DNA from: an uncultured Bacteroidales bacterium
Lineage (GTDB): Bacteria; Bacteroidota; Bacteroidia; Bacteroidales; UBA932
Reading direction: 5' to 3'
DNA length: 64,000 bases
Assembly: GCA_946185745.1 (NCBI GenBank)
Contig: CAMHKQ010000006.1
Coordinates: 26,720 to 90,719 of the forward strand
Positions 1-64,000 of the stretch are shown here, piece after piece (the stretch's first letter is position 1; every line of letters starts with the position of its first letter). The position numbers and the translations under genes were made by a program. The notes beneath the pieces were generated by a model. It was not told the DNA's origin, made no database searches, and was given only the letters and a program-made list of their open reading frames with translations.

Positions 1-285
1 CCTTCCGGCCGCATCGAGTATCTCCGCATAGTCGGGAGCGACAAAACCGAAGTCATAGGCAAGGAACTGGCAATCAGGCGCGCCCTCAGCGAAAGCCATC
101 TCAAGAGTTCGGCCTTCGACGTGGAATGGGAGGGCGACGACTGCATCCTCCGCGGCCGCGGATGGGGACACGGCGTCGGCCTCTGCCAGATAGGCGCGGC
201 GGTGATGGCCTCGAAGGGTTTCGACTGCGCAGGAATCCTTGCCCATTATTATCCCGGATCCGAAATCAGCGACAGCCATGAGTAA
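1..285 (+). CDS. SpoIID/LytB-domain protein, C-terminal fragment (5' truncated by window)
   Basis: Frame 1 is open from base 1 to the TAA at 283-285; translation contains [19 protein letters not shown]...[11 protein letters not shown], typical of the SpoIID/LytB C-terminus. Confidence 0.8.
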
Positions 286-1555
286 GACGAAATCTCCCTG
301 GATGTGGGTGCCTACGCTCTATTTTGCGGAGGGGATTCCCTATTTTCTGGTGAACGTGGTGTCCGTGACCATGTTCAAGCGCCTGGGCATGGACAACGCC
401 TCCCTGGCGGCTCTCACCTCGCTGCTGTATCTGCCCTGGGTGATAAAGCCGCTCTGGAGCCCCCTGGTGGATGTAGTGAAGTCCAAGCGCTGGTGGATTC
501 TGGCTATGCAGGCCGCCATGACGGTGTGTTTCGCGGCGCTGGCCCTGTCGCTTCCCCGCGAAGTGGGGAAACCGGTCGGGGCGTTCGTGCCCGCACTCGT
601 CATCTTCTACGTCTCGGCCATGCTTTCAGCCACCCATGACATAGCCGCCGACGGGTTTTACATGCTCGCTCTGGATGACCACAGGCAGAGCCTTTTCGTT
701 GGCATACGCAGCACGTTCTACAGGATTGCGAGCGTTTTCGGGCAGGGCGTCATCGTGGTGGTGGCGGGACTGCTCGAAACCAGGTACGGCAATATCCCGA
801 GGGCGTGGATTTATACTTTGCTCGGTTCGTCGCTGCTTCTTCTGCTCATAACCCTGTGGCATACTCTTGCCCTGCCGTCGGAGGAACGTTCCCTTGAACC
901 CGAAGCCAGGGAAGAGAAACGCAATTTCGCCGGAGCTTTCAGCACTTTCTTCAGGAAGCCCGGAGTGTGGCTGGCGATTGCGTTCATGCTTCTGTACCGC
1001 CTTCCCGAGGCCCTTTCAGTGAAGATGCTCACGCCCTTCATGCTGGATCCGGTCGATGCCGGCGGCCTTGGCATCACAACGGCCCAGAGCGGACTGGTGT
1101 ACGGGACGGTCGGAGTGATTGCGCTCACCGTCGGAGGCATCCTGGGCGGTCTTTTCGCAGCCCGGGTGGGCCTGCGCAAGTCGCTGTGGCCCATGGCATT
1201 GAGCCTTGCTCTTCCGTGTGCGGTGTATCTCTATATGGCCATCGCGCAGCCTTCGGAGCTCTGGAAGATTTATGTCTGCGTGGCCTTTGACCAGTTCGGA
1301 TACGGTTTCGGTTTCACGGCCTACATGCTGTACATGATGTATTTCAGCGAAGGCGAGTACCAGACTTCCCATTACGCCCTGTGCACGGCCTTCATGGCCA
1401 TGAGCATGATGGTGCCGGGCTTCTTCGCCGGCTGGCTCCAGCAAAGTCTCGGCTATACCGGTTTCTTCGTGCTGGTGATGATATGCTGCATCGCCACCAT
1501 TGCCGTGACAGCATTCATCCCCCGGACCATAAAACACGATTACGGCAAAAAATAA
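278..1555 (+). CDS. AmpG-like MFS permease (muropeptide/peptide transporter family)
   Basis: Internal ATG at 278 ([26 protein letters not shown]) fits better than 239; 12-TM MFS pattern with AmpG-like N-terminus; overlaps the SpoIID stop. Confidence 0.8.
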
Positions 1556-1617
1556 TTTCCAAAATATTGTTACATTAGGCACGATTTATCGTCTATAGAT
1601 TAAAGAACACTAAAAAC

Positions 1618-3105
1618 ATGAGCACCATGAGAACATTCTTCAAACTCGCATTGACCGCTGCAGCAGCTGCAGCCCTTGCACTTTCTTCCGTTGATCTCAG
1701 TGCCCAGTCACGCGGGGGAGGCAGCTCCCGAAGCGGTTCGAGCAGCCGTTCTTCCAGCAGCAGTGTTTCCCGCTCCAGCTCGGGCAGTTCTTCCGCCGGC
1801 ATATCCCGTTCCAGCGGTGCATCCACCCGCTCGTCCGGCAGTATCTCCAGCTCGTCAAGCAGCGCTTCCCGTTCGTCCGGCAGCGTCTCCCGTTCCTCTT
1901 CACCCCAGGTGAACAGGGGCAGCCAGAGCACTACCAGGGCACAGGGCGGCACCATAAGCAGCTCTTCCAGGAGCACCGGCACTACCGGTCTCTCGCGCGG
2001 TTCCGAAGTGACTCAAAAGAGCTCGGGCAGCAGCACCCGCAGCAGCGGCACCACCGCAAGCAGGGGTTCTTCCAGCTCCAGCGCACGCAGCGGCGGCACC
2101 GTCACCAGCAGGTCCTCGGGCACCACCACTACCCGCAGTTCAGGGCTCACCAGGGGAGAGGAAGTTTCCCCCAAGTCCGCAGCCGACAAGACCGGCGGCA
2201 ATAACAGGGGTGCCACCACCACTACCACTAGCGGCCGCAACTACGGGGTGGGTTCTTCCTCCCGCGGATACGACACCGGTGACAGCTACAATCGCCAGAC
2301 CCAGGGTCCTCCCGCAAACGAAGTCCGCTTCGACGACCACGGAAAGCGCGTTCATCCGCACGACCGTCCTTTCATGGACTGGAACCGTCCCGGCCACTTC
2401 TACGGCGGAAACCCCCACTACTTCGGATACAGGGTACGTTACCTGCCCCACTACAGAAGGGTCAGATACTGGGGTATCGACTATTACTTCTACAACGACA
2501 TCTGGTACAGGTACTATCTCGGTCACTACGTGATCTGCCGTCCGCCCTACGGAATCGGATTCGGCTACGACCTCTACAACCTCGAGCTTGACGTGATCAG
2601 GTTCGCCTACTACAACAACGTTTACCGTTCATACCATATCATCAACAGCAACTACGACACCATCCTCGAGCAGAACCGCATAATTGCAGAGAACAACGCC
2701 ATCATAGCGGCGCAGAACGCAATGATCGCGGCTCAGCAGGCCACTCCCTCACATATCGGGGCTGCAGCCGGACCGGTTGAAGACCTGAACGCACTCAAGA
2801 GTCTCGACTCCTACACCCTTGCGACCAGACTCGGGCTCATCCAGAGCTATGCGGCTGCAAACCAGGAGTACTACTACGACGACGGCGTGTTCTTCGTCAG
2901 GGACAACGGGGAATACAAGGTGATAGTTCCTCCCGCAGGAGCACTCATCAAGGCCCTCCCCGACGACTACGAAATCGTAAGGCTGGCAGATAATAACGAA
3001 TACTACAGGGTAGACGACACCATCTACCGCATGACGGTAACCGACGGAGTTCCGTACTTCGAGGTCCTCGGACAGCTCCAGCAGAACACTGTAGTTATGA
3101 AATAA
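1618..3105 (+). CDS. Exported Ser/Arg/Gly/Thr-rich low-complexity protein with Tyr-rich C-terminal region resembling DUF6515
   Basis: Signal peptide-like N-terminus (FFKLALTAAAAAALALSSVDLSAQS), ~200-residue S/R/G/T-rich segment, then YYFYNDIWYRYYLGHYVICRPPYGIG and YYYDDGVFF...LPDDYEIV repeats. Confidence 0.7.
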   Translation: MSTMRTFFKLALTAAAAAALALSSVDLSAQSRGGGSSRSGSSSRSSSSSVSRSSSGSSSAGISRSSGASTRSSGSISSSSSSASRSSGSVSRSSSPQVNRGSQSTTRAQGGTISSSSRSTGTTGLSRGSEVTQKSSGSSTRSSGTTASRGSSSSSARSGGTVTSRSSGTTTTRSSGLTRGEEVSPKSAADKTGGNNRGATTTTTSGRNYGVGSSSRGYDTGDSYNRQTQGPPANEVRFDDHGKRVHPHDRPFMDWNRPGHFYGGNPHYFGYRVRYLPHYRRVRYWGIDYYFYNDIWYRYYLGHYVICRPPYGIGFGYDLYNLELDVIRFAYYNNVYRSYHIINSNYDTILEQNRIIAENNAIIAAQNAMIAAQQATPSHIGAAAGPVEDLNALKSLDSYTLATRLGLIQSYAAANQEYYYDDGVFFVRDNGEYKVIVPPAGALIKALPDDYEIVRLADNNEYYRVDDTIYRMTVTDGVPYFEVLGQLQQNTVVMK

Positions 3106-3853
3106 GAGACATTCTCAAAAGATTTTCGGCAGACCCGGAGGCGAGATATTCGACTCCGGGTTCGCTTTTTCCGGCAGGAATGCCGTTTTCGGCCATTACG
3201 TCGGCGAGGCGCCTGGCAACTGCAGGAGCCGGGTCTATGAAGCGCACGTCCGGGTGGCCGTCTTCTGCCGCGACTTTGCGGAGGGTGTCCAGCAGGAAGG
3301 GGTAGTGTGTGCAGCCAAGCACTATGCGGTCGGCACCCTCGTCGAGCAGGGGAGCGAGACTCGCCCGGACGACCTGCTCCGCATGGGGTCCGGTGAGTTC
3401 CCCGTTTTCCACCAGTTCCACAAATCCGTGGCCGACCCTTTCCTCGATGCGGACTTCGTTTTCGAAGCGGCCTTTGGTGTTGAGATACTTGCTGCCCTTG
3501 AGGGTGCCTGCGGTGGCCAGGATGCCTATGACCCCCGTTTCAGTGCCGAGGGCGGCCGGCTTGACGGCCGGTTCCATGCCGATGAAGGGGATGGGGTATT
3601 CGGCCCTGAGCTTTTCAATGGCGGCGGCGGTGGCGGTGTTGCAGGCGAGCACCATGGCGTCGGCGCCTCTCCAGAGGAAATGGTTCGTGATGCGGCGGAG
3701 CCTGTCCTGGATGTATTCAGGCGTTTTCTCGCCGTACGGGCAGTGGGCATTGTCGGCAAAATAGATGTAGCGTTCCTGCGGAAGAACCTTGCGTATCTCG
3801 CGGAAAACGCTCAGACCTCCGACTCCGGAATCCATTATGCCGATAATTGCCAT
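3095..3853 (-). CDS. murI: Glutamate racemase
   Basis: MAIIGIMDSGVGGLSVFREI, ACNTATAAAI, LGCTHYPFL motifs with both catalytic Cys. Confidence 0.95.
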   Translation of the reverse strand: MAIIGIMDSGVGGLSVFREIRKVLPQERYIYFADNAHCPYGEKTPEYIQDRLRRITNHFLWRGADAMVLACNTATAAAIEKLRAEYPIPFIGMEPAVKPAALGTETGVIGILATAGTLKGSKYLNTKGRFENEVRIEERVGHGFVELVENGELTGPHAEQVVRASLAPLLDEGADRIVLGCTHYPFLLDTLRKVAAEDGHPDVRFIDPAPAVARRLADVMAENGIPAGKSEPGVEYLASGSAENLLRMSLIS

Positions 3854-3875
3854 TGCAGTACAAATATAGTCAATT

Positions 3876-4820
3876 TCAGGGTTTCAGGCCCTTGAACAGG
3901 TTAAGCAGCCTGAAGGCCGCCACATAGTTCCCCCCGAGCAGGCGGAAGAGCAGATGCTCGAAACGGTAGCGGGCTATGTCGCTGCGGCGGAAAACCTCCA
4001 GCAGCCCTTTCTTTCCGGAAAGGAAGGAGTTGAAGGCGCGTTTTTCCTGCCGCCCGAAGGGGGTGATGTCCAGCAGGGCGCGGTTTACCATTACGCAGAT
4101 GCGCTGGCTGAACACGCGTCGGTCAGCCTCTTCGGACACGCTCCCGTCGCGGAAGGAAAGCAGCGATTCGGCAACAGTGATGCGGTCGTAAGCCTTCCTG
4201 ATATTCCGGGAGCGGGTGATGCTGCCACCCCGTACCAGTACGTTGTATGAAGGCCGGTTTGTGACGTGGCAGCTTTCCGCCATGTACAGGGCCCTCGGAA
4301 TCAGCTCGGAATCCTCGAAGAAGATGCCTACCATGAAGCGGAGGTTGTTTTCCTGCAGGAAACCCCTGCGCCAGATGTACATGACGGCGCAGTCGAGCCA
4401 TTTGAGGGAGCGGAAGACTTCCGCCGGGCCTGCATTTTCGGGGAGGACGTTCCTGAGGGGGCCGGTGCCGTTGTTTCTGGCAGCTACGGAGATGTAGTCG
4501 CACGGGTGTTCCTTCACTGTGGCGCAGGCCCATTCCACTGAACCATCCGTGAGCGAATCGTCGGAATCGACGAACCATACGTAATCGCCCTTCGCCACCC
4601 GCAGCCCTGCATTCCTGGCGGCGCTCGGCCCGGCGTTTTCCTGTGACAGCACGGTGATGCCCGGATGCTCCGCGGAGAGCCTGCGGGCGAGCGCGTGGCT
4701 GCCGTCGGTGGAACCGTCGTTCACGATGATGATCTCGGCATCGCCACCCAGGCAGGAAAGGACGCACATTTCCAGCCAGGCTTCGGTGTTGTAGACAGGT
4801 ATGATTATGCTAAGGGTCAT
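3876..4820 (-). CDS. Glycosyltransferase family 2
   Basis: MTLSIIIPVYNTEAWLEMCVLSCL...IVNDGSTDGS...YVWFVDSDDSL. Confidence 0.9.
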   Translation of the reverse strand: MTLSIIIPVYNTEAWLEMCVLSCLGGDAEIIIVNDGSTDGSHALARRLSAEHPGITVLSQENAGPSAARNAGLRVAKGDYVWFVDSDDSLTDGSVEWACATVKEHPCDYISVAARNNGTGPLRNVLPENAGPAEVFRSLKWLDCAVMYIWRRGFLQENNLRFMVGIFFEDSELIPRALYMAESCHVTNRPSYNVLVRGGSITRSRNIRKAYDRITVAESLLSFRDGSVSEEADRRVFSQRICVMVNRALLDITPFGRQEKRAFNSFLSGKKGLLEVFRRSDIARYRFEHLLFRLLGGNYVAAFRLLNLFKGLKP

Positions 4821-5647
4821 CTGCGGAACAGTTTTTTGAGGAAATAGGTGAATTTCGCGGCGGCTATCTGCCAGCGGGGAGTGCCCATGTAGTTGCGGTA
4901 GTAGTAGCAGTCGCTTTCGAAGGCCATCTGCCTCCGCTTCAGGGCGTCGAAGTAGCGGGCGGTGGTCGCCTCATGCTCGTGGAGCACGCTCACCGACGGA
5001 AGATACCATTCGCCCCGGCCGATCTGTTTCATGCGCTCCGCCAGTATCGCCTCTTCTGCGTAAAGGAAGGTGGCCGGGTCCATGCCGCCGCAGGCCCGGT
5101 AGTCCTCGCCCCTGGCCATGAAGAAACAGCCGGAAACCAGGTAACACGGACCTTCATCCCTCGGCACAACGGTCTCGTAGAGGGCGGCATGTTTTTTCCG
5201 CGAGAGGTACAGGTTGCTCCAGTAGATTGCCACGTGCCTGTGCCAGAAACTCCTGTAGGGGTGCGGGCTCTGCAACTTGCCGTCGAGACCGACCACCTTG
5301 GGGCCTATCACGCCGTATTCAGGAAGCTCCGAGAGCCTCGCGGCCATGGCATCGACTACCGACGGGTCGGTAAAGACTATGTCGTTGTTGGCGAATAGGT
5401 AGAAATCCGCCTCTGGGAAAACTGCGGCTCCGGCGTTGTTGCCCCTGGCGAAGCCGGCGTTCTCTTTCATTTCCAGCACTTTGCAGCCTTCGGGGAGGCC
5501 CTTCCGCAGGGCAGCGGCGCTCTCTGCCGTGGACGCGTTGTCCACCACCACCACCTCGTGCGGGGCGGAAATCCTGCTGACTTCCTCCCTTACGAAGCGG
5601 ATGGTCTGTTCTTCGTTCCGATAGTTTATGACTATGACGGCTACCAT
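4817..5647 (-). CDS. Glycosyltransferase family 2 (rhamnosyltransferase-like)
   Basis: VIVINYRNEEQTIRFV...VVVDNAST...NAGFARGNNAG...LFANNDIVF. Confidence 0.9.
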   Translation of the reverse strand: MVAVIVINYRNEEQTIRFVREEVSRISAPHEVVVVDNASTAESAAALRKGLPEGCKVLEMKENAGFARGNNAGAAVFPEADFYLFANNDIVFTDPSVVDAMAARLSELPEYGVIGPKVVGLDGKLQSPHPYRSFWHRHVAIYWSNLYLSRKKHAALYETVVPRDEGPCYLVSGCFFMARGEDYRACGGMDPATFLYAEEAILAERMKQIGRGEWYLPSVSVLHEHEATTARYFDALKRRQMAFESDCYYYRNYMGTPRWQIAAAKFTYFLKKLFRR

Positions 5648-6591
5648 TTGGGATCTTTGAATTTTCCGGTGGTGAATCCGCTCCGGAGTATCCTGCCAAG
5701 CTTCTGCCAGCGCCTCTTCACATATATCCAGATGGCCATGCGTCTCATTTTCAGGTACTCCGCTCTCGTATAGTACACTTCCATCGACTTGTCTATGTCG
5801 GTGAGGTCATAGGAGTGGGCACTTTTGCAGAAGACCTCCTTGTAGTATACGTCGGTGAGCCAGTCATACATGTCCCCTTTGACCTTTACAAAGGTTCCGG
5901 TGCTGATGCGCTCCCTTTTCCTGAGGTCGTTCAGGATGTCGAGGTAGACTACGGCATGTGCACGGAAGTAATTGTATCCTCCTTTACCTTTGTCGTCCGG
6001 CTGGGTCGCAAGCGGCGTATTGTCAATAACATACCTGGACTGCTGCCTCATCTCGAAGAGCAGGGAAGAGTTTGGGAACAACTTGTCGTATGCTATGGAA
6101 TCCATCACGGGCTTGTCTATGTCCCATATGCCAAGACCTCCCATCCAGCACGACCACGTGGACATGCCGTAGACGAAGGAGTTGAAGTCTTCACATTCGG
6201 TGAGCTGCCCGAGTTTAAGATGCCCGGAAGCAAAATATACCACCGGTTTTTCATCCTTGTACCTGTCTACTATATCCAGCATCCGTTGCAGGGCCCCCGG
6301 AACAAGCACCTCGCGATGGTTCATCGCCTTGCAGAAAGTGCCCTTGCCGAGTTTGAGAGCATCCATTATGTTGTGAAAACCCTGGGATGTCGTACGCCTG
6401 TAGGTGAGATTGGGATACTGAAGCTCTTTGACGGCTTTTTCCAGCTCGTCTGAAGGGCCGTTGTCCGTGATGACAACCTCGAATCTGTCCGTGTCGCAGC
6501 CCTGGGCGTAGATACTTTCAAGTGCCGGCAGAACCCAGCGGGCCGTGCCGTTTGTGGGGATGCAGATGGATAATGTCAAATTGTCCTTCAT
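5641..6591 (-). CDS. Divergent GT2 glycosyltransferase
   Basis: N-terminal LSICIPTNGTARWVLPALESI...VVITDNGPSDELE; usual DxD region reads KAMNHREVLVPGALQ. Confidence 0.75.
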   Translation of the reverse strand: MKDNLTLSICIPTNGTARWVLPALESIYAQGCDTDRFEVVITDNGPSDELEKAVKELQYPNLTYRRTTSQGFHNIMDALKLGKGTFCKAMNHREVLVPGALQRMLDIVDRYKDEKPVVYFASGHLKLGQLTECEDFNSFVYGMSTWSCWMGGLGIWDIDKPVMDSIAYDKLFPNSSLLFEMRQQSRYVIDNTPLATQPDDKGKGGYNYFRAHAVVYLDILNDLRKRERISTGTFVKVKGDMYDWLTDVYYKEVFCKSAHSYDLTDIDKSMEVYYTRAEYLKMRRMAIWIYVKRRWQKLGRILRSGFTTGKFKDPKW

Positions 6592-7517
6592 ATCTTTGAG
6601 ATTGAATCTGTAAACATTATTATGCCCTCCTCGAGGCTGGTGGAATGGAAATCGATGAGGGAGCCTATCTTCGAGCAGTCGAGCACTATGGAATCCACGT
6701 CTACGGTGCGTTTGTCGACGTATTCCACTTTGAGCGGCCTGTCAAGGTGAGCACCCAGGATGGAGAGCACCTCGTTCACCTGATAACCCTTCCCGCTGCC
6801 GACGTTCACCGTCTCGCAGGAAACTCCTTTCTCTATGAGCCGGAACACTGCATCAGTGAGGTCATCCACATAAATGTAGTCCCTTACGGCCTTGCCGTCG
6901 CCCCATATCTGCAGGGCTTCTCCTTCGAGTGCCTTGCCGGCTGCGACTGCTATCAGCCCCTGTTTCCCGCCCGGCTTCTGGCCGGGGCCGTATGCGTTAG
7001 ACGGCCGCACGATAAGGTAGTCCAGCCCGGAACGGCGGTGCTCGAAGTATACCAGGTCTTCGATTATGCTTTTGGACAGGCCGTAGTAAGAGATGGGCTT
7101 GCGTATGTCGTCTTCGCGGTGGGGGCGTCCGCCGTTGTTGCCGTATACCGTTCCGCCGGAAGAGAAGAAGACGAGTTTCACCTTCTTTTCGGCACAGAGC
7201 CTGAAGAGGCTTGCGGAAGGACTGATGATGCGATCGGTCTCTCGGCGGAAATGCTCGAGTGAACTGCCCGGAATCATGGTGGAAACCAGGTGGGCGGCTA
7301 CAACAACCCCGTAGCGGTCAATGACATCCGCAATCAGGGCGGTGTCGTCCAGAGTGCCGCGGACGAGCTCTATCCTGCCTGCGAACGGCTCGAGCCTCGA
7401 GAGGTCGGCGGTTTCGGGTTCGAGCACCACCACCCTCCAGCCTTTATCGCTGAGGTATTTCCTTACCAGTGACGCGCCTATGAATCCGGCGCCGCCTATG
7501 ATCAGTATCGTCTGCAT
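6588..7517 (-). CDS. NAD-dependent epimerase/dehydratase (GalE-like SDR)
   Basis: ILIIGGAGFIGASLV; SSGGTVYG; YYGLSK; RPSNAYGPGQ; YVDDLTDAV. Confidence 0.9.
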   Translation of the reverse strand: MQTILIIGGAGFIGASLVRKYLSDKGWRVVVLEPETADLSRLEPFAGRIELVRGTLDDTALIADVIDRYGVVVAAHLVSTMIPGSSLEHFRRETDRIISPSASLFRLCAEKKVKLVFFSSGGTVYGNNGGRPHREDDIRKPISYYGLSKSIIEDLVYFEHRRSGLDYLIVRPSNAYGPGQKPGGKQGLIAVAAGKALEGEALQIWGDGKAVRDYIYVDDLTDAVFRLIEKGVSCETVNVGSGKGYQVNEVLSILGAHLDRPLKVEYVDKRTVDVDSIVLDCSKIGSLIDFHSTSLEEGIIMFTDSISKI

Positions 7518-8524
7518 AATCTTCTTTCAAAAAAGTGGGTGGCGCTTATCAGGCGTCCGAGTACTTTTGTTATCCGGCGGTCCTCCGCAGCTTCGCGCCC
7601 GTCCCGGGGAAGCTCAAGGCCGCTGAAATCCACTTCGGGATACTCCGCAGGGTACCGTTCTTTTATCATGGTCCTCAAATGCCCGTTGAAGTACCTTGCA
7701 AATGCTTTTTTCCATCGGGCGGGCAGGTGAAGCTGCGTCCCCGTCCATTCTTTCAGCGGCTGACAGGTGCGCATGAAGGCCAGAAGCGTCTCCAGTTTCT
7801 GCGACTCGTTGATGCTCCAGCGGTACATGCAGAGCGGCTGGTCGTAGCGGTACACGCGCAGCTTTTTTGCCGCGAGCACGTTGAAATAGTAGTCGGCCGA
7901 AGGGTAGCCTTCTTCACTCCACCCGCCCAGGGCGACGACCGCGTCTCTGCGGAACAGCACGCCGGTGGGGGCGTCGGGATTGCTCGGGAGATAGTCGCAC
8001 ATGCGGAGCCTGAAAACGGGCTGCGGCATCAGTTCTGGATAATCGATGTCATCGTCCGAAAAACGCTTCTTCTTCGGGTAGAGGCAGTCGATTCCAGGCT
8101 TGTCCGACACAATCCGCATGCATCTGGAAAGGAACTCCGGGTGAAGCAGGTCGTCGTCGTGCACCATAACGAAATAATCGCTCTTGCAGAGCTCCACGAT
8201 TCGGTTCCAGTTGCCCGTCATGCCGAGGTTCGCAGCGTGCTTGTAATAGACTGTCCTGGGCGAGGCGAGCGAGCGAACGTACTCTTCCGTTTCGTCGCCT
8301 CGTTCCGGGTTGTTGTCGCAGATGAGTATGTCGTAATCGTCGAAACCCTTCTGGGCCAGGGCGCTTTCCACTGTTGCCCTGAGGGTGACGGTGCGTTTGT
8401 ATGTTGGAATGGCTATAGTTACCTTATGGGGCACGGGAGTGCCGCACACCGGAATGGAAGGGGTCCCGGAGTAACGCGCGAAGTTGTCGTGCGGGGTCAT
8501 GAGCCACTTAATGTCCTTTTCCAT
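7502..8524 (-). CDS. Glycosyltransferase family 2
   Basis: KVTIAIPTYKRTVTLRATVESAL...ILICDNNPERGDE...YFVMVHDDDLLHPEFL. Confidence 0.9.
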   Translation of the reverse strand: MEKDIKWLMTPHDNFARYSGTPSIPVCGTPVPHKVTIAIPTYKRTVTLRATVESALAQKGFDDYDILICDNNPERGDETEEYVRSLASPRTVYYKHAANLGMTGNWNRIVELCKSDYFVMVHDDDLLHPEFLSRCMRIVSDKPGIDCLYPKKKRFSDDDIDYPELMPQPVFRLRMCDYLPSNPDAPTGVLFRRDAVVALGGWSEEGYPSADYYFNVLAAKKLRVYRYDQPLCMYRWSINESQKLETLLAFMRTCQPLKEWTGTQLHLPARWKKAFARYFNGHLRTMIKERYPAEYPEVDFSGLELPRDGREAAEDRRITKVLGRLISATHFFERRLCRRY

Positions 8525-9923
8525 TCTTCAGTGTTTTAAGATGGTTGAATCCGTACTGCACGAAGCGCGGCAGGCTCACGTTCAGGTCTTTCAGCACCCA
8601 GCGGGGCCAGTACCAGTTGTTGTAGCAGAGCTGCACGATGCCCTGGACGAGTACGACTCCCCACAGGCCCAGTGAAGTGAACTGGAGCGAGAGGAATGTG
8701 AGCAGGGCGATTATGCCCCCGCTGATGAGCCCGGCTGCCACGAAGGGAACTTCGTTCTTGGTGGTGATCAGCGAGGCGAAGAGGCTGTGGTTGCCCTCCA
8801 GGGCTGTCACCAGCAGGTAGACGGCGCAAATAGATGCGGCCGGCAGATGCGTTTTCGAGTGGATGAGCGAAAGCGCCGGTTCCCCCAGGAATACCACTGC
8901 CAGCGTGCCCGCGATGAAGACTACCCAGTAGACCAGCATCGAAAACGAGAACAGCCCCTTCAGCTCTTCCGTCTGCCCGGTCACCCGGTAATTCGAGAAC
9001 GCGGGCATGTAGGAATTCGTCAGGATAACCGCCACGCCGGAAATGATGGCGGACATCTGGATGAGCAGGCCGAAGCTGCCGGATACCGCCAGCGGAAGGT
9101 ACAGCCCGACCAGGAAGAGTCCGAGCTTGTTGATGGCGTATGACCCGACCAGGTTGATGCCCAGCTTGCGGGCGTTGAACCAGATGGTGCGGAAGGTCTC
9201 GGAAATCTCTTCCTTCGAGATGGCAAATGCGGTTTTTGCCTTGAGCTCGGGGGTGAAATACACCTTGTAGCAGTAGAAGCGCTGCACGAACGGGGCGAGC
9301 AGGTTCGCTATCACTACGGAAAACAGCCCCATGCCCATGTAGAGCATCGCAACGCTGAGTGCAATCTGCGCTACCCTTGTCATGATGGTGGCCTTGCTGG
9401 ATTCCTCTATCATGCCGCTGCCGGTGAGCAGGGTGGTGTAGTAGGAATAATAGAAGTTGAAGAAAACCGACACGGAGTAGATGAGCCAGATCCACAGGGA
9501 GCCTGGAACGCTCGTGAATCCGTCGGTAACGAAATAAATGTAAACCGTGCCTGCGGTGAGCATTATGGCCAGGGCTGCCAGGGACAGGCGGCTGTACACC
9601 TTCCTGGCGGTCTTCAGCAGCACAGCCAGCAGGCGGTAGTTCACCTCGCCGCTCTCATTGTGCTCCACTCCTTCCTTCAGAAGGGTCTGGGCGCCGCTGC
9701 TCACATATGAGAAATTCCGCCCGAACTGGGGACCGAAGCCGAAGTCGATGAGCATCACGATGCTGCTCACGGTGGCCATGAGGTAGTTCATGCCAACCTC
9801 TTCCGGCGACAGCATATGCAGGACGAAAGGCATTATGATGAGGCCCGTGGCCAGAGAGAAGAACTTGGCCACATAGCTCCATGTAATGTCTTTCCTGGAT
9901 ATGTTTATGTTGGTCCGGGGCAT
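8508..9923 (-). CDS. Polysaccharide/oligosaccharide flippase (Wzx-like MATE/MVF protein)
   Basis: Multi-TM ~470 aa protein inside the glycan operon: WSYVAKFFSLATGLIIMPFVLHMLSPEEVGMNYLMATVSSIVMLIDFGFG. Confidence 0.85.
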   Translation of the reverse strand: MPRTNINISRKDITWSYVAKFFSLATGLIIMPFVLHMLSPEEVGMNYLMATVSSIVMLIDFGFGPQFGRNFSYVSSGAQTLLKEGVEHNESGEVNYRLLAVLLKTARKVYSRLSLAALAIMLTAGTVYIYFVTDGFTSVPGSLWIWLIYSVSVFFNFYYSYYTTLLTGSGMIEESSKATIMTRVAQIALSVAMLYMGMGLFSVVIANLLAPFVQRFYCYKVYFTPELKAKTAFAISKEEISETFRTIWFNARKLGINLVGSYAINKLGLFLVGLYLPLAVSGSFGLLIQMSAIISGVAVILTNSYMPAFSNYRVTGQTEELKGLFSFSMLVYWVVFIAGTLAVVFLGEPALSLIHSKTHLPAASICAVYLLVTALEGNHSLFASLITTKNEVPFVAAGLISGGIIALLTFLSLQFTSLGLWGVVLVQGIVQLCYNNWYWPRWVLKDLNVSLPRFVQYGFNHLKTLKNGKGH

Positions 9924-10459
9924 CAGAAAGGAGATACGAAATCTTTCAGTTCAGGGAATGTGAGGTCGCGTCCGGAGCGGATGGGGGAGTCTGCGCCCCA
10001 GTCGAATCCGAATGAAAATGCGTCTATGCCTGAGTCGAGCTCCCTGTCGTAAGGGGCGGTCTGCGCGTAGTTGCAGACGGTGCCTTCTTCAAGCGAGAGG
10101 AAGCCGTGGGCGAAGCCCTTGGTGATGAAGAGAAACCTGCCGTTTTCGGCGTCGAGTTCGGTGGAGAAGGCTTTGCCGCATGTCGGTGAATTTTTCCGGA
10201 GGTCCAGGACGACGTCGAGGATGCGGCCGCTGCTGACATACACCAGTTTGTCGCAGTCCGCCGGCGGGAGCTGGAAATGCATGCCCCTGAGGACATTTTT
10301 CCGGTTCACGGAATAGTAGAATTCGCTGAAGCCGAACGTCAGCCAGTTTTCCATGAAGAAGGCCCTGCTGAAGGGTTTCATGAAGCTGCCGCGTTCATCC
10401 TTGAAAACGTTGTTTTCGAGGATGTACAGCCCTGAGAACGATGTTTTTTCGATTGTCAT
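9923..10459 (-). CDS. RmlC/AscE-like nucleotide-sugar 5- or 3,5-epimerase (cupin)
   Basis: FKDERGSFMKPF...NVLRGMHFQLPPADCDKLVYVSSGRILDVVLDLRKNSPTCGK...FITKGFAHGFLSLEEGTVCNY. Confidence 0.88.
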   Translation of the reverse strand: MTIEKTSFSGLYILENNVFKDERGSFMKPFSRAFFMENWLTFGFSEFYYSVNRKNVLRGMHFQLPPADCDKLVYVSSGRILDVVLDLRKNSPTCGKAFSTELDAENGRFLFITKGFAHGFLSLEEGTVCNYAQTAPYDRELDSGIDAFSFGFDWGADSPIRSGRDLTFPELKDFVSPF

Positions 10460-11373
10460 TTCCCTATGGTTTTAAGCCATTCCATCGTTAATTTCGTACC
10501 TTCGGCAAAGCCGATGCCGGCCTTGAAGCCGCAGTCTTCCAGAAGGGGAGAGGGGTCGTATGCCGACAGGGGAAGGACGGCGCCGGAGTATGGCACGTCT
10601 CCGAAATGCGGGTCGGTTCCGGGGGCGCAGGAAGACAGCATCTCCAGGATGAATTCCCTGAGCGGGCGGGCGTTGCCGCTGCCTATTACGTATTCGCAGA
10701 AGGGACGGCCCTTTTCTGCGGCCAGGAAGAACGCCCTGGCGACGTCGCTGACGTACACGAAGTCGTAGTTCTGCGTGCCCGACGTGAATTCGAGCTGCTC
10801 TCCGGCGATGATTTTCCTGAGCGTGGTGTTCACGAACCTCGGGGACAGTTCCCCGACGCCGTAGGCGTTGGTAATGACGGGCCAGACGAGTTCGATGCCG
10901 GTTTCTGCGGCCGCCACTTTGCACATGCCGTGGGCGAGGAATTTCGCGAGGCTGTAAATGTTGTTCATGCCCGGCCTGGCGCCCTGTGCGTGGACGGAAC
11001 TCTCCACCTCGTATTCCATTATGCTGCCTGCCCCGACGAACCTGGAACAGCCCAGTTCCTTCGATGCCCTGAGACAGTCCACGGTGTTCCGGACGTTCTG
11101 CATCTGCAGGTCGTAATCGGCCCTTGCCGGCCCTGCGGAGCCCGCCCATGCGAAATGGACGAAGGTGTCGAAGCTGCCGCGCCCGGCCAGGGAAAGCAGA
11201 GCTGAGGTGTCGGCGATGTCGCACTGCAGGTATTCCAGGTTCCTGTGGGGCTTCAGACGCGCCGGAACCGGGGCGATGTCCAGGGCGAGTACATGCTTTC
11301 CCCTGTCCAGGAACTCCTGTACCGTGTAACTGCCGACAAAACCGTCGGCGCCGCTTATGATTACTTTCTCCAT
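10456..11373 (-). CDS. SDR nucleotide-sugar reductase/epimerase (AscF/RfbJ-like by context)
   Basis: Start taken at 11373 (MEKVIISGADGFVGSYTVQEF), not 12069; NAD-binding GADGFVGS, GAGSIMEYE, YSLAK catalytic motifs. Confidence 0.85.
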   Translation of the reverse strand: MEKVIISGADGFVGSYTVQEFLDRGKHVLALDIAPVPARLKPHRNLEYLQCDIADTSALLSLAGRGSFDTFVHFAWAGSAGPARADYDLQMQNVRNTVDCLRASKELGCSRFVGAGSIMEYEVESSVHAQGARPGMNNIYSLAKFLAHGMCKVAAAETGIELVWPVITNAYGVGELSPRFVNTTLRKIIAGEQLEFTSGTQNYDFVYVSDVARAFFLAAEKGRPFCEYVIGSGNARPLREFILEMLSSCAPGTDPHFGDVPYSGAVLPLSAYDPSPLLEDCGFKAGIGFAEGTKLTMEWLKTIGK

Positions 11374-12170
11374 CAGATGTTCGGGACTTCCTGCTCCCAC
11401 TTTTTCCACGGGGCCATGCCCGCCTTGAGCAGGGATTCCAGCTTTTCCTTTTCGCGAAGGTTGTCCATGCACTGCCAGAAGCCTTCGTGGACGTACGACA
11501 TCAGCTGCCCTTCGGCGGCGAGCCTTTCGAGGGGCTCGCGCTCCAGCACGCAGTCGTCCCCGCCCAGGTAATCGAAGATTTCGGGCTGGAAGACCATGTA
11601 GCCTGCATTGATGGGGGATCGGTCGCCCAGGCTCTTCTCGCGGAACGAAGTGACCGCGAAGTCGCCGCCTATGTTGAGGACGCCTTTCTCCTGGGCCAGC
11701 TTCACTGCCGTGAGGGTCGCAATCTTGCCGTGTTTCCTGTGGAACTCCAGGAGCTTGTCGATATCCACGTCGCAGACCCCGTCGCCGTAGGTCATGAAGA
11801 AGGGTTCGTTTCCCACATAATCGCGGATGCGGGCGATGCGGCCACCGGTCATGGTGTTGTAGCCGGTGTCGACCACGGTGACCTTCCAGGGCTCGCAGCG
11901 GCTCGAATGGACGGTCATCTCGTTCTTTCCGTCGCGGAAATCGAAGCTGACGTCGCTGTTGTGGAGGAAGTAGTTGGCGAACCATTCCTTGATGTATTCC
12001 TGCCTGTATCCGGCGCAGATTATGAATTCGGTATGGCCGTAATGGGCATACTCTTTCATGATGTGCCACAGGATCGGCTTCCCGCCGATTTCAATCATCG
12101 GCTTGGGCTTGAACTGGCTTTCTTCGCTGATGCGGGTGCCGAAACCGCCTGCAAGAAGGACGACTTTCAT
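11373..12170 (-). CDS. rfbF: Glucose-1-phosphate cytidylyltransferase
   Basis: MKVVLLAGGFGTRISEESQFKPKPMIEIGGKPILWHIMKEYAHYGHTEFIICAGYRQEYIKEWF. Confidence 0.96.
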   Translation of the reverse strand: MKVVLLAGGFGTRISEESQFKPKPMIEIGGKPILWHIMKEYAHYGHTEFIICAGYRQEYIKEWFANYFLHNSDVSFDFRDGKNEMTVHSSRCEPWKVTVVDTGYNTMTGGRIARIRDYVGNEPFFMTYGDGVCDVDIDKLLEFHRKHGKIATLTAVKLAQEKGVLNIGGDFAVTSFREKSLGDRSPINAGYMVFQPEIFDYLGGDDCVLEREPLERLAAEGQLMSYVHEGFWQCMDNLREKEKLESLLKAGMAPWKKWEQEVPNI

Positions 12171-12171
12171 A

Positions 12172-13512
12172 CTATCGTGAGTTTGTGAATTCTATTATCT
12201 TGTCTGCCATGTACCGGAGTTTCTCTTCGGTCATGCCGGGATAGACTCCGATCCAGAACGTGTCGTTCATGATGCGGTCGGTGACGCCGAGGCTCCCGGC
12301 CACGCGGTAATCCCTGCCTTCCTCATACGCCTCGAAAGCCGGGTGCCTGACGAGGTTGCCGGCGAACAGGTTGCGGGTCTGTATCTTGTTGTTTTCGAGG
12401 AATTTAGTGAGTTCGGTGCGGGTGAATCCGGCATCCTTTTTCACCGTGATGAGGAAGCCGAACCAGCTCGGGCGCGAGTTCTTTTCAGGCTCGGGGAGGA
12501 TGATGCCCCGGGCGCCATCCAGCCTGCTCCGGAGGAAGTCGAAGTTGGCCCGCCTCCGCGCCACTATGACGTCGAGCTTTTCCAGCTGCGCGCAGCCGAT
12601 GGCGGCCTGCAGGTCGGTGGCCTTGAGGTTGAAGCCCATGTGGCTGTAGACGTATTTGTGGTCGTACCCCTGCGGCAGCTCCCCGAACTGGCCGGTGAAC
12701 CTCCGGCCGCAGGTGTTGTCGACGCCGCCGACGCACCAGCATTCGCGGCCCCAGTCGCGCAGCGACCTGATTATCTTGTAGAGCAGGGGATCTGAAGTAT
12801 AGACGGCGCCGCCCTCGCCCATGGTCATATGGTGCGGGGGATAGAAGCTGCTGGTGCCGATGTGGCCGATTGTTCCCGTCTTTTTCCATCCGCCGTCTAT
12901 CTTGTATTCCGAACCCAGGGCGTCGCAGTTGTCTTCGATGAGCCAGAGCCCGTGGGAACGGCAGAAGTCCATTACGGCCTGCAGGTTGAACGGGTTGCCG
13001 AGGCTGTGGGCGATCATGACCGCCCTGGTGCGGGAGCTGAGGGCCTCTTCGAGGCGGGTGACGTCTATGTTGTACTCGGGGATGGTCATGTCCACGAACA
13101 CCGGCACCGCTCCGAACTGGACTATGGCGGACACGGTGGTGGGGAAGCCTGCGGCTACCGTTATGACCTCGTCACCCCTGCGTATCCTCTTGTCTCCCAG
13201 CTCTTTGGAGGTGAGCGCGTGGAAGGCGAGCAGGTTGGCCGAGGAGCCGGAGTTGCACAAGGCGCAGTATTTCACTCCCAGCCATTCGGCGAAGTTCCGC
13301 TCGAATTTGCCTGCCCACGGCCCCGCGGTAAGCCAGAAGTCGAGGGAGGCGTCCACCAGGTTCACCATCTCTTCGTCGTCGAAGAAACGGCCGCCGTAGT
13401 TGATGCGGGTCTTGCCCGGAACGAAAACGCCCTTTTCCGGGGCGTGGACCTCGCGGTAGTATTCCCTGGTGAGTTCCAGGATCCTGGCTTTCAGCTCTTC
13501 TTTCTTGCTCAT
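12172..13512 (-). CDS. rfbH: CDP-4-dehydro-6-deoxyglucose 3-dehydrase (E1; PMP and [2Fe-2S])
   Basis: PHHMTMGEGGAVY (His replacing the usual PLP Lys) and ECWCVGGVDNTC (C-x-C-x7-C iron-sulfur ligands); start at MSKKEELK (13512). Confidence 0.95.
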   Translation of the reverse strand: MSKKEELKARILELTREYYREVHAPEKGVFVPGKTRINYGGRFFDDEEMVNLVDASLDFWLTAGPWAGKFERNFAEWLGVKYCALCNSGSSANLLAFHALTSKELGDKRIRRGDEVITVAAGFPTTVSAIVQFGAVPVFVDMTIPEYNIDVTRLEEALSSRTRAVMIAHSLGNPFNLQAVMDFCRSHGLWLIEDNCDALGSEYKIDGGWKKTGTIGHIGTSSFYPPHHMTMGEGGAVYTSDPLLYKIIRSLRDWGRECWCVGGVDNTCGRRFTGQFGELPQGYDHKYVYSHMGFNLKATDLQAAIGCAQLEKLDVIVARRRANFDFLRSRLDGARGIILPEPEKNSRPSWFGFLITVKKDAGFTRTELTKFLENNKIQTRNLFAGNLVRHPAFEAYEEGRDYRVAGSLGVTDRIMNDTFWIGVYPGMTEEKLRYMADKIIEFTNSR

Positions 13513-14582
13513 GGAAGTATGGAAGTGAATTCGTCTATCTGTTCCGCGCACATGGCGTAGACGTCGGCGCCGCGGTAACGCTTGTACCAGTCAACAGTCA
13601 TGCCAATGCAGCGGTCAATGCTCAGGCGCGGCTTCCAGCCGAGGCGTTCGCCGGCCTTTGTTATGTCCAGTGTGAGCAGCTGCGCCTCGTGGGGGGCGTT
13701 GCTGTCGGATGCGACCTCAAGGGAGCCGGAGCCATAGTGCTCCACCACCTTTTCGGCCACTTCGCGCACCGTGCAGATGCTCTTTTCATCCGGGCCGAAA
13801 TTCCAGCCTTCGCAGTACTCCGTGGGGCGCTCCCACATCTTTTCCGCCAGGAGCAGATAGCCTCCGAGCGGCTCCAGCACGTGCTGCCACGGGCGGACAG
13901 CCTTTGGATTGCGGATGGGAATGGGCTTTCCGGCCTCGAGGGCCCTGATGCAGTCGGGGAGGATGCGGTCTGTCGCCCAGTCGCCTCCGCCTATGACGTT
14001 GCCGGCCCTGGCGCTGGCTATGCTTGTATTGTGCTTGATGCCGAAATCTGCCGGATTGAAGAAGCTGCGGCGCCAGGAGGCGATGGCTATCTCGGCGGCA
14101 CCCTTGCTGCTGGAATAGGGGTCGTAGCCGCCCATAGGGTCGTCCTCTTTGTATCCGCGGGCCTGTTCGCGGTTCTCGTAGCATTTGTCGGTGGTAATCA
14201 TGACGGCGACCTTCACGCTGCCGGCGGCGCGGATGGCCTCCATTACGTTGACGGTGCCCATCACGTTGGTGTCGTAGGTTTCGGCAGGGATGTCGTAGCT
14301 GAGCCTCACCAGGGGCTGCGCGGCTAGGTGGAAAACTATCTCCGGCCTGCAGCGGCGGAAGATGTCTTCCATGGCCGCCCGGTCGCGTATGTCGGCGCGT
14401 ATGTCCTCCTTGATCCTGGAGCCGATTCCGCTGAGGACGAAGTTGTCCAGAGGCGTGCCGGGATCGAGGGCGACGCCGTATACTTCGGCGCCCAGCCGGT
14501 GAAGCCATATCGCCAGCCACGAACCCTTGAAACCGGTATGTCCGGTAATCAGTACCCTTTTCCCTTCAAACATGTTTTGCAT
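13509..14582 (-). CDS. rfbG: CDP-glucose 4,6-dehydratase
   Basis: FEGKRVLITGHTGFKGSWLAIWLHRLGAEVYGVALDP; YSSSKGAAEI; SARAGNVIGGGDWA; alternative start MFEGKR at 14573. Confidence 0.96.
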   Translation of the reverse strand: MQNMFEGKRVLITGHTGFKGSWLAIWLHRLGAEVYGVALDPGTPLDNFVLSGIGSRIKEDIRADIRDRAAMEDIFRRCRPEIVFHLAAQPLVRLSYDIPAETYDTNVMGTVNVMEAIRAAGSVKVAVMITTDKCYENREQARGYKEDDPMGGYDPYSSSKGAAEIAIASWRRSFFNPADFGIKHNTSIASARAGNVIGGGDWATDRILPDCIRALEAGKPIPIRNPKAVRPWQHVLEPLGGYLLLAEKMWERPTEYCEGWNFGPDEKSICTVREVAEKVVEHYGSGSLEVASDSNAPHEAQLLTLDITKAGERLGWKPRLSIDRCIGMTVDWYKRYRGADVYAMCAEQIDEFTSILP

Positions 14583-14588
14583 ATCTCA

Positions 14589-14596
14589 CAAATATA
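14589..14596 (-). promoter_or_regulatory. Bacteroidota -7 element (TATATTTG) for the rfbG-led glycan operon
   Basis: Plus strand CAAATATA; matches TAnnTTTG; only ~7 bp from the annotated rfbG ATG. Confidence 0.5.
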
Positions 14597-14621
14597 CGTA
14601 AAAATATTGACTTGCCCATTA

Positions 14622-14640
14622 TTTTGAGGTTTCCTCAAAA
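14622..14640. promoter_or_regulatory. Perfect 8-bp inverted repeat TTTTGAGG-TTT-CCTCAAAA (candidate operator)
   Basis: Read directly; lies between divergent rfbG and BASS genes and contains a TTTG positioned as a -33 element 19 bp before TAACTTG. Confidence 0.5.
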
Positions 14641-14674
14641 ATAGTTAACTTGCAAAGTTTTAAACCCTAAACCT

Positions 14675-15667
14675 ATGGCACCTGAAATAGTCCAGAAAAT
14701 TGATTCCATCGTCGTAACGCTCAATGCGGGCGGCATGAACACCATCAACATCGTCCTGGCCTTTGTGATGTACGGAGTGGCACTCGGCATCAAACCCAAG
14801 ATCTTCGTCGAAGTTTTCAAAAAGCCCAAGTCGGTACTGCTCGGCATGCTCTGCCAGCTGGTTCTGCTGCCGCTCTTCACATTCCTGCTCGCATGGGCGC
14901 TCGGCCCCGCCATCTCGTTCTCAATGGCAATGGGCATGATTCTGGTCGCATCCTGCCCCGGCGGCAACATCAGCAACTTCATGTCCAGCCTGAGCAAGGC
15001 CAACGTCGAGCTTTCGGTGAGCCTCACTGCCATCTCCACGGCCCTTGCCATGCTCATGACCCCGTTCAATTTCTGGGCCTACGGCAACCTCTACATCAAG
15101 GTGGCCGACCTTTCCGGCCTCGTAGGCAGCGTTCCCAATCTGCATATCCCGTTCTGGGAGGTGTTCAAGACCATAGTCATACTGCTCGGAATTCCGCTCA
15201 CCCTGGGCATCCTCACTGCGCAGTTCTTCCCCAAGGCCGCTGAAAAGATGAAGAAGCCCATGCAGTGGTTCAGCATCATCTTCTTCCTTGCCATGGTGGT
15301 GCTCTCGTTCATGGGCAACATCGAGGCCTTCCTGCAGTGCGTCAAGTACATCTTCCTGGTCGTCCTGATCCATAACCTGCTGGCCCTGTGCATAGGTTAT
15401 ACCACCGGCACTGCCTTCAAGGTGAGCGAGCGCGACCGCCGCACCATGACCATCGAAACCGGCATCCAGAACAGCGGCCTCGGCCTCGCGCTCATGCTCG
15501 GCGCCAACCATATTTTCGCGAACTTCATGCCCGGGTATCCCAACGGCATCCCCGGCGGCATGCTGGTCATCACCGCATGGTGGGGCATCTGGCACATCAT
15601 CGCCGGCCTCACCGTAGCGGGGCTGTTCAATCTTAAAGACCGCAAGGCGGCTAAAAAGGCACAGTAA
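14675..15667 (+). CDS. Bile acid:sodium symporter (BASS) family transporter
   Basis: VLAFVMYGVALGIKPKIFVEVFKKPKSVLLGMLCQLVLLPLFTFLLAW...ASCPGGNISNFMSSLSKANVELSVSLTAIST...ETGIQNSGLGLAL. Confidence 0.92.
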   Translation: MAPEIVQKIDSIVVTLNAGGMNTINIVLAFVMYGVALGIKPKIFVEVFKKPKSVLLGMLCQLVLLPLFTFLLAWALGPAISFSMAMGMILVASCPGGNISNFMSSLSKANVELSVSLTAISTALAMLMTPFNFWAYGNLYIKVADLSGLVGSVPNLHIPFWEVFKTIVILLGIPLTLGILTAQFFPKAAEKMKKPMQWFSIIFFLAMVVLSFMGNIEAFLQCVKYIFLVVLIHNLLALCIGYTTGTAFKVSERDRRTMTIETGIQNSGLGLALMLGANHIFANFMPGYPNGIPGGMLVITAWWGIWHIIAGLTVAGLFNLKDRKAAKKAQ

Positions 15668-17070
15668 TGAAGAAGTTCCTCCTGACCGGGGCTCTCCTGC
15701 TTGCAGGGATTTCCCTTTCCGCGCAGACGGCCGACGAAGTCAAGACGGGGCTCAGCCTCGGCCCGGTTCCCGCCGTCGCGTTCGATGCCGACAAGGGCTT
15801 CCAGCTGGGCGCGCTCTGCAATTTCTACGACTTCGGCGACGGCAGCAACTATCCCAATTACAACTCCAACACCTACGTCGAGGCGTCGTTTTTCAGCAAG
15901 GGCTCGAAGCTGTTCACGCTCTACCACGACAACAAAACCCTCATCCCGGGGGTGCGTATCTTCGCCGGCGCCACGGCCAACCTCGACAAGGCCATGGATT
16001 TCTACGGTTTCGGAGGCTACCGTTCCTTCTATGACGCCGCAAGGGTAGCTGCCGGAAGCGGCAATAACCCGACGGCCTCCTACTACTCGCCGTATTACAG
16101 GCTCGACCGCGTTCAGATCCTGGGCGCTCTCGACTTCACCGGCAACATCACCGAGCACCTGCAGTGGGAGCTGGGCTATCACCCATCCTATTTCCGCATG
16201 CAGAGCATAAACCGCGAAAGCATCAACAAGGGCAAGGAGGGGCTCGGCGTTTACAGCGAAGAGTCCACCCTGTACGACGATTATGTGAAATGGGGGCTCA
16301 TCGGGGCCGATGAGAGCGGCGGCGGCTTCTCTTCCGCCGTGCGCATGGGGCTGCAGTACGACACCCGAGACAAGGAAGGGGCTCCCACCCGGGGCATCTG
16401 GGCGGAGGCACACCTGATGCTCGCCCCCAAGTGGCTGGGCACCACAAACCCGTTCTACCGCTATTCCGCAACCTGGAGGCAGTATTTCCCGCTGATAGAC
16501 AATGATATCCTTACCTTTGCCTACCGCCTGAACTACCAGGGTACTTTCGGCGATTCGGCTCCGTTCTACATTCTCCCTTACCTCACCCGTATGGGGCGGG
16601 ATTTCGACAAGGACGGCATGGGCGGCTTCGATTCGGTGCGCGGCATCATGCGCGACAGGGTGGTCGGGCTCGACATGGGCACATGGACTGCCGAATTCCG
16701 CTGGAGGTTCGTCAAGTTCGTGCTCTGGAAGCAGAACATCGCCTTCGGCCTCACCTTATTCAGCGACGGTTCCATGGTAACCAGGGACAGGGACATGTCG
16801 CTTCATGTCGAATCCCCGGCGAAGCCGACCGACAAGCAGGTGCATGACGACCTGACCGCGTCCCCGGTGTCGGACTACGACAAGTACATGTCGCAGGGTC
16901 TGGCGAAAGACCGTCCTCACATCACCGTCGGTTCCGGCCTGAGGTTCATCATGAACGAAAACTTCATCATCGCCTTCGAGTACGGCGCGCCGGTCACGGC
17001 CTTCGGCGGCCCGCTCAAGGGCCAGGACGGCACCGGCGCCTTCTACATCAACACCGGCTACCTGTTCTAG
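15667..17070 (+). CDS. Omp85/BamA-TamA-like outer-membrane beta-barrel protein without evident POTRA domains
   Basis: Signal peptide (MKKFLLTGALLLAGISLSAQT), aromatic-alternating strands, QYDTRDKEGAPTRGIWAEA, terminal ...YINTGYLF*; overlaps upstream stop by 1 nt (TAATG). Confidence 0.8.
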   Translation: MKKFLLTGALLLAGISLSAQTADEVKTGLSLGPVPAVAFDADKGFQLGALCNFYDFGDGSNYPNYNSNTYVEASFFSKGSKLFTLYHDNKTLIPGVRIFAGATANLDKAMDFYGFGGYRSFYDAARVAAGSGNNPTASYYSPYYRLDRVQILGALDFTGNITEHLQWELGYHPSYFRMQSINRESINKGKEGLGVYSEESTLYDDYVKWGLIGADESGGGFSSAVRMGLQYDTRDKEGAPTRGIWAEAHLMLAPKWLGTTNPFYRYSATWRQYFPLIDNDILTFAYRLNYQGTFGDSAPFYILPYLTRMGRDFDKDGMGGFDSVRGIMRDRVVGLDMGTWTAEFRWRFVKFVLWKQNIAFGLTLFSDGSMVTRDRDMSLHVESPAKPTDKQVHDDLTASPVSDYDKYMSQGLAKDRPHITVGSGLRFIMNENFIIAFEYGAPVTAFGGPLKGQDGTGAFYINTGYLF

Positions 17071-17100
17071 CAGCAACACCGGCTACCTGTTCTAGCAGCA
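17051..17100. repeat. Two identical tandem 25-bp copies (ACACCGGCTACCTGTTCTAGCAGCA) spanning the Omp85-like stop codon
   Basis: 17051-17075 and 17076-17100 are identical; a partial third copy GCACCGG follows. Confidence 0.95.
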
Positions 17101-17148
17101 GCACCGGACTGCCGGCCACGGATTGGCCGGTTTTTGTGGCCGGGACAT

Positions 17149-17181
17149 AAAAGAGGACGACCGTAATGGCCGTCCTCTTTT
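17149..17181. terminator. Bidirectional intrinsic terminator between convergent genes
   Basis: AAAAGAGGACG...CGTCCTCTTTT inverted repeat with flanking A/T runs. Confidence 0.8.
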
Positions 17182-17201
17182 AATCTGTGCAGCGGGAAGA
17201 A

Positions 17202-17873
17202 TTATTTCTCCTTGCTGAGGCATGCCCAGACGGGGGCTGCGAGTGCGCCGCCCACAAGCGGGGCTACGATGAACACCCAGAGGTCCTTCAGGGCCTGGCC
17301 GCCGGCGAAGATGGCGGGACCGATGGAACGGGCGGGGTTCACCGAGGTGCCGGTGAGGTTGATGCACACCAGATGGATGAGGATCAGGCTGAGGCCGATT
17401 GCGAGGCCTGCGGGCTTGCCGGCTCCCTTCTTGGCGTCGGTGGTGCCGAGCACTACGAGGACGAAGATGAAGGTTGCAATAACTTCTACGAGGCAGGCGC
17501 CCCACGGGCCGCCGGCATTGGCTACGCCGTTGGTGCCCAGGCCGCCGGTGAGATCGGGAGCTGCTACCACGTTGGTGAGAAGGAGGAGCAGGGCGCCGGC
17601 GATGATGCCGCCGATAATCTGGCCGCACCAGTAGCCGCAAGCGTCTTTCCAGCTCATGCGTCCGCTGAGGGCGACGCCGAGGGTGATGGCGGGATTGATG
17701 TGGCAGCCGGAGATTTCACCGATCGTGTAGGCCATGGCAACTACTGCCAGACCGAAAGCGATGGCGGTACCTACTACTCCTGCGGGAGTGGTGCAGCCGA
17801 GGAACATTGCGGTTCCGCAGCCGAGGAACGTGAGCACGAACGTGCCGATGCATTCTGCAAAGTACTTTTTCAT
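17202..17873 (-). CDS. aqpZ: Aquaporin/glycerol facilitator (MIP family)
   Basis: Two NPA motifs: CHINPAITLGVALSG and SVNPARSIGPAIF. Confidence 0.95.
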   Translation of the reverse strand: MKKYFAECIGTFVLTFLGCGTAMFLGCTTPAGVVGTAIAFGLAVVAMAYTIGEISGCHINPAITLGVALSGRMSWKDACGYWCGQIIGGIIAGALLLLLTNVVAAPDLTGGLGTNGVANAGGPWGACLVEVIATFIFVLVVLGTTDAKKGAGKPAGLAIGLSLILIHLVCINLTGTSVNPARSIGPAIFAGGQALKDLWVFIVAPLVGGALAAPVWACLSKEK

Positions 17874-17928
17874 GGTGATTTAGATTTTAATGTGACGCCA
17901 AGATAGCAAAAAATCCTGAGAAAATAGC

Positions 17929-17936
17929 TACTTTTG
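17929..17936 (+). promoter_or_regulatory. -7 element TACTTTTG of the prfB promoter
   Basis: Matches TAnnTTTG, 17 bp upstream of the prfB ATG. Confidence 0.6.
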
Positions 17937-17953
17937 CACTCTAAAACTGAACG

Positions 17954-19021
17954 ATGGTAACGCAGGAACAGATAAAAGAGCTCAAGCAGCGTGCCGCCAC
18001 GCTGGAGAAGGTGCTGAGAATCGATGCGCGTCGCAAGGAGGTGGAGGAGAAGACCGCACTGAGCCAGGCGCCCGATTTCTGGAATGACCCGAAGGCGGCC
18101 GAAGCCTTTCTCAAGGAGGTGAACGGGGTCAAATCCTGGGTTACCGAGTATGACGCCCTCTGCAGCGCCGCGTCCGACGTGGACGTGCTCTTCGAGCTCG
18201 AACCCGACGGCGAAGACATCGACAAGGCCTACGCCGATGCCGTCTCCAAGCTGGAAGATCTCGAATTCAAGAACATGCTCGGCGCCGAAGGCGACAACCT
18301 GGGAGCCGTGCTCACCATCAATTCCGGCGCCGGCGGCACCGAGGCCAACGACTGGAGCGCCATGCTCATGCGCATGTATCTCCGCTGGGGCGAGCGCCGC
18401 GGTTTCAAGACCACCGTCACCGAGCTCATCGAGGGCGACGAGGCCGGCATCAAGAGTTGCACCATCTCGTTCGAAGGCGATTTCGCATATGGCTGGCTCA
18501 AGGCCGAAAACGGCGTGCACAGGCTGGTGCGCATCTCTCCTTTCAACGCGCAGGGAAAGCGCCAGACCACCTTCTCGTCGGTCTTCGTGTACCCCCTGGT
18601 GGACGACACCATCAACATCGAAATCAACCCCGGAGACATAGAGTGGGACACCTTCCGCAGCGGCGGTCACGGCGGCCAGAACGTCAACAAGGTGGAAACC
18701 GGCGTGCGAGTGAGGCATATCCCCACGGGTATCATGGTGGAGAACACCGAAACCCGCAGCCAGCAGGACAACCGCCAGAACGCCCTCCGCATCCTCAAGA
18801 GCCGCCTTTACGACATCGAGCTCAAGAAACGTCAGGAGAAACAGGCCGAGCTCGAGGGCCAGAAGAAGAAAATCGAATGGGGCAGCCAGATCCGCTCGTA
18901 CGTGCTCCATCCCTACAAGATGGTCAAGGACCTCCGCACCGGCGAGGAAACCGCCGACACCCAGGGCGTCCTGGACGGCGACCTCGACCGCTTCATGAAA
19001 TCATTCCTAATGCAGAACTAG
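17954..19021 (+). CDS. prfB: Peptide chain release factor 2
   Basis: GGHGGQNVNKVETGVRVRHIPTGI (GGQ), LVRISPFNAQGKR (SPF anticodon-like tripeptide), INSGAGGTEANDWSAMLMRMYLRW. Confidence 0.96.
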   Translation: MVTQEQIKELKQRAATLEKVLRIDARRKEVEEKTALSQAPDFWNDPKAAEAFLKEVNGVKSWVTEYDALCSAASDVDVLFELEPDGEDIDKAYADAVSKLEDLEFKNMLGAEGDNLGAVLTINSGAGGTEANDWSAMLMRMYLRWGERRGFKTTVTELIEGDEAGIKSCTISFEGDFAYGWLKAENGVHRLVRISPFNAQGKRQTTFSSVFVYPLVDDTINIEINPGDIEWDTFRSGGHGGQNVNKVETGVRVRHIPTGIMVENTETRSQQDNRQNALRILKSRLYDIELKKRQEKQAELEGQKKKIEWGSQIRSYVLHPYKMVKDLRTGEETADTQGVLDGDLDRFMKSFLMQN

Positions 19022-19027
19022 CTTATT

Positions 19028-20668
19028 ATGGCAGAATTCAAGTACGCACCCATGTTCCAGCTCGGCGAGGACAAAACCGAGTATTACAAGATTCCCGGCT
19101 CCGAAAAGCTCGTTAAAAAAGTGAAGCTGGGCGGCCACTGCGGCTGCGGAGGCAAGACTCTTCTGGAGGTGAGCCCCGAGGCGCTCACGCTTGTGGCGCA
19201 GCAGTCTTTCCACGACTGCCAGTTCATGCTCCGCCGCGCCCACAACGAGCAGGTCGCCAAAATCCTGAGCGATCCCGAGGCTTCCGAGAACGACAAATAT
19301 GTGGCCCTGCAGTTCCTCCGCAATGCCGAGACTGCCGTGAAAGGCGTGCTACCGTTCTGCCAGGACACCGGCACCGCCATCATCCACGGCGAGAAGGGCC
19401 AGCGCGTCTGGACCGATTTCGAGGACGAGGAGGCTCTGAGCCGCGGCGTGTTCAACACCTACACTCAGGAGAATCTGCGCTACAGCCAGAACGCTCCGCT
19501 GAACATGTACGACGAGGTGAACACCAAGTGCAACCTGCCCGCCCAGATAGACATCGAGGCCACCCGGGGCGACGAGTACCGCTTCGTGATGGTGGCAAAG
19601 GGCGGCGGCAGCGCCAACAAGACCTATTTCTACCCCATGACCAAGGCCACCATCCAGAACGAAGGCACCCTGCTGCCTTTCCTGGTGGAAAAGATGAAGA
19701 GCCTCGGCACCGCGGCCTGCCCGCCCTACCACGTGGCGTTCGTCATCGGCGGCACTTCGGCCGAGAAGAACCTGCTCACCGTAAAGCTCGCCAGCATAAA
19801 GTATTATGACAACCTTCCCACCACCGGCGACGAGACCGGCCGCGCCTTCCGCGACATCGACCTGGAGGAAAAGCTCCTGAAGGAAGCGCAGAAGATAGGT
19901 CTGGGCGCCCAGTTCGGCGGCAAGTACCTGGCGCACGACATAAGGGTAATCCGCCTTCCGCGCCACGGCGCCAGCTGCCCCATAGGCATGGGGGTGAGCT
20001 GCAGTGCAGACCGCAACATCAAGAGCAAGATAAACGCCGACGGAGTGTGGATAGAGAAGATGGACACCAATCCTTCCGAGCTGATTCCCGAAGAATACCG
20101 CCGCCCCGGCGAGGGCCCGAAGGGCATAGAAATCGATCTTGACAAGGGCATTGATTCCGTGCGCGCCGAACTTTCGAAATATCCCGTGAGCACGCGCGTG
20201 AACCTTAAGGGTACCATTATAGTCGCGCGCGACATCGCGCACGCGAAACTGAAGGCCCGTCTCGATTCCGGCGAGGATCTCCCGCAGTACTTCAAGGACC
20301 ACCCAATCCTCTACGCCGGCCCCGCCAAGACTCCGGAGGGATACCCCTGCGGCTCGATGGGCCCCACCACGGCCAACCGCATGGACCCGTATGTCGATGA
20401 GTTCCAGGCACATGGCGGCTCCCTCGTGATGATTGCCAAGGGCAACCGCACCCAGGTCGTGACCGACGCGTGCAAGAAGCACGGCGGCTTCTATCTTGGC
20501 ACCATTGGCGGCGTGGCCGCGGTGCTGTCGCAGAACAGCATCCGCAGCATCGAATGCGTGGAGTACCCCGAGCTGGGCATGGAGGCCGTCTGGAAGATAA
20601 CAGTGGAGGACTTCCCGGCATTCATCCTGGTGGACGACAAGGGGAACGACTTCTTCAAGCAGTTCTAG
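19028..20668 (+). CDS. Class I [4Fe-4S] fumarate hydratase (fused alpha/beta)
   Basis: [80 protein letters not shown]. Confidence 0.93.
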
Positions 20669-20678
20669 GAACTGCTCC

Positions 20679-20763
20679 GCGGGTGTGTTGGAATTGGCAG
20701 ACAAGCAGGACTTAGGATCCTGTGCCGAGAGGCGTGAGGGTTCGAACCCCTCCACCCGCACCA
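20679..20763 (+). tRNA. tRNA-Leu (anticodon UAG)
   Basis: Acceptor GCGGGTG/CACCCGC, anticodon arm CAGGA-CTTAGGA-TCCTG, long variable arm, T-arm GGTTCGAAC, encoded ACCA 3' end. Confidence 0.95.
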
Positions 20764-20774
20764 GAATTAAAACA

Positions 20775-20802
20775 AAAAACCGGCTCGAGCGAGCCGGTTT
20801 TT
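20775..20802. terminator. Intrinsic terminator (bidirectional, between tRNA-Leu and rpsU)
   Basis: AAAAACCGGCTC-GAGC-GAGCCGGTTTTT perfect inverted repeat. Confidence 0.9.
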
Positions 20803-20819
20803 ATATGATTGAAAGATAA

Positions 20820-21014
20820 TTAGTTCTCTTCCATGTCGCGGAGATGCTGTACGTAGATGGCTTTTTCCCTGGCCATTCTCTTCTTTACGGACGGCTTCTC
20901 GAAATTCTTGCGGGCGCGGAGCTCACGGATGGCACCGGTCTTTTCGAACTTGCGTTTGAAGCGTTTGAGAGCGCGTTCGATATTGTCACCATCTTTTACG
21001 GGTACTATAATCAT
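20820..21014 (-). CDS. rpsU: 30S ribosomal protein bS21
   Basis: MIIVPVKDGDNIERALKRFKRKFEKTGAIRELRARKNFEKPSVKKRMAREKAIYVQHLRDMEEN. Confidence 0.97.
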   Translation of the reverse strand: MIIVPVKDGDNIERALKRFKRKFEKTGAIRELRARKNFEKPSVKKRMAREKAIYVQHLRDMEEN

Positions 21015-21020
21015 GCTTTT

Positions 21021-21032
21021 ATCACCTCCTTT
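21021..21032 (-). promoter_or_regulatory. Extended Shine-Dalgarno AAAGGAGGTGAT upstream of rpsU
   Basis: Minus-strand mRNA reads CAAAGAAAAAGGAGGTGATAAAAGC-AUG; 12 nt complementary to the canonical 16S 3' tail. Confidence 0.9.
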
Positions 21033-21045
21033 TTCTTTGGGGATG

Positions 21046-21076
21046 CAAAGGTAAGGTTTTTTCTTTTATTTGCAAA
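21046..21076 (-). promoter_or_regulatory. rpsU promoter: -33 TTTG (21076-21073) and -7 TACCTTTG (21053-21046), 19-bp spacing
   Basis: Plus strand CAAAGGTA at 21046-21053 and CAAA at 21073-21076. Confidence 0.75.
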
Positions 21077-21128
21077 TATTCTTTAACTTTGCTTTCAGAA
21101 ATTATCAACTCTTAAATCTCAAGCAGTT

Positions 21129-21494
21129 ATGAAACACATGATTCTTATGCTGTTTGCTTTCGTGGCAACCGCATTCATCATCACCTCCTGCGACCCCGGA
21201 AAGGCAGCCGTCCAGAAGTTCCAGACATTCTACGAATATCTCGACAAGAACTACGACAAACTTACTCAGGACCAGTGGAAAGAGGCAAGCGAGAAGTATC
21301 AGCAGCTTTGCGAGGAAGTCAAGACTGTCAAGCTTTCCGATGAACTCAAGAAAGAACTTGCCACCATCCAGGGCAAGATCGTAGCCAAGTTCACCCAGAA
21401 GGCAGGCGACGAAGTCAAGGGCGCCCTCGAGAGCGCAGGCAGCTTCCTGGAAGGTCTTTTCGGCGGAAAGAAAGAAGAGGCACCGGCGGAGTAA
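21129..21494 (+). CDS. Small helical putative lipoprotein (possibly DUF6565-like)
   Basis: Lipobox IITSC after a hydrophobic signal; KFQTFYEYLDKNYDKLTQDQWKEASEKYQQL. Confidence 0.7.
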   Translation: MKHMILMLFAFVATAFIITSCDPGKAAVQKFQTFYEYLDKNYDKLTQDQWKEASEKYQQLCEEVKTVKLSDELKKELATIQGKIVAKFTQKAGDEVKGALESAGSFLEGLFGGKKEEAPAE

Positions 21495-21513
21495 CAAGCT
21501 CCGTTATGGCATT

Positions 21514-21544
21514 AAAAAACCGACCTTAGCTGGCCGGTTTTTTT
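21514..21544 (+). terminator. Intrinsic terminator
   Basis: AAAAAACCGACC-TTAGC-TGGCCGGTTTTTTT with one internal mismatch. Confidence 0.7.
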
Positions 21545-22256
21545 ATTTGATGTTCTCGAGTTCCTCGATGAACAGTTTCATGCCCTCGGTGGCCACTGCC
21601 TGGATGGGGTGCAGGCGGCTGTCGGCCAGTCCGACGGGTTTCGGGTCGATGATATAAATCGGGGCGCTCGAGGGCGCGTAACGGTAGAGCCCGGCGGCGG
21701 GGTAGACGCTGAGCGAAGTGCCTACGATCAGCACTATATCCGCCCTTGAGACTATGTCGATGGCCGTTTCCATTTTGGGAACGGCTTCTCCGAAGAAGAC
21801 TATGTGCGGACGCAGCTGCACCCCGTTCGGGGCCTTGTCGCCCAGGTGCACGGCCGAGTATCCGACGTCGAAGACCTCCCTTTCGGAATAGCCGTCCCTG
21901 TCGTTGAAGGTGTTTTCGGGCCGAACCTTCGTGACCTCGCCGTGGAGATGCACCACATGGGTGCTGCCGGCGCGCTCGTGCAGGTTGTCCACGTTCTGGG
22001 TTATCACGTCTACCCTGTAATCCTTCTCAAGGGAGGCAATCAGCCTGTGTGCCTCGTTGGGCCGGGCTTTCCTGAGGTTTTCCCTCTCCATGTTATAGAA
22101 CTCCAGGACCTTTTTAGGGTTGCGGTACCAGCCTTCTATGGAAGCGACTTCCATGGGGTCGTAGTTGTCCCAGAGGCCTCCGTTGTCACGGTAGGTCCCA
22201 AGCCCGGATTCGGCGCTCACGCCGGCACCGGTGAGCACGGCGATTCTCTTATTCAT
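21543..22256 (-). CDS. cobB: Sir2-family NAD-dependent deacylase (CobB-like, lacking Zn cysteines)
   Basis: LTGAGVSAESGLGTYRDNGGLWD; TQNVDNLHERAGS; HLHGEVTKVRPE; VGTSLSVYPAAGL. Confidence 0.92.
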   Translation of the reverse strand: MNKRIAVLTGAGVSAESGLGTYRDNGGLWDNYDPMEVASIEGWYRNPKKVLEFYNMERENLRKARPNEAHRLIASLEKDYRVDVITQNVDNLHERAGSTHVVHLHGEVTKVRPENTFNDRDGYSEREVFDVGYSAVHLGDKAPNGVQLRPHIVFFGEAVPKMETAIDIVSRADIVLIVGTSLSVYPAAGLYRYAPSSAPIYIIDPKPVGLADSRLHPIQAVATEGMKLFIEELENIK

Positions 22257-23406
22257 CCTTTATCTCGAAGTAATATTTCTTTGCCCAGTATTCGAAAAGG
22301 GGATCCAGCACCACCGGCTCGTCCTTGTCGTCGAAAGTAATTATCTCTTTCTTGCAGAGGGCGTCTTTCAGGCGCCTGACGTTGGCGGAGGAGTTGAGGC
22401 CGTAGTGGTTGATTACCTCGGCCGAACTGAACTTCTTGTGCCCCTCCAGGATGGCCCTGAAAAGACTGACCTGGAAGGTGGTGAGGCCCTCCATGTCGGC
22501 TATGAAGCGCGGCTGGTGTATGGAAATGAGCATATCCAGGGCTTCCAGCAGCACCGGCTCCATGATATAGCCTTTGCTGAGGGAGTCGCAGATGGCCGCG
22601 AAGTGGTTGATGTACCAGATGTTGTCCTTGAAGAGCTTGCACACTCCGAGCATTAGGTCCCTTTCGATGACCTTTCCGCTCACCAGGAAACCTTTCACCG
22701 TGTAATCGATGATGTCTTTGGTGTCGATGCGGTTGAGCGGCAGGTGCTCGACGCTGCGGGTGAAGAGTGTGCGCCGCTCGAAGAGTTCCTTCATGGCGTT
22801 TACCTGTGACCCTATGAAGATGAAGGAGCAGAGCAGCCTGTCCTCGGGCGAAAGGGCCTTCATTTCGGAGTCGAAAATGCGGCAGATGCCGTCGCCGCCC
22901 TCGAAGAGATCGATGTCCTGGAACTCGTTAAGAAGGATATAACAGCGTTTTCCGGTGTCCCTGGCCATGCGCAGCGGCAGGGAGATGACGGCGCGAAGGT
23001 CGGCCTCGTCGGTGCTCCATCCGAGGGAAAGCACCTGATCCTGAGCCGCGAAGGCGCGGCTGTCGAAGACGAAGTGCGTGCCGGGGAGATACTTCTCCAC
23101 GGCGGCGGCATATTCCGAAGGAGTGGTGCAGAACAGGCGCAGGACGGTGCTGCCGAACCTCAGCATGAAGGCATCGGCGCTCCGCACTCCGAGAAGGGAG
23201 AATTCTGCCACCTCGAACTGCCCCCCGGCGATGCGCATGTTGTAGAAAGTCTGCCGTACGAGCGACATCTTGCCGGTCTTCGGGGGCTCGTAGATCACCA
23301 CGTTCTCGCCCTTCGAGAGCAGGTTCCCCAGTATGAGGGCCTCGGTCTTGCGGCCGATGTTGTGCTTGCCGGTGACGTATTTGCTGTAGATGAATGGTCC
23401 GTCCAT
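22249..23406 (-). CDS. Archaeal-ATPase-like AAA/P-loop protein with C-terminal winged-helix-like region; substituted Walker motifs
   Basis: GENVVIYEPPKTGKMSLVRQTFYNMRIAGG; CYILLNEFQDI; C-terminal FDDKDEPVVLDPLFEYWAKKYYF. Confidence 0.8.
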   Translation of the reverse strand: MDGPFIYSKYVTGKHNIGRKTEALILGNLLSKGENVVIYEPPKTGKMSLVRQTFYNMRIAGGQFEVAEFSLLGVRSADAFMLRFGSTVLRLFCTTPSEYAAAVEKYLPGTHFVFDSRAFAAQDQVLSLGWSTDEADLRAVISLPLRMARDTGKRCYILLNEFQDIDLFEGGDGICRIFDSEMKALSPEDRLLCSFIFIGSQVNAMKELFERRTLFTRSVEHLPLNRIDTKDIIDYTVKGFLVSGKVIERDLMLGVCKLFKDNIWYINHFAAICDSLSKGYIMEPVLLEALDMLISIHQPRFIADMEGLTTFQVSLFRAILEGHKKFSSAEVINHYGLNSSANVRRLKDALCKKEIITFDDKDEPVVLDPLFEYWAKKYYFEIKDE

Positions 23407-23446
23407 CTCTGTAACATTTTTGTTCTTCGCAAATTTAACAAATTAT

Positions 23447-23477
23447 TTTGCAGATAATCAAAAAATTGCTACTTTTG
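23447..23477 (+). promoter_or_regulatory. rplU-rpmA promoter: -33 TTTG (23447-23450), -7 TACTTTTG (23470-23477)
   Basis: 19-bp spacing matches the Bacteroides-type consensus. Confidence 0.8.
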
Positions 23478-23569
23478 CATCCCAATTTTTGCAGAAGGCT
23501 GCGGGGCCCTTAAAGAGCAGTTTTTCAAGGCTGACGCCTCCGGTCAAAACTTTTAATAAGTTTTTATTT

Positions 23570-23881
23570 ATGTACGCAATCGTAGACATTGCAGGCCAGC
23601 AGTTCAAGGTAGAGGCAGGGAACGAGATTTTCGTGCAGCGCCTCGCCCAGGCCAAAGACTCAAACGTAGAGTTTGACAAGGTCCTCCTTCTCGACAACGA
23701 GGGCAAGGTCAAAGTCGGTACTCCCTATGTAAAAGGCGCAGTGGTGAAAGCCACCGTTCTCGATGACGATGCAAAGGCAGACAAAGTGTTAGTCTTTAAG
23801 AAAATCCGCCGCAAGGGCTTCCAGAAGCTCAACGGCCATCGCCAGAAACTGTCCAAAATCAAGATCAACGAAATCGCTTAA
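23570..23881 (+). CDS. rplU: 50S ribosomal protein bL21
   Basis: [25 protein letters not shown]...[26 protein letters not shown]; start is internal to the listed ORF 23390-23881. Confidence 0.96.
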
Positions 23882-23886
23882 GCACT

Positions 23887-24147
23887 ATGGCACACAAGAA
23901 AGGTCAATCCAGTTCCAAGAACGGTCGTGACAGTCACAGCAACCGTTTGGGCATCAAGAAGTTCGGAGGTCAGACAGTAAAGGCCGGCAACATTCTTGTA
24001 CGCCAGAGGGGCACCGTGCACAACCCCGACAAGAACGTCGGTATGGGCAAGGACCACACCCTTTACGCCCTCGTCGACGGCACCGTCGTCTTCAAGCGCA
24101 AGAGAGAAGACAAGTCTTACGTCTCAGTTCTTCCTTTTGAGAACTAA
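23887..24147 (+). CDS. rpmA: 50S ribosomal protein bL27
   Basis: [43 protein letters not shown]. Confidence 0.97.
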
Positions 24148-24171
24148 TCCCGAAGGCTGAGAATAATGAAC

Positions 24172-24208
24172 AGGACCCCCGCTTCGAGATAAGTGAAGGG
24201 TCCTTTTT
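24172..24208 (+). terminator. Intrinsic terminator after rpmA
   Basis: AGGACCC...GGGTCCTTTTT. Confidence 0.75.
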
Positions 24209-24222
24209 GATTTAAATAACAT

Positions 24223-25497
24223 ATGCTTACACTCAAGATGCTCCGCGATGACCCTCAGCAGGTCATCGACCGCCTGAAAGTCAAGAACTTCGACGCAAAG
24301 CCGATAGTAGACAAAGTGCTGGAACTCGACTCCCTCCGCCGCTCCCTGCAGCAGCAGAGCGACAATCTGCTGGCAGAGCAGAAGAAGCGCGCAGGGGAGA
24401 TAGGCGTGCTGCTCAAACAGGGCCTCAAGGACGAGGCCGAAGCCGCGAAGGCCGCCGTGGCCGAACTCAAGGCCACGAGCGCCAGTCTCCTGGAACAGGG
24501 CGAAAAGGCCGCTAAGGAACTGCAGGACAACCTGGTTCTGCTTCCGAACCTGCCGTGCAGCCTGGTCCCCGAGGGCAAGAGCGCTGCCGACAACCTGGTG
24601 GTCAAGGAGGGCGGCCCCGCAGAGGTACGTCTCCCCGAAGGCGCACTTCCGCACTGGGAGCTCGCCAAGAAGTACGACATCATCGACTTTGACCTCGGTG
24701 TCAAGATAACCGGCGCCGGCTTCCCCGTTTACAAGGGCAAGGGCGCAAAGCTCCAGCGTGCGCTCATCAATTTCTTCCTTGACCGCAACGCCGCAGCCGG
24801 CTACCGCGAGACCGAACCCCCCGTGGTGGTCAACGCCGCATCCGGGTTCGGCACCGGCCAGCTGCCGGACAAGGAGGCCCAGATGTACTACGTCGGGCTC
24901 GACGACTTCTATCTGGTGCCCACCGCCGAGGTGCCCCTCACCAACATCTACCGCGACGTCATCCTCGAGGGCGACCAGCTGCCCCAGAAGATTACGGCCT
25001 ACACTCCCTGCTTCCGCCGCGAAGCCGGTTCGTACGGCAAGGATGTCAGGGGCCTGAACCGCCTGCACCAGTTCGACAAAGTGGAGATCGTCCGCATCGA
25101 GAAGCCCGAAGACAGCTACGCCGCCCTCGACGAGATGATAGCCCATGTGGAAGGCCTCGTAAGGGACCTCGGCCTGAAGTACCATATCCTCCGCCTCTGC
25201 GGCGGGGACATGTCCTTCACTTCGGCAATCACCTACGACTTCGAGCTGTGGAGCGCCGCCCAGGGCCGCTGGCTCGAGATCTCGTCGGTGAGCAACTTCG
25301 AAAGCTACCAGTCGAACAGGCTGCATCTCCGCTACCGCGACGAGAACGGCAAGCCCCAGCTCGCGCACACGCTCAACGGCTCTTCACTGGCGCTTCCGCG
25401 CGTGGTGGCCGCCCTGCTCGAAGACAACCAGACTCCCGAGGGAATAGTCATTCCCGAAGTGCTGCGTCCCTACACGGGCTTCGACATCATCAAATAG
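24223..25497 (+). CDS. serS: Seryl-tRNA synthetase
   Basis: MLTLKMLRDDPQQVIDRLKVKNFD; TAEVPLTNIYRD; TPCFRREAGSYGKDVRGLNRLHQFDKVE; LNGSSLALPRVVAALLEDNQ. Confidence 0.97.
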   Translation: MLTLKMLRDDPQQVIDRLKVKNFDAKPIVDKVLELDSLRRSLQQQSDNLLAEQKKRAGEIGVLLKQGLKDEAEAAKAAVAELKATSASLLEQGEKAAKELQDNLVLLPNLPCSLVPEGKSAADNLVVKEGGPAEVRLPEGALPHWELAKKYDIIDFDLGVKITGAGFPVYKGKGAKLQRALINFFLDRNAAAGYRETEPPVVVNAASGFGTGQLPDKEAQMYYVGLDDFYLVPTAEVPLTNIYRDVILEGDQLPQKITAYTPCFRREAGSYGKDVRGLNRLHQFDKVEIVRIEKPEDSYAALDEMIAHVEGLVRDLGLKYHILRLCGGDMSFTSAITYDFELWSAAQGRWLEISSVSNFESYQSNRLHLRYRDENGKPQLAHTLNGSSLALPRVVAALLEDNQTPEGIVIPEVLRPYTGFDIIK

Positions 25498-26058
25498 ATG
25501 GAGCCCCGCACCATCCTCGGAATCGATCCCGGAACCAACATCCTTGGTTTCGGGATCGTCCGTGCGGATGCTTCCGGCAGGCCGTCTTTCATAGACATGG
25601 GTGTGCTCGACCTCAGGCGCATAGCGGATCCCTACGACAAGCTCGAGTGCATCTACGAGAAGGTGAATGCCCTGTGCGACCTTCACCACCCATCGGACCT
25701 TGCTATCGAATCGCCTTTCTACGGCAAGAACGCCCAGGTTATTCTCAAGCTCGGAAGGGCCCAGGGGGCGGCCATGACCGCCGCCGCCGGACACGGCGTT
25801 TCCGTCCATGAGTATGCCCCCCGCGAGGCCAAGATGGCAATCTGCGGCAACGGCGCCGCCTCCAAGGAGCAAGTGGCTCTCATGGTGGAGAAAACCCTCG
25901 GAATCAACATCGAAAGCAAGTTCCTCGACGCAACCGACGCCCTTGCGATCGCAATGTGTCATTTCTATTCCCTCACGAGCCCGCTCAAGGGAAAGGGCGG
26001 CTCGTCGTCGTGGAAAAAATTCATTGCTGAAAACCCCGACAGGGTTAATAAACCCTGA
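25498..26058 (+). CDS. ruvC: Holliday junction resolvase RuvC
   Basis: ILGIDPGTNILGFGIV; IESPFYGKNAQVILKLGRAQGAAM; DATDALAIAMCH. Confidence 0.96.
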   Translation: MEPRTILGIDPGTNILGFGIVRADASGRPSFIDMGVLDLRRIADPYDKLECIYEKVNALCDLHHPSDLAIESPFYGKNAQVILKLGRAQGAAMTAAAGHGVSVHEYAPREAKMAICGNGAASKEQVALMVEKTLGINIESKFLDATDALAIAMCHFYSLTSPLKGKGGSSSWKKFIAENPDRVNKP

Positions 26059-26084
26059 CCCAAGTTTCGCATCTAAAACCCCGT

Positions 26085-28964
26085 ATGAAGTTTAAAATCT
26101 GTCTTTTATTCTGCTGCCTCTTCTGTACTATAGGGCTTTCCGCCCAGAATGCAGCAGTCACCGCCGTCCTGGCGGATTCCCAGACCGGCGAGCCGGTCAG
26201 TTTCGCAACGGTTTCACTCACCCGCGAAGGCACTTCCAAGGTGTACAAATACGTCCTCAGCGGGGCCGACGGCGTCGTAAAGTTCGAAGGAGTGCGCAAC
26301 GGCGCCTATGAAATGAAGGCGGAACTGCTTGGTTATAAAGAATTTAAGCAGGATTTCAAGGTGGAAGGCAAGAGCCTCGATCTCGGAACCGTCAAGATGG
26401 AGCCTGACGCCGAGCAGCTGGAAGGCGCGAAGGTCACCGACGTCGGCAATCCCATCATAGTCAAGAAGGATACGATTGAATACAACGCCTCCTCGTTCAA
26501 GACCACCGACAACGACGTGCTGGAAGACCTGCTCAAGAAACTTCCAGGCATCGAGGTGAACGACGACGGCTCCATCACTTCCAACGGACAGACTATCAAA
26601 AAGATAACCATCGGCGGCAAGACTTTCTTCCTGGACGATCCCCAGCTCGCTTCCAAGAATATCCCCGCCAAGATAATCAACAGCGTCAAGGTGGTGAACA
26701 AGAAGAGCGAGCAGGCTGAATTCACCGGCATCGACGACGGCGAGGAGGAAACCGTCATCGACCTTTCCGTAAAGAAGGGCATGCTGAACGGCGCGTTCGG
26801 TAACCTCATGGCTGGCGCAGGACATGACATCCCCGCTTCGGAGGGCCTCGCGGATGACTGGCGCTACCAGGGTGCCGGTTTCATCGGCAACTTCTCCGAG
26901 GACAGGCAGCTCAGCATAATCCTCAATGCCAACAATACCAACAACCGCGGCTTCAATGACCTCTCCGGCAGCATGATGGGCAATATGCGCGGAGGCGGAA
27001 GGGGCGGCTTCTTCGGAAACGGCATCACCACGTCCTACATGGCCGGCGCCAACGGCGCATGGACCCTCTTCCATGACAAGATGGACCTGGGCGCCAACTA
27101 TCTTTTCAACCATACCGGCAGGGACATCATTTCCGAAAGTGAGAAAACCACTTATCTCGAGAATTCCAACCTCATATACAACAACGAAGGCACGAACAAC
27201 ACCATATCCAACGGCCATCGTTTCGGCGTGAGGCTCGACCACGTCTTCAACAAGAATACCTCCATCCTGTTTGAACCAAGGATAGAGTTCGGCCGCGGAA
27301 GCTATTCCGAGACAGACAATTATACCACCCTCACCGACTATCTGAACGGCAGTTCCCCCGAACTCACCAACCGGGGCAACAGCAGCGAAACCGGCTCGAA
27401 CAGGAATTTCTCCGCCAGCGGCTTCGCGCTTCTGCGGCAGCGCCTGGGCAAGCCTGGCCGCACCCTCACCGTCATGGGAAGGTATTCTCTGTCGAACAAT
27501 AACATGAACTCGTTCAACGCGTCCGACACCTGGGTGGGCGACGAGAACACGAGGGTGGACCAGAACATAGACCAGAAGAGCAGGAGCTACTCGCTGTGGG
27601 GCCGCGCCACCTATACGGAGCCCCTCATGGAGAACCTTTTCCTGGAGGGGAACTACAGCTACAGCTGGTCAAGGTCGAATTCCAACAAGAGTACCTACAA
27701 TAATCTGCTCGCGGGCAGTCCGCTGGACCCCGTCTATTCCAACGACATAGTGAACGAGACGAACCAGCAGAACATAGGCGTCAACCTCATGTACCAGAAA
27801 GAGAAGTCCCGCGTACAGGTGGGCTTCTCGGCCATACCCGTAAGCACATACAACAGCACCACGAAGTACGATTCCACGGACGGTTCCTATTCCCCCAAGG
27901 AGTACGACGATTTCCGTTGGAAATTCGCCCCCTCCGCCATGATCTGGTGGGATTTCAGCGAAAATGCCAACGCCAGGCTGTTCTACAGGGGTAATTCCGG
28001 TCAGCCCAGCACCAGGCAGCTCATGCCGGTTCCCGACAACACCGACCCCCTGAACGTCTCGTTCGGTAACCCATCGCTGAAACCTTACTTCTCGCACAGT
28101 CTCAACGGAATGTTCCGTTACAACAACAAGAAGACTTTCGCTTCCGTGATGGTGCGCATGAATGCCAGTTACACCCAGGACCCCATCGTGAGCGCCATCT
28201 GGTACAACAACGGTTCCGCGTTCTCAATCCCGATGAACGGCCCCGACGCCGCGAACGCCGGCCTCAACTCCTTCGCAAACATCCCCATCGGAAAGTCGAA
28301 CTTCTCCATATCCAATATGTTCTGGGGCAACTGGAACAAGTCGTCGTCCTACATAGGCAGCAACGTGGATATGTCCACCTACAACGACAAGGGCTACTAC
28401 GCCTTCATGGACGAGTTCCTCAAGAAGTGGGATGCGGATGAGCTCGACTTCAACGTCAATACGATCAGGGCGCTGAACCTCACCGAGCGCCTGCGCGTAA
28501 CCTATAGGACCGATGCCCTCGAGCTGACCGTCGGCGGCCGCACCCGTCTCAACAATTCCAGGAACACTCTCTCGGAAAATGTGACGACCACCTGGAACAA
28601 TCAGGTGCGCCTTACCGCCAACTGGACATGGGATCAGCCGGGCCTCACTTTCAAGGGCGAGGGCAATTACAACTGGTACGCCGGCTATACCACGCCGCAG
28701 GATGACGAATACGTGCTCAACGCTGAAATCCAGAAACTCCTTTTCGACAAAAAGGTCACGTTCGCCGTCAAATGCTATGACATCCTCGGGCAGGCCAAGC
28801 AGCTGAGTGTCACCGACTCCGACAACTACCATCAGGAGAGGCTCACCAACACACTCGGCAGGTATATCATCTTCTCGCTCACTTACCGCTTCGGCAACAT
28901 GGACCGCAGCAACATGCGCGGTCCCGGCGGTCCGGGCGGCCCCGGCGGTCCTCCCAGAAGGTAG
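26085..28964 (+). CDS. Outer-membrane beta-barrel family protein (TonB-receptor-like, CarboxypepD-reg-like N-terminus)
   Basis: Signal peptide; VTAVLADSQTGEPVSFATVSL; DNDVLEDLLKKLPGIEVNDDGSITSNGQTIKKITIGGKTFF plug-like region; C-terminal GPGGPGGPGGPPRR. Confidence 0.88.
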   Translation: MKFKICLLFCCLFCTIGLSAQNAAVTAVLADSQTGEPVSFATVSLTREGTSKVYKYVLSGADGVVKFEGVRNGAYEMKAELLGYKEFKQDFKVEGKSLDLGTVKMEPDAEQLEGAKVTDVGNPIIVKKDTIEYNASSFKTTDNDVLEDLLKKLPGIEVNDDGSITSNGQTIKKITIGGKTFFLDDPQLASKNIPAKIINSVKVVNKKSEQAEFTGIDDGEEETVIDLSVKKGMLNGAFGNLMAGAGHDIPASEGLADDWRYQGAGFIGNFSEDRQLSIILNANNTNNRGFNDLSGSMMGNMRGGGRGGFFGNGITTSYMAGANGAWTLFHDKMDLGANYLFNHTGRDIISESEKTTYLENSNLIYNNEGTNNTISNGHRFGVRLDHVFNKNTSILFEPRIEFGRGSYSETDNYTTLTDYLNGSSPELTNRGNSSETGSNRNFSASGFALLRQRLGKPGRTLTVMGRYSLSNNNMNSFNASDTWVGDENTRVDQNIDQKSRSYSLWGRATYTEPLMENLFLEGNYSYSWSRSNSNKSTYNNLLAGSPLDPVYSNDIVNETNQQNIGVNLMYQKEKSRVQVGFSAIPVSTYNSTTKYDSTDGSYSPKEYDDFRWKFAPSAMIWWDFSENANARLFYRGNSGQPSTRQLMPVPDNTDPLNVSFGNPSLKPYFSHSLNGMFRYNNKKTFASVMVRMNASYTQDPIVSAIWYNNGSAFSIPMNGPDAANAGLNSFANIPIGKSNFSISNMFWGNWNKSSSYIGSNVDMSTYNDKGYYAFMDEFLKKWDADELDFNVNTIRALNLTERLRVTYRTDALELTVGGRTRLNNSRNTLSENVTTTWNNQVRLTANWTWDQPGLTFKGEGNYNWYAGYTTPQDDEYVLNAEIQKLLFDKKVTFAVKCYDILGQAKQLSVTDSDNYHQERLTNTLGRYIIFSLTYRFGNMDRSNMRGPGGPGGPGGPPRR

Positions 28965-28998
28965 TGATTCTCCGAAATAATTACTATCTTTGTAACTT

Positions 28999-29802
28999 AT
29001 GGAAGATGAATCACCAAAGAAGAAACAGGGTTTCCTCAGCAACTGGATAGTAAAGAATCTCATCTGGGCCGTCGTATTCGTCGTCGGCCTGGTTGTCGTG
29101 ATAAACATTCTCCTTTCCGTCATCACCCAGCACGGGAAGGAGATTACAGTACCCGATTTCACCAACATGACCTTTTCCGAGGCGAATTATACCGCGGGGC
29201 ATGCCGGTGTGAAGGTCAAGGTGATAGACTCGGTTTACGTACGGCGCATGCAGAGGGGGGCCGTCTTCTCCCAGAATCCGGTGGCGGGCAGCAAGGTCAA
29301 GAGAGGCCGCAGGGTGCTGCTCACAATCAACGCTGTGGTGCCCAAGAAAGTCATGATGCCGTTGCTTGAAGGCTACTCCATGCGCCAGGCAAAGGCGGAA
29401 CTCACCTCCCGCGGCCTTACTCTCGGCAGGCTCATTTACGTCAACGACATAGCCACCAACAACGTCCTCCGTCAACTCTACAAGAATAAAGAGATAAAGG
29501 CCGGCACCCTCATCGAGAGCGGCTCCGCCATAGACCTCATGGTCGGCCTCAGCTCGGAAGACTCCCGTACCTATGCGCCCAACGTGGTAGGCATGAAGTA
29601 CCTGCGCGCCGTCGACGCTATTCACGACAATTCCCTGAATGTCACCAAGGTAACCTTCGACAAGGGCGTCCGCGACTATTCCGACTCCCTGAACGCCGTG
29701 GTATACGAGCAGCATCCCGCGCCTTCCGGCGTGCCCCTCACAATGGGCGCCGGCATCTCCATTCTCCTCACCACCGAAGAAGGAAAAATCCCGTCCAGGT
29801 AA
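28999..29802 (+). CDS. Membrane-anchored PASTA-domain protein
   Basis: One TM then three PASTA-like repeats (VPDFTNMTFSEANYTAGHAGVKVKV..., MPLLEGYSMRQAKAELTSRGLTLG..., APNVVGMKYLRAVDAIHDNSLNV). Confidence 0.88.
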   Translation: MEDESPKKKQGFLSNWIVKNLIWAVVFVVGLVVVINILLSVITQHGKEITVPDFTNMTFSEANYTAGHAGVKVKVIDSVYVRRMQRGAVFSQNPVAGSKVKRGRRVLLTINAVVPKKVMMPLLEGYSMRQAKAELTSRGLTLGRLIYVNDIATNNVLRQLYKNKEIKAGTLIESGSAIDLMVGLSSEDSRTYAPNVVGMKYLRAVDAIHDNSLNVTKVTFDKGVRDYSDSLNAVVYEQHPAPSGVPLTMGAGISILLTTEEGKIPSR

Positions 29803-30857
29803 TGGAAGAAGAATGGATTGACAGCATAGAGGAAGAAGAACCCCAGTTCGAACATTTCCGGCTCGCCGTCGACGCCGGGCAGGAGCCTGTGCGGGTGGAC
29901 AAGTACATGGCCACTCATCTCGAGAAGACCTCCCGTAACCGCATCCAGCTTGCAATCAAGGAGGGTTACGTGAAAGTGGGGGAGAAGGCCGTGAAGGCCA
30001 ACCAGCTGGTCCGCCCCGGCGATGTGATCCGCTTCGTGATGCCTTACGAGCGCCGCGGCGTGGAAGTCATCCCCCAGGACATACCCCTCGACATTTTCTA
30101 TGAAGACGACGACGTCCTCGTGATCAACAAACCCGCCGGCATGGTGGTCCATCCCGGCCACGGGCACTACGAGGCCACGCTGGTGAACGCCCTTGCCTTC
30201 TATCTTCACCTTTCCCCGGACGCTTCCGACGACGAGCGCATGGGTGTGCTGGTGCACAGGATAGACAAGGACACCAGTGGCCTGCTGGTCGTGGCCAAGA
30301 GCGACGAGGCGCAGATGAGCCTGTCCCACCAGTTCTACGAGCACAGCATCGACCGCCGTTACCAGGCCATAGTCTGGGGGGATGTAAAGGAAGACGAAGG
30401 TACGGTGGATGCAAGCCTCGAAAGGGATCCGTCGGAGCGTACCCGCTTCCGAGTGGCCCGCAACCCCGAGGATGGCAAACGGGCAGTCACGCATTTCAGG
30501 GTGCTGGAGCGCTTCGGTTTCGTAACCCTGCTGGAATGCTCCCTGGAAACGGGCCGTACCCACCAGATCCGCGTCCACATGGCGTCCATCGGCCATCCGC
30601 TCTTCAACGACGAAAAGTACGGCGGGGCAACCATCCGGAAGGGCACCATCTATGCGAAATACAGGCAGTTCATCCACAACTGCTTCGAGATATGCCCCAG
30701 GCAGGCGCTCCACGCCAAGACGCTCGGATTCGTGCATCCGCGCACGCACAAGTGGATACAGTTCGACACGCCGCTCCCGCAGGATATGACCGCACTGCTG
30801 GACAAATGGCGCAAATACAGCGGCAACATGCCGCCGGAGGAAATGGAAGATGCGTAA
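29802..30857 (+). CDS. rluD: RluA/RluD-family pseudouridine synthase
   Basis: S4-like N-terminus; VLVINKPAGMVVHPGHGHYEATLVNAL; VHRIDKDTSGLLVVAK; ETGRTHQIRVHMASIGHPLFND. Confidence 0.93.
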   Translation: MEEEWIDSIEEEEPQFEHFRLAVDAGQEPVRVDKYMATHLEKTSRNRIQLAIKEGYVKVGEKAVKANQLVRPGDVIRFVMPYERRGVEVIPQDIPLDIFYEDDDVLVINKPAGMVVHPGHGHYEATLVNALAFYLHLSPDASDDERMGVLVHRIDKDTSGLLVVAKSDEAQMSLSHQFYEHSIDRRYQAIVWGDVKEDEGTVDASLERDPSERTRFRVARNPEDGKRAVTHFRVLERFGFVTLLECSLETGRTHQIRVHMASIGHPLFNDEKYGGATIRKGTIYAKYRQFIHNCFEICPRQALHAKTLGFVHPRTHKWIQFDTPLPQDMTALLDKWRKYSGNMPPEEMEDA

Positions 30858-32460
30858 ACCTTACGGAACACTATGGATACTGGTGCTGCTCTTTGCGGTA
30901 CTGATGAGCCTCCCGTGGCTTGTGCCACACCTGGGCTTCCTTTCACTTATCGGCTTCGTGCCCCTGCTTGCGGCGGAAAGGGTGGCCCGGCAGAACGAAG
31001 TGCGCCGTTTCTGGATATGGCATTACAGCGCCTTCGTGCTCTGGAACGCCGCCACCACCTTCTGGGTCTGCAATGCCACGGTAGGCGGCGGAATCTTCGC
31101 CGTGCTTGCCAACGCCTTGCAGATGTCGGTCGTCTTCGGATTCTTCAGGCTGTCAAAAAAGCGTTTCGGCGGTATTCTGCCCTATCTGTTCCTTATGTTC
31201 TTCTGGATTGCCTGGGAGCGCTGGTACATGGTGCAGGCGCAGATATCCTGGCCCTGGCTGGTGCTGGGCAACGCCTTCGCCCGCAGCGTCAGGAGCGTGC
31301 AGTGGTACGAGTTCACCGGCACCCTGGGCGGTTCGCTCTGGATATGGCTGTCCAACCTCGGCATCTTCGCTCTGATGGTGAGCGTGCTGGAAGGCTCATA
31401 CTTCCGCTGGAAGCGCTTCGCCAAATGGTCGTCAATCATTGCCGTCCTGCTCCTGATAGCCCTGCCATATGCCGCATCCGCCCATATCTGGCATCATTTC
31501 ACCGAAGAATCCGAAGGGACGGTGGATGTGGTGATCGCGCAGCCCAACTTCGATCCTTACCAGAAGTTCAAGTCGATGACCCAGGATCAGCAGAACGAGG
31601 TGCTCATCGGCCAGTTCGCAGAGGCGACTGCCCCTTCGTTCGAAGGGCTGCTGATAGGTCCCGAAACGTTCACCAGCGACATCTTCCTGAACGACATACA
31701 GGATTCCAATACCTGGACGGCTTTCTCGCAGTTCCTGAAGACCCGTCCGGGGGCCGACATGCTGTTCGGAGCCTCCACTTACGAGTTTTTCAATCAGACG
31801 CAGGCTCCGTCCATCCTGGCCCGCAAGTATGGAAGCGGCTGGCTCGAAAACCGGAACACGGCTTTCTGCACCGACGGCACGGGGCGTTACGACATATTCC
31901 ACAAGAGCAAGCTTGTGGTGGGCGTGGAGATGACTCCCTATCCGAAGCTTTTCGTGCCCATCGACGACAAGCTCGGCGGGCTCATGGGGCGCTGCATCGG
32001 GCAGCCCGAGATCACGGCCCTCAATTACGTGGGCAGTGACTCCACGGCTGTGCCTTTCGGCTGCGCCATCTGCTATGAATCGGTTTATCCGGAGTATTGC
32101 ACCGGCTATGTGAAGGCCGGCGCCAGGTTCATGACCATCATCACCAACGACGCCTGGTGGGGCGATACCCCCGGTTACAGGCAGCATGCCAGCTATGCGT
32201 CCCTCAGGGCGATAGAGCTCCGCAGGGACATCGCCCGCTGCGGGAACACCGGCATCTCCGGGATCATCAACCAGAGGGGAGAGTATCTCTCCGAGACCCC
32301 CTGGTGGGAGAGGACGACCCTTTCCGGAAAGGTGAACCTCAGCGACCGGCGGACTTTCTTCGTGGAGCACGGGGACATCACCGGGAGGGTGAGTACCTTC
32401 GCCTTCCTGCTCCTGTTCGCCTGGCTGATTGTCTTGCTGCTCATCCGAAGACGGCAGTAA
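30850..32460 (+). CDS. lnt: Apolipoprotein N-acyltransferase
   Basis: Multi-TM N-terminus, nitrilase-like domain: LIGPETF, YDIFHKSKLVVGVEMTPYP, FGCAICYESVYPEYC, TNDAWWGDTPGYRQH. Confidence 0.92.
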   Translation: MRKPYGTLWILVLLFAVLMSLPWLVPHLGFLSLIGFVPLLAAERVARQNEVRRFWIWHYSAFVLWNAATTFWVCNATVGGGIFAVLANALQMSVVFGFFRLSKKRFGGILPYLFLMFFWIAWERWYMVQAQISWPWLVLGNAFARSVRSVQWYEFTGTLGGSLWIWLSNLGIFALMVSVLEGSYFRWKRFAKWSSIIAVLLLIALPYAASAHIWHHFTEESEGTVDVVIAQPNFDPYQKFKSMTQDQQNEVLIGQFAEATAPSFEGLLIGPETFTSDIFLNDIQDSNTWTAFSQFLKTRPGADMLFGASTYEFFNQTQAPSILARKYGSGWLENRNTAFCTDGTGRYDIFHKSKLVVGVEMTPYPKLFVPIDDKLGGLMGRCIGQPEITALNYVGSDSTAVPFGCAICYESVYPEYCTGYVKAGARFMTIITNDAWWGDTPGYRQHASYASLRAIELRRDIARCGNTGISGIINQRGEYLSETPWWERTTLSGKVNLSDRRTFFVEHGDITGRVSTFAFLLLFAWLIVLLLIRRRQ

Positions 32461-32482
32461 TTGCTTTTACCTGATTATTTCG

Positions 32483-32490
32483 TATATTTG
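32483..32490 (+). promoter_or_regulatory. -7 element TATATTTG upstream of the small RHH-like gene
   Basis: Matches TAnnTTTG; ATTG at 32460-32463 is a weak -33. Confidence 0.5.
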
Positions 32491-32512
32491 TAAGACTGAA
32501 TATCAAAGGGTT

Positions 32513-32740
32513 ATGGCAAGAAAGAAAAACGGCGGAGTGGACATCCGCTATCAGGACAAGGAGAAAGCGGCTCTCAAGCGCACCATCCGCAAGTCGGTCT
32601 TTTTCAACAAGCGGGAGCTTGCCGCCATCGACGAGTACCGCAGAAAATTCGGCACCAGGTCGCTCAGCAGCCTTATCAGGCAGGCCACCATGGAGCACGT
32701 GCTCAAAGAACTCGACGAAAACCATCCGACTCTGTTCTGA
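32513..32740 (+). CDS. Small ribbon-helix-helix-like protein (uncharacterised)
   Basis: MARKKNGGVDIRYQDKEKAALKRTIRKSVFFNKRELAAIDEYRRKFGTRSLSSLIRQATMEHVLKELDENHPTLF: strand-helix-helix pattern. Confidence 0.6.
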   Translation: MARKKNGGVDIRYQDKEKAALKRTIRKSVFFNKRELAAIDEYRRKFGTRSLSSLIRQATMEHVLKELDENHPTLF

Positions 32741-32749
32741 TATTGCACC

Positions 32750-32790
32750 GGTCATTTAAAAAGTGTATCTTTGCGAACCTTTTAATGACC
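32750..32790 (+). promoter_or_regulatory. glnA promoter: -7 TATCTTTG (32766-32773) flanked by inverted repeat GGTCATT...AATGACC
   Basis: Arms 32750-32763 and 32779-32790: 7 bp perfect plus AAAA/TTTT with a bulge. Confidence 0.7.
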
Positions 32791-32800
32791 ATATAACATT

Positions 32801-34312
32801 ATGACCAATCCAGAAGTTACGTTCTCGCTGAACGCCAACAAAGTAATAGCCTTCCTCCAGAAGTCTCCCGACACCTTCACCAAGTCCGACATCGTCCGTT
32901 TCATCAAGGAAAACGGCATCAAGATGGTGGATTTCATGTACCCCGCAGGTGACGGCCGCATCAAGACGCTCAATTTCGTAATCAACGACGAGCACTACCT
33001 CGACACTATCCTCACCTACGGCGAGCGTGTCGACGGTTCCAGCCTTTTCCCGTTCATAGAGGCCGGCCGTTCCGACCTTTACGTGGTGCCCCGCTTCAGC
33101 ACCGCCTTCGTGGATCCGTTCGCCGAAATACCCACGCTCACCATGCTCTGCGCCTATTTCGACCGTGACGGCAAACGCCTCGAGTCCTCCCCGGACTTCA
33201 CGCTGCACAAGGCCTGCAAGGCCCTGCACGACGAATTCGGAATCGATTTCCAGGCCATGGGCGAGCTTGAATACTACGTCATTTCCAGCCTCGATCCCGC
33301 CTTCCCGGCAGAGGATCAGCACGGCTACCACGAATCCCAGCCCTTCGCCAAGTTCAATACTTTCCGCACCGAGTGCATGCAGCTCATCGCCCAGACGGGA
33401 GGCCGCATCAAGTACGGACACAGCGAAGTGGGCAACTTCACCCAGGACGGCAAGAATTATGAACAGAACGAAATCGAATTCCTTCCGGTGAATGCCGAAG
33501 ATGCAGCCGACCAGCTTACCCTTGCCAAATGGGTCATCCGTACCCTTGCCTGGAAGCGCAACCTGGACGTGTCCTTTGCCCCCAAGATCACCGTGGGAAA
33601 GGCAGGTTCCGGCATGCATATCCACATGCGTCTGATGAAGGACGGCAAGAGCGTCACCGTGGCCGACGGCAAGCTGTCGGAAATTGCCGAGAGAGCCATC
33701 GCCGGCCTCATGCTCATCGCCCCGTCCATCACCGCATTCGGCAACACCGTTCCGGTATCCTATTTCAGGCTCGTGCCGCATCAGGAGGCTCCTACCAATG
33801 TGTGCTGGGGTTATAGCAACCGTTCCGCCCTTGTCCGCGTGCCTCTCGGCTGGACGAGCAAGACCGACATGTGCGCAGCGGCCAATCCGCAGGAAGACGA
33901 AAAGTCTTCGGACGGTTCGTTCAAGCAGACTTTCGAGATGCGCTCTCCCGACGGCAGCGCCAACGCCTATCTGCTCATGGCTGCGCTCTGCGTAGGCATC
34001 AGGCTCGGGCTCGAAATGGAAGACGGCCTCGCCGAGGCCAGGAAGACCTTCGTGGACGTGGACATCCACAAGGAAGAGAACGCCGCACGCCTTGCGCAGC
34101 TTGACAGCCTGCCCGACAGCTGCATGGCATCCGCCGACTGCCTCGAAAAGCAGCGCGCCTGCTACGAGGCCATGGGAGTGTTCGACAAGAGGGCCATCGA
34201 CGGCACCATCGCAAAACTCCGCAGCTACAACGACCGCACGCTTCGCCACGACATCGAGGGCAATTCCAAGAAGGTGGCAGAGCTGGTGAACAAGTACTTC
34301 CACTGCGGATAG
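32801..34312 (+). CDS. glnA: Glutamine synthetase (beta-grasp and catalytic domains)
   Basis: IKMVDFMYPAGDGRIKTLNFV; GELEYYVIS; GSGMHIHMRLMKDG; FRLVPHQEAPTNVCWGYSNRSALVRVP. Confidence 0.93.
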   Translation: MTNPEVTFSLNANKVIAFLQKSPDTFTKSDIVRFIKENGIKMVDFMYPAGDGRIKTLNFVINDEHYLDTILTYGERVDGSSLFPFIEAGRSDLYVVPRFSTAFVDPFAEIPTLTMLCAYFDRDGKRLESSPDFTLHKACKALHDEFGIDFQAMGELEYYVISSLDPAFPAEDQHGYHESQPFAKFNTFRTECMQLIAQTGGRIKYGHSEVGNFTQDGKNYEQNEIEFLPVNAEDAADQLTLAKWVIRTLAWKRNLDVSFAPKITVGKAGSGMHIHMRLMKDGKSVTVADGKLSEIAERAIAGLMLIAPSITAFGNTVPVSYFRLVPHQEAPTNVCWGYSNRSALVRVPLGWTSKTDMCAAANPQEDEKSSDGSFKQTFEMRSPDGSANAYLLMAALCVGIRLGLEMEDGLAEARKTFVDVDIHKEENAARLAQLDSLPDSCMASADCLEKQRACYEAMGVFDKRAIDGTIAKLRSYNDRTLRHDIEGNSKKVAELVNKYFHCG

Positions 34313-34329
34313 CGACCGTTACGCTTAAT

Positions 34330-34363
34330 AAAAAAGGCACCTCAATTTCGAGGCGCCTTTTTT
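34330..34363. terminator. Intrinsic terminator between convergent glnA and M16 peptidase
   Basis: AAAAAAGGCACCTC-AATTTC-GAGGCGCCTTTTTT. Confidence 0.85.
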
Positions 34364-34381
34364 GCGTTGTATTATTTCCCG

Positions 34382-37192
34382 CTATTCGGGAATCTGTACG
34401 AATTCCATGAAGTTGCCGGAGTTAAGAAGCTCGGCGGCGGCCTTCTTGATGTCGTCGGCGGTGAGGTTGTTCACTGCGTCCTCATAGGCCTTGTCGACCT
34501 CGACGGGATTCATGATGTAGCTCTTGATGAGATTCTGCCAGTAGCTGTTGTTGAGCCTCTTCTCGGGCACGTTCTTCTTGAGGTTCAGGACTGTCATGTC
34601 GAACTCTTCCTTGGTCGGACCCTCGGTGGCGAGGTCGGCGAACTGCTCCTCGGCGGTCTTGACGAGAATCTCACGCTTTTCGGGGTCGCACTGGAAGATG
34701 ACCTGCAGGAATCCCTTTTCTTTGGGAAGATCCATGAGCTGGGTGGGGGCGCTGGCTCCGTAGGTGCCGCCTATATCTTCGCGGAGGCTGGCGGTGTAGC
34801 GCATGTCAAGGATGTAGCTGATGGCGTCGAGCGCAGCCTTGTTGGTCTGGGTATAGGCCAGGGGTGCGTGATAGAGGAGCACGGCGGTGCTCTGCGGGGT
34901 CTCCATCTTGACGGGATCGATGCAGGAAACGATACCATTCACGAAATCGGGAGTGTTGTCAGCCCATGCGGTGACCTTGCCGCCCTTCTTGATGCTGCCG
35001 ACATACTTCTCGACAAGAGGCTTGATCTCATCGGGGTTGAAGTCGCCGGTAATCTGGAGCTTGAGGCCCTTGGTGCCGTTGAAGAGCTGCTTGTAGACCC
35101 TTTCCACAGTGGCTATCGAAGCCTTGTTGAGAACTTCTTCCGAAAGCATGGTATTGCGGGGATTGCCTCCGTACAAGACCTCGAAGAGCTTCTTCTGGAG
35201 CTTGTACTGGGGATTCTCGGCAAGGCCCGGGAGCATGGCGCGGAGCTGGTCGATGCCAACCTGATACTCGTCGGCGTCGAAACGCGGATTGGTGTAGAGG
35301 AGGTACATCAGTTCGAATGCGGTCTGGAGGTCCTTCTTGGTGGAGGAACCGGAGATGCCGTGAGTGATTGAGGATACGTAGGGCATCATGTTGACGTTCT
35401 TGCCGGTGAGCATCTTCTTGAGCTGGGTTCCGGAGAAGCCGGCGACGCCGGAATTCTGCTGGAACATGGAGATGACGTTGCTGTCGAAGGACGGAAGGTC
35501 TTCGGTGGCGATGAGGGTCTGGCCGCCTTCACGCCAGAGGTTGAAGAGAATCTGGTCCTTGCGGTATTCGGTGGGAAGGAGGTAGACCTCGATGCCGTTG
35601 CTGAGCGTCCATTTGGTGGCGCCGTACTGGGCGGGAGCGGTGCTCTTGACCTTGCCGGCCTTCAGGGCCGCGGCATTGAGCAGTTCGGCTGCAACTTCCT
35701 CGCCCTGGGGTGCGGCGATGTCGGAGGCCTTCACCTCTTCGATTATCTGGAGTATCTGCTCCTTGGTCGGGGTGGGATATCCTTCCTTCTCGGGGCCGCT
35801 GTAGATTACCACGAGGTTCTCGTCGGTGATGAGCTGGGGAACAATCTGGTTGAGCTGGTCCACGCCTATCTGTCCGAGGAGGGCTTCCACGATCTGCTTT
35901 TCCATGGCGGGTTCGAGATAGCTCTTCTGGTCGAAGAAGTGGTTCAGAAGCTCACGGATGAATTCGGGGTTCTTGCGGGTTGCGGCACGTTCGACGGCTG
36001 CTTCTTCCCAGGAGATGATTTCGGCTTTGGCGCGATTGTATTCCTCGGCGGTGAAGCCGTAGCGCTTCATGCGCTCGAGCTCGGTGTAGAAAGCACGGAA
36101 GCCCTCGAGGATGTTGTCTTCGCGGAGGGTGACCTCGCCGTCTGCGGCTTCAATGGCTTCATAAATCATGTCGGTCACGTAGAAACCGCCGTCGAGGAAG
36201 GGAGCTCCGGGCTTGGACGTGATGTCGGTGAAACGCTCGGTCATGATACGGTTGACGAGCGACTTCACGAGATCGTTGAGCTGGCCGATGATGGTGGCGT
36301 TCATTTCTTCGGGCTGGGCCTCGCTCTTCCATGCCATTTCAATGGTGGCATTGGTGGTTTCGGGGTCGGTGATGATGCCTACGACGGGCTCCTTGTTGGC
36401 CGGGAAGGGAATCTCGGGCTTCGCCTGGGGGTTTTCGCACTTGGGAATGCGGCCGAAGTATTCCTTGATCTTGGCTTCAATGCGGTCGGGGTCGATGTCG
36501 CCGACAACTATCACGGCCTGCCTGTCGGGATGGTACCAGGCAGCGTAGAAATTGTGGAGGCTCTGGGGCGCGAAGGTCTCGAGGCTCTCCTGGCTGCCGA
36601 TGAGGGTGCAGGTAGCGTATTTGGTGTCGCCGAAATAGTAGGGGAGACTCTTCTCGAGAGTGCGCCACTGGGCGGTGTTGCGCTGGCGCTTCTCGCCTAT
36701 GATGACGGGACGCTCGAGGTCGATCTCCTCGGTGGAATTGGTGACGTAATGGGCATACTCGCTGAGGATGAGGAGGCAGGTGTCGGCCACGGTGGGACGT
36801 TCAACCGGCATGTTGTTCAGCATGTACTGCGTCTCCTCGAAGCCCGTGGAGGCATTGATGTTGCGGCCGAATTCGGCGCCGATGCTCTGGAGATAATTCA
36901 GGATGCCCTTTCCGGGGAAGCGCTCGGTGCCGTTGAAGCACATGTGCTCGAGGAAGTGGGCGAGACCGTCCTGGTCGGGAGTCTCGTAGATGCCGCCGGT
37001 GTTGGTGGCGAGATAGAATTCCGCCCTGTTCTTCGGAAGTTCGTTGTGGCGGATATAATAGGTGAGGCCGTTCTCAAGCTTGCCGACGCGGACTGCGGGG
37101 TCGTTCGGAAGGGCCTGCATCATGGGATTCCCCTGGGCGCTGAGGCTCAGGGCCGCGAAACTTGCGGCGATGAATACAAACAACTTTTTCAT
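34382..37192 (-). CDS. M16-family zinc metallopeptidase (insulinase/pitrilysin-like), exported
   Basis: Signal peptide MKKLFVFIAASFAALSLSAQG; HxxEH motif in GLAHFLEHMCFNGTERFPGKG; two M16 repeats. Confidence 0.95.
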   Translation of the reverse strand: MKKLFVFIAASFAALSLSAQGNPMMQALPNDPAVRVGKLENGLTYYIRHNELPKNRAEFYLATNTGGIYETPDQDGLAHFLEHMCFNGTERFPGKGILNYLQSIGAEFGRNINASTGFEETQYMLNNMPVERPTVADTCLLILSEYAHYVTNSTEEIDLERPVIIGEKRQRNTAQWRTLEKSLPYYFGDTKYATCTLIGSQESLETFAPQSLHNFYAAWYHPDRQAVIVVGDIDPDRIEAKIKEYFGRIPKCENPQAKPEIPFPANKEPVVGIITDPETTNATIEMAWKSEAQPEEMNATIIGQLNDLVKSLVNRIMTERFTDITSKPGAPFLDGGFYVTDMIYEAIEAADGEVTLREDNILEGFRAFYTELERMKRYGFTAEEYNRAKAEIISWEEAAVERAATRKNPEFIRELLNHFFDQKSYLEPAMEKQIVEALLGQIGVDQLNQIVPQLITDENLVVIYSGPEKEGYPTPTKEQILQIIEEVKASDIAAPQGEEVAAELLNAAALKAGKVKSTAPAQYGATKWTLSNGIEVYLLPTEYRKDQILFNLWREGGQTLIATEDLPSFDSNVISMFQQNSGVAGFSGTQLKKMLTGKNVNMMPYVSSITHGISGSSTKKDLQTAFELMYLLYTNPRFDADEYQVGIDQLRAMLPGLAENPQYKLQKKLFEVLYGGNPRNTMLSEEVLNKASIATVERVYKQLFNGTKGLKLQITGDFNPDEIKPLVEKYVGSIKKGGKVTAWADNTPDFVNGIVSCIDPVKMETPQSTAVLLYHAPLAYTQTNKAALDAISYILDMRYTASLREDIGGTYGASAPTQLMDLPKEKGFLQVIFQCDPEKREILVKTAEEQFADLATEGPTKEEFDMTVLNLKKNVPEKRLNNSYWQNLIKSYIMNPVEVDKAYEDAVNNLTADDIKKAAAELLNSGNFMEFVQIPE

Positions 37193-37242
37193 TATTGCAT
37201 TAAAATTATGGAGTATCGTTCAAATTACAAATCTAACTCTAA

Positions 37243-38055
37243 TTATTCATTATCCAAATAGTCTTCGATAATCTTTGCGAGGCCGAACATCTCGTGCAGG
37301 TTCTCGACTTCCAGCCGCCGGCCTATGATTTCCCCGCGGGAGGACACCATGTATAGCTTAGGGGTGGATATAACCCCGTAGAGGCGGAGGTAGTCGCTGT
37401 CTATTTCGGGATCCCAGAGATGAACCACTTTCACGAGCGGGTTCTTAACCTTGAAGCTGCGGCGGAACTGTCTCCATGCCTTCCTGTCCTGTCCGGCGTA
37501 AACCGCATAGAAAGTGACGGGAAGGACGGCCTCCTTCTCCAGTACGGAGGGAAGCACTTCGGCCTCCACCTGGCACTTCCCGCAGGAAGTGTCGAAGAAC
37601 CAGAGCATCGAGGCCTTTCCGTCTTCGGGAACGGTCTTGCGGCCCCTGCACGGCTTGAAAAGGCTGATTTTGGGCGCCTGCATGCCTATGAGGGAACTCC
37701 TGTTGAAGTCGGCGAAGAGCTTGGCGTCCATTTCGTCGAATTCGCTGCGCATCGGCACGGTGCCGTCGGCGAACCACTTGTCGTAGATGTGGATGGCGAC
37801 AGCCTCTTCGCCCATGACGCGCGATTCCTTATAGTAGTCGAAGAGCCACAGGGCGATGTGCTGCCTGGTGGCGGAATCGGAGGCGGCGCCTATCATGTAG
37901 TCGGCTTCGCCCGCCTTGCTGTCCTCGTCTTCGGTGCGGATGCTCCGCACATAGACCTCCATGAGGCTGTCCAGCTTCTCATAGCGGTCCTGGCCACTCG
38001 CGGAGAAGATGGCTCCGGGCAGCAGACAGAGAAACAGCAGTATCTTCTTAAACAT
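37243..38055 (-). CDS. Periplasmic thioredoxin/TlpA-like protein (DUF5106-like)
   Basis: Start at MFKKILLFLCLLPGAIFSASGQ (38055); MLWFFDTSCGKCQVEAEVLPSVL CxxC motif; VISTPKLYMVSSRGEI. Confidence 0.8.
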   Translation of the reverse strand: MFKKILLFLCLLPGAIFSASGQDRYEKLDSLMEVYVRSIRTEDEDSKAGEADYMIGAASDSATRQHIALWLFDYYKESRVMGEEAVAIHIYDKWFADGTVPMRSEFDEMDAKLFADFNRSSLIGMQAPKISLFKPCRGRKTVPEDGKASMLWFFDTSCGKCQVEAEVLPSVLEKEAVLPVTFYAVYAGQDRKAWRQFRRSFKVKNPLVKVVHLWDPEIDSDYLRLYGVISTPKLYMVSSRGEIIGRRLEVENLHEMFGLAKIIEDYLDNE

Positions 38056-38521
38056 TGATCTTCGGGAGATTGACGCCCTTGGGCATGAAAGTGCTGGTGT
38101 CTCCTCCGTGGCGGATGATGTCGCGCACCGCGCTGGATGAAATATGGGAATACTCCTGTGCGGTAGGGATGATAATGGTGTCGACATCGGGATTGAGCCG
38201 GCGGTTCGCATCGGCGATGCTCTGCTCCGTCTCGAAGTCCATGAAGTTTCTTACGCCGCGGACTATATGCTTGATTCCCAGCTCTTTGCAGGCGTCGATG
38301 GTAAGGCCTTCGTAATGAATTACCCTCACGCCGCTGAGCCCCTTGGTGGCCTGCCTGATGATGTCGATCTTCTGCTCGGTCGTAAAGAAACCTCTCTTGT
38401 CCTGGTTGACGCCAATGGCCACAACCACTTCGTCGAACATGGTGAGCGCCCTCTGCAGGATGTTCAGATGGCCGGCGGTAAAGGGATCGAAGGATCCCGG
38501 GAATAAAGCTACAGTTGCCAA
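38048..38521 (-). CDS. coaD: Phosphopantetheine adenylyltransferase
   Basis: MATVALFPGSFDPFTAGHLNILQRALTMFDEVVVAIGVNQDK. Confidence 0.96.
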   Translation of the reverse strand: MATVALFPGSFDPFTAGHLNILQRALTMFDEVVVAIGVNQDKRGFFTTEQKIDIIRQATKGLSGVRVIHYEGLTIDACKELGIKHIVRGVRNFMDFETEQSIADANRRLNPDVDTIIIPTAQEYSHISSSAVRDIIRHGGDTSTFMPKGVNLPKINV

Positions 38522-39177
38522 TTTACAGGTGTTTTGCCTTTAAAGGTAAGGAAATTATTTGCTTTCGAGAAGTGTCTGCATCCAAAAAACGCGCCACGGG
38601 CGAGGGGGGAAGGATGCGCCGCCTGGAGCACCAGGTGCTTCCGGGCATCGATAAGCGGAGCCTTGCCCTTGGCGTAGTTTCCCCAGAGCATGAATACCAC
38701 CCCGTCGCAGTTGTCCGAGATGTATTTTATGACGGCGTCGGTGAATTCTTCCCATCCTATCCTTTCGTGCGATGCGGCCTGCCCGGCGCGCACCGTGAGG
38801 ATCGAGTTCAGCAGCAGCACGCCCTGCCTTGCCCATGGCTCGAGGTTGTAGGTCCTGCCCATCCTGATGCCCAGGTCGCTTTCTATCTCTTTATAAATGT
38901 TCACGAGCGACGGGGGAGCGGGCATGCCGTCCGGCACCGAGAAGCTCAGGCCCATCGCCTGACCGGGATTATGGTACGGGTCCTGGCCGAGTATCACCAC
39001 TTTCACATTCTGCACCGGAGTGAGCTCGAAGGCCCTGAAAATCCGGCTTCCCGGAGGATAGATGGTCTGGCCCTTTTCCTTTTCGGCATGGAGATAAGAG
39101 ACAAGCCCCGCAAAGTAAGGCTTGTCGAACTCACTCTGCAGGGCCTGTCGCCAGGATTCTTCTATCTTTACGTTCAT
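38509..39177 (-). CDS. ung: Uracil-DNA glycosylase (family 1)
   Basis: VVILGQDPYHNPGQAMGLSFSVP; LLLNSILTVRAGQAASH; AAHPSPLARGAFFGCRHFSKAN; start 39177, not 40590. Confidence 0.96.
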   Translation of the reverse strand: MNVKIEESWRQALQSEFDKPYFAGLVSYLHAEKEKGQTIYPPGSRIFRAFELTPVQNVKVVILGQDPYHNPGQAMGLSFSVPDGMPAPPSLVNIYKEIESDLGIRMGRTYNLEPWARQGVLLLNSILTVRAGQAASHERIGWEEFTDAVIKYISDNCDGVVFMLWGNYAKGKAPLIDARKHLVLQAAHPSPLARGAFFGCRHFSKANNFLTFKGKTPVNWQL

Positions 39178-41579
39178 TTCTCGAAGATGAAGTCGATGAC
39201 GTCTTTTATTTCTTTGACATACACGAAGTCGAGGCCTTTCACGTAGATTTCCTTGATGTCCTCGATGTCGCGGCGGTTCTGCTCGCTGAGCAGGATGGTG
39301 TGGACCCCGGCGCGCTTGGCCGCAAGCACCTTCTCCTTGAGGCCTCCTACGGGAAGCACCCTGCCGCGCAGGGTCATTTCGCCCGTCATGGCGATGCCCT
39401 TCTTGACGGCTTCGCCACTGTAGGCCGACACCATGGAGGACACCATGGTGATGCCGGCCGAAGGACCGTCCTTCGGAACGGCGCCCTCCGGAACATGCAC
39501 GTGGACATCCTTGGCGGCGAACTGCTCGCTGGTCATCTTCACCATTTCGGGATGCGCCTTGATATACTGGTAGGCGATGGTGGCGGATTCCTTCATGACG
39601 TCTCCCAGGTTGCCGGTCATGGTGAGCACGCCCTTGCCTCCGGAAACGCTGCTCTCCACGAATAGGATTTCCCCGCCCAGCTCGGTCCAGGCCAGTCCGG
39701 TGACCACGCCGGGGCCTTCGTTGCCTTTCTGCTTGTCGTGGAAGGCGGTGGGCAGGCCCAGATACTCCTTGAGATGCTCTTTCTTGATTTCGGTGGGATG
39801 CTCCTGGCCGAGCGCTATCTTCTTGGCGGTGACGCGCGCGATCTTGGCGATCTGCTTTTCGAGGCCGCGGACGCCGGATTCGTGGGTATACTGGTCGATT
39901 ATCTCGGCCAGGGCGGAAGGCTCGATCTTGAGGTCGTCGCGCCCGAGGCCGTGGGCCTCCAGCTGCTTGGGCATCAGGAAATGCTTCGCGATCTCGGCCT
40001 TTTCCTCGGCCAGATAGCCGGTGACGTTGATTACCTCCATCCTGTCGAGGAGCGCCGGCTGGATGCTGGAGATGCCGTTCGCCGTGGTGATGAACAGCAC
40101 GTGCGAGAGGTCGTAGTCGAGGTCGAGGTAGTTGTCGTGGAAGGTGGCGTTCTGCTCGGGGTCGAGGGCCTCCAGCAGAGCCGAGGACGGATCGCCCTTG
40201 TAATCGGCGCCCACCTTGTCTATCTCGTCGAGCACTATCACGGGGTTGGAGCTGCCGGCGCGGGCAATCGCGTTCAGGATGCGGCCCGGAAGGGCTCCTA
40301 TGTAGGTTTTGCGGTGACCGCGGATTTCCGCCTCGTCGTGCAGGCCGCCCAGCGAGATGCGCTCGTACTTGCGCCCGAGGGCCTTGGCAACGCTCTTGCC
40401 GAGGCTCGTCTTGCCGACGCCCGGAGGGCCGTATAGGCAGAGGATGGGCGACTTCATGTTGCCCTTGAGCTTGAGCACCGCAAGGTATTCGATGATCCTG
40501 TCCTTGACCGTCTCGAGGCCGAAATGGTCTTCGTCCAGCACCTTCTGGGCGTTGGAAAGGTCGAGGTTGTCCTCGGACATTTCGTCCCACGGCAGGTTGA
40601 GCATGAAGTCAAGGTAGTTGTACTGCACGCTGTAGTCGGGGGAGTTGGGGGAGTATTTCTGCAGGCGGTTCAGCTCCTTCTCGAAGGCTTCGCCGGTCTC
40701 TTTGGACCATTTCTTCTTGGCCGCGCGCTCCTTGAGCTTGTCGTAGTCTTCGCCTTCGTCCATGCCGAGCTCTTCCTGGATGGTCTTGAGCTGGTTGTTG
40801 AGGTAGTATTCCCTCTGCTGCTGGTCGATTTCGCTCTTGACTTTTTGGTTGATGTCCTGCTTGATCTTGGAAAGCTCTATTTCCATGTTGAGCAGGCTCA
40901 GGAGCTTCATTGCACGCGCGCGGATGTCGTCGTACTGCAGGAGCTCTATCTTGTCGGAGAACTCGTCCACTTCGACCGTGGTGGCGATGAAATTCACCAG
41001 GAACTTGAAGTCGGAGATGCTCCTGATGGCGGCTATGGCCTCGCGCGAGGCCATGGAGGTGTTGCGCACGATCTGGATGGCGTTGTCCTTGAGGGAGTCG
41101 GCAATTGCCTTTACGGTGGCGCTGTCCTTGTCGGCCAGATAGTCGTCGAGGTAGTGGATCCTGGCCGTGAGGAAGGGCTCGTAGTCGAGGATGGCGTCGA
41201 GCGAGAAGCGCTTGATGCCCTGGAGTATGGCGGTGATGGTGCCGTCCGGCATCTCGAGGCTCTTGATAATCTTGGCGACGGTGCCGTAGGGGTACAGGTC
41301 CTTTTCCTTGGGGTCTTCGACGGTGACGTCGGTCTGGGGGACGCAGCCCACGAAGAAACCGTGGGTTTCGGCCTCCTTGATGAGCCTGATGCTCTTTTCC
41401 CTGCCTATGGTCACCGGGAAAACCGCATTGGGGAACAGTACGGCGTTCCGGAGCGCCAGTATCGGCAGGGTATCTGGGAGTTCGGAATCGTTCACTTCCC
41501 TTATCTCTTCACCCTGCATGACCGGTATGATGCTGACTTCGGCTCCCGCCGGGAATGCATATTCTTTGTTTTCTTTCAT
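39174..41579 (-). CDS. lon: ATP-dependent Lon protease
   Basis: [66 protein letters not shown] catalytic Ser. Confidence 0.97.
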
Positions 41580-41592
41580 ATATTTCTGTCAA

Positions 41593-41638
41593 ATTGTCAG
41601 TATAGGGGCAGTTTTCCCCTGTGTCCTATACATTGTCA
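41593..41638. promoter_or_regulatory. Nested repeats upstream of lon: ATTGTCA direct repeat enclosing GTATAGG...CCTATAC inverted repeat
   Basis: ATTGTCA at 41593-41599 and 41632-41638; GTATAGG 41600-41606 and CCTATAC 41625-41631. Confidence 0.6.
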
Positions 41639-41683
41639 ATCTCCGTGCCACTGTAAAAGATTCAGAAAAACTCATCGTAGAGG

Positions 41684-41714
41684 TTTGATTATTAAAAAAT
41701 TATATCTACTTTTG
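41684..41714 (+). promoter_or_regulatory. HU promoter: -33 TTTG (41684-41687), -7 TACTTTTG (41707-41714)
   Basis: Consensus elements with 19-bp spacing. Confidence 0.8.
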
Positions 41715-41756
41715 TGCTCCAAAATTGAAAGAACGCAATTATAAAACTCTAAAATC

Positions 41757-42032
41757 ATGACAAAAGCTGAAATCGTAAACGAGATCGCCAAGCAGACCGG
41801 CATCGAGAAAATTCAGGTTCAATCAGTGGTTGAAGCCTTCATGGAGTCCATCAAGAAATCCCTCGCAAAAGGCAACCCGGTTTATCTTCGTGGCTTTGGC
41901 AGTTTCATAGTAAAGCATCGCGCCCAGAAGGCCGCCCGCAATATCACCGCCAAGACTACCCTCGTCATTCCTGCACACGATGTTCCGGCCTTCAAGCCTG
42001 CTAAGGTTTTCATCGCAAATCTCAAGAAATAA
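41757..42032 (+). CDS. HU/IHF-family DNA-binding protein
   Basis: MTKAEIVNEIAKQTGIEKIQVQSVVEAFMESIKKSLAKGNPVYLRGFGSFIVKHRAQKAARN. Confidence 0.95.
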   Translation: MTKAEIVNEIAKQTGIEKIQVQSVVEAFMESIKKSLAKGNPVYLRGFGSFIVKHRAQKAARNITAKTTLVIPAHDVPAFKPAKVFIANLKK

Positions 42033-42047
42033 TTAATATTCATCAAC

Positions 42048-42137
42048 ATGCCTAGCGGAAAGAAGAGAAAGAGACATAAGATGTCGACGCACAAGCGTAA
42101 AAAGCGCTTGCGCCTCAACAGACATAAGAAGAAATAA
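42048..42137 (+). CDS. 29-aa very basic ribosomal-type protein (AURKAIP1/COX24-domain, mS38/bS22-like)
   Basis: Open frame ATG 42048 to TAA 42137: MPSGKKRKRHKMSTHKRKKRLRLNRHKKK; absent from the supplied ORF track. Confidence 0.85.
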   Translation: MPSGKKRKRHKMSTHKRKKRLRLNRHKKK

Positions 42138-42146
42138 TTGTCGAGG

Positions 42147-42180
42147 GAGGCTCGTACGGGGGATCCGGCGAGCCTCTTTT
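42147..42180 (+). terminator. Intrinsic terminator after HU/basic-peptide operon
   Basis: GAGGCTCG...CGAGCCTCTTTT. Confidence 0.85.
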
Positions 42181-42209
42181 AATGAGTAAACAACTGTCCG
42201 AATTATCCA

Positions 42210-43775
42210 ATGGAAGACCAGAAAGCACAGGAAAAGAACCTTGTGGTCGACGTCTCGCCTAAAGAAGTCAAGATAGCCCTGATGGAAAACCACAGGCTTA
42301 TCGAGTACAACAACGAGTCGAGCGAGGGCCACAGTTTCTCCGTGGGGGACGTATATCTTGGCAGGGTCAAGAAGATACTCCCTTCCCTGAACGCCGCTTT
42401 CGTGGACATAGGTGACAGCAAGGAAGCATTCATCCATTATCTCGACCTGGGCCTCTATTTCGGGGCCTACGACCAGTTCGTCCGGGAGAGCAATCCCAAC
42501 AAGAACCTCCGCAGCCTTTATGCCGGCATCAAGCTCGGCAAGCCGCTGGAGAAGGAGGGACGCATCGAGGACAACCTCAAGGCCGGCCAGATGGTGGTGG
42601 TGCAGATTGTAAAGGAACCGATTTCCACGAAGGGCTCCAGGCTCACTGCGGAAATTTCATTGGCAGGACGCAACATTGTACTGCTGCCTTTCGCCGAAAA
42701 GGTAAGCGTCTCCCAGAAAATCTCCTCTCACGAAGAAAAGAGAAGACTGGAGACCCTGGTGAAGAGCATCCTCCCGCGCAACTACGGGGCCATCATCCGC
42801 ACCGCCGCCGAAGGCAAGAACGCCTCGGTGCTGGTGGCGGAGACCAAGTCCCTCATCGAAAAGTGGGAAGGCTCGTGGCAGAAAATCGCCAGGAACAAGG
42901 GAGTCGAGCTCCTGTTCACCGAGTACTCCAAGACCACCACGGTCCTTCGGGACCTTCTGAACGACTCGTTCACAGGCATTTACGTGAACGACGCCAACAC
43001 CTGCGAGGAAATCCGGAAGTACATTTCCCTCATTCTCCCCGAACAGGAAAAGATCGTCCATCTCTACGACGGCCGGGAACCCATCTTCGACCATTTCGAG
43101 GTAACCCGGCAGATCAAGGGATCCTTCGGAAAGGTAGTGCCCATGAAACAGGGCGCGTACCTGGTCATAGAAAGCACCGAAGCCCTCAACGTAGTGGACG
43201 TGAACAGCGGCATACGGGCCAAGACGACCGACCAGGAGGAAAACACCTTCGAGGTCAACAAGCTCGCAGCCGAGGAAATTGCGCGTCAGCTGAGGCTGCG
43301 CGATATGGGTGGTATCATCATCGTCGATTTCATCGACATGGAGAACGTGGATCACCGGAACGCCCTGTTTAAGTATATGCAGGCGCAGATGGAAGGAGAC
43401 AGGGCGAAGCACAACGTGCTGCCGCTCACCAAGTTCGGCCTTATGCAGATTACCCGCCAGCGGATTCGTCCGGCTACGGAAATCAACACCACCGAGCAAT
43501 GTCCCCTGTGCCACGGCACGGGCAAGATTGCCTCGACGGTCATCATCGACGAGCAGATAGAGCGCAAGCTGTCGTATTTCGTCATCGACAAGGGGGAAAG
43601 AGCCCTCATGCTTCGCACCAGCCCCATTCTCGGGGCCTATCTGTCACGCGGGTGGAACTCGTTCGTCGCAAAGTGGCGGCGCAAGTACAGATGCAAACTG
43701 AAGCTGGTCGAAAGCTCGGCCAACTCCATCCTGCAGTATGAATTTCTGAATCTCGAAGGAGAAGCGCTCGAATAA
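42210..43775 (+). CDS. rng: Ribonuclease E/G family endoribonuclease
   Basis: VGDVYLGRVKKILPSLNAAFVDIGDSKEAFIHYLDLG; NVVDVNSGI; LPLTKFGLMQITRQRIRP; CPLCHGTG. Confidence 0.95.
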   Translation: MEDQKAQEKNLVVDVSPKEVKIALMENHRLIEYNNESSEGHSFSVGDVYLGRVKKILPSLNAAFVDIGDSKEAFIHYLDLGLYFGAYDQFVRESNPNKNLRSLYAGIKLGKPLEKEGRIEDNLKAGQMVVVQIVKEPISTKGSRLTAEISLAGRNIVLLPFAEKVSVSQKISSHEEKRRLETLVKSILPRNYGAIIRTAAEGKNASVLVAETKSLIEKWEGSWQKIARNKGVELLFTEYSKTTTVLRDLLNDSFTGIYVNDANTCEEIRKYISLILPEQEKIVHLYDGREPIFDHFEVTRQIKGSFGKVVPMKQGAYLVIESTEALNVVDVNSGIRAKTTDQEENTFEVNKLAAEEIARQLRLRDMGGIIIVDFIDMENVDHRNALFKYMQAQMEGDRAKHNVLPLTKFGLMQITRQRIRPATEINTTEQCPLCHGTGKIASTVIIDEQIERKLSYFVIDKGERALMLRTSPILGAYLSRGWNSFVAKWRRKYRCKLKLVESSANSILQYEFLNLEGEALE

Positions 43776-43796
43776 CGGGCGCTTTTCTTTTGCCCG

Positions 43797-44180
43797 CTAT
43801 TCTGCGTCCAGTTCGTCCCAAAGGGCGTCCAGGGTGCGGCGGTCCTTTTTGGTAGGACGGCCGGCGCCCCTGTCGCGGCGGACGAAGAAAGTCTCGGCGG
43901 GAGCATGGAGCTTTGCAAGCTCGCTCTCGGGGGTGATGTTCTCGGCGTAGTCCGCGACCAGGGCGGCTCCCACCCTGTGGTCGAGCCCCTGCCGGACACG
44001 GTAGCTGATGAGCGCCGGACCGCGGCGGACCGAAATCTCATCGCCGGGCTTGACCAGCTTGGACGGTTTGGCATTGACCCCGTTCAGCTGCACCTTGTTG
44101 CCGTGACAGGCCTCGGTGGCCTCGCTCCTGGTCTTGAAAGCTCGGATGCACCACAGGTATTTGTCTATCCTTTCGTCCAT
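43797..44180 (-). CDS. hslR: S4-domain RNA-binding protein (Hsp15-like)
   Basis: MDERIDKYLWCIRAFKTRSEATEACHGNKVQLNGVNAKPSKLVKPGDEI; GRPTKKDRRTLD. Confidence 0.9.
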   Translation of the reverse strand: MDERIDKYLWCIRAFKTRSEATEACHGNKVQLNGVNAKPSKLVKPGDEISVRRGPALISYRVRQGLDHRVGAALVADYAENITPESELAKLHAPAETFFVRRDRGAGRPTKKDRRTLDALWDELDAE

Positions 44181-44758
44181 TACTGAAGAGTTTCAAGGAA
44201 AAGATGATGATGCACTTCGTCGTACTTTTCGGGGCGGACCTTGGCGACTATCTCGAGGCCGAAGGCGAGGGCATGGCCCGCGCTGCGGCCGGTGATGACA
44301 CGCCCGCAGGTAATTGCTGCACGAGGTTCGAACTTGATGGAAGCGGCCTCGAGTTCCTTCTCGAAACCGTCGAAGCAGGTGGCGGTGCTTCCCTCTATGC
44401 CCTTAAGCTGCGTGAGCACCAGGCCGGGCGCCGCGCAGATGCAGGCCACGGTGCCTCCGGCATCGTAATGCTCCTGCATGAGCTTCATGAGGGGCCTGCA
44501 GGCCGCCAGGTTGCGTGTGCCGGGCATGCCTCCGGGGAAAATGAGCACGTCTCCCTCAGTGGTGCCTTCGTGGCTGACATCCAGAAACTCGAGGCAGCTG
44601 TCCGCGCCTACCGTGACCCCGTGCGACGAGCACACGAAGGGCTCTTCCCCTATTGCGACGAGTTCGCTCCTGAGACCTGCCCTGCGCAGGACGTCGTTGG
44701 TGCCGAGGGCCTCTACGTCCTCGAAGCCGTCCGCAAGAAAAATGTAGATTCCTTTCAT
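44180..44758 (-). CDS. DJ-1/PfpI family protein
   Basis: Start at MKGIYIFLADGFEDVEALG (44758); IFPGGMPGTRNLA; VACICAAPGLVL nucleophile elbow. Confidence 0.92.
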   Translation of the reverse strand: MKGIYIFLADGFEDVEALGTNDVLRRAGLRSELVAIGEEPFVCSSHGVTVGADSCLEFLDVSHEGTTEGDVLIFPGGMPGTRNLAACRPLMKLMQEHYDAGGTVACICAAPGLVLTQLKGIEGSTATCFDGFEKELEAASIKFEPRAAITCGRVITGRSAGHALAFGLEIVAKVRPEKYDEVHHHLFLETLQ

Positions 44759-44803
44759 ACCGAAAAAATAAGTATCTTCGCGTTCGTAAATATAGCGAAA
44801 ATA

Positions 44804-45823
44804 ATGGAAGAAGAAAAGAAATTGTATCCCTTCCGGCTGTGCCCGGTGGAAGACGTTTTCCCCTGGGGGAAGGAGGAATGGATACTTGCCGACCTGGGTT
44901 GGCGCGACACTGCGGTGAGGGACGGATGGCTCGCGGGCAACGCCCTCGGCGAAATAATGGAAACCTATCTCGACCGCGTGGTGGGGGACGACGTGTTCGA
45001 CTGGTACGGCAGACAGTTTCCCTTCCAGATAAAGATGCTCCGGGTAAACGGAGCGATGCCCCTCACAGTGTGCCCCTCCGACGAAGATGCGCGGGCACGC
45101 TACGACTCCCTCGGGAAGGAAAAACTCTGGTACGTGCAGAGTGCGGTGCCCGGCGCCAGCCTGCTCCTGGGATTCAGGAAAAAAGTGGAGGCGGCCGCGT
45201 TCTTCTTGGCCTGCGCCGAAGGAAACCCTGATTCTTTCATGAACGTCGTGCCCGTCAAGGCGGGGCAGTATTTCCATATTCCGCCGGGCATTCCCCACGC
45301 CCTCCGCGGAAACCTTTCCGTGATAGAGATAAGCGAATCGTCGGCCCTCGATTTCAGGCTCTGCGGCTGGGGTGAAGCCCTTCCCGAAGATGAATCCCTG
45401 GGCATCTCCCTGGGGCTGGCCGACGCCCTCGATTTCATCTCCTACGACAGGTTCCCTGCCGAGAACCTGATGGGATTCAGTCTGGAAGACCGCCGTCCCG
45501 AAGACCCGGTGAACGTGGTGCGGATGGTGCATCTGCCCCAGTTTTCGTGCAATGTCATAGACCTCGAAGAAGCGCTGAAGATATCCGCCGGCGAGGGCGG
45601 ATCCTGCGTTGCCTACGTGTGTGTGCGGGGCTCCATGGCCCTACAGTATTCCGGTGGCGGCAGCGACGGCGGCACGGACCGCCTGAAACTGAAGGAGGGG
45701 GAAGCCGCGCTCGTGCCCGCGGAATGCGAAGAGTTCTACCTGGTGCCGCTTGAAAAGGGCACCCTGCTGCTGGAAGTGCTGGTGGAAAAGCGCGAAGACT
45801 CCGACCTTACTTTCTCACAATAA
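44804..45823 (+). CDS. manA: Class I mannose-6-phosphate isomerase
   Basis: MEEEKKLYPFRLCPVEDVFPWGKEEW; FPFQIKMLRVNGAMPLTVCPSDEDA; YFHIPPGIPHALRGNLSVIEI. Confidence 0.88.
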   Translation: MEEEKKLYPFRLCPVEDVFPWGKEEWILADLGWRDTAVRDGWLAGNALGEIMETYLDRVVGDDVFDWYGRQFPFQIKMLRVNGAMPLTVCPSDEDARARYDSLGKEKLWYVQSAVPGASLLLGFRKKVEAAAFFLACAEGNPDSFMNVVPVKAGQYFHIPPGIPHALRGNLSVIEISESSALDFRLCGWGEALPEDESLGISLGLADALDFISYDRFPAENLMGFSLEDRRPEDPVNVVRMVHLPQFSCNVIDLEEALKISAGEGGSCVAYVCVRGSMALQYSGGGSDGGTDRLKLKEGEAALVPAECEEFYLVPLEKGTLLLEVLVEKREDSDLTFSQ

Positions 45824-46916
45824 TCCTTTCTATTCTCCGCGGTACGCCGGTGAGGATTTCGTACGGGATGGTGCCGAGTATTTCGGCAAGTTCCGTGACG
45901 GTGGGATCTTTTCCGAAGATGGTTACGGTGTCGCCCACCTTGCAGGGGATGCCGGTGACGTCGAGCATGCACATGTCCATGCAGATGTTGCCGATGGTGG
46001 GCGCGCGGTGGCCGTTTATTTCGAACGAAGCGTTCCCCCTGCCAAGATGCCTGTCGATCCCGTCGGCATAGCCGCAGGGGATGGTGGCTATGGTGGAGCC
46101 TCCGGCCGCGATGCTGCCCCGCCGGCCGTAGCCTATGCTGCCGTCCGATTGTTGCAGCTGCTTGACCTGCAGTACTTTAACCTTAAGAGAAGCGACCGGT
46201 TCCAGATGCACGCCGGGAAGTGCGCTGATTCCGTAAATGCCTATCCCCAGACGCACCATATCCCACTGGTACTGCGGGAAGCGTTCGATTCCGGCGGAAT
46301 TGAGGATGTGCCACATGGGCCTGTAGCCCAGGGCTTCCCCGAGCGCCGTCGCGTTCTGCTCGAACAGCCTTATCTGCCCCAGGGTGTAGTCATCCGCGCC
46401 GGGGTCTTCCGCTGCCGCGAGATGCGAGAAGCAGGATACCACGTGCACTTGGGTGCAGCCTGAAAGGAAACTGAACAGCTCCGGCAGTTCGTCGGTCATG
46501 AAGCCGAGGCGGTGCATGCCGGTGTCTAGTTTGATATGGATTGGGAAGCCGGTGATTCCGCGTTTCTGCAGGACATCGACCAGCATCTTGAGCGTGGACA
46601 GATTGGGAATGGAGGGCTCCAGGCGGTAATCCACCATCTCTTCGAAGAAATCGGTGCCGGAAGTGAGGACCAGGACGGGCATGGAGATACCGGCCTTGCG
46701 GAGTTCTATGCCTTCCACAGGCATCGCCACTGCCAGATAGCTTGCTCCGGCCTGCTGCATCATGCTGGCGAATTCAACGGCTCCGTGCCCGTATGCATTG
46801 GCCTTGACCAGCACCAGAAGCCTGGTCTCGGGCTCGAGCAGGGAACGGAAATAACGGTAGTTCGCCTGTGCCGCAGGCAAACTCAGTTCAAGCCGTGTGA
46901 AATCGTCGCTACCCAT
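45807..46916 (-). CDS. alr: Alanine racemase
   Basis: LLVLVKANAYGHGAVEFA PLP motif; HIKLDTGMHRLGF; RLGIGIYG; IGYGRRGSIAAGGSTIATIPCGYADGI. Confidence 0.95.
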   Translation of the reverse strand: MGSDDFTRLELSLPAAQANYRYFRSLLEPETRLLVLVKANAYGHGAVEFASMMQQAGASYLAVAMPVEGIELRKAGISMPVLVLTSGTDFFEEMVDYRLEPSIPNLSTLKMLVDVLQKRGITGFPIHIKLDTGMHRLGFMTDELPELFSFLSGCTQVHVVSCFSHLAAAEDPGADDYTLGQIRLFEQNATALGEALGYRPMWHILNSAGIERFPQYQWDMVRLGIGIYGISALPGVHLEPVASLKVKVLQVKQLQQSDGSIGYGRRGSIAAGGSTIATIPCGYADGIDRHLGRGNASFEINGHRAPTIGNICMDMCMLDVTGIPCKVGDTVTIFGKDPTVTELAEILGTIPYEILTGVPRRIERIIVRK

Positions 46917-46953
46917 AAATCATGCAAAAATAAACAATTCCTCCCAATAACGG

Positions 46954-49758
46954 CTAATCCACCGCCTCTATCCTGTCCGGGAAGACATACCACAGGCAGC
47001 CTTCGACATCCCGGTAGCCCATGCTCCGGTAAAGGTCCATATATTCGCGCACCTGACGGCGGTGTTCGCTCGCCGGCCTGGCGAATTTGTAGTCTATCAC
47101 CATAACCTTGCCTCCGGTTTCAATCACCCGGTCGGGACGGTGGTCCTTCCCGTCCGGGGCTATTATGGAAACCTCGTTGTAGCCGCCTCCGGCGAAAAAT
47201 TCGGGATGCGCTGCGATGCGCTTCGACAGCAGCGCGGCGGCGTCTTCGGCCTGGGCGGAGTCGAGTTTGCCGTTCAGTAGCGCCTCCTGTACGGCCCCCT
47301 CGAGGTCGCCGGCACTCCTGACAGAGGCCATGATGCCGTGAAGCACCACGCCGTTGCGGCGCGGAGAGGCGTCGATGCCCACTTCGCCGTCGGGGCCGAA
47401 GAAGTCGAATGCATCGGTGGAGGGCGTGAGCCTGCCGCCTGCGGGGATTACCGGATAATCGGCCGGGAAAGCGTTTTCCGACCTCCCGGATTCCCGGGGG
47501 AGTGCGGAGAAATCGTACATGACGCCGCGCGAAAACTCCTGGCTGCCTCCGCAGAAGTCCCAGAGCAGGTGCGAGAAAGCTTTCGCCTCGCTGCCTGTCT
47601 TGCGGGTCTTCGGGGGATTGCAGGCGATAACGTGCAGGCAGCACGAAGCCCTCGTGAGCGCCACATAGAAGATGTTCATGTTGTCCACGCTCTGCATGCG
47701 TTTCTCCTTTTCATACGCCGGGGCGAACAGGGAATCCTCGCAGACGGAGTTCATAGGCACCGAATAGATGCCTGTAACGGCGGGGTCGAGAGGCGTGCCG
47801 GAGACGTCCAGCCAGCACCATCTGTCCTCCTCCCTGAAAAACTCCACTTTTTCGGCGTAGGGGAAGATTACATAGGGGAACTCCAGCCCTTTCGCCTTGT
47901 GGACCGTGAGAATCGTGACGGAATCGGAGTTCTCGGGCGAGCTGATGTAGAGCTTTTTCCCGTTCCAGTGCTCCAGGAAGAGGCGGAGGCTGTTGCCGTT
48001 CACTTCCGTCCATTCGCGGAGCTCGTCCATGAAGGCCTCGATGAAGAGGGTCTCGCCTTCAAAGACGTCGGGTGCGGCTTCCCTGAGCTGACCGAGCAGA
48101 TCCTCGCACAGCCCCACAAGCGAATGGTATTCCTGCGGGAACTGCACCTTGGCATCCCGGATGATGAAGGCGTTTATGGTATCGAGGGGATTCTCCAGGC
48201 AGCTGAGCAGGCTCACCAGCTTGCGCACGGTGCCGGAAGCGTTTACCCTGAGGGAGTCGTCCGAAACGACCGGATACCCGCGGGAAAGCAGTTCCGATGC
48301 GATCCGGTAGCCGTCGTCGTTCTTGCGCACCAGTATGGCTATGTCGGTGAAGCGGGCGCCTGCGGCCCGTGCCGTCTCTATGGATTCCACCACTTTTAGG
48401 ATCTCTTCGTCGGCCGGGCAGAAAGACACCCGGACGTGCCCCTGCTGGCTGTCTTTGGTTTTGGGGTCCTGCTGTGCGTCGGAATAAAGCTCCTCCAGGC
48501 CGAGCGCCTTTGCCGCATACGGGAAAAACTCGCTGTTGAAAGCCACTATCTCCCTGCAGCTGCGGTAGTTTTCTCTGCGGGATTCGAACTTGGCTCCGGG
48601 GAATTCGCGCTGCACCTTTTCGGCCAGCAGGGTCCAGTCGGAGTCGCGCCAGCGGTAGATGCTCTGTTTCACGTCGCCCACAATGAGCGAACGCTTGTGG
48701 TTGGAGTCGCTCTCGCGGAGGAGGGGCAGGAAATTCTCCCACTGGATGACGGAAGTGTCCTGGAATTCGTCCAGCAGGAAGTTCTCGTAGCGGACTCCGA
48801 GCTTTTCGTACACGAACGGGGTATCGCTGCCGGCTATGATTCTGGCCAGCAACGTGTTGGAGTCGTCGAGACAGAGCACGTTCTTCTCGTGCATGAGAGT
48901 CTCGAACTCCCTGAAGAACTCCCTGGCGAGCCCGAGGCTGAACACCTGCGCCTCCACTATCCTTGCGGTGTTGTATATGACGAAAGGCTTTTCGAAAAGG
49001 TCCATGAAAGGAGTGCCCTCGGCTGCGGCGGAGAGTTTTTTCTGCGGCCTTTTAATCGGTTTGTACCAGACAACCTCCGTATACTGCTGACGGTGCTTTT
49101 CGGCAGTGGCATCGTCGAGGACGGGGAGTGCGAGGGCCGCATTCCTCACGTCGGAAGCGAACTTCCTGACGGTTTCGCGGCAGCTTTTCCGCACGAGGGC
49201 AAGCCTCTCCTTCGAGAACTCGCCGTCGGCCACGCCGTGTGCGGCGCGAAGCCGCCTGCGCTCCTCGCTTCCGAGCTTTTTGCCCATTTCATAGAGGGAG
49301 TTGTCTATGGAAGGCCGGCCTCCGCTCTCGAGCTTGTCCGCGACGTTCTCGCGGAGCCAGCCCAGGATCTCCTTCTGGGATTCCTCGCCGGTGAGAGAGT
49401 CCAGGATGCGGTCCATTGCCTCGGCAATGAGCGAATCGCGGTCGAGTTCCACCTGATAGTCGGCCAGCTGGCCTATCTCCCTCGCGAACGACTTGAGCGC
49501 CCGCTGGAAGAAGCGGTCGATGGTGCTCACCGCGAAGGCGCTGTAGTCGTGCAGTATCCTGACGAGCCTGCTCCGTTTTTCGGGGTCTTCGGAAAGGTAG
49601 TGCAGTATCCTTTCCTTCATCTCGGCAGTGGCCTTGTTGGTGAAGGTGACGGCCAGGATATGGCGGTATGCGAGATCGTCCGCGAGCAGGTCGATGTAGG
49701 TATGGGCCAGGGTGTATGTCTTGCCGGAACCGGCGGATGCTTTCTTGACGTCTATCAT
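46954..49758 (-). CDS. addA: UvrD-like helicase/exonuclease, AddA-type
   Basis: KKASAGSGKTYTLAHTYIDLL; ILAVTFTNKATAEMKERI; LLDEFQDTS; GDVKQSIYRWRDSD; TVHKAKGLEFPYVIFPY; VMVIDYKFA nuclease motif. Confidence 0.9.
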   Translation of the reverse strand: MIDVKKASAGSGKTYTLAHTYIDLLADDLAYRHILAVTFTNKATAEMKERILHYLSEDPEKRSRLVRILHDYSAFAVSTIDRFFQRALKSFAREIGQLADYQVELDRDSLIAEAMDRILDSLTGEESQKEILGWLRENVADKLESGGRPSIDNSLYEMGKKLGSEERRRLRAAHGVADGEFSKERLALVRKSCRETVRKFASDVRNAALALPVLDDATAEKHRQQYTEVVWYKPIKRPQKKLSAAAEGTPFMDLFEKPFVIYNTARIVEAQVFSLGLAREFFREFETLMHEKNVLCLDDSNTLLARIIAGSDTPFVYEKLGVRYENFLLDEFQDTSVIQWENFLPLLRESDSNHKRSLIVGDVKQSIYRWRDSDWTLLAEKVQREFPGAKFESRRENYRSCREIVAFNSEFFPYAAKALGLEELYSDAQQDPKTKDSQQGHVRVSFCPADEEILKVVESIETARAAGARFTDIAILVRKNDDGYRIASELLSRGYPVVSDDSLRVNASGTVRKLVSLLSCLENPLDTINAFIIRDAKVQFPQEYHSLVGLCEDLLGQLREAAPDVFEGETLFIEAFMDELREWTEVNGNSLRLFLEHWNGKKLYISSPENSDSVTILTVHKAKGLEFPYVIFPYAEKVEFFREEDRWCWLDVSGTPLDPAVTGIYSVPMNSVCEDSLFAPAYEKEKRMQSVDNMNIFYVALTRASCCLHVIACNPPKTRKTGSEAKAFSHLLWDFCGGSQEFSRGVMYDFSALPRESGRSENAFPADYPVIPAGGRLTPSTDAFDFFGPDGEVGIDASPRRNGVVLHGIMASVRSAGDLEGAVQEALLNGKLDSAQAEDAAALLSKRIAAHPEFFAGGGYNEVSIIAPDGKDHRPDRVIETGGKVMVIDYKFARPASEHRRQVREYMDLYRSMGYRDVEGCLWYVFPDRIEAVD

Positions 49759-52574
49759 CTTCCGCAGATATTCTTGAAGTCACAGTATTCGCAGGTCTTC
49801 GCCTCGGAAGTGCGCTCCCAGGGGACTTCCGGATTGCGCAGTTCTTCCAGCTTTTCGATCAGCCGCGGTTCCATCTCCTCGAGGAAAACCCTGCTCAGGG
49901 AGGCTTCCCGAACCCCTTCGGTGAACAGACGCTGGGTCTGGTAGATGCTGTTGAGGATGGCGCGGCCGCCGGTGGAGCCTTCCATGAAGCGGTCGTAGAT
50001 ATAGAGCTGCAGGGCTATGCCCGGCCTCTTTTTGTTGTCGTTTCCGAACAGGGCGTCAATCACCTTTGAGGCGGTGCCGTCGGTGATTTCCATCTCGCCG
50101 TCTTCCACTTTTCCGGTCTTGTAGTCCACGATGCGGACTGTGCCGGGCTCGAAACAGTCGAGCCTGTCTATGTATCCGACGAAGCGGAATCCTCCGATTT
50201 CGGTTTCCCTGTACTCTTCCAGGCCGAGCACCTTGAAGGAGGGGAGACCCTTTCTCTCGAGTAGGGCCAGGTCGCATTCGAGGATCTTGCGGACGTAGCG
50301 GCAGATGATATCCTCGTAGACCAGGTTGCGGCCGGTGATTTCGGGCACGCCTCCCAGTTTCTGGAGGATGCGCATGCGCACCTGCGCGGCGATTCCTCCG
50401 GTATCTTTAAGCAGAGCCTTCAGATAGCTTGCGCCCACCTGTGCAAGGGGCTTGAGCCGCTTCTCCTCCTTTTCGGATGGATTGGAGGAATAAAGGGCGT
50501 GCATCACGGTGTGGAGGACGCTCCCGAGCATTCCGGCGTCGAGGTTCTCCTCCAGCTCGTCGGGCTGCCTGAGGCCCTTTATGCTGCTGTAATACAATGA
50601 GGCCGGACAGTTCAGGTACTGCCGCATGGAGGATGCGCTGAGGTGGAAATCCGGCGAAGCCATGACGGCGATGTCTTCCTGCGTCTTGGGGATGCTCGCG
50701 GGCACTTCCATGCCCTTTGCCGGGGAGCTCACTACAAAGCGGCCCGGCTTGAAGCCGTAGATGAGGGAGAGCTGCTTTATGTAGCGGCTTTCCTCGCCCT
50801 GGCGGATGCCCTCGGTGCGGGAGTCGAAGACCAGCCAGACTTTCCGCGCCCTCTGGATGAGGCGGTAGAAATAGTAGGCCCAGATGGAGTCCTGGAACTC
50901 ATAGGTGGGCAGTCCGAAGCCCTTGCGCAGTTCGGGGGGGATGAACGACGCCGCCACCGACTTCCGGGGGAACATGCCTTCGTTGCAGGAGAGGATGACG
51001 AGGTTGTCGAAGTCGAGGGCGCGGGTTTCCAGCGGCCCCATTATCTGCATGCCTTCGAGCGGCTCGCCCTCGAAGGGGACGGTGTCGCGGGAGAGCAGCT
51101 GCAGGAACAGCTTCCACCATGCCTTGTCGCTCACGGCCGGATTGAGCTCTCCGAGCCGCGTGACGGCCTTGTAGCTGTGCATGGCGAACTCCAGCTCCAT
51201 GGTATGCGCCTTGTCCTCGCGGATGGCATGGGCGATGCGCAGGATCATGTCTTTCAGGTATGAAGCCTTGTCCTCAGCCTTGCGGAATATGGCCTGCAGG
51301 ATGTCACCGGACGAGAAATCCGAGGCGGGGATATAGATTTTTCCGGCAGATTTCAGCTTTTCCACCGTTTCCTTCTCTTCTGCGGAGATGACGCTGCGGA
51401 ACACCCCGTTCGAGAATATGGCCCGCACCTGCCTGTGGTAGAATGCCGGCCCGCCGGGGGTCTCGCGTATGCCCAGCTGAAGGGCCGCCGTCATGTTCAG
51501 GAGCCCCAGCCACTCGCTGCCTTTCATGGGATAGCCCATGGTGACGTTTATCTTGTCGATGTCTGCCGGAATGCTGTTGATCAGGGGTACCAGCAGGCCT
51601 TCGTCGGGAAGGACGACGGCGGTACGGATGTCGTGGGGACCGGGAAGCCTCCGGAGAATGCCCGGCAGCTGCTTGGCCTGGCCTACGGAAGACGGGACGC
51701 TGAGGATGTTGATTTCCGGCCTGGCGGCGCTCAGGCCTGCAGTTTCAAGGTCCTGTCCGAACATCTCCACGTTGCCCGCCATGAAGAAGGAGGCCATGTT
51801 CCGGCGGTCTTTGATTTCGGGACTGAACCAGTCCCAGCAGAAGTGCGCGCGGCCGGCGTCCTTCATTTTCCGCAGGAGTTTTTTCTCGCACTCGTTGAGG
51901 GCGTTGAGGCCGGCGAACACGAAGAGCGTACCGGGTTCGAAGTGGCGGTCGAGGATGTCGCTGACGCTTTCGCTGTCGAGGCTTTCTGCCAGACTGCGGT
52001 ATATCATGCCTTCGTATGACAGCCTTTCCGCCGCCAGGCTGGCATTGAAGTCTTTGTAGAGGGGGAGGAGGATGTTCCAGATGCGCAGGAAGCCGCGCTT
52101 GATCTCGCCTTCCCGGTCGAAATGGCCGAGGAACTCGAGGATTGCCCTGCGCTGGTCTTCTTCAAGGAAGGAAAGGTCCTGCATGCCCTTGAATTCGTCC
52201 ACGTTCTTCCACAGCCTGTCGGGATCGGCGAGGTACTTGTCCACGTCGTTGAAATCCGACAGCATGACGTCGCCCCAGTAGAGGAAGTCGTCGAGGGGTT
52301 CCGGGTCTTTCACGAGGCGGCAGTAGCACTCGTACAGCCGGAGCAGCTGAAGGATGCGGTCGGCCTTGTGCCCGCCGGTGATGCGGCAGAAGAAGTCGTT
52401 CATGGTGCAGCAGGCTGGGGCCATGCTGGTACGCCCGTCCTTCTTCACTTCTTCGGCAAGGTACTTCCTGAAGAACAGGATGGCCCTTTTGCTGGGAAAG
52501 ACGAAACACAGGCGGCTGAAATCGTGGCCGCCTGTGTAGTATTGTCGTGCGACTTCTCTGAGAAATCCGGTCAT
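49755..52574 (-). CDS. addB: AddB-type nuclease subunit (PD-(D/E)XK, Fe-S cysteine cluster)
   Basis: YLNCPASLYY...GSVLHTVMHAL...VRIVDYKTGKVEDG...CEYCDFKNIC. Confidence 0.88.
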   Translation of the reverse strand: MTGFLREVARQYYTGGHDFSRLCFVFPSKRAILFFRKYLAEEVKKDGRTSMAPACCTMNDFFCRITGGHKADRILQLLRLYECYCRLVKDPEPLDDFLYWGDVMLSDFNDVDKYLADPDRLWKNVDEFKGMQDLSFLEEDQRRAILEFLGHFDREGEIKRGFLRIWNILLPLYKDFNASLAAERLSYEGMIYRSLAESLDSESVSDILDRHFEPGTLFVFAGLNALNECEKKLLRKMKDAGRAHFCWDWFSPEIKDRRNMASFFMAGNVEMFGQDLETAGLSAARPEINILSVPSSVGQAKQLPGILRRLPGPHDIRTAVVLPDEGLLVPLINSIPADIDKINVTMGYPMKGSEWLGLLNMTAALQLGIRETPGGPAFYHRQVRAIFSNGVFRSVISAEEKETVEKLKSAGKIYIPASDFSSGDILQAIFRKAEDKASYLKDMILRIAHAIREDKAHTMELEFAMHSYKAVTRLGELNPAVSDKAWWKLFLQLLSRDTVPFEGEPLEGMQIMGPLETRALDFDNLVILSCNEGMFPRKSVAASFIPPELRKGFGLPTYEFQDSIWAYYFYRLIQRARKVWLVFDSRTEGIRQGEESRYIKQLSLIYGFKPGRFVVSSPAKGMEVPASIPKTQEDIAVMASPDFHLSASSMRQYLNCPASLYYSSIKGLRQPDELEENLDAGMLGSVLHTVMHALYSSNPSEKEEKRLKPLAQVGASYLKALLKDTGGIAAQVRMRILQKLGGVPEITGRNLVYEDIICRYVRKILECDLALLERKGLPSFKVLGLEEYRETEIGGFRFVGYIDRLDCFEPGTVRIVDYKTGKVEDGEMEITDGTASKVIDALFGNDNKKRPGIALQLYIYDRFMEGSTGGRAILNSIYQTQRLFTEGVREASLSRVFLEEMEPRLIEKLEELRNPEVPWERTSEAKTCEYCDFKNICGR

Positions 52575-53083
52575 CGCAGGTCAGTGACTATCCAGGATGA
52601 ATCGAGTGCGGTAACGTCGAAGACGAAACGGGAATCGTCCGAGGAAGAGGGTTCCGTGAGGGTGATGCCGGAGGCGCTGAAGTCGAGGTCGACGTCCTGG
52701 TCTTTCCTGACTATGGTGCAGGAGAGGTTCTTGCCGTCGAAACGGGAGACATGGACATAAGGTATGTACTCGTCGATATGCGAGACCATGCTTTCGCCGG
52801 CCAAGGAGATGAGCACCTCCTTGGCCTTGCGGTCGACCACCCAGCAGGTGGTGCCGTCGGAATAGGTCTCGAGCCCGCCGTCGGCGGTGGTGTGATATTT
52901 CTGACCCTGTATTTCCGCCGTGCCGCTGACCTTGAGGGGCATGGAGCCCCGCATATTGTAGGAGTATGAACAGCTTACCACGTCCTGGCCGCGGATTATG
53001 GCGACTATGTCCTTTACGGCGTTCTGGCCCCATGCTGCAGTTCCGAGCAGCAGGCAGGCAGCGATTATGAATGACTTCCTCAT
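52571..53083 (-). CDS. LolA-like outer-membrane lipoprotein carrier
   Basis: Start 53083 (MRKSFIIAACLLLGTAAWGQNA signal peptide); GSMPLKVSGTAEIQGQKYHTTADGGLETYSDGTTCWVVDRKAKEV; adjacent to ftsK. Confidence 0.8.
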   Translation of the reverse strand: MRKSFIIAACLLLGTAAWGQNAVKDIVAIIRGQDVVSCSYSYNMRGSMPLKVSGTAEIQGQKYHTTADGGLETYSDGTTCWVVDRKAKEVLISLAGESMVSHIDEYIPYVHVSRFDGKNLSCTIVRKDQDVDLDFSASGITLTEPSSSDDSRFVFDVTALDSSWIVTDLR

Positions 53084-55491
53084 TTTCCGATTTGATCCAG
53101 GATAGTCTGGAGATCTTCGAGGGTAGATACAAGAACCGTGCGCGGTTTGCTGCCTTCCTGCGGACCGACTATTCCGGCCTGCTCCAGCTGGTCCATGACG
53201 CGCCCGGCCTTGGCGTAGCCCATGCCCAGCTTGCGCTGGAGGTCGCTGGTGGAACCCCTCTGGGTGGTGACCACCATTTTGGCAGCCTCCTCGAAGCGCT
53301 CGTCGAGCTCGCCCAGGCTGCCGCCTCCTCCTCCGCCGCCTTCGGAGCTTTCGCTCACGTCGGGCAGGTAGTAGGGGGTGTTGTAGCTCTTCTTGTAACC
53401 CTGCTGTTCGCCGATGAATTCGGTGATGGTGTCTATCTCTTCGCCGCTCACGAAACCGCACTGGATACGTTCGGTATCGAGCCCGGCGCTCCAGAGCATG
53501 TCGCCGCGGCCTATGAGCTTTTCGGCGCCCGGAGCGTCCAGGATGGTCTGGGAGTCTATCCTCGAAGCGACCCTGAATGCGATGCGCATCGGGAAGTTGC
53601 TCTTAATGAGGCCGGAGATCACGTCGACCGAAGGCCTCTGGGTGGCCAGGATCACGTGGATACCGGCGGCGCGGCCCTTCTGGGCAAGGCGGATGATGGA
53701 GTTGCTGATGCTCTTGGAAGCTGCGCGCACTTCGGGCGAAGCCCCTATGACCATGGTGAGGTCGGCGAACTCGTCCACCACCGTGACTATGTAAGGCAGG
53801 AACCTGTGGCCTTTGTCGGGACGGAGCTTGCGGGCCTTGTACTTTTCGTTGTACTGGCTGATCTTCTGGGTGCCGGCTTCGCTGAGAAGCTTGTAGCGTT
53901 CGTCCATCTCGACGCAGAGGCTGCGGAGCACCTTTTCGGCTTCCTTCGGGCTCTTCACTATGGCCTTGCGCCTTTCCTCTTCGTCGTCTCCGGCGTTGGG
54001 AAGGACGGCCAGGTAGTGGTGGAGCAGCGTGTTGTAGGAGCTGAATTCCACCATCTTCGGGTCGATGAAGACGAACTTGAGCTCGGACGGGTGCTTGCTG
54101 TAGAGCAGCGACGACACTATTACGTTCAGGCCGACGCTCTTTCCCTGTTTGGTGGCGCCCGCAATGAGCAGATGGGGGGCGTCGCTGAGGTCGAAGACCT
54201 TGACTTCCTGGGTGATGGTGTAGCCTATGGCTATGGGTAGCTCGTATTTGCTCTTGCGGAAATTCTCGCTGTTGAGCAGGCTCTTGAGCGGCACTATGCT
54301 CGGGCTGTCGTTGGCCACTTCGATGCCGACGCAGTCGGGGAGGGTAACGACGCGCACGCCGCGGGCCCTGAGGCTCATGGCTATGTCTTCCTGGAGCCTC
54401 TTGATTTCGGCAATCTTCACGCCCGGGGCGGGATTGACCTTGTAGAGGGTGACGGTGGGGCCGATGACGGCCTTTACGTCGGTGACTTCTATCTTGTAGG
54501 TGAGAAGGGCCGCGCGTATCTTGTTGTTGTTGCGGCTGAGCTCTTCGTTCGAGACCTCGCGCTTTGCCGAGGCGTGGTCGTCAAGCAGATTGATGCTGGG
54601 GAACTTGTACCAGGGCAGCCCTTCCGGCGGATCCATGCGGTTGTCGATGGGGGGAAGCTCCTTCACTTCGGCCTCGAGAGTGCCGTCTGTAACCACTTCG
54701 ATATCGGGCACTTCGCCGTTTTGCGGCACGTTTCCGGCAAGCGGTGCGGGAGTCGTGACCGCTGCGGGTGCGGGCTTGGCTTCCGCTACCGCAGGAGCAG
54801 CAACGGCCGGTTTGAATTCGGGCTCGGAGGATATCTCCGGCTCGGAAGGCTTTTCTTTCCGGCAGGGAGTCTCGGGCTCAGGCTTCTTTTCACGCGGTTT
54901 GCCGATGCCGTTGACCAGTTCGGAGAATTTCTTTGAAGACAGGAAGAGCCATGCGGCGATGAGGAGCAGCACGCCCAGCCCCGTGACTATTTGTCCGAAA
55001 AGGTTTATGCCCCAGTCTATGACCTGGGCGCCGCACCTGCCGCCGAGACCTCCGCCGAAGGCGTACTGCAGCCCTGCCAGCCTGCCGATGAAAGCAAGGA
55101 GAATGGATGCCACGAAAGCGCCCGAGACGGTGATGAGGGTGGTCTTGATGAGGGAAAAATGCCAGCGGCCCGCGATGAGGCGCGCGCTGATTGCCGCCAG
55201 AATGACGAGCAGGGCGAAACTGCCGAAGCCGAACAGGTCGCACACCAGCAGGTGCCCCGTCCTGTACCCGAGCTTGCCGCCAAGGTTGCCCACGGGAACG
55301 GAGGCGTCCATCATTTCGGGATCCTGCAGCAGGCTCATGTCCTGCTCCCAGTGGAACAGGTAAGACACCGTGGAGATGAGCACGAATACCGCAAGGGCGG
55401 CTACGAAAAACCCCAGGATCTTCACGGCGACGGCCCTTTCGCCGTCGTCCCAGTTGCGCCAGAAGGCAAGGCTTTCGAAGAACTTTCTCAT
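53080..55491 (-). CDS. ftsK: DNA translocase FtsK/SpoIIIE
   Basis: 4-TM N-terminus; HLLIAGATKQGKSVGLNVIVSSLLY; FVFIDPKMVEF; RLAQKGRAAGIHVILATQRPSVDVI; C-terminal gamma wHTH. Confidence 0.96.
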   Translation of the reverse strand: MRKFFESLAFWRNWDDGERAVAVKILGFFVAALAVFVLISTVSYLFHWEQDMSLLQDPEMMDASVPVGNLGGKLGYRTGHLLVCDLFGFGSFALLVILAAISARLIAGRWHFSLIKTTLITVSGAFVASILLAFIGRLAGLQYAFGGGLGGRCGAQVIDWGINLFGQIVTGLGVLLLIAAWLFLSSKKFSELVNGIGKPREKKPEPETPCRKEKPSEPEISSEPEFKPAVAAPAVAEAKPAPAAVTTPAPLAGNVPQNGEVPDIEVVTDGTLEAEVKELPPIDNRMDPPEGLPWYKFPSINLLDDHASAKREVSNEELSRNNNKIRAALLTYKIEVTDVKAVIGPTVTLYKVNPAPGVKIAEIKRLQEDIAMSLRARGVRVVTLPDCVGIEVANDSPSIVPLKSLLNSENFRKSKYELPIAIGYTITQEVKVFDLSDAPHLLIAGATKQGKSVGLNVIVSSLLYSKHPSELKFVFIDPKMVEFSSYNTLLHHYLAVLPNAGDDEEERRKAIVKSPKEAEKVLRSLCVEMDERYKLLSEAGTQKISQYNEKYKARKLRPDKGHRFLPYIVTVVDEFADLTMVIGASPEVRAASKSISNSIIRLAQKGRAAGIHVILATQRPSVDVISGLIKSNFPMRIAFRVASRIDSQTILDAPGAEKLIGRGDMLWSAGLDTERIQCGFVSGEEIDTITEFIGEQQGYKKSYNTPYYLPDVSESSEGGGGGGGSLGELDERFEEAAKMVVTTQRGSTSDLQRKLGMGYAKAGRVMDQLEQAGIVGPQEGSKPRTVLVSTLEDLQTILDQIGK

Positions 55492-56135
55492 CTCTTCTTG
55501 CGGTTGCGGAATTTGCGGTTGGAGTTCTTTCCGCCCCCCTGGTTGCCTATGCCGGGACGCGAGAAGTTGACATCGGCCGAAACCTTGCCGAGCTCGAGGC
55601 CTTCGGGGACTTCGATGCGGCCCTCGGAAAGCTTTTCGATGTCGGCGAAGATGGTTTCGTCGGAGACGTTGTCCTTGTTCCAGATGAGGTATTGCTGGCG
55701 CATGTAGATGGCCAGGTTCTTTATGAGCACGGTCTTGGTTTCGCCTTCGGGCTGTTCGCAGATGAGGTTGATGATTTTTTCGATGTTGCGGCCGTAGTGC
55801 ATGGCCTTGATGGGGCTGCCCTTCATGGGGATGGAGACGGGTTTGGTCTCGAAGACTTCCTTGACGGGGGCGGGATACGGAGCGTCGATGTCGAGGTCGT
55901 ATCCGGCGATCATGTAGAGATGGTCCCAGAGCTTGTGCTCCCAGTCTTCCTGCTGCCGCACCTGCGGATTGAGAATCTCCATTGTCTTTATGACGGCGCG
56001 GGCCTGCTCGCTGCGTTTTTCCCGCGAGGGGATGGCCTTCAGCTCTTCCACCATTTTGAGTACGTTGCGTCCGTATTCGGGCATGGCGAGGGTTTCACGC
56101 TCGGTATTGTAATCCATTTTTGCGCTTTCGTTCAT
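55488..56135 (-). CDS. DUF4290-family protein
   Basis: MDYNTERETLAMPEYGRNVLKMVEELKAIPSREKRSEQARAVIKTMEILNPQVR; start at 56135 or 56117 preferred over 56144. Confidence 0.8.
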   Translation of the reverse strand: MNESAKMDYNTERETLAMPEYGRNVLKMVEELKAIPSREKRSEQARAVIKTMEILNPQVRQQEDWEHKLWDHLYMIAGYDLDIDAPYPAPVKEVFETKPVSIPMKGSPIKAMHYGRNIEKIINLICEQPEGETKTVLIKNLAIYMRQQYLIWNKDNVSDETIFADIEKLSEGRIEVPEGLELGKVSADVNFSRPGIGNQGGGKNSNRKFRNRKKR

Positions 56136-56172
56136 AATATGCAAAAGTAATCAATTTCCTCTTTTTTTCACT

Positions 56173-56188
56173 TATATTTGCAAATATA
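56173..56188. promoter_or_regulatory. 16-bp perfect palindrome TATATTTGCAAATATA: symmetric double -7 element
   Basis: TATATTTG on both strands, 3 bp upstream of the 56191 ATG and ~38 bp upstream of the divergent DUF4290 start. Confidence 0.6.
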
Positions 56189-56190
56189 TT

Positions 56191-57066
56191 ATGACAAAGA
56201 CCTACACAGTCGCCGGACACTCCTTCCGCTTCGCCATTCCCAGGGGGAACGCTCTTCTGGAACAGCTGGGGCAATACGCTCCCTTCGAGTCCCCGAAGGC
56301 CGGCAATCCCGTTTTCACGGTAGAAGTGGTGAAGGAGCTGCCGCAGCTGACCCTCACTCAGGTGTACGGCGGAAACGAAGAGCCAGGGCAGCCGGTGATC
56401 ATCCTCTACAGGAACGGTTCCGGCTGGGCGTTCGACATGCACCCAATGGCCGGGTATCCCGCCAGCGGCAGGGTGGTCGCCGACTCCGCTTTCACCCAGG
56501 CCCGCCTCAAGGTGCTGGATCCGTCACAGGCCCTCTTCGCGCTGAACAATGCGGCCATGCTCATGTTCGCGTTCCGCACGGCCGGGACGGGCACCCTCGA
56601 AATGCATGCATCGGTCATCGTGAACGACGGCAGGGCCTTCCTCTGGCTGGCCAGGAGCGGCACCGGCAAGAGCACCCACAGCCGGCTCTGGCTCGAGCAC
56701 GTGCCCGGCAGCCGTCTGCTCAACGACGACAATCCCGTGGTGCGCCTCAATCCCGACGGCAGCGTCGAGGTGTACGGCTCGCCGTGGAGCGGAAAAACGC
56801 CCTGCTACAAGAACGAGCATTATCCCGCCGGGGCTTTCGTCCACATAGTGCGCAGCCCCGAAAACCATATGGAGAAGCTGGGAGTCCTGGAATCCTACGC
56901 CCTCATCTACTCTTCCAGCTCCGGCTTCAAGACCGATCCCGAGATGGCGGACAAGCTCCATTCAACCTTTGAGAGAATCCTTTCGGTCACGCCCTGTTAC
57001 GACCTTTACTGCCGTCCCGACGAAGAGGCCGCCAGGGTCTGTTCCGCAAAACTGCTCGAGCCATGA
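56191..57066 (+). CDS. HPr-kinase/PEPCK-like P-loop kinase
   Basis: LEMHASVIVNDGRAFLWLARSGTGKSTHSRLWLEHVPGSRLLNDDNPVVRLNPDGSVEVYGSPWSGK. Confidence 0.85.
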   Translation: MTKTYTVAGHSFRFAIPRGNALLEQLGQYAPFESPKAGNPVFTVEVVKELPQLTLTQVYGGNEEPGQPVIILYRNGSGWAFDMHPMAGYPASGRVVADSAFTQARLKVLDPSQALFALNNAAMLMFAFRTAGTGTLEMHASVIVNDGRAFLWLARSGTGKSTHSRLWLEHVPGSRLLNDDNPVVRLNPDGSVEVYGSPWSGKTPCYKNEHYPAGAFVHIVRSPENHMEKLGVLESYALIYSSSSGFKTDPEMADKLHSTFERILSVTPCYDLYCRPDEEAARVCSAKLLEP

Positions 57067-57527
57067 CGCACACCAGTGTAACGATGCCAAACGACATCCT
57101 GCTCGGCGAGGTGCGGAACCTCATCAGGGAAGGCCGGTCCGTCATAATCATGACCAAGGGGCTGAGCATGCTCCCGTTCATCGTGGGCAGGAAGGACAGC
57201 GTCCTGCTGGAGGGCTGCGACGGCGTCAAGCCCGGGGACATCGCCCTGGCCGAGATCGGTGAAGGGAAGTATGTCCTGCACCGCGTCATCGCGGCAGACG
57301 GCGGCACCGTGACCCTCCGGGGCGACGGCAACCTGCGCGGGGTGGAAAAGTGCCCCCTCTCGGGGATAGTCGGGGTGGTGAAGGAAATCCGCCATGCCGA
57401 CGGCTCCTCCACGGATCCGAACAGCGCGTCCCAGATGCGCCGCTGGCGCCGCTGGAAGGGCCTGCCGTACATCGTCAGGCGTTACTGGCTGGCTGTTTAC
57501 AGAAGACTTAAACACATCACGATATGA
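57063..57527 (+). CDS. S24/S26 (SipW/signal-peptidase-I-like) peptidase
   Basis: MTKGLSMLPFIVGRKDSVLL (Ser motif), KPGDIALAEIGEGKYVLHRVIA (Ser/His-type), GDGNLRGVEKCPLSGIVGVV. Confidence 0.85.
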   Translation: MTHTSVTMPNDILLGEVRNLIREGRSVIIMTKGLSMLPFIVGRKDSVLLEGCDGVKPGDIALAEIGEGKYVLHRVIAADGGTVTLRGDGNLRGVEKCPLSGIVGVVKEIRHADGSSTDPNSASQMRRWRRWKGLPYIVRRYWLAVYRRLKHITI

Positions 57528-57793
57528 AAATTGCAGAAGGATTCAAGCTCCGCACCATGCTGGGCGAGAACATCATCACCAGGGAAGGCCCCGAGGCCGT
57601 GAATTTCAACAAGATGGTTTCCCTCAACGCCACCGCGGCCTATCTCTGGAAAGCCGTGGAAGGCAAAGAGTTCACCGTCGAAGACCTCCGGGACCTGCTC
57701 CTCGAGGAGTACGAGGTGGATGAAGAGACAGCGCTGAAAGACGCCGGCAAACTTGCCGAAAGCTGGCTCAAGGTGGGCCTCGTTACGGAATGA
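57524..57793 (+). CDS. PqqD-family protein (RiPP recognition element-like)
   Basis: MKIAEGFKLRTMLGENIITREGPEAVNFNKMVSLNATAAYLWKAVEGKEFTVEDLRDLLLEEYEVDEETALKDAGKLAESWLKVGLV. Confidence 0.85.
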   Translation: MKIAEGFKLRTMLGENIITREGPEAVNFNKMVSLNATAAYLWKAVEGKEFTVEDLRDLLLEEYEVDEETALKDAGKLAESWLKVGLVTE

Positions 57794-59418
57794 GGCCGTT
57801 CCGCGAGTGCTTCGGCGGCCTGATGTGGACGCTGCGGCCGTTCCGCTGGAAGGTGCTTGTGAGCGCCGTCCTGGGATTGCTGCAGGTCGCCGTGTCGCTG
57901 TCATTCGTGTGGATGAGCAAGAGGGTGGTCGACATCGCCACCGGAGTGGTCGACGCTCAGCTCGGCAGGGCGGCAGCGCTTTTCGTCGGCATCATGCTCC
58001 TTCAGATACTGCTCCGCACGGGCGCCCAATACTGGCAGGGCCTCGTCGTGGTCGACGCCCAGAACAGGACGCGCGCTGACGTCTTCTCCCGTGTGATGCG
58101 CAGCCTCTGGAGCGGCAGGGAACGTTTCCACACCGGTGACACCATCAACCGCCTGGAAGAGGACATAAGGGTGGTGGTGGACTTCGTCTGCGTCTCCCTT
58201 CCGGCCCTGGTAGTGACCGTATGCCAGTTCGTGGCGGCCACCATATTCCTGTTCTCGCTCTCGGCCGACCTGGGCTGGATACTGCTCTTCATCATGCCCG
58301 TTGCCGTTGTGGGCAGCCGCCTGTTTTTCAGGAAGATGCGCTCTCTCACGATGGACATACGCAAAGGCGACAGCAAGGTGCAGGCGCACATGCAGGAAAC
58401 CCTCCAGCACCGCGTGCTGGTCCGCACCATGGGCAGTACCGACGACGTGCTCGACGATCTTTCCGACCTTCAGTACGACGTCCGCAGCAAGACCGTCAGC
58501 CGCCTCAATTACTCCGCCATCTCGAGGGCTTTCCTCCAGCTTGGCTTCATGGCGGGTTACGCGGCCGCCTTCGTGTGGAGCGTGTACGGGCTCAGCAAGG
58601 GTACCGTCACTTACGGCCTCATGACCGCGTTCCTGCAGCTGGTGGGCCAGGTGCAGAGGCCGGTCGCGGACATTACCCACCAGATTCCGGCATTCATCAG
58701 GGCCCTTTCTTCCGAAGACCGTCTCATGGAACTCTCCGAGCAGGTTCAGGAAGAGGATGTCCCGGACGTCAGGCTCGAGGGCGCTCCCGGAATCAGGCTT
58801 GAAAACCTCAGCTTCGCCTACGAAGGGGCGGCCGGGAAGGTGCTGGACAATCTCAGCTTCGACTTCACTCCCGGCAGTTTCACGGCCATACGCGGCGCTA
58901 CCGGCGCCGGCAAGAGCACCCTCATAATGGTGATAATGAACCTGTTGAAGCAGTCCGGCGGCAGCGTCACGCTTTATGATCCGCCTACTCCGTCGGGGGC
59001 AGGCACCCTCTGCAACTTCATGTACGTGCCGCAGGGGAATTCGCTGCTGAGCGGCAGCATCCGCGACAACCTGCGCCTTGCCGCTCCGGATGCCACCGAC
59101 GAACAGCTTTTCGAGGCCCTCCATTCCGCCTGCGCCGACTTTGTGAAGGATCTTCCAGACGGGCTCGACACCGTCTGCGCCGAGGTAGGCCGCGGCCTGA
59201 GTGAAGGCCAGGCCCAGCGCATAGCAATCGCCCGCGCCCTGCTCCGTCCCGGAGGCATACTGGTGCTCGACGAGGCCACGTCCGCCCTCGACGCAGAAAC
59301 CGAAAGGCGGCTCCTCGAGAACCTGGCCAGGGGCTTCCGCGGCCGCAAGACCATCCTGTGCATCACCCACCGCGAGGCGGCCGTCGAATACGCCGACAGG
59401 GAATTGAATCTCACTTAG
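57790..59418 (+). CDS. ABC exporter (fused TMD-NBD, no C39 peptidase domain)
   Basis: Six-TM N-half; IRGATGAGKSTLIMVIMNLL Walker A; LSEGQAQRIAIARALLRPGGILVLDEATSALD. Confidence 0.93.
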   Translation: MRPFRECFGGLMWTLRPFRWKVLVSAVLGLLQVAVSLSFVWMSKRVVDIATGVVDAQLGRAAALFVGIMLLQILLRTGAQYWQGLVVVDAQNRTRADVFSRVMRSLWSGRERFHTGDTINRLEEDIRVVVDFVCVSLPALVVTVCQFVAATIFLFSLSADLGWILLFIMPVAVVGSRLFFRKMRSLTMDIRKGDSKVQAHMQETLQHRVLVRTMGSTDDVLDDLSDLQYDVRSKTVSRLNYSAISRAFLQLGFMAGYAAAFVWSVYGLSKGTVTYGLMTAFLQLVGQVQRPVADITHQIPAFIRALSSEDRLMELSEQVQEEDVPDVRLEGAPGIRLENLSFAYEGAAGKVLDNLSFDFTPGSFTAIRGATGAGKSTLIMVIMNLLKQSGGSVTLYDPPTPSGAGTLCNFMYVPQGNSLLSGSIRDNLRLAAPDATDEQLFEALHSACADFVKDLPDGLDTVCAEVGRGLSEGQAQRIAIARALLRPGGILVLDEATSALDAETERRLLENLARGFRGRKTILCITHREAAVEYADRELNLT

Positions 59419-59440
59419 GCAAAGTATTTGCAGAATTGAC

Positions 59441-59448
59441 TATCTTTG
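59441..59448 (+). promoter_or_regulatory. -7 element TATCTTTG upstream of FISUMP lipoprotein gene
   Basis: Matches TAnnTTTG, 20 bp before ATG 59469. Confidence 0.55.
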
Positions 59449-59468
59449 CAAACTGTTTAGAAGATATC

Positions 59469-60491
59469 ATGAAGATTGGACACTGGATACTGATTCTCGG
59501 AGCCGTCGCCGCAAGTCTCGTCTCCTGCAAGGAAAAAGAGGAAGAAACCGACAGTTACCTCTCCGGAAAGCTCGTAGTGAAGGGCCTGCCGTCCTATGTG
59601 CAGTACGGCGAAACATACCACATTCAGAATTACGGCCTGTACAGGGCCGGCGACCAGGCCGATTCCCTTTTGGGATACCGCTGGTACAACCCGTTCACCA
59701 AAGTGACGGACACCCTGCGCTTCGAAACCGATCCGGCGTCGGTAAAGCCCGATTTCGACTTTACCATCTCGAAAGACACCCTCGCCACCTTTACGCTCAT
59801 GGTAACGGGCTGGGCTACCGATTATTACTCGACTTCCTCGTCGGTTTCCTTCACCGTCGTGAACCCGTCTCTGGAAAGCGGTTCGCTCACAGGCCACCCG
59901 TTCAACAAGACCGTGCGCACCGTCACGGACGCCCGTGACGGCCAGAAGTATTACACCGCCAAGATAGGGGATACCGAGTGGATGCTCCAGAACCTTGCAT
60001 GGGAGGGAGCCGGTAAACCCTACATGGAAGAGTCCGCCATGAATTACATCTACGGCCGCTTCTATAACTGGCACGAGGCCATGGAGGCCTGCCCGAAGGG
60101 GTGGAAGCTGCCTTCGGAAGACGATTTCCTCGCCCTTGCTTCGGCTGCCGGAGCAGCTGCCCCCGGGCGCTATTCCGACATAGCCGGAGTCGCCGGAAAC
60201 CTGATGGGAGACGTGTCGTTCAACGGCAAGGCCATGTGGGAGTACTGGCCCGACGTGCCCAAGTCCAACAGCACCCTTTTCACCGCCATCCCTGTCGGAT
60301 ATCTCGAGTACCTCGAAAACGGTTCCAACTTCACGGGGCTCGGCGACTATTCCCTCTTCTGGACCTCCGACTCGGTCGACGACGCCACCGGAGTCGCCCG
60401 CTACATCTACGTCGACAAGAACATCCTCTTTGCCGCGTCCTTCGACAAGAAGAACCTTGCAGCGCCCATCCGCTGCGTACGGGAAAAGTAA
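59469..60491 (+). CDS. FISUMP-domain lipoprotein
   Basis: Lipobox LVSC; KIGDTEWMLQNLAWEGAGKPY...YGRFYNWHEAMEACPKGWKLPSEDDF. Confidence 0.85.
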   Translation: MKIGHWILILGAVAASLVSCKEKEEETDSYLSGKLVVKGLPSYVQYGETYHIQNYGLYRAGDQADSLLGYRWYNPFTKVTDTLRFETDPASVKPDFDFTISKDTLATFTLMVTGWATDYYSTSSSVSFTVVNPSLESGSLTGHPFNKTVRTVTDARDGQKYYTAKIGDTEWMLQNLAWEGAGKPYMEESAMNYIYGRFYNWHEAMEACPKGWKLPSEDDFLALASAAGAAAPGRYSDIAGVAGNLMGDVSFNGKAMWEYWPDVPKSNSTLFTAIPVGYLEYLENGSNFTGLGDYSLFWTSDSVDDATGVARYIYVDKNILFAASFDKKNLAAPIRCVREK

Positions 60492-60509
60492 CAACTACCT
60501 TATCAATTT

Positions 60510-61457
60510 ATGGCAAGCATTGCTAAAGAAGTCCTGAACTACCTGGGTACCTGGAAGTTCTGGAAAGATTTCATCATCATGACCGTCGGCATGTTCTTCG
60601 GAGCGGCCGCGGTTTATTATTTCCTGGTTCCCAGCAAGCTGATCATCGGAACCATTTCCGGTCTGTCCATCGTCCTTTCCCAGTTCATCCCCATCAAGGT
60701 GTCGCTGATGATCTTCATCATCAACGCCATCCTGCTTCTTCTCGCGTGGGTGCTCATAGGCAAGGAGTTCGGCGCCAAGACGGTGTATACCGCCCTGATC
60801 CTCGGCCCGCTCATGGATGTGTGGGAGAAGATAATGCCGGCAAGCAAACTTGCGGAACTCCGCATGGCCAGCTCCATGCCCATAAATACGCTCAACAGCA
60901 CTTCCGTGATGGGCGACCCCTGGCTGGACCTTATCTGCTTCGTGCTCATGCTCAGCATCTCCCAGGCCATCCTCTTCAATATCAACGCTTCCACCGGAGG
61001 TCTTGACATAATAGCCAAGATCATCAACAAGTACACGCACCTCGACCTCGGCCTGAGCGTAACCATAGGAGGCGGGCTGATCTGTTGCACGGCCTTCTTC
61101 ATCAATCCGTTCCACATGGTCATAATCGGCCTCATCGGCACCTGGATAAACGGCCTCGTCGTGGACTACTTCATGGCCAGCCTCAACCGCAAGAAACGCG
61201 TGTGCGTCATCGCGGACGAGCACGAACAGATACGCAAGTTCATAGTCGGAACCCTGCACCGCGGATGCAGCCTCTATCCCGTTACGGGCGGCTATTCCGG
61301 CAAGCAGCAGATAGAGGTGGAGGCCCTCCTCACCAAGGACGAGTTCGCCGCGCTCATGGATTTCCTGAAGAAGAACAACATAGACAGCTTTACCACCGCC
61401 GGCAACGTCAGCGAGGTTTACGGCCGCTGGCACCACGGTTCCAAATTGAACGTATGA
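60510..61457 (+). CDS. YitT-family membrane protein (DUF161 + DUF2179)
   Basis: Multi-TM N-half; C-terminal VCVIADEHEQIRKFIVGTLHRGCSLYPVTGGYSGKQQIEVEALLTKDEFAALMDFLKK. Confidence 0.9.
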   Translation: MASIAKEVLNYLGTWKFWKDFIIMTVGMFFGAAAVYYFLVPSKLIIGTISGLSIVLSQFIPIKVSLMIFIINAILLLLAWVLIGKEFGAKTVYTALILGPLMDVWEKIMPASKLAELRMASSMPINTLNSTSVMGDPWLDLICFVLMLSISQAILFNINASTGGLDIIAKIINKYTHLDLGLSVTIGGGLICCTAFFINPFHMVIIGLIGTWINGLVVDYFMASLNRKKRVCVIADEHEQIRKFIVGTLHRGCSLYPVTGGYSGKQQIEVEALLTKDEFAALMDFLKKNNIDSFTTAGNVSEVYGRWHHGSKLNV

Positions 61458-62662
61458 AACGGAGAGATTTCCTGAAAGGTGCGGCGGTCGTAGCCGCCGG
61501 TGCTGCCGCGGCAGCCTGCGGGGTGAAAGGCCACAAGGGCGGACACGGCGGCGATACCGATTCGCTTGCGAAGGCCGACAGCATACTCGAGGCCCGCGAG
61601 GCGCGTATGCCCAGGGCTTATCAGCCCGCGACCGGCTCCAGGATGAAACTCAGCTGGGAGCCATATGAACTGCAGCTCAGCCATCCTTTCGGGGTCTCCG
61701 GAAACACCCGGACCACCACTCCCGACGTCCAGGTGAAGATTGAATACGACGGTTTCACCGGTTACGGCGAAGCCAGCATGCCCCCGTATCTGGGGCATAC
61801 CACGGAAAGCATCTGCGCTTTCCTTGCAAAGGTAAAGCTGGGACAGTTCACTGATCCCTTCCGCATCGAGGAAATCATGGATTACGTGGACTCCCTTTCC
61901 AAAGGGGACGCCCCCGGCAAGGCGGCGGTGGACATGGCGCTCCACGACCTCTTCGGGAAGCTCCTCTGCCAGCCGCTGTGGCGCATCTGGGGACAGGACC
62001 CCGACAAGACTCCTGTCACGAGCTACACCATAGGCATCGACACCCCCGAGGTCATGAGCGCAAAGACCGTCGAGGCTGCCGACAGGTTCAAACTGCTTAA
62101 AGTCAAGGTCGGAACCCCGAACGACAAGTCGAGGATCAGCGCCGTCCGCAGCGTCACCGACCTTCCTATTATAGTAGATGCCAATCAGGGCTGGTCCGAC
62201 AGGCTGGAGGCTCTCTCTGTAATCTACTGGCTCAAGGAACAGGGCGTGAAGATGGTGGAGCAGCCTTTCTCCGCAGACAGGATCGAGGATACCGCCTGGC
62301 TCTCCGAAAGGAGCCCGCTGCCCATTTTCGCCGACGAGAGCGTGCAGGGCCTGGCCGACCTCAGGAAGTGCAGGGGAGCCTTCGACGGAGTGAACATCAA
62401 GCTGATGAAATGCGGCGGCCTGCTCAAGGCAAGGCAGATGATGTCCTACGCCAGGGCCGTCGGCATGAAGGTAATGCTCGGCTGCATGACCGAGACGTCC
62501 TGCGCCGTGTCGGCGGCGGCCCAGCTGTCCTCCGGCCTCGAATTCACCGATCTCGACGGGAACCTCCTCATCTCCAACGATCCGTTCGAGGGAGTGCTGG
62601 TGAAGGACGGCCGCATTACGCTGAACAATCTGCCCGGACTGGGCTTGTCAATTAAAAAATAA
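61454..62662 (+). CDS. Exported enolase-superfamily dipeptide (L-Ala-D/L-Glu-type) epimerase
   Basis: Start 61454: MKRRDFLKGAAVVAAGAAAAACG (Tat motif and lipobox-like ACG); TGYGEASMPPYLGHT; KLLKVKVG; IIVDANQGW; VEQPF; FADESV; GCMTETS. Confidence 0.88.
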   Translation: MKRRDFLKGAAVVAAGAAAAACGVKGHKGGHGGDTDSLAKADSILEAREARMPRAYQPATGSRMKLSWEPYELQLSHPFGVSGNTRTTTPDVQVKIEYDGFTGYGEASMPPYLGHTTESICAFLAKVKLGQFTDPFRIEEIMDYVDSLSKGDAPGKAAVDMALHDLFGKLLCQPLWRIWGQDPDKTPVTSYTIGIDTPEVMSAKTVEAADRFKLLKVKVGTPNDKSRISAVRSVTDLPIIVDANQGWSDRLEALSVIYWLKEQGVKMVEQPFSADRIEDTAWLSERSPLPIFADESVQGLADLRKCRGAFDGVNIKLMKCGGLLKARQMMSYARAVGMKVMLGCMTETSCAVSAAAQLSSGLEFTDLDGNLLISNDPFEGVLVKDGRITLNNLPGLGLSIKK

Positions 62663-62666
62663 TTCC

Positions 62667-62674
62667 TATCTTTG
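62667..62674 (+). promoter_or_regulatory. -7 element TATCTTTG of the rpsO promoter (weak -33 CTTG at 62644-62647)
   Basis: Matches TAnnTTTG; 19-bp spacing to CTTG. Confidence 0.65.
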
Positions 62675-62720
62675 CCGCGCTTTCTGTCGATGCGTCGACC
62701 GCAACCGATCGCCGCGCTGG

Positions 62721-62753
62721 CAGGATGACTTCCGGACCATCCGGAAGTTCCTG
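62721..62753 (+). promoter_or_regulatory. Strong hairpin in rpsO 5' leader
   Basis: CAGGA-TG-ACTTCCGGA-CCA-TCCGGAAGT-TCCTG: 14 bp with a 2-nt bulge and triloop, no following T-run. Confidence 0.75.
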
Positions 62754-62780
62754 ATTATTAATTAAAAACAAAAAAGAAAA

Positions 62781-63056
62781 ATGGCAGAGTATCTCCAGCC
62801 GGAAAAGAAACAGGAACTTTTCCAGAAGTACGGCAAAACAGCAGCCGACACGGGTTCCCCTGAAAGCCAGGTGGCCCTCTTCACTTACCGCATCGCTCAC
62901 CTCACCGAGCACCTCAAGAAGAACAAGAAAGACGTGGTGACACGCCGCTCCCTTCTCAGGCTCGTGGGCAAGCGCCGTCAGCTCCTCGACTACCTCAAGG
63001 AAATCGACATCGAGCGCTACCGTAAGATCGTGAAGGAACTCTCGCTGCGCAAGTAA
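62781..63056 (+). CDS. rpsO: 30S ribosomal protein uS15
   Basis: YGKTAADTGSPESQVALFTYRIAHLTEHLKKNKKDVVTRRSLLRLVGKRRQLLDYLK. Confidence 0.97.
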   Translation: MAEYLQPEKKQELFQKYGKTAADTGSPESQVALFTYRIAHLTEHLKKNKKDVVTRRSLLRLVGKRRQLLDYLKEIDIERYRKIVKELSLRK

Positions 63057-63072
63057 GCCGCGCAAAAGATTC

Positions 63073-63106
63073 AAGGGATGGGCCTTGGGGGCCGCATCCC
63101 TTTTTT
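63073..63106 (+). terminator. Intrinsic terminator between rpsO and pnp
   Basis: AAGGGATG...CATCCCTTTTTT. Confidence 0.85.
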
Positions 63107-63135
63107 GCTGAAAAAAGACGTAACGCAACACAATA

Positions 63136-64000
63136 ATGAACGTAATCACAAAGAAGATTGAACTGCCCGACGGTCGGGTAATTGAGATCGAGACCGGCAA
63201 ACTCGCCAAGCAGGCGGCCGGCTCGGCAGTAGTCAAGATGGGTGGCACCATGCTTCTCGCCACCGTTACAGCAGCAGACGAAGTGGTTGAAGGAACCGAT
63301 TTCCTCCCGCTTTCCGTAGACTACAGGGAAAAGTATTATTCAGCAGGCCGCTTCCCCGGAGGTTTCCTCAAGAGGGAAGGCAAGGCCGACGACTATGAAG
63401 TGCTCATCGCACGCCTGGTGGACAGGCCCATCCGCCCCCTCTGGCCGGATGATTTCCACCTGGAAGTTTTCATCTACATCAGCCTCATCTCCGCCGACAA
63501 GGACACTCAGCCCGACGCGCTGGCCGGCCTTGCCGCTTCCGCAGCCCTCGCAAGCTCCGACCTCCCCTTCGGAGGCCCGATTTCCGAGGTTCGCGTAGCC
63601 CGCATCAACGGTGAATGGCGCATCAATCCCGCTTTCAGCGAGATGCCCGGCGCCGACATCGACATGATGGTCGCAGCCACCGAAGAGAACATCATGATGG
63701 TGGAAGGCGAGCTCAACGAGGTTTCCGAGCACGACATGCTCGAGGCCATCAAGTTCGCCCACGAAGAAATCAAGAAGCACTGCCGCGTTCAGAAAGAGCT
63801 CATGAAGGAGCTTGGAACCGACGTCAACAAGAGGGATTATCCTCACGACGAGGAAGACGAAGCCCTCAAGACCGCCGTTCACGAGGCTTGCTACAACAAG
63901 TGCTACGAGCTTGCAAAGAGCGCAAAGCCCAAGCACGAGCGCGAAGACGGCTTCAACGCCATCCGCGACGAGTTCAAGGCCCAGTTCTCCGAGGAGGACC
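63136..64000 (+). CDS. pnp: Polynucleotide phosphorylase, N-terminal part (3' truncated by window)
   Basis: [47 protein letters not shown]...[41 protein letters not shown]; no stop before window end, hence absent from ORF track. Confidence 0.96.

Follow-up and report, generated by a model that had tools for sequence, protein, structure and literature searches.

An extended Shine-Dalgarno sequence conserved on rpsU in a family of uncultured Bacteroidales suggests autoregulation by ribosomes lacking bS21

RESULTS AND DISCUSSION

The rpsU locus

We analyzed a stretch of 64,000 nucleotides (the window) from a MAG of an uncultured Bacteroidales bacterium of family f1. On its minus strand lies rpsU, which encodes ribosomal protein bS21. 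In a profile search the product scored 57.3 bits against TIGR00030 (cut-off, 28.95), and PF01165 (bS21) was found in one copy in the 1.9-Mb, 52-contig genome. An alignment to the bS21 of Flavobacterium johnsoniae (7jil_z) spanned residues 1 to 63 of the window protein and showed that residue 54 is a tyrosine, the sole residue of the bS21/bS18/bS6 pocket that we examined. The terminator starts ~18 nt past the rpsU stop codon, and beyond it lies a tRNA-Leu gene on the opposite strand. Because the gene is followed by a terminator and the next gene is on the other strand, rpsU most likely forms a single-gene transcript. The divergent neighbor of rpsU (21129-21494) is a 121-aa putative lipoprotein-like ORF with a hydrophobic N-terminal stretch and then a Cys; a search of this ORF against NCBIfam profiles gave no match.

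The rpsU leader reads TACCTTTGCATCCCCAAAGAAAAAGGAGGTGATAAAAGC-ATG on the minus strand, with a 12-nt extended Shine-Dalgarno sequence (SD) 8 nt ahead of the AUG. An exact match to AAAAAGGAGGTG is present at this SD and nowhere else in the window. Just upstream is a Bacteroidota-type promoter, TTTG-19-TACCTTTG, which the initial annotation had also described and both boxes of which we could place (Table 1). A scan for sigma-70 promoters gave no match for the rpsU leader in the gene's own orientation. We did not hold this result against the promoter, since Bacteroidota promoters differ and the TAnnTTTG element is conserved: it lies 30 to 44 nt ahead of the start codon, mostly 31 to 34, in 65/65 distinct leaders from f1, and 43 of the 65 have a TTTG-like -33 box (3 of 4 positions or better) at 19 nt.

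Table 1. Features at the rpsU locus of the window
Feature	Coordinates	Strand	Remarks
Intrinsic terminator 3' of rpsU	20775..20802	minus	12-pair stem and T run
rpsU (bS21)	20820..21014	minus	64-aa ORF, Tyr54 present
Predicted short rpsU mRNA leader, ~25-28 nt	21015..21042	minus	Inferred from -7 box
Extended Shine-Dalgarno AAAAAGGAGGUG	21023..21034	minus	12 bp with family 16S tail CACCUCCUUUUU, -18.0 kcal/mol
-7 box TACCTTTG	21046..21053	minus	Read from sequence; kept in 65/65 f1 leaders
-33 box TTTG, 19-nt spacer	21073..21076	minus	Read from sequence

Pairing with the 16S rRNA tail

We looked for the 16S gene of the window MAG in its genome and found it absent, and the tail used here is that of its congeners. 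Of 30 16S genes fetched from f1, 29 end GGAACACCTCCTTTTTGGAG and are complementary to the leader, including 8/8 from the genus of the window genome. The f1 16S end reads ACACCUCCUUUUU, in contrast to the canonical UCACCUCCUUUCU, and for this reason the predicted helix is formed by AAAAAGGAGGUG rather than by AAAGGAGGUGAU. The initial annotation had claimed a 12-nt match to the canonical anti-SD (ASD). The strength of the SD and the length of 12 bp stand, but the canonical tail and its register are wrong for f1: the helix of AAAAAGGAGGUG with CACCUCCUUUUU is shifted by two, and the canonical 12-nt register was dropped once the f1 tails were read. The 3' AU of AAAGGAGGUGAU has no contiguous pairing with the f1 tail, and two A-U pairs are gained 5' instead. 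By RNAduplex, the rpsU pairing was -18.0 kcal/mol with the f1 tail and -17.9 kcal/mol with the canonical tail. The helix assumes that the mature 16S rRNA stops at nt 1544, which is its end in F. johnsoniae (PMC9976891). The 16S of most other Bacteroidales families examined ends CCTCCTTTCT.

The one exception among the f1 tails, L153 (genome G432, genus g208), ends GGAATATCTCCTTTTTGGAG and has an altered ASD core (UCUCC). We found no rpsU in this genome. Genuine loss, gaps in the assembly or contamination could each account for this combination.

Standing of rpsU among the genes of the genome

We then compared rpsU with other genes of the same genome. The sample of 455 kb, roughly one quarter of the genome, combined the window with 391 kb from elsewhere in the genome and took in part of the main ribosomal operon; in it, 391 genes from a home-made gene caller were scored against the f1 16S tail. 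The rpsU pairing ranked 1/391, and the runner-up reached -13.3 kcal/mol; none of the mock windows in this sample was at -13 kcal/mol or stronger. At -8 kcal/mol or stronger there were 14 SD windows and 14 mock windows. Genome-wide, the 9-mer AAGGRGGTG was hardly enriched, with 44 sites versus 39 for its reversed control. On these two comparisons we rejected general SD use in the window genome. As the initial annotation had noted for all but rpmA, an SD is lacking from the window genes rplU, rpmA, serS, HU, glnA and the 21129 gene, with best pairings of -3.2 to +1.1 kcal/mol; our script did not locate rpsO, which the annotation had also listed. Weaker SDs than that of rpsU were found on rpsR (-12.6 kcal/mol) and, within the main ribosomal operon, on rplO (-11.6 kcal/mol). 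Thus, rpsU stood above rpsR and above the ribosomal genes scored within the sample.

Conservation in family f1

An alignment of rpsU leaders, which had been suggested as a check of the initial annotation, showed strong conservation of the SD core. Among the 80 nearest named rpsU loci, 77 have an extended SD, and the other three are from Prevotella. The 77 loci gave 65 distinct leaders. In these, AAAAGG[A/G]GGTG has ten invariant positions while its flanks vary, and the sole variable core position exchanges an A-U pair for a G-U pair, so that pairing is kept. When we searched 150 f1 genomes, 147 had rpsU and 137 had the strict SD-plus-start pattern. Among the 10 exceptions, six combine a full SD with GTG as the start codon, one carries the variant AGAGGAGGTG, one has an SD weakened by a mismatch and two have none. 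The extended SD is therefore kept in about 144/147 rpsU-bearing f1 genomes, from some 20 genera. Different bS21 C termini (AAYRQ and AAYIQ) were seen in the two f1 genomes that lack the SD on rpsU, at L213 (G437) and L215 (G448); these genomes may have branched early or have been misplaced.

The base opposite 16S nt 1543 also follows the tail. It is A in 65/65 f1 leaders, matching the family tail UUUUU (U1543), but G in 14/22 SD-bearing leaders of other families, whose tails are mostly UUUCU (C1543) where known. The contrast gave a Fisher p of about 6e-11, a value inflated by shared ancestry and based on 16S tails that are mostly inferred outside f1. G also stands opposite nt 1543 in most of the SD leaders retrieved from genus g164 of family f38; a search for the 16S of this genus found none. 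A change in the 16S tail together with the matching leader base is independent evidence for the predicted pairing.

Comparison with known autoregulation

Autoregulation of rpsU by ribosomes lacking bS21 is established in F. johnsoniae (McNutt 2023, PMC9976891). In that organism bS21, bS18 and bS6 hold the 16S tail, with Tyr54 of bS21 stacking on A1534; ribosomes without bS21 initiate faster on rpsU and more slowly on SD-less mRNAs, and complete ribosomes translate rpsU poorly (PMC9976891). The same study surveyed GTDB species representatives at the complete-genome level with free_scan, asking for rpsU pairing with the extended tail below -13 kcal/mol and stronger than that of all other ribosomal protein genes, and reported no Bacteroidales with both (PMC9976891). 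Among the papers searched, we found no later one that revises this statement. The absence of f1 from the survey would be explained by the family being known mainly from MAGs.

The window genome resembles F. johnsoniae in many respects. Its rpsU carries an extended SD that is past the -13 kcal/mol threshold (by RNAduplex, not free_scan) and is the strongest among the sampled genes; the genome is SD-poor, rpsU probably forms a transcript of its own with a predicted leader of ~25 nt, and bS21 has Tyr54. It differs in belonging to the Bacteroidales, in its 16S tail (UUUUU versus UUUCU, with the matching A in the leader) and in an rpsR that carries an ordinary SD too. SD-poor Bacteroidales are already known to have SDs on rpsR (Jha et al. 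2021, cited through PMC9976891), and the rpsR value of the window genome is within the range given for this gene by McNutt (PMC9976891). Such SDs resemble that of rpsU in standing on the gene of a tail-holding protein (bS18), but the rpsR pairing is shorter and non-extended. A joint change of rRNA tail and leader has a parallel in Chryseobacterium relatives, which, as reported in PMC9976891, have an altered ASD (UCUCA) and a matching rpsU leader. In those relatives the alteration lies in the ASD core; f1 has the canonical core and differs at nt 1543, close to the 3' end.

A probable mechanism and its alternatives

With good confidence, we regard autoregulation of rpsU by bS21-lacking ribosomes as the best explanation. 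In f1, rpsU would be translated via its extended SD, which would pair along the full 3' tail of the 16S rRNA. The bS21/bS18/bS6 pocket of complete ribosomes would hold this tail, so that ordinary SDs would be ignored and initiation on rpsU would be slow. In ribosomes without bS21 the tail would be free to pair with the rpsU leader, and these ribosomes would make more bS21 until every 30S subunit is complete. We infer the sequestration of the tail and the bS21-dependent control in f1 by analogy with F. johnsoniae. The initial annotation had proposed this architecture; the features that can be tested in the sequence match those of F. johnsoniae, and what did not survive was its use of the canonical 16S tail.

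Strong SDs boost initiation in many bacteria, and the extended SD might instead provide high constitutive translation of rpsU with no feedback from the bS21 level. The predicted pairing speaks for translation through the SD, not for regulation, and sequence alone cannot separate regulation from strength. However, Bacteroidia ribosomes largely ignore SDs, complete F. johnsoniae ribosomes translate rpsU poorly, and no SD stands before rplU, rpmA or HU, window genes whose products are abundant. Thus, we consider constitutive strength unlikely. Less probable still is a loss of ASD sequestration in the f1 lineage, with SDs then in general use. The SDs of rpsR and rplO speak for such a loss, but SDs did not exceed mock windows at -8 kcal/mol among the 391 genes, Tyr54 of bS21 is conserved, and rpsR SDs are already reported, via PMC9976891, from SD-poor Bacteroidales. 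A purine-rich leader owed to chance or inheritance and without function, although A-rich Bacteroidota leaders do favor some pairing, is refuted in practice by the ten invariant positions between variable flanks, the variable core position that keeps pairing and the retention of the SD across f1 genera.

Autoregulation by bS21 is a clear bacterial case of differently composed ribosomes selecting different mRNAs. Finding its signature throughout a large uncultured gut family of Bacteroidales closes a stated gap in its distribution.

Extended SDs in other Bacteroidales

We asked how far the extended SD reaches beyond f1. In an order-wide draw of 393 genomes, the strict pattern was present in 6/6 genomes of f1 and in 2/387 others. 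Both of the latter belong to genus g164 of family f38, and in a search of that family the f38 cases clustered there. Judged by their leaders, f1 and this one genus of f38 are clear counterexamples to the reported absence from Bacteroidales.

When bulges were allowed, 17/56 non-f1 families had an rpsU leader at -8.5 kcal/mol or stronger; 21/96 non-f1 leaders reached this value versus 4/96 mock windows. By a Mann-Whitney test, non-f1 leaders did not differ significantly from mock windows (p=0.39), since any SD is absent from most families and only the strong tail of the distribution differs. In many of the non-f1 SDs the core contains an additional base or two, or is one base short, giving interrupted forms such as AGAAAG-A-GAG-(C/A)-GTATT, AAAGG-N-AGGTATT and AGAAAG-AGGTATT. 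With bulges removed and a missing base allowed, they read AGAAAGGAGGTATT, the exact complement of the tail AAUACCUCCUUUCU. This tail was observed in f4 (L115), the only bulged-SD family with a known 16S tail. A few of the 17 families, for example f12 and f44, have shorter SDs that appear unbulged. The bulged or gapped extended SDs (L298, L300, L301, L309, L311-L314, L316, L325, L341 and L343) come from about a dozen families.

Tentatively, extended SDs may be widespread on Bacteroidales rpsU and mostly interrupted by bulges that tune the helix for bS21-free ribosomes only; we find this nearly as easy to accept as to doubt. The bulged SDs beyond f1 are a lead rather than a result, and are more novel than the finding in f1. 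If true, they would offer naturally occurring variation with which to study the need for such a long helix. The program free_scan scores gap-free registers. Bulged SDs would be missed by a survey of the published style, since it consists of gap-free scans of complete genomes. The bS21 protein tree was too short to show whether the trait was gained once or several times in f1, in genus g164 of f38 and in the families with bulged SDs. Phage capture of rpsU was not suggested, as three phage bS21 leaders were without an extended SD.

In genus g164 of f38, rpsU directly follows a tRNA-Leu(CAA) gene at L245, L246, L249 and L254, and the extended SD starts from a few to ~15 nt from the tRNA 3' end. 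Because the SD starts so close to it, the short rpsU leader at these four loci could come from tRNA 3' processing. At L247, L248, L250 and L253, tRNA-Leu(CAA) lies upstream of rpsU too, but at a greater distance.
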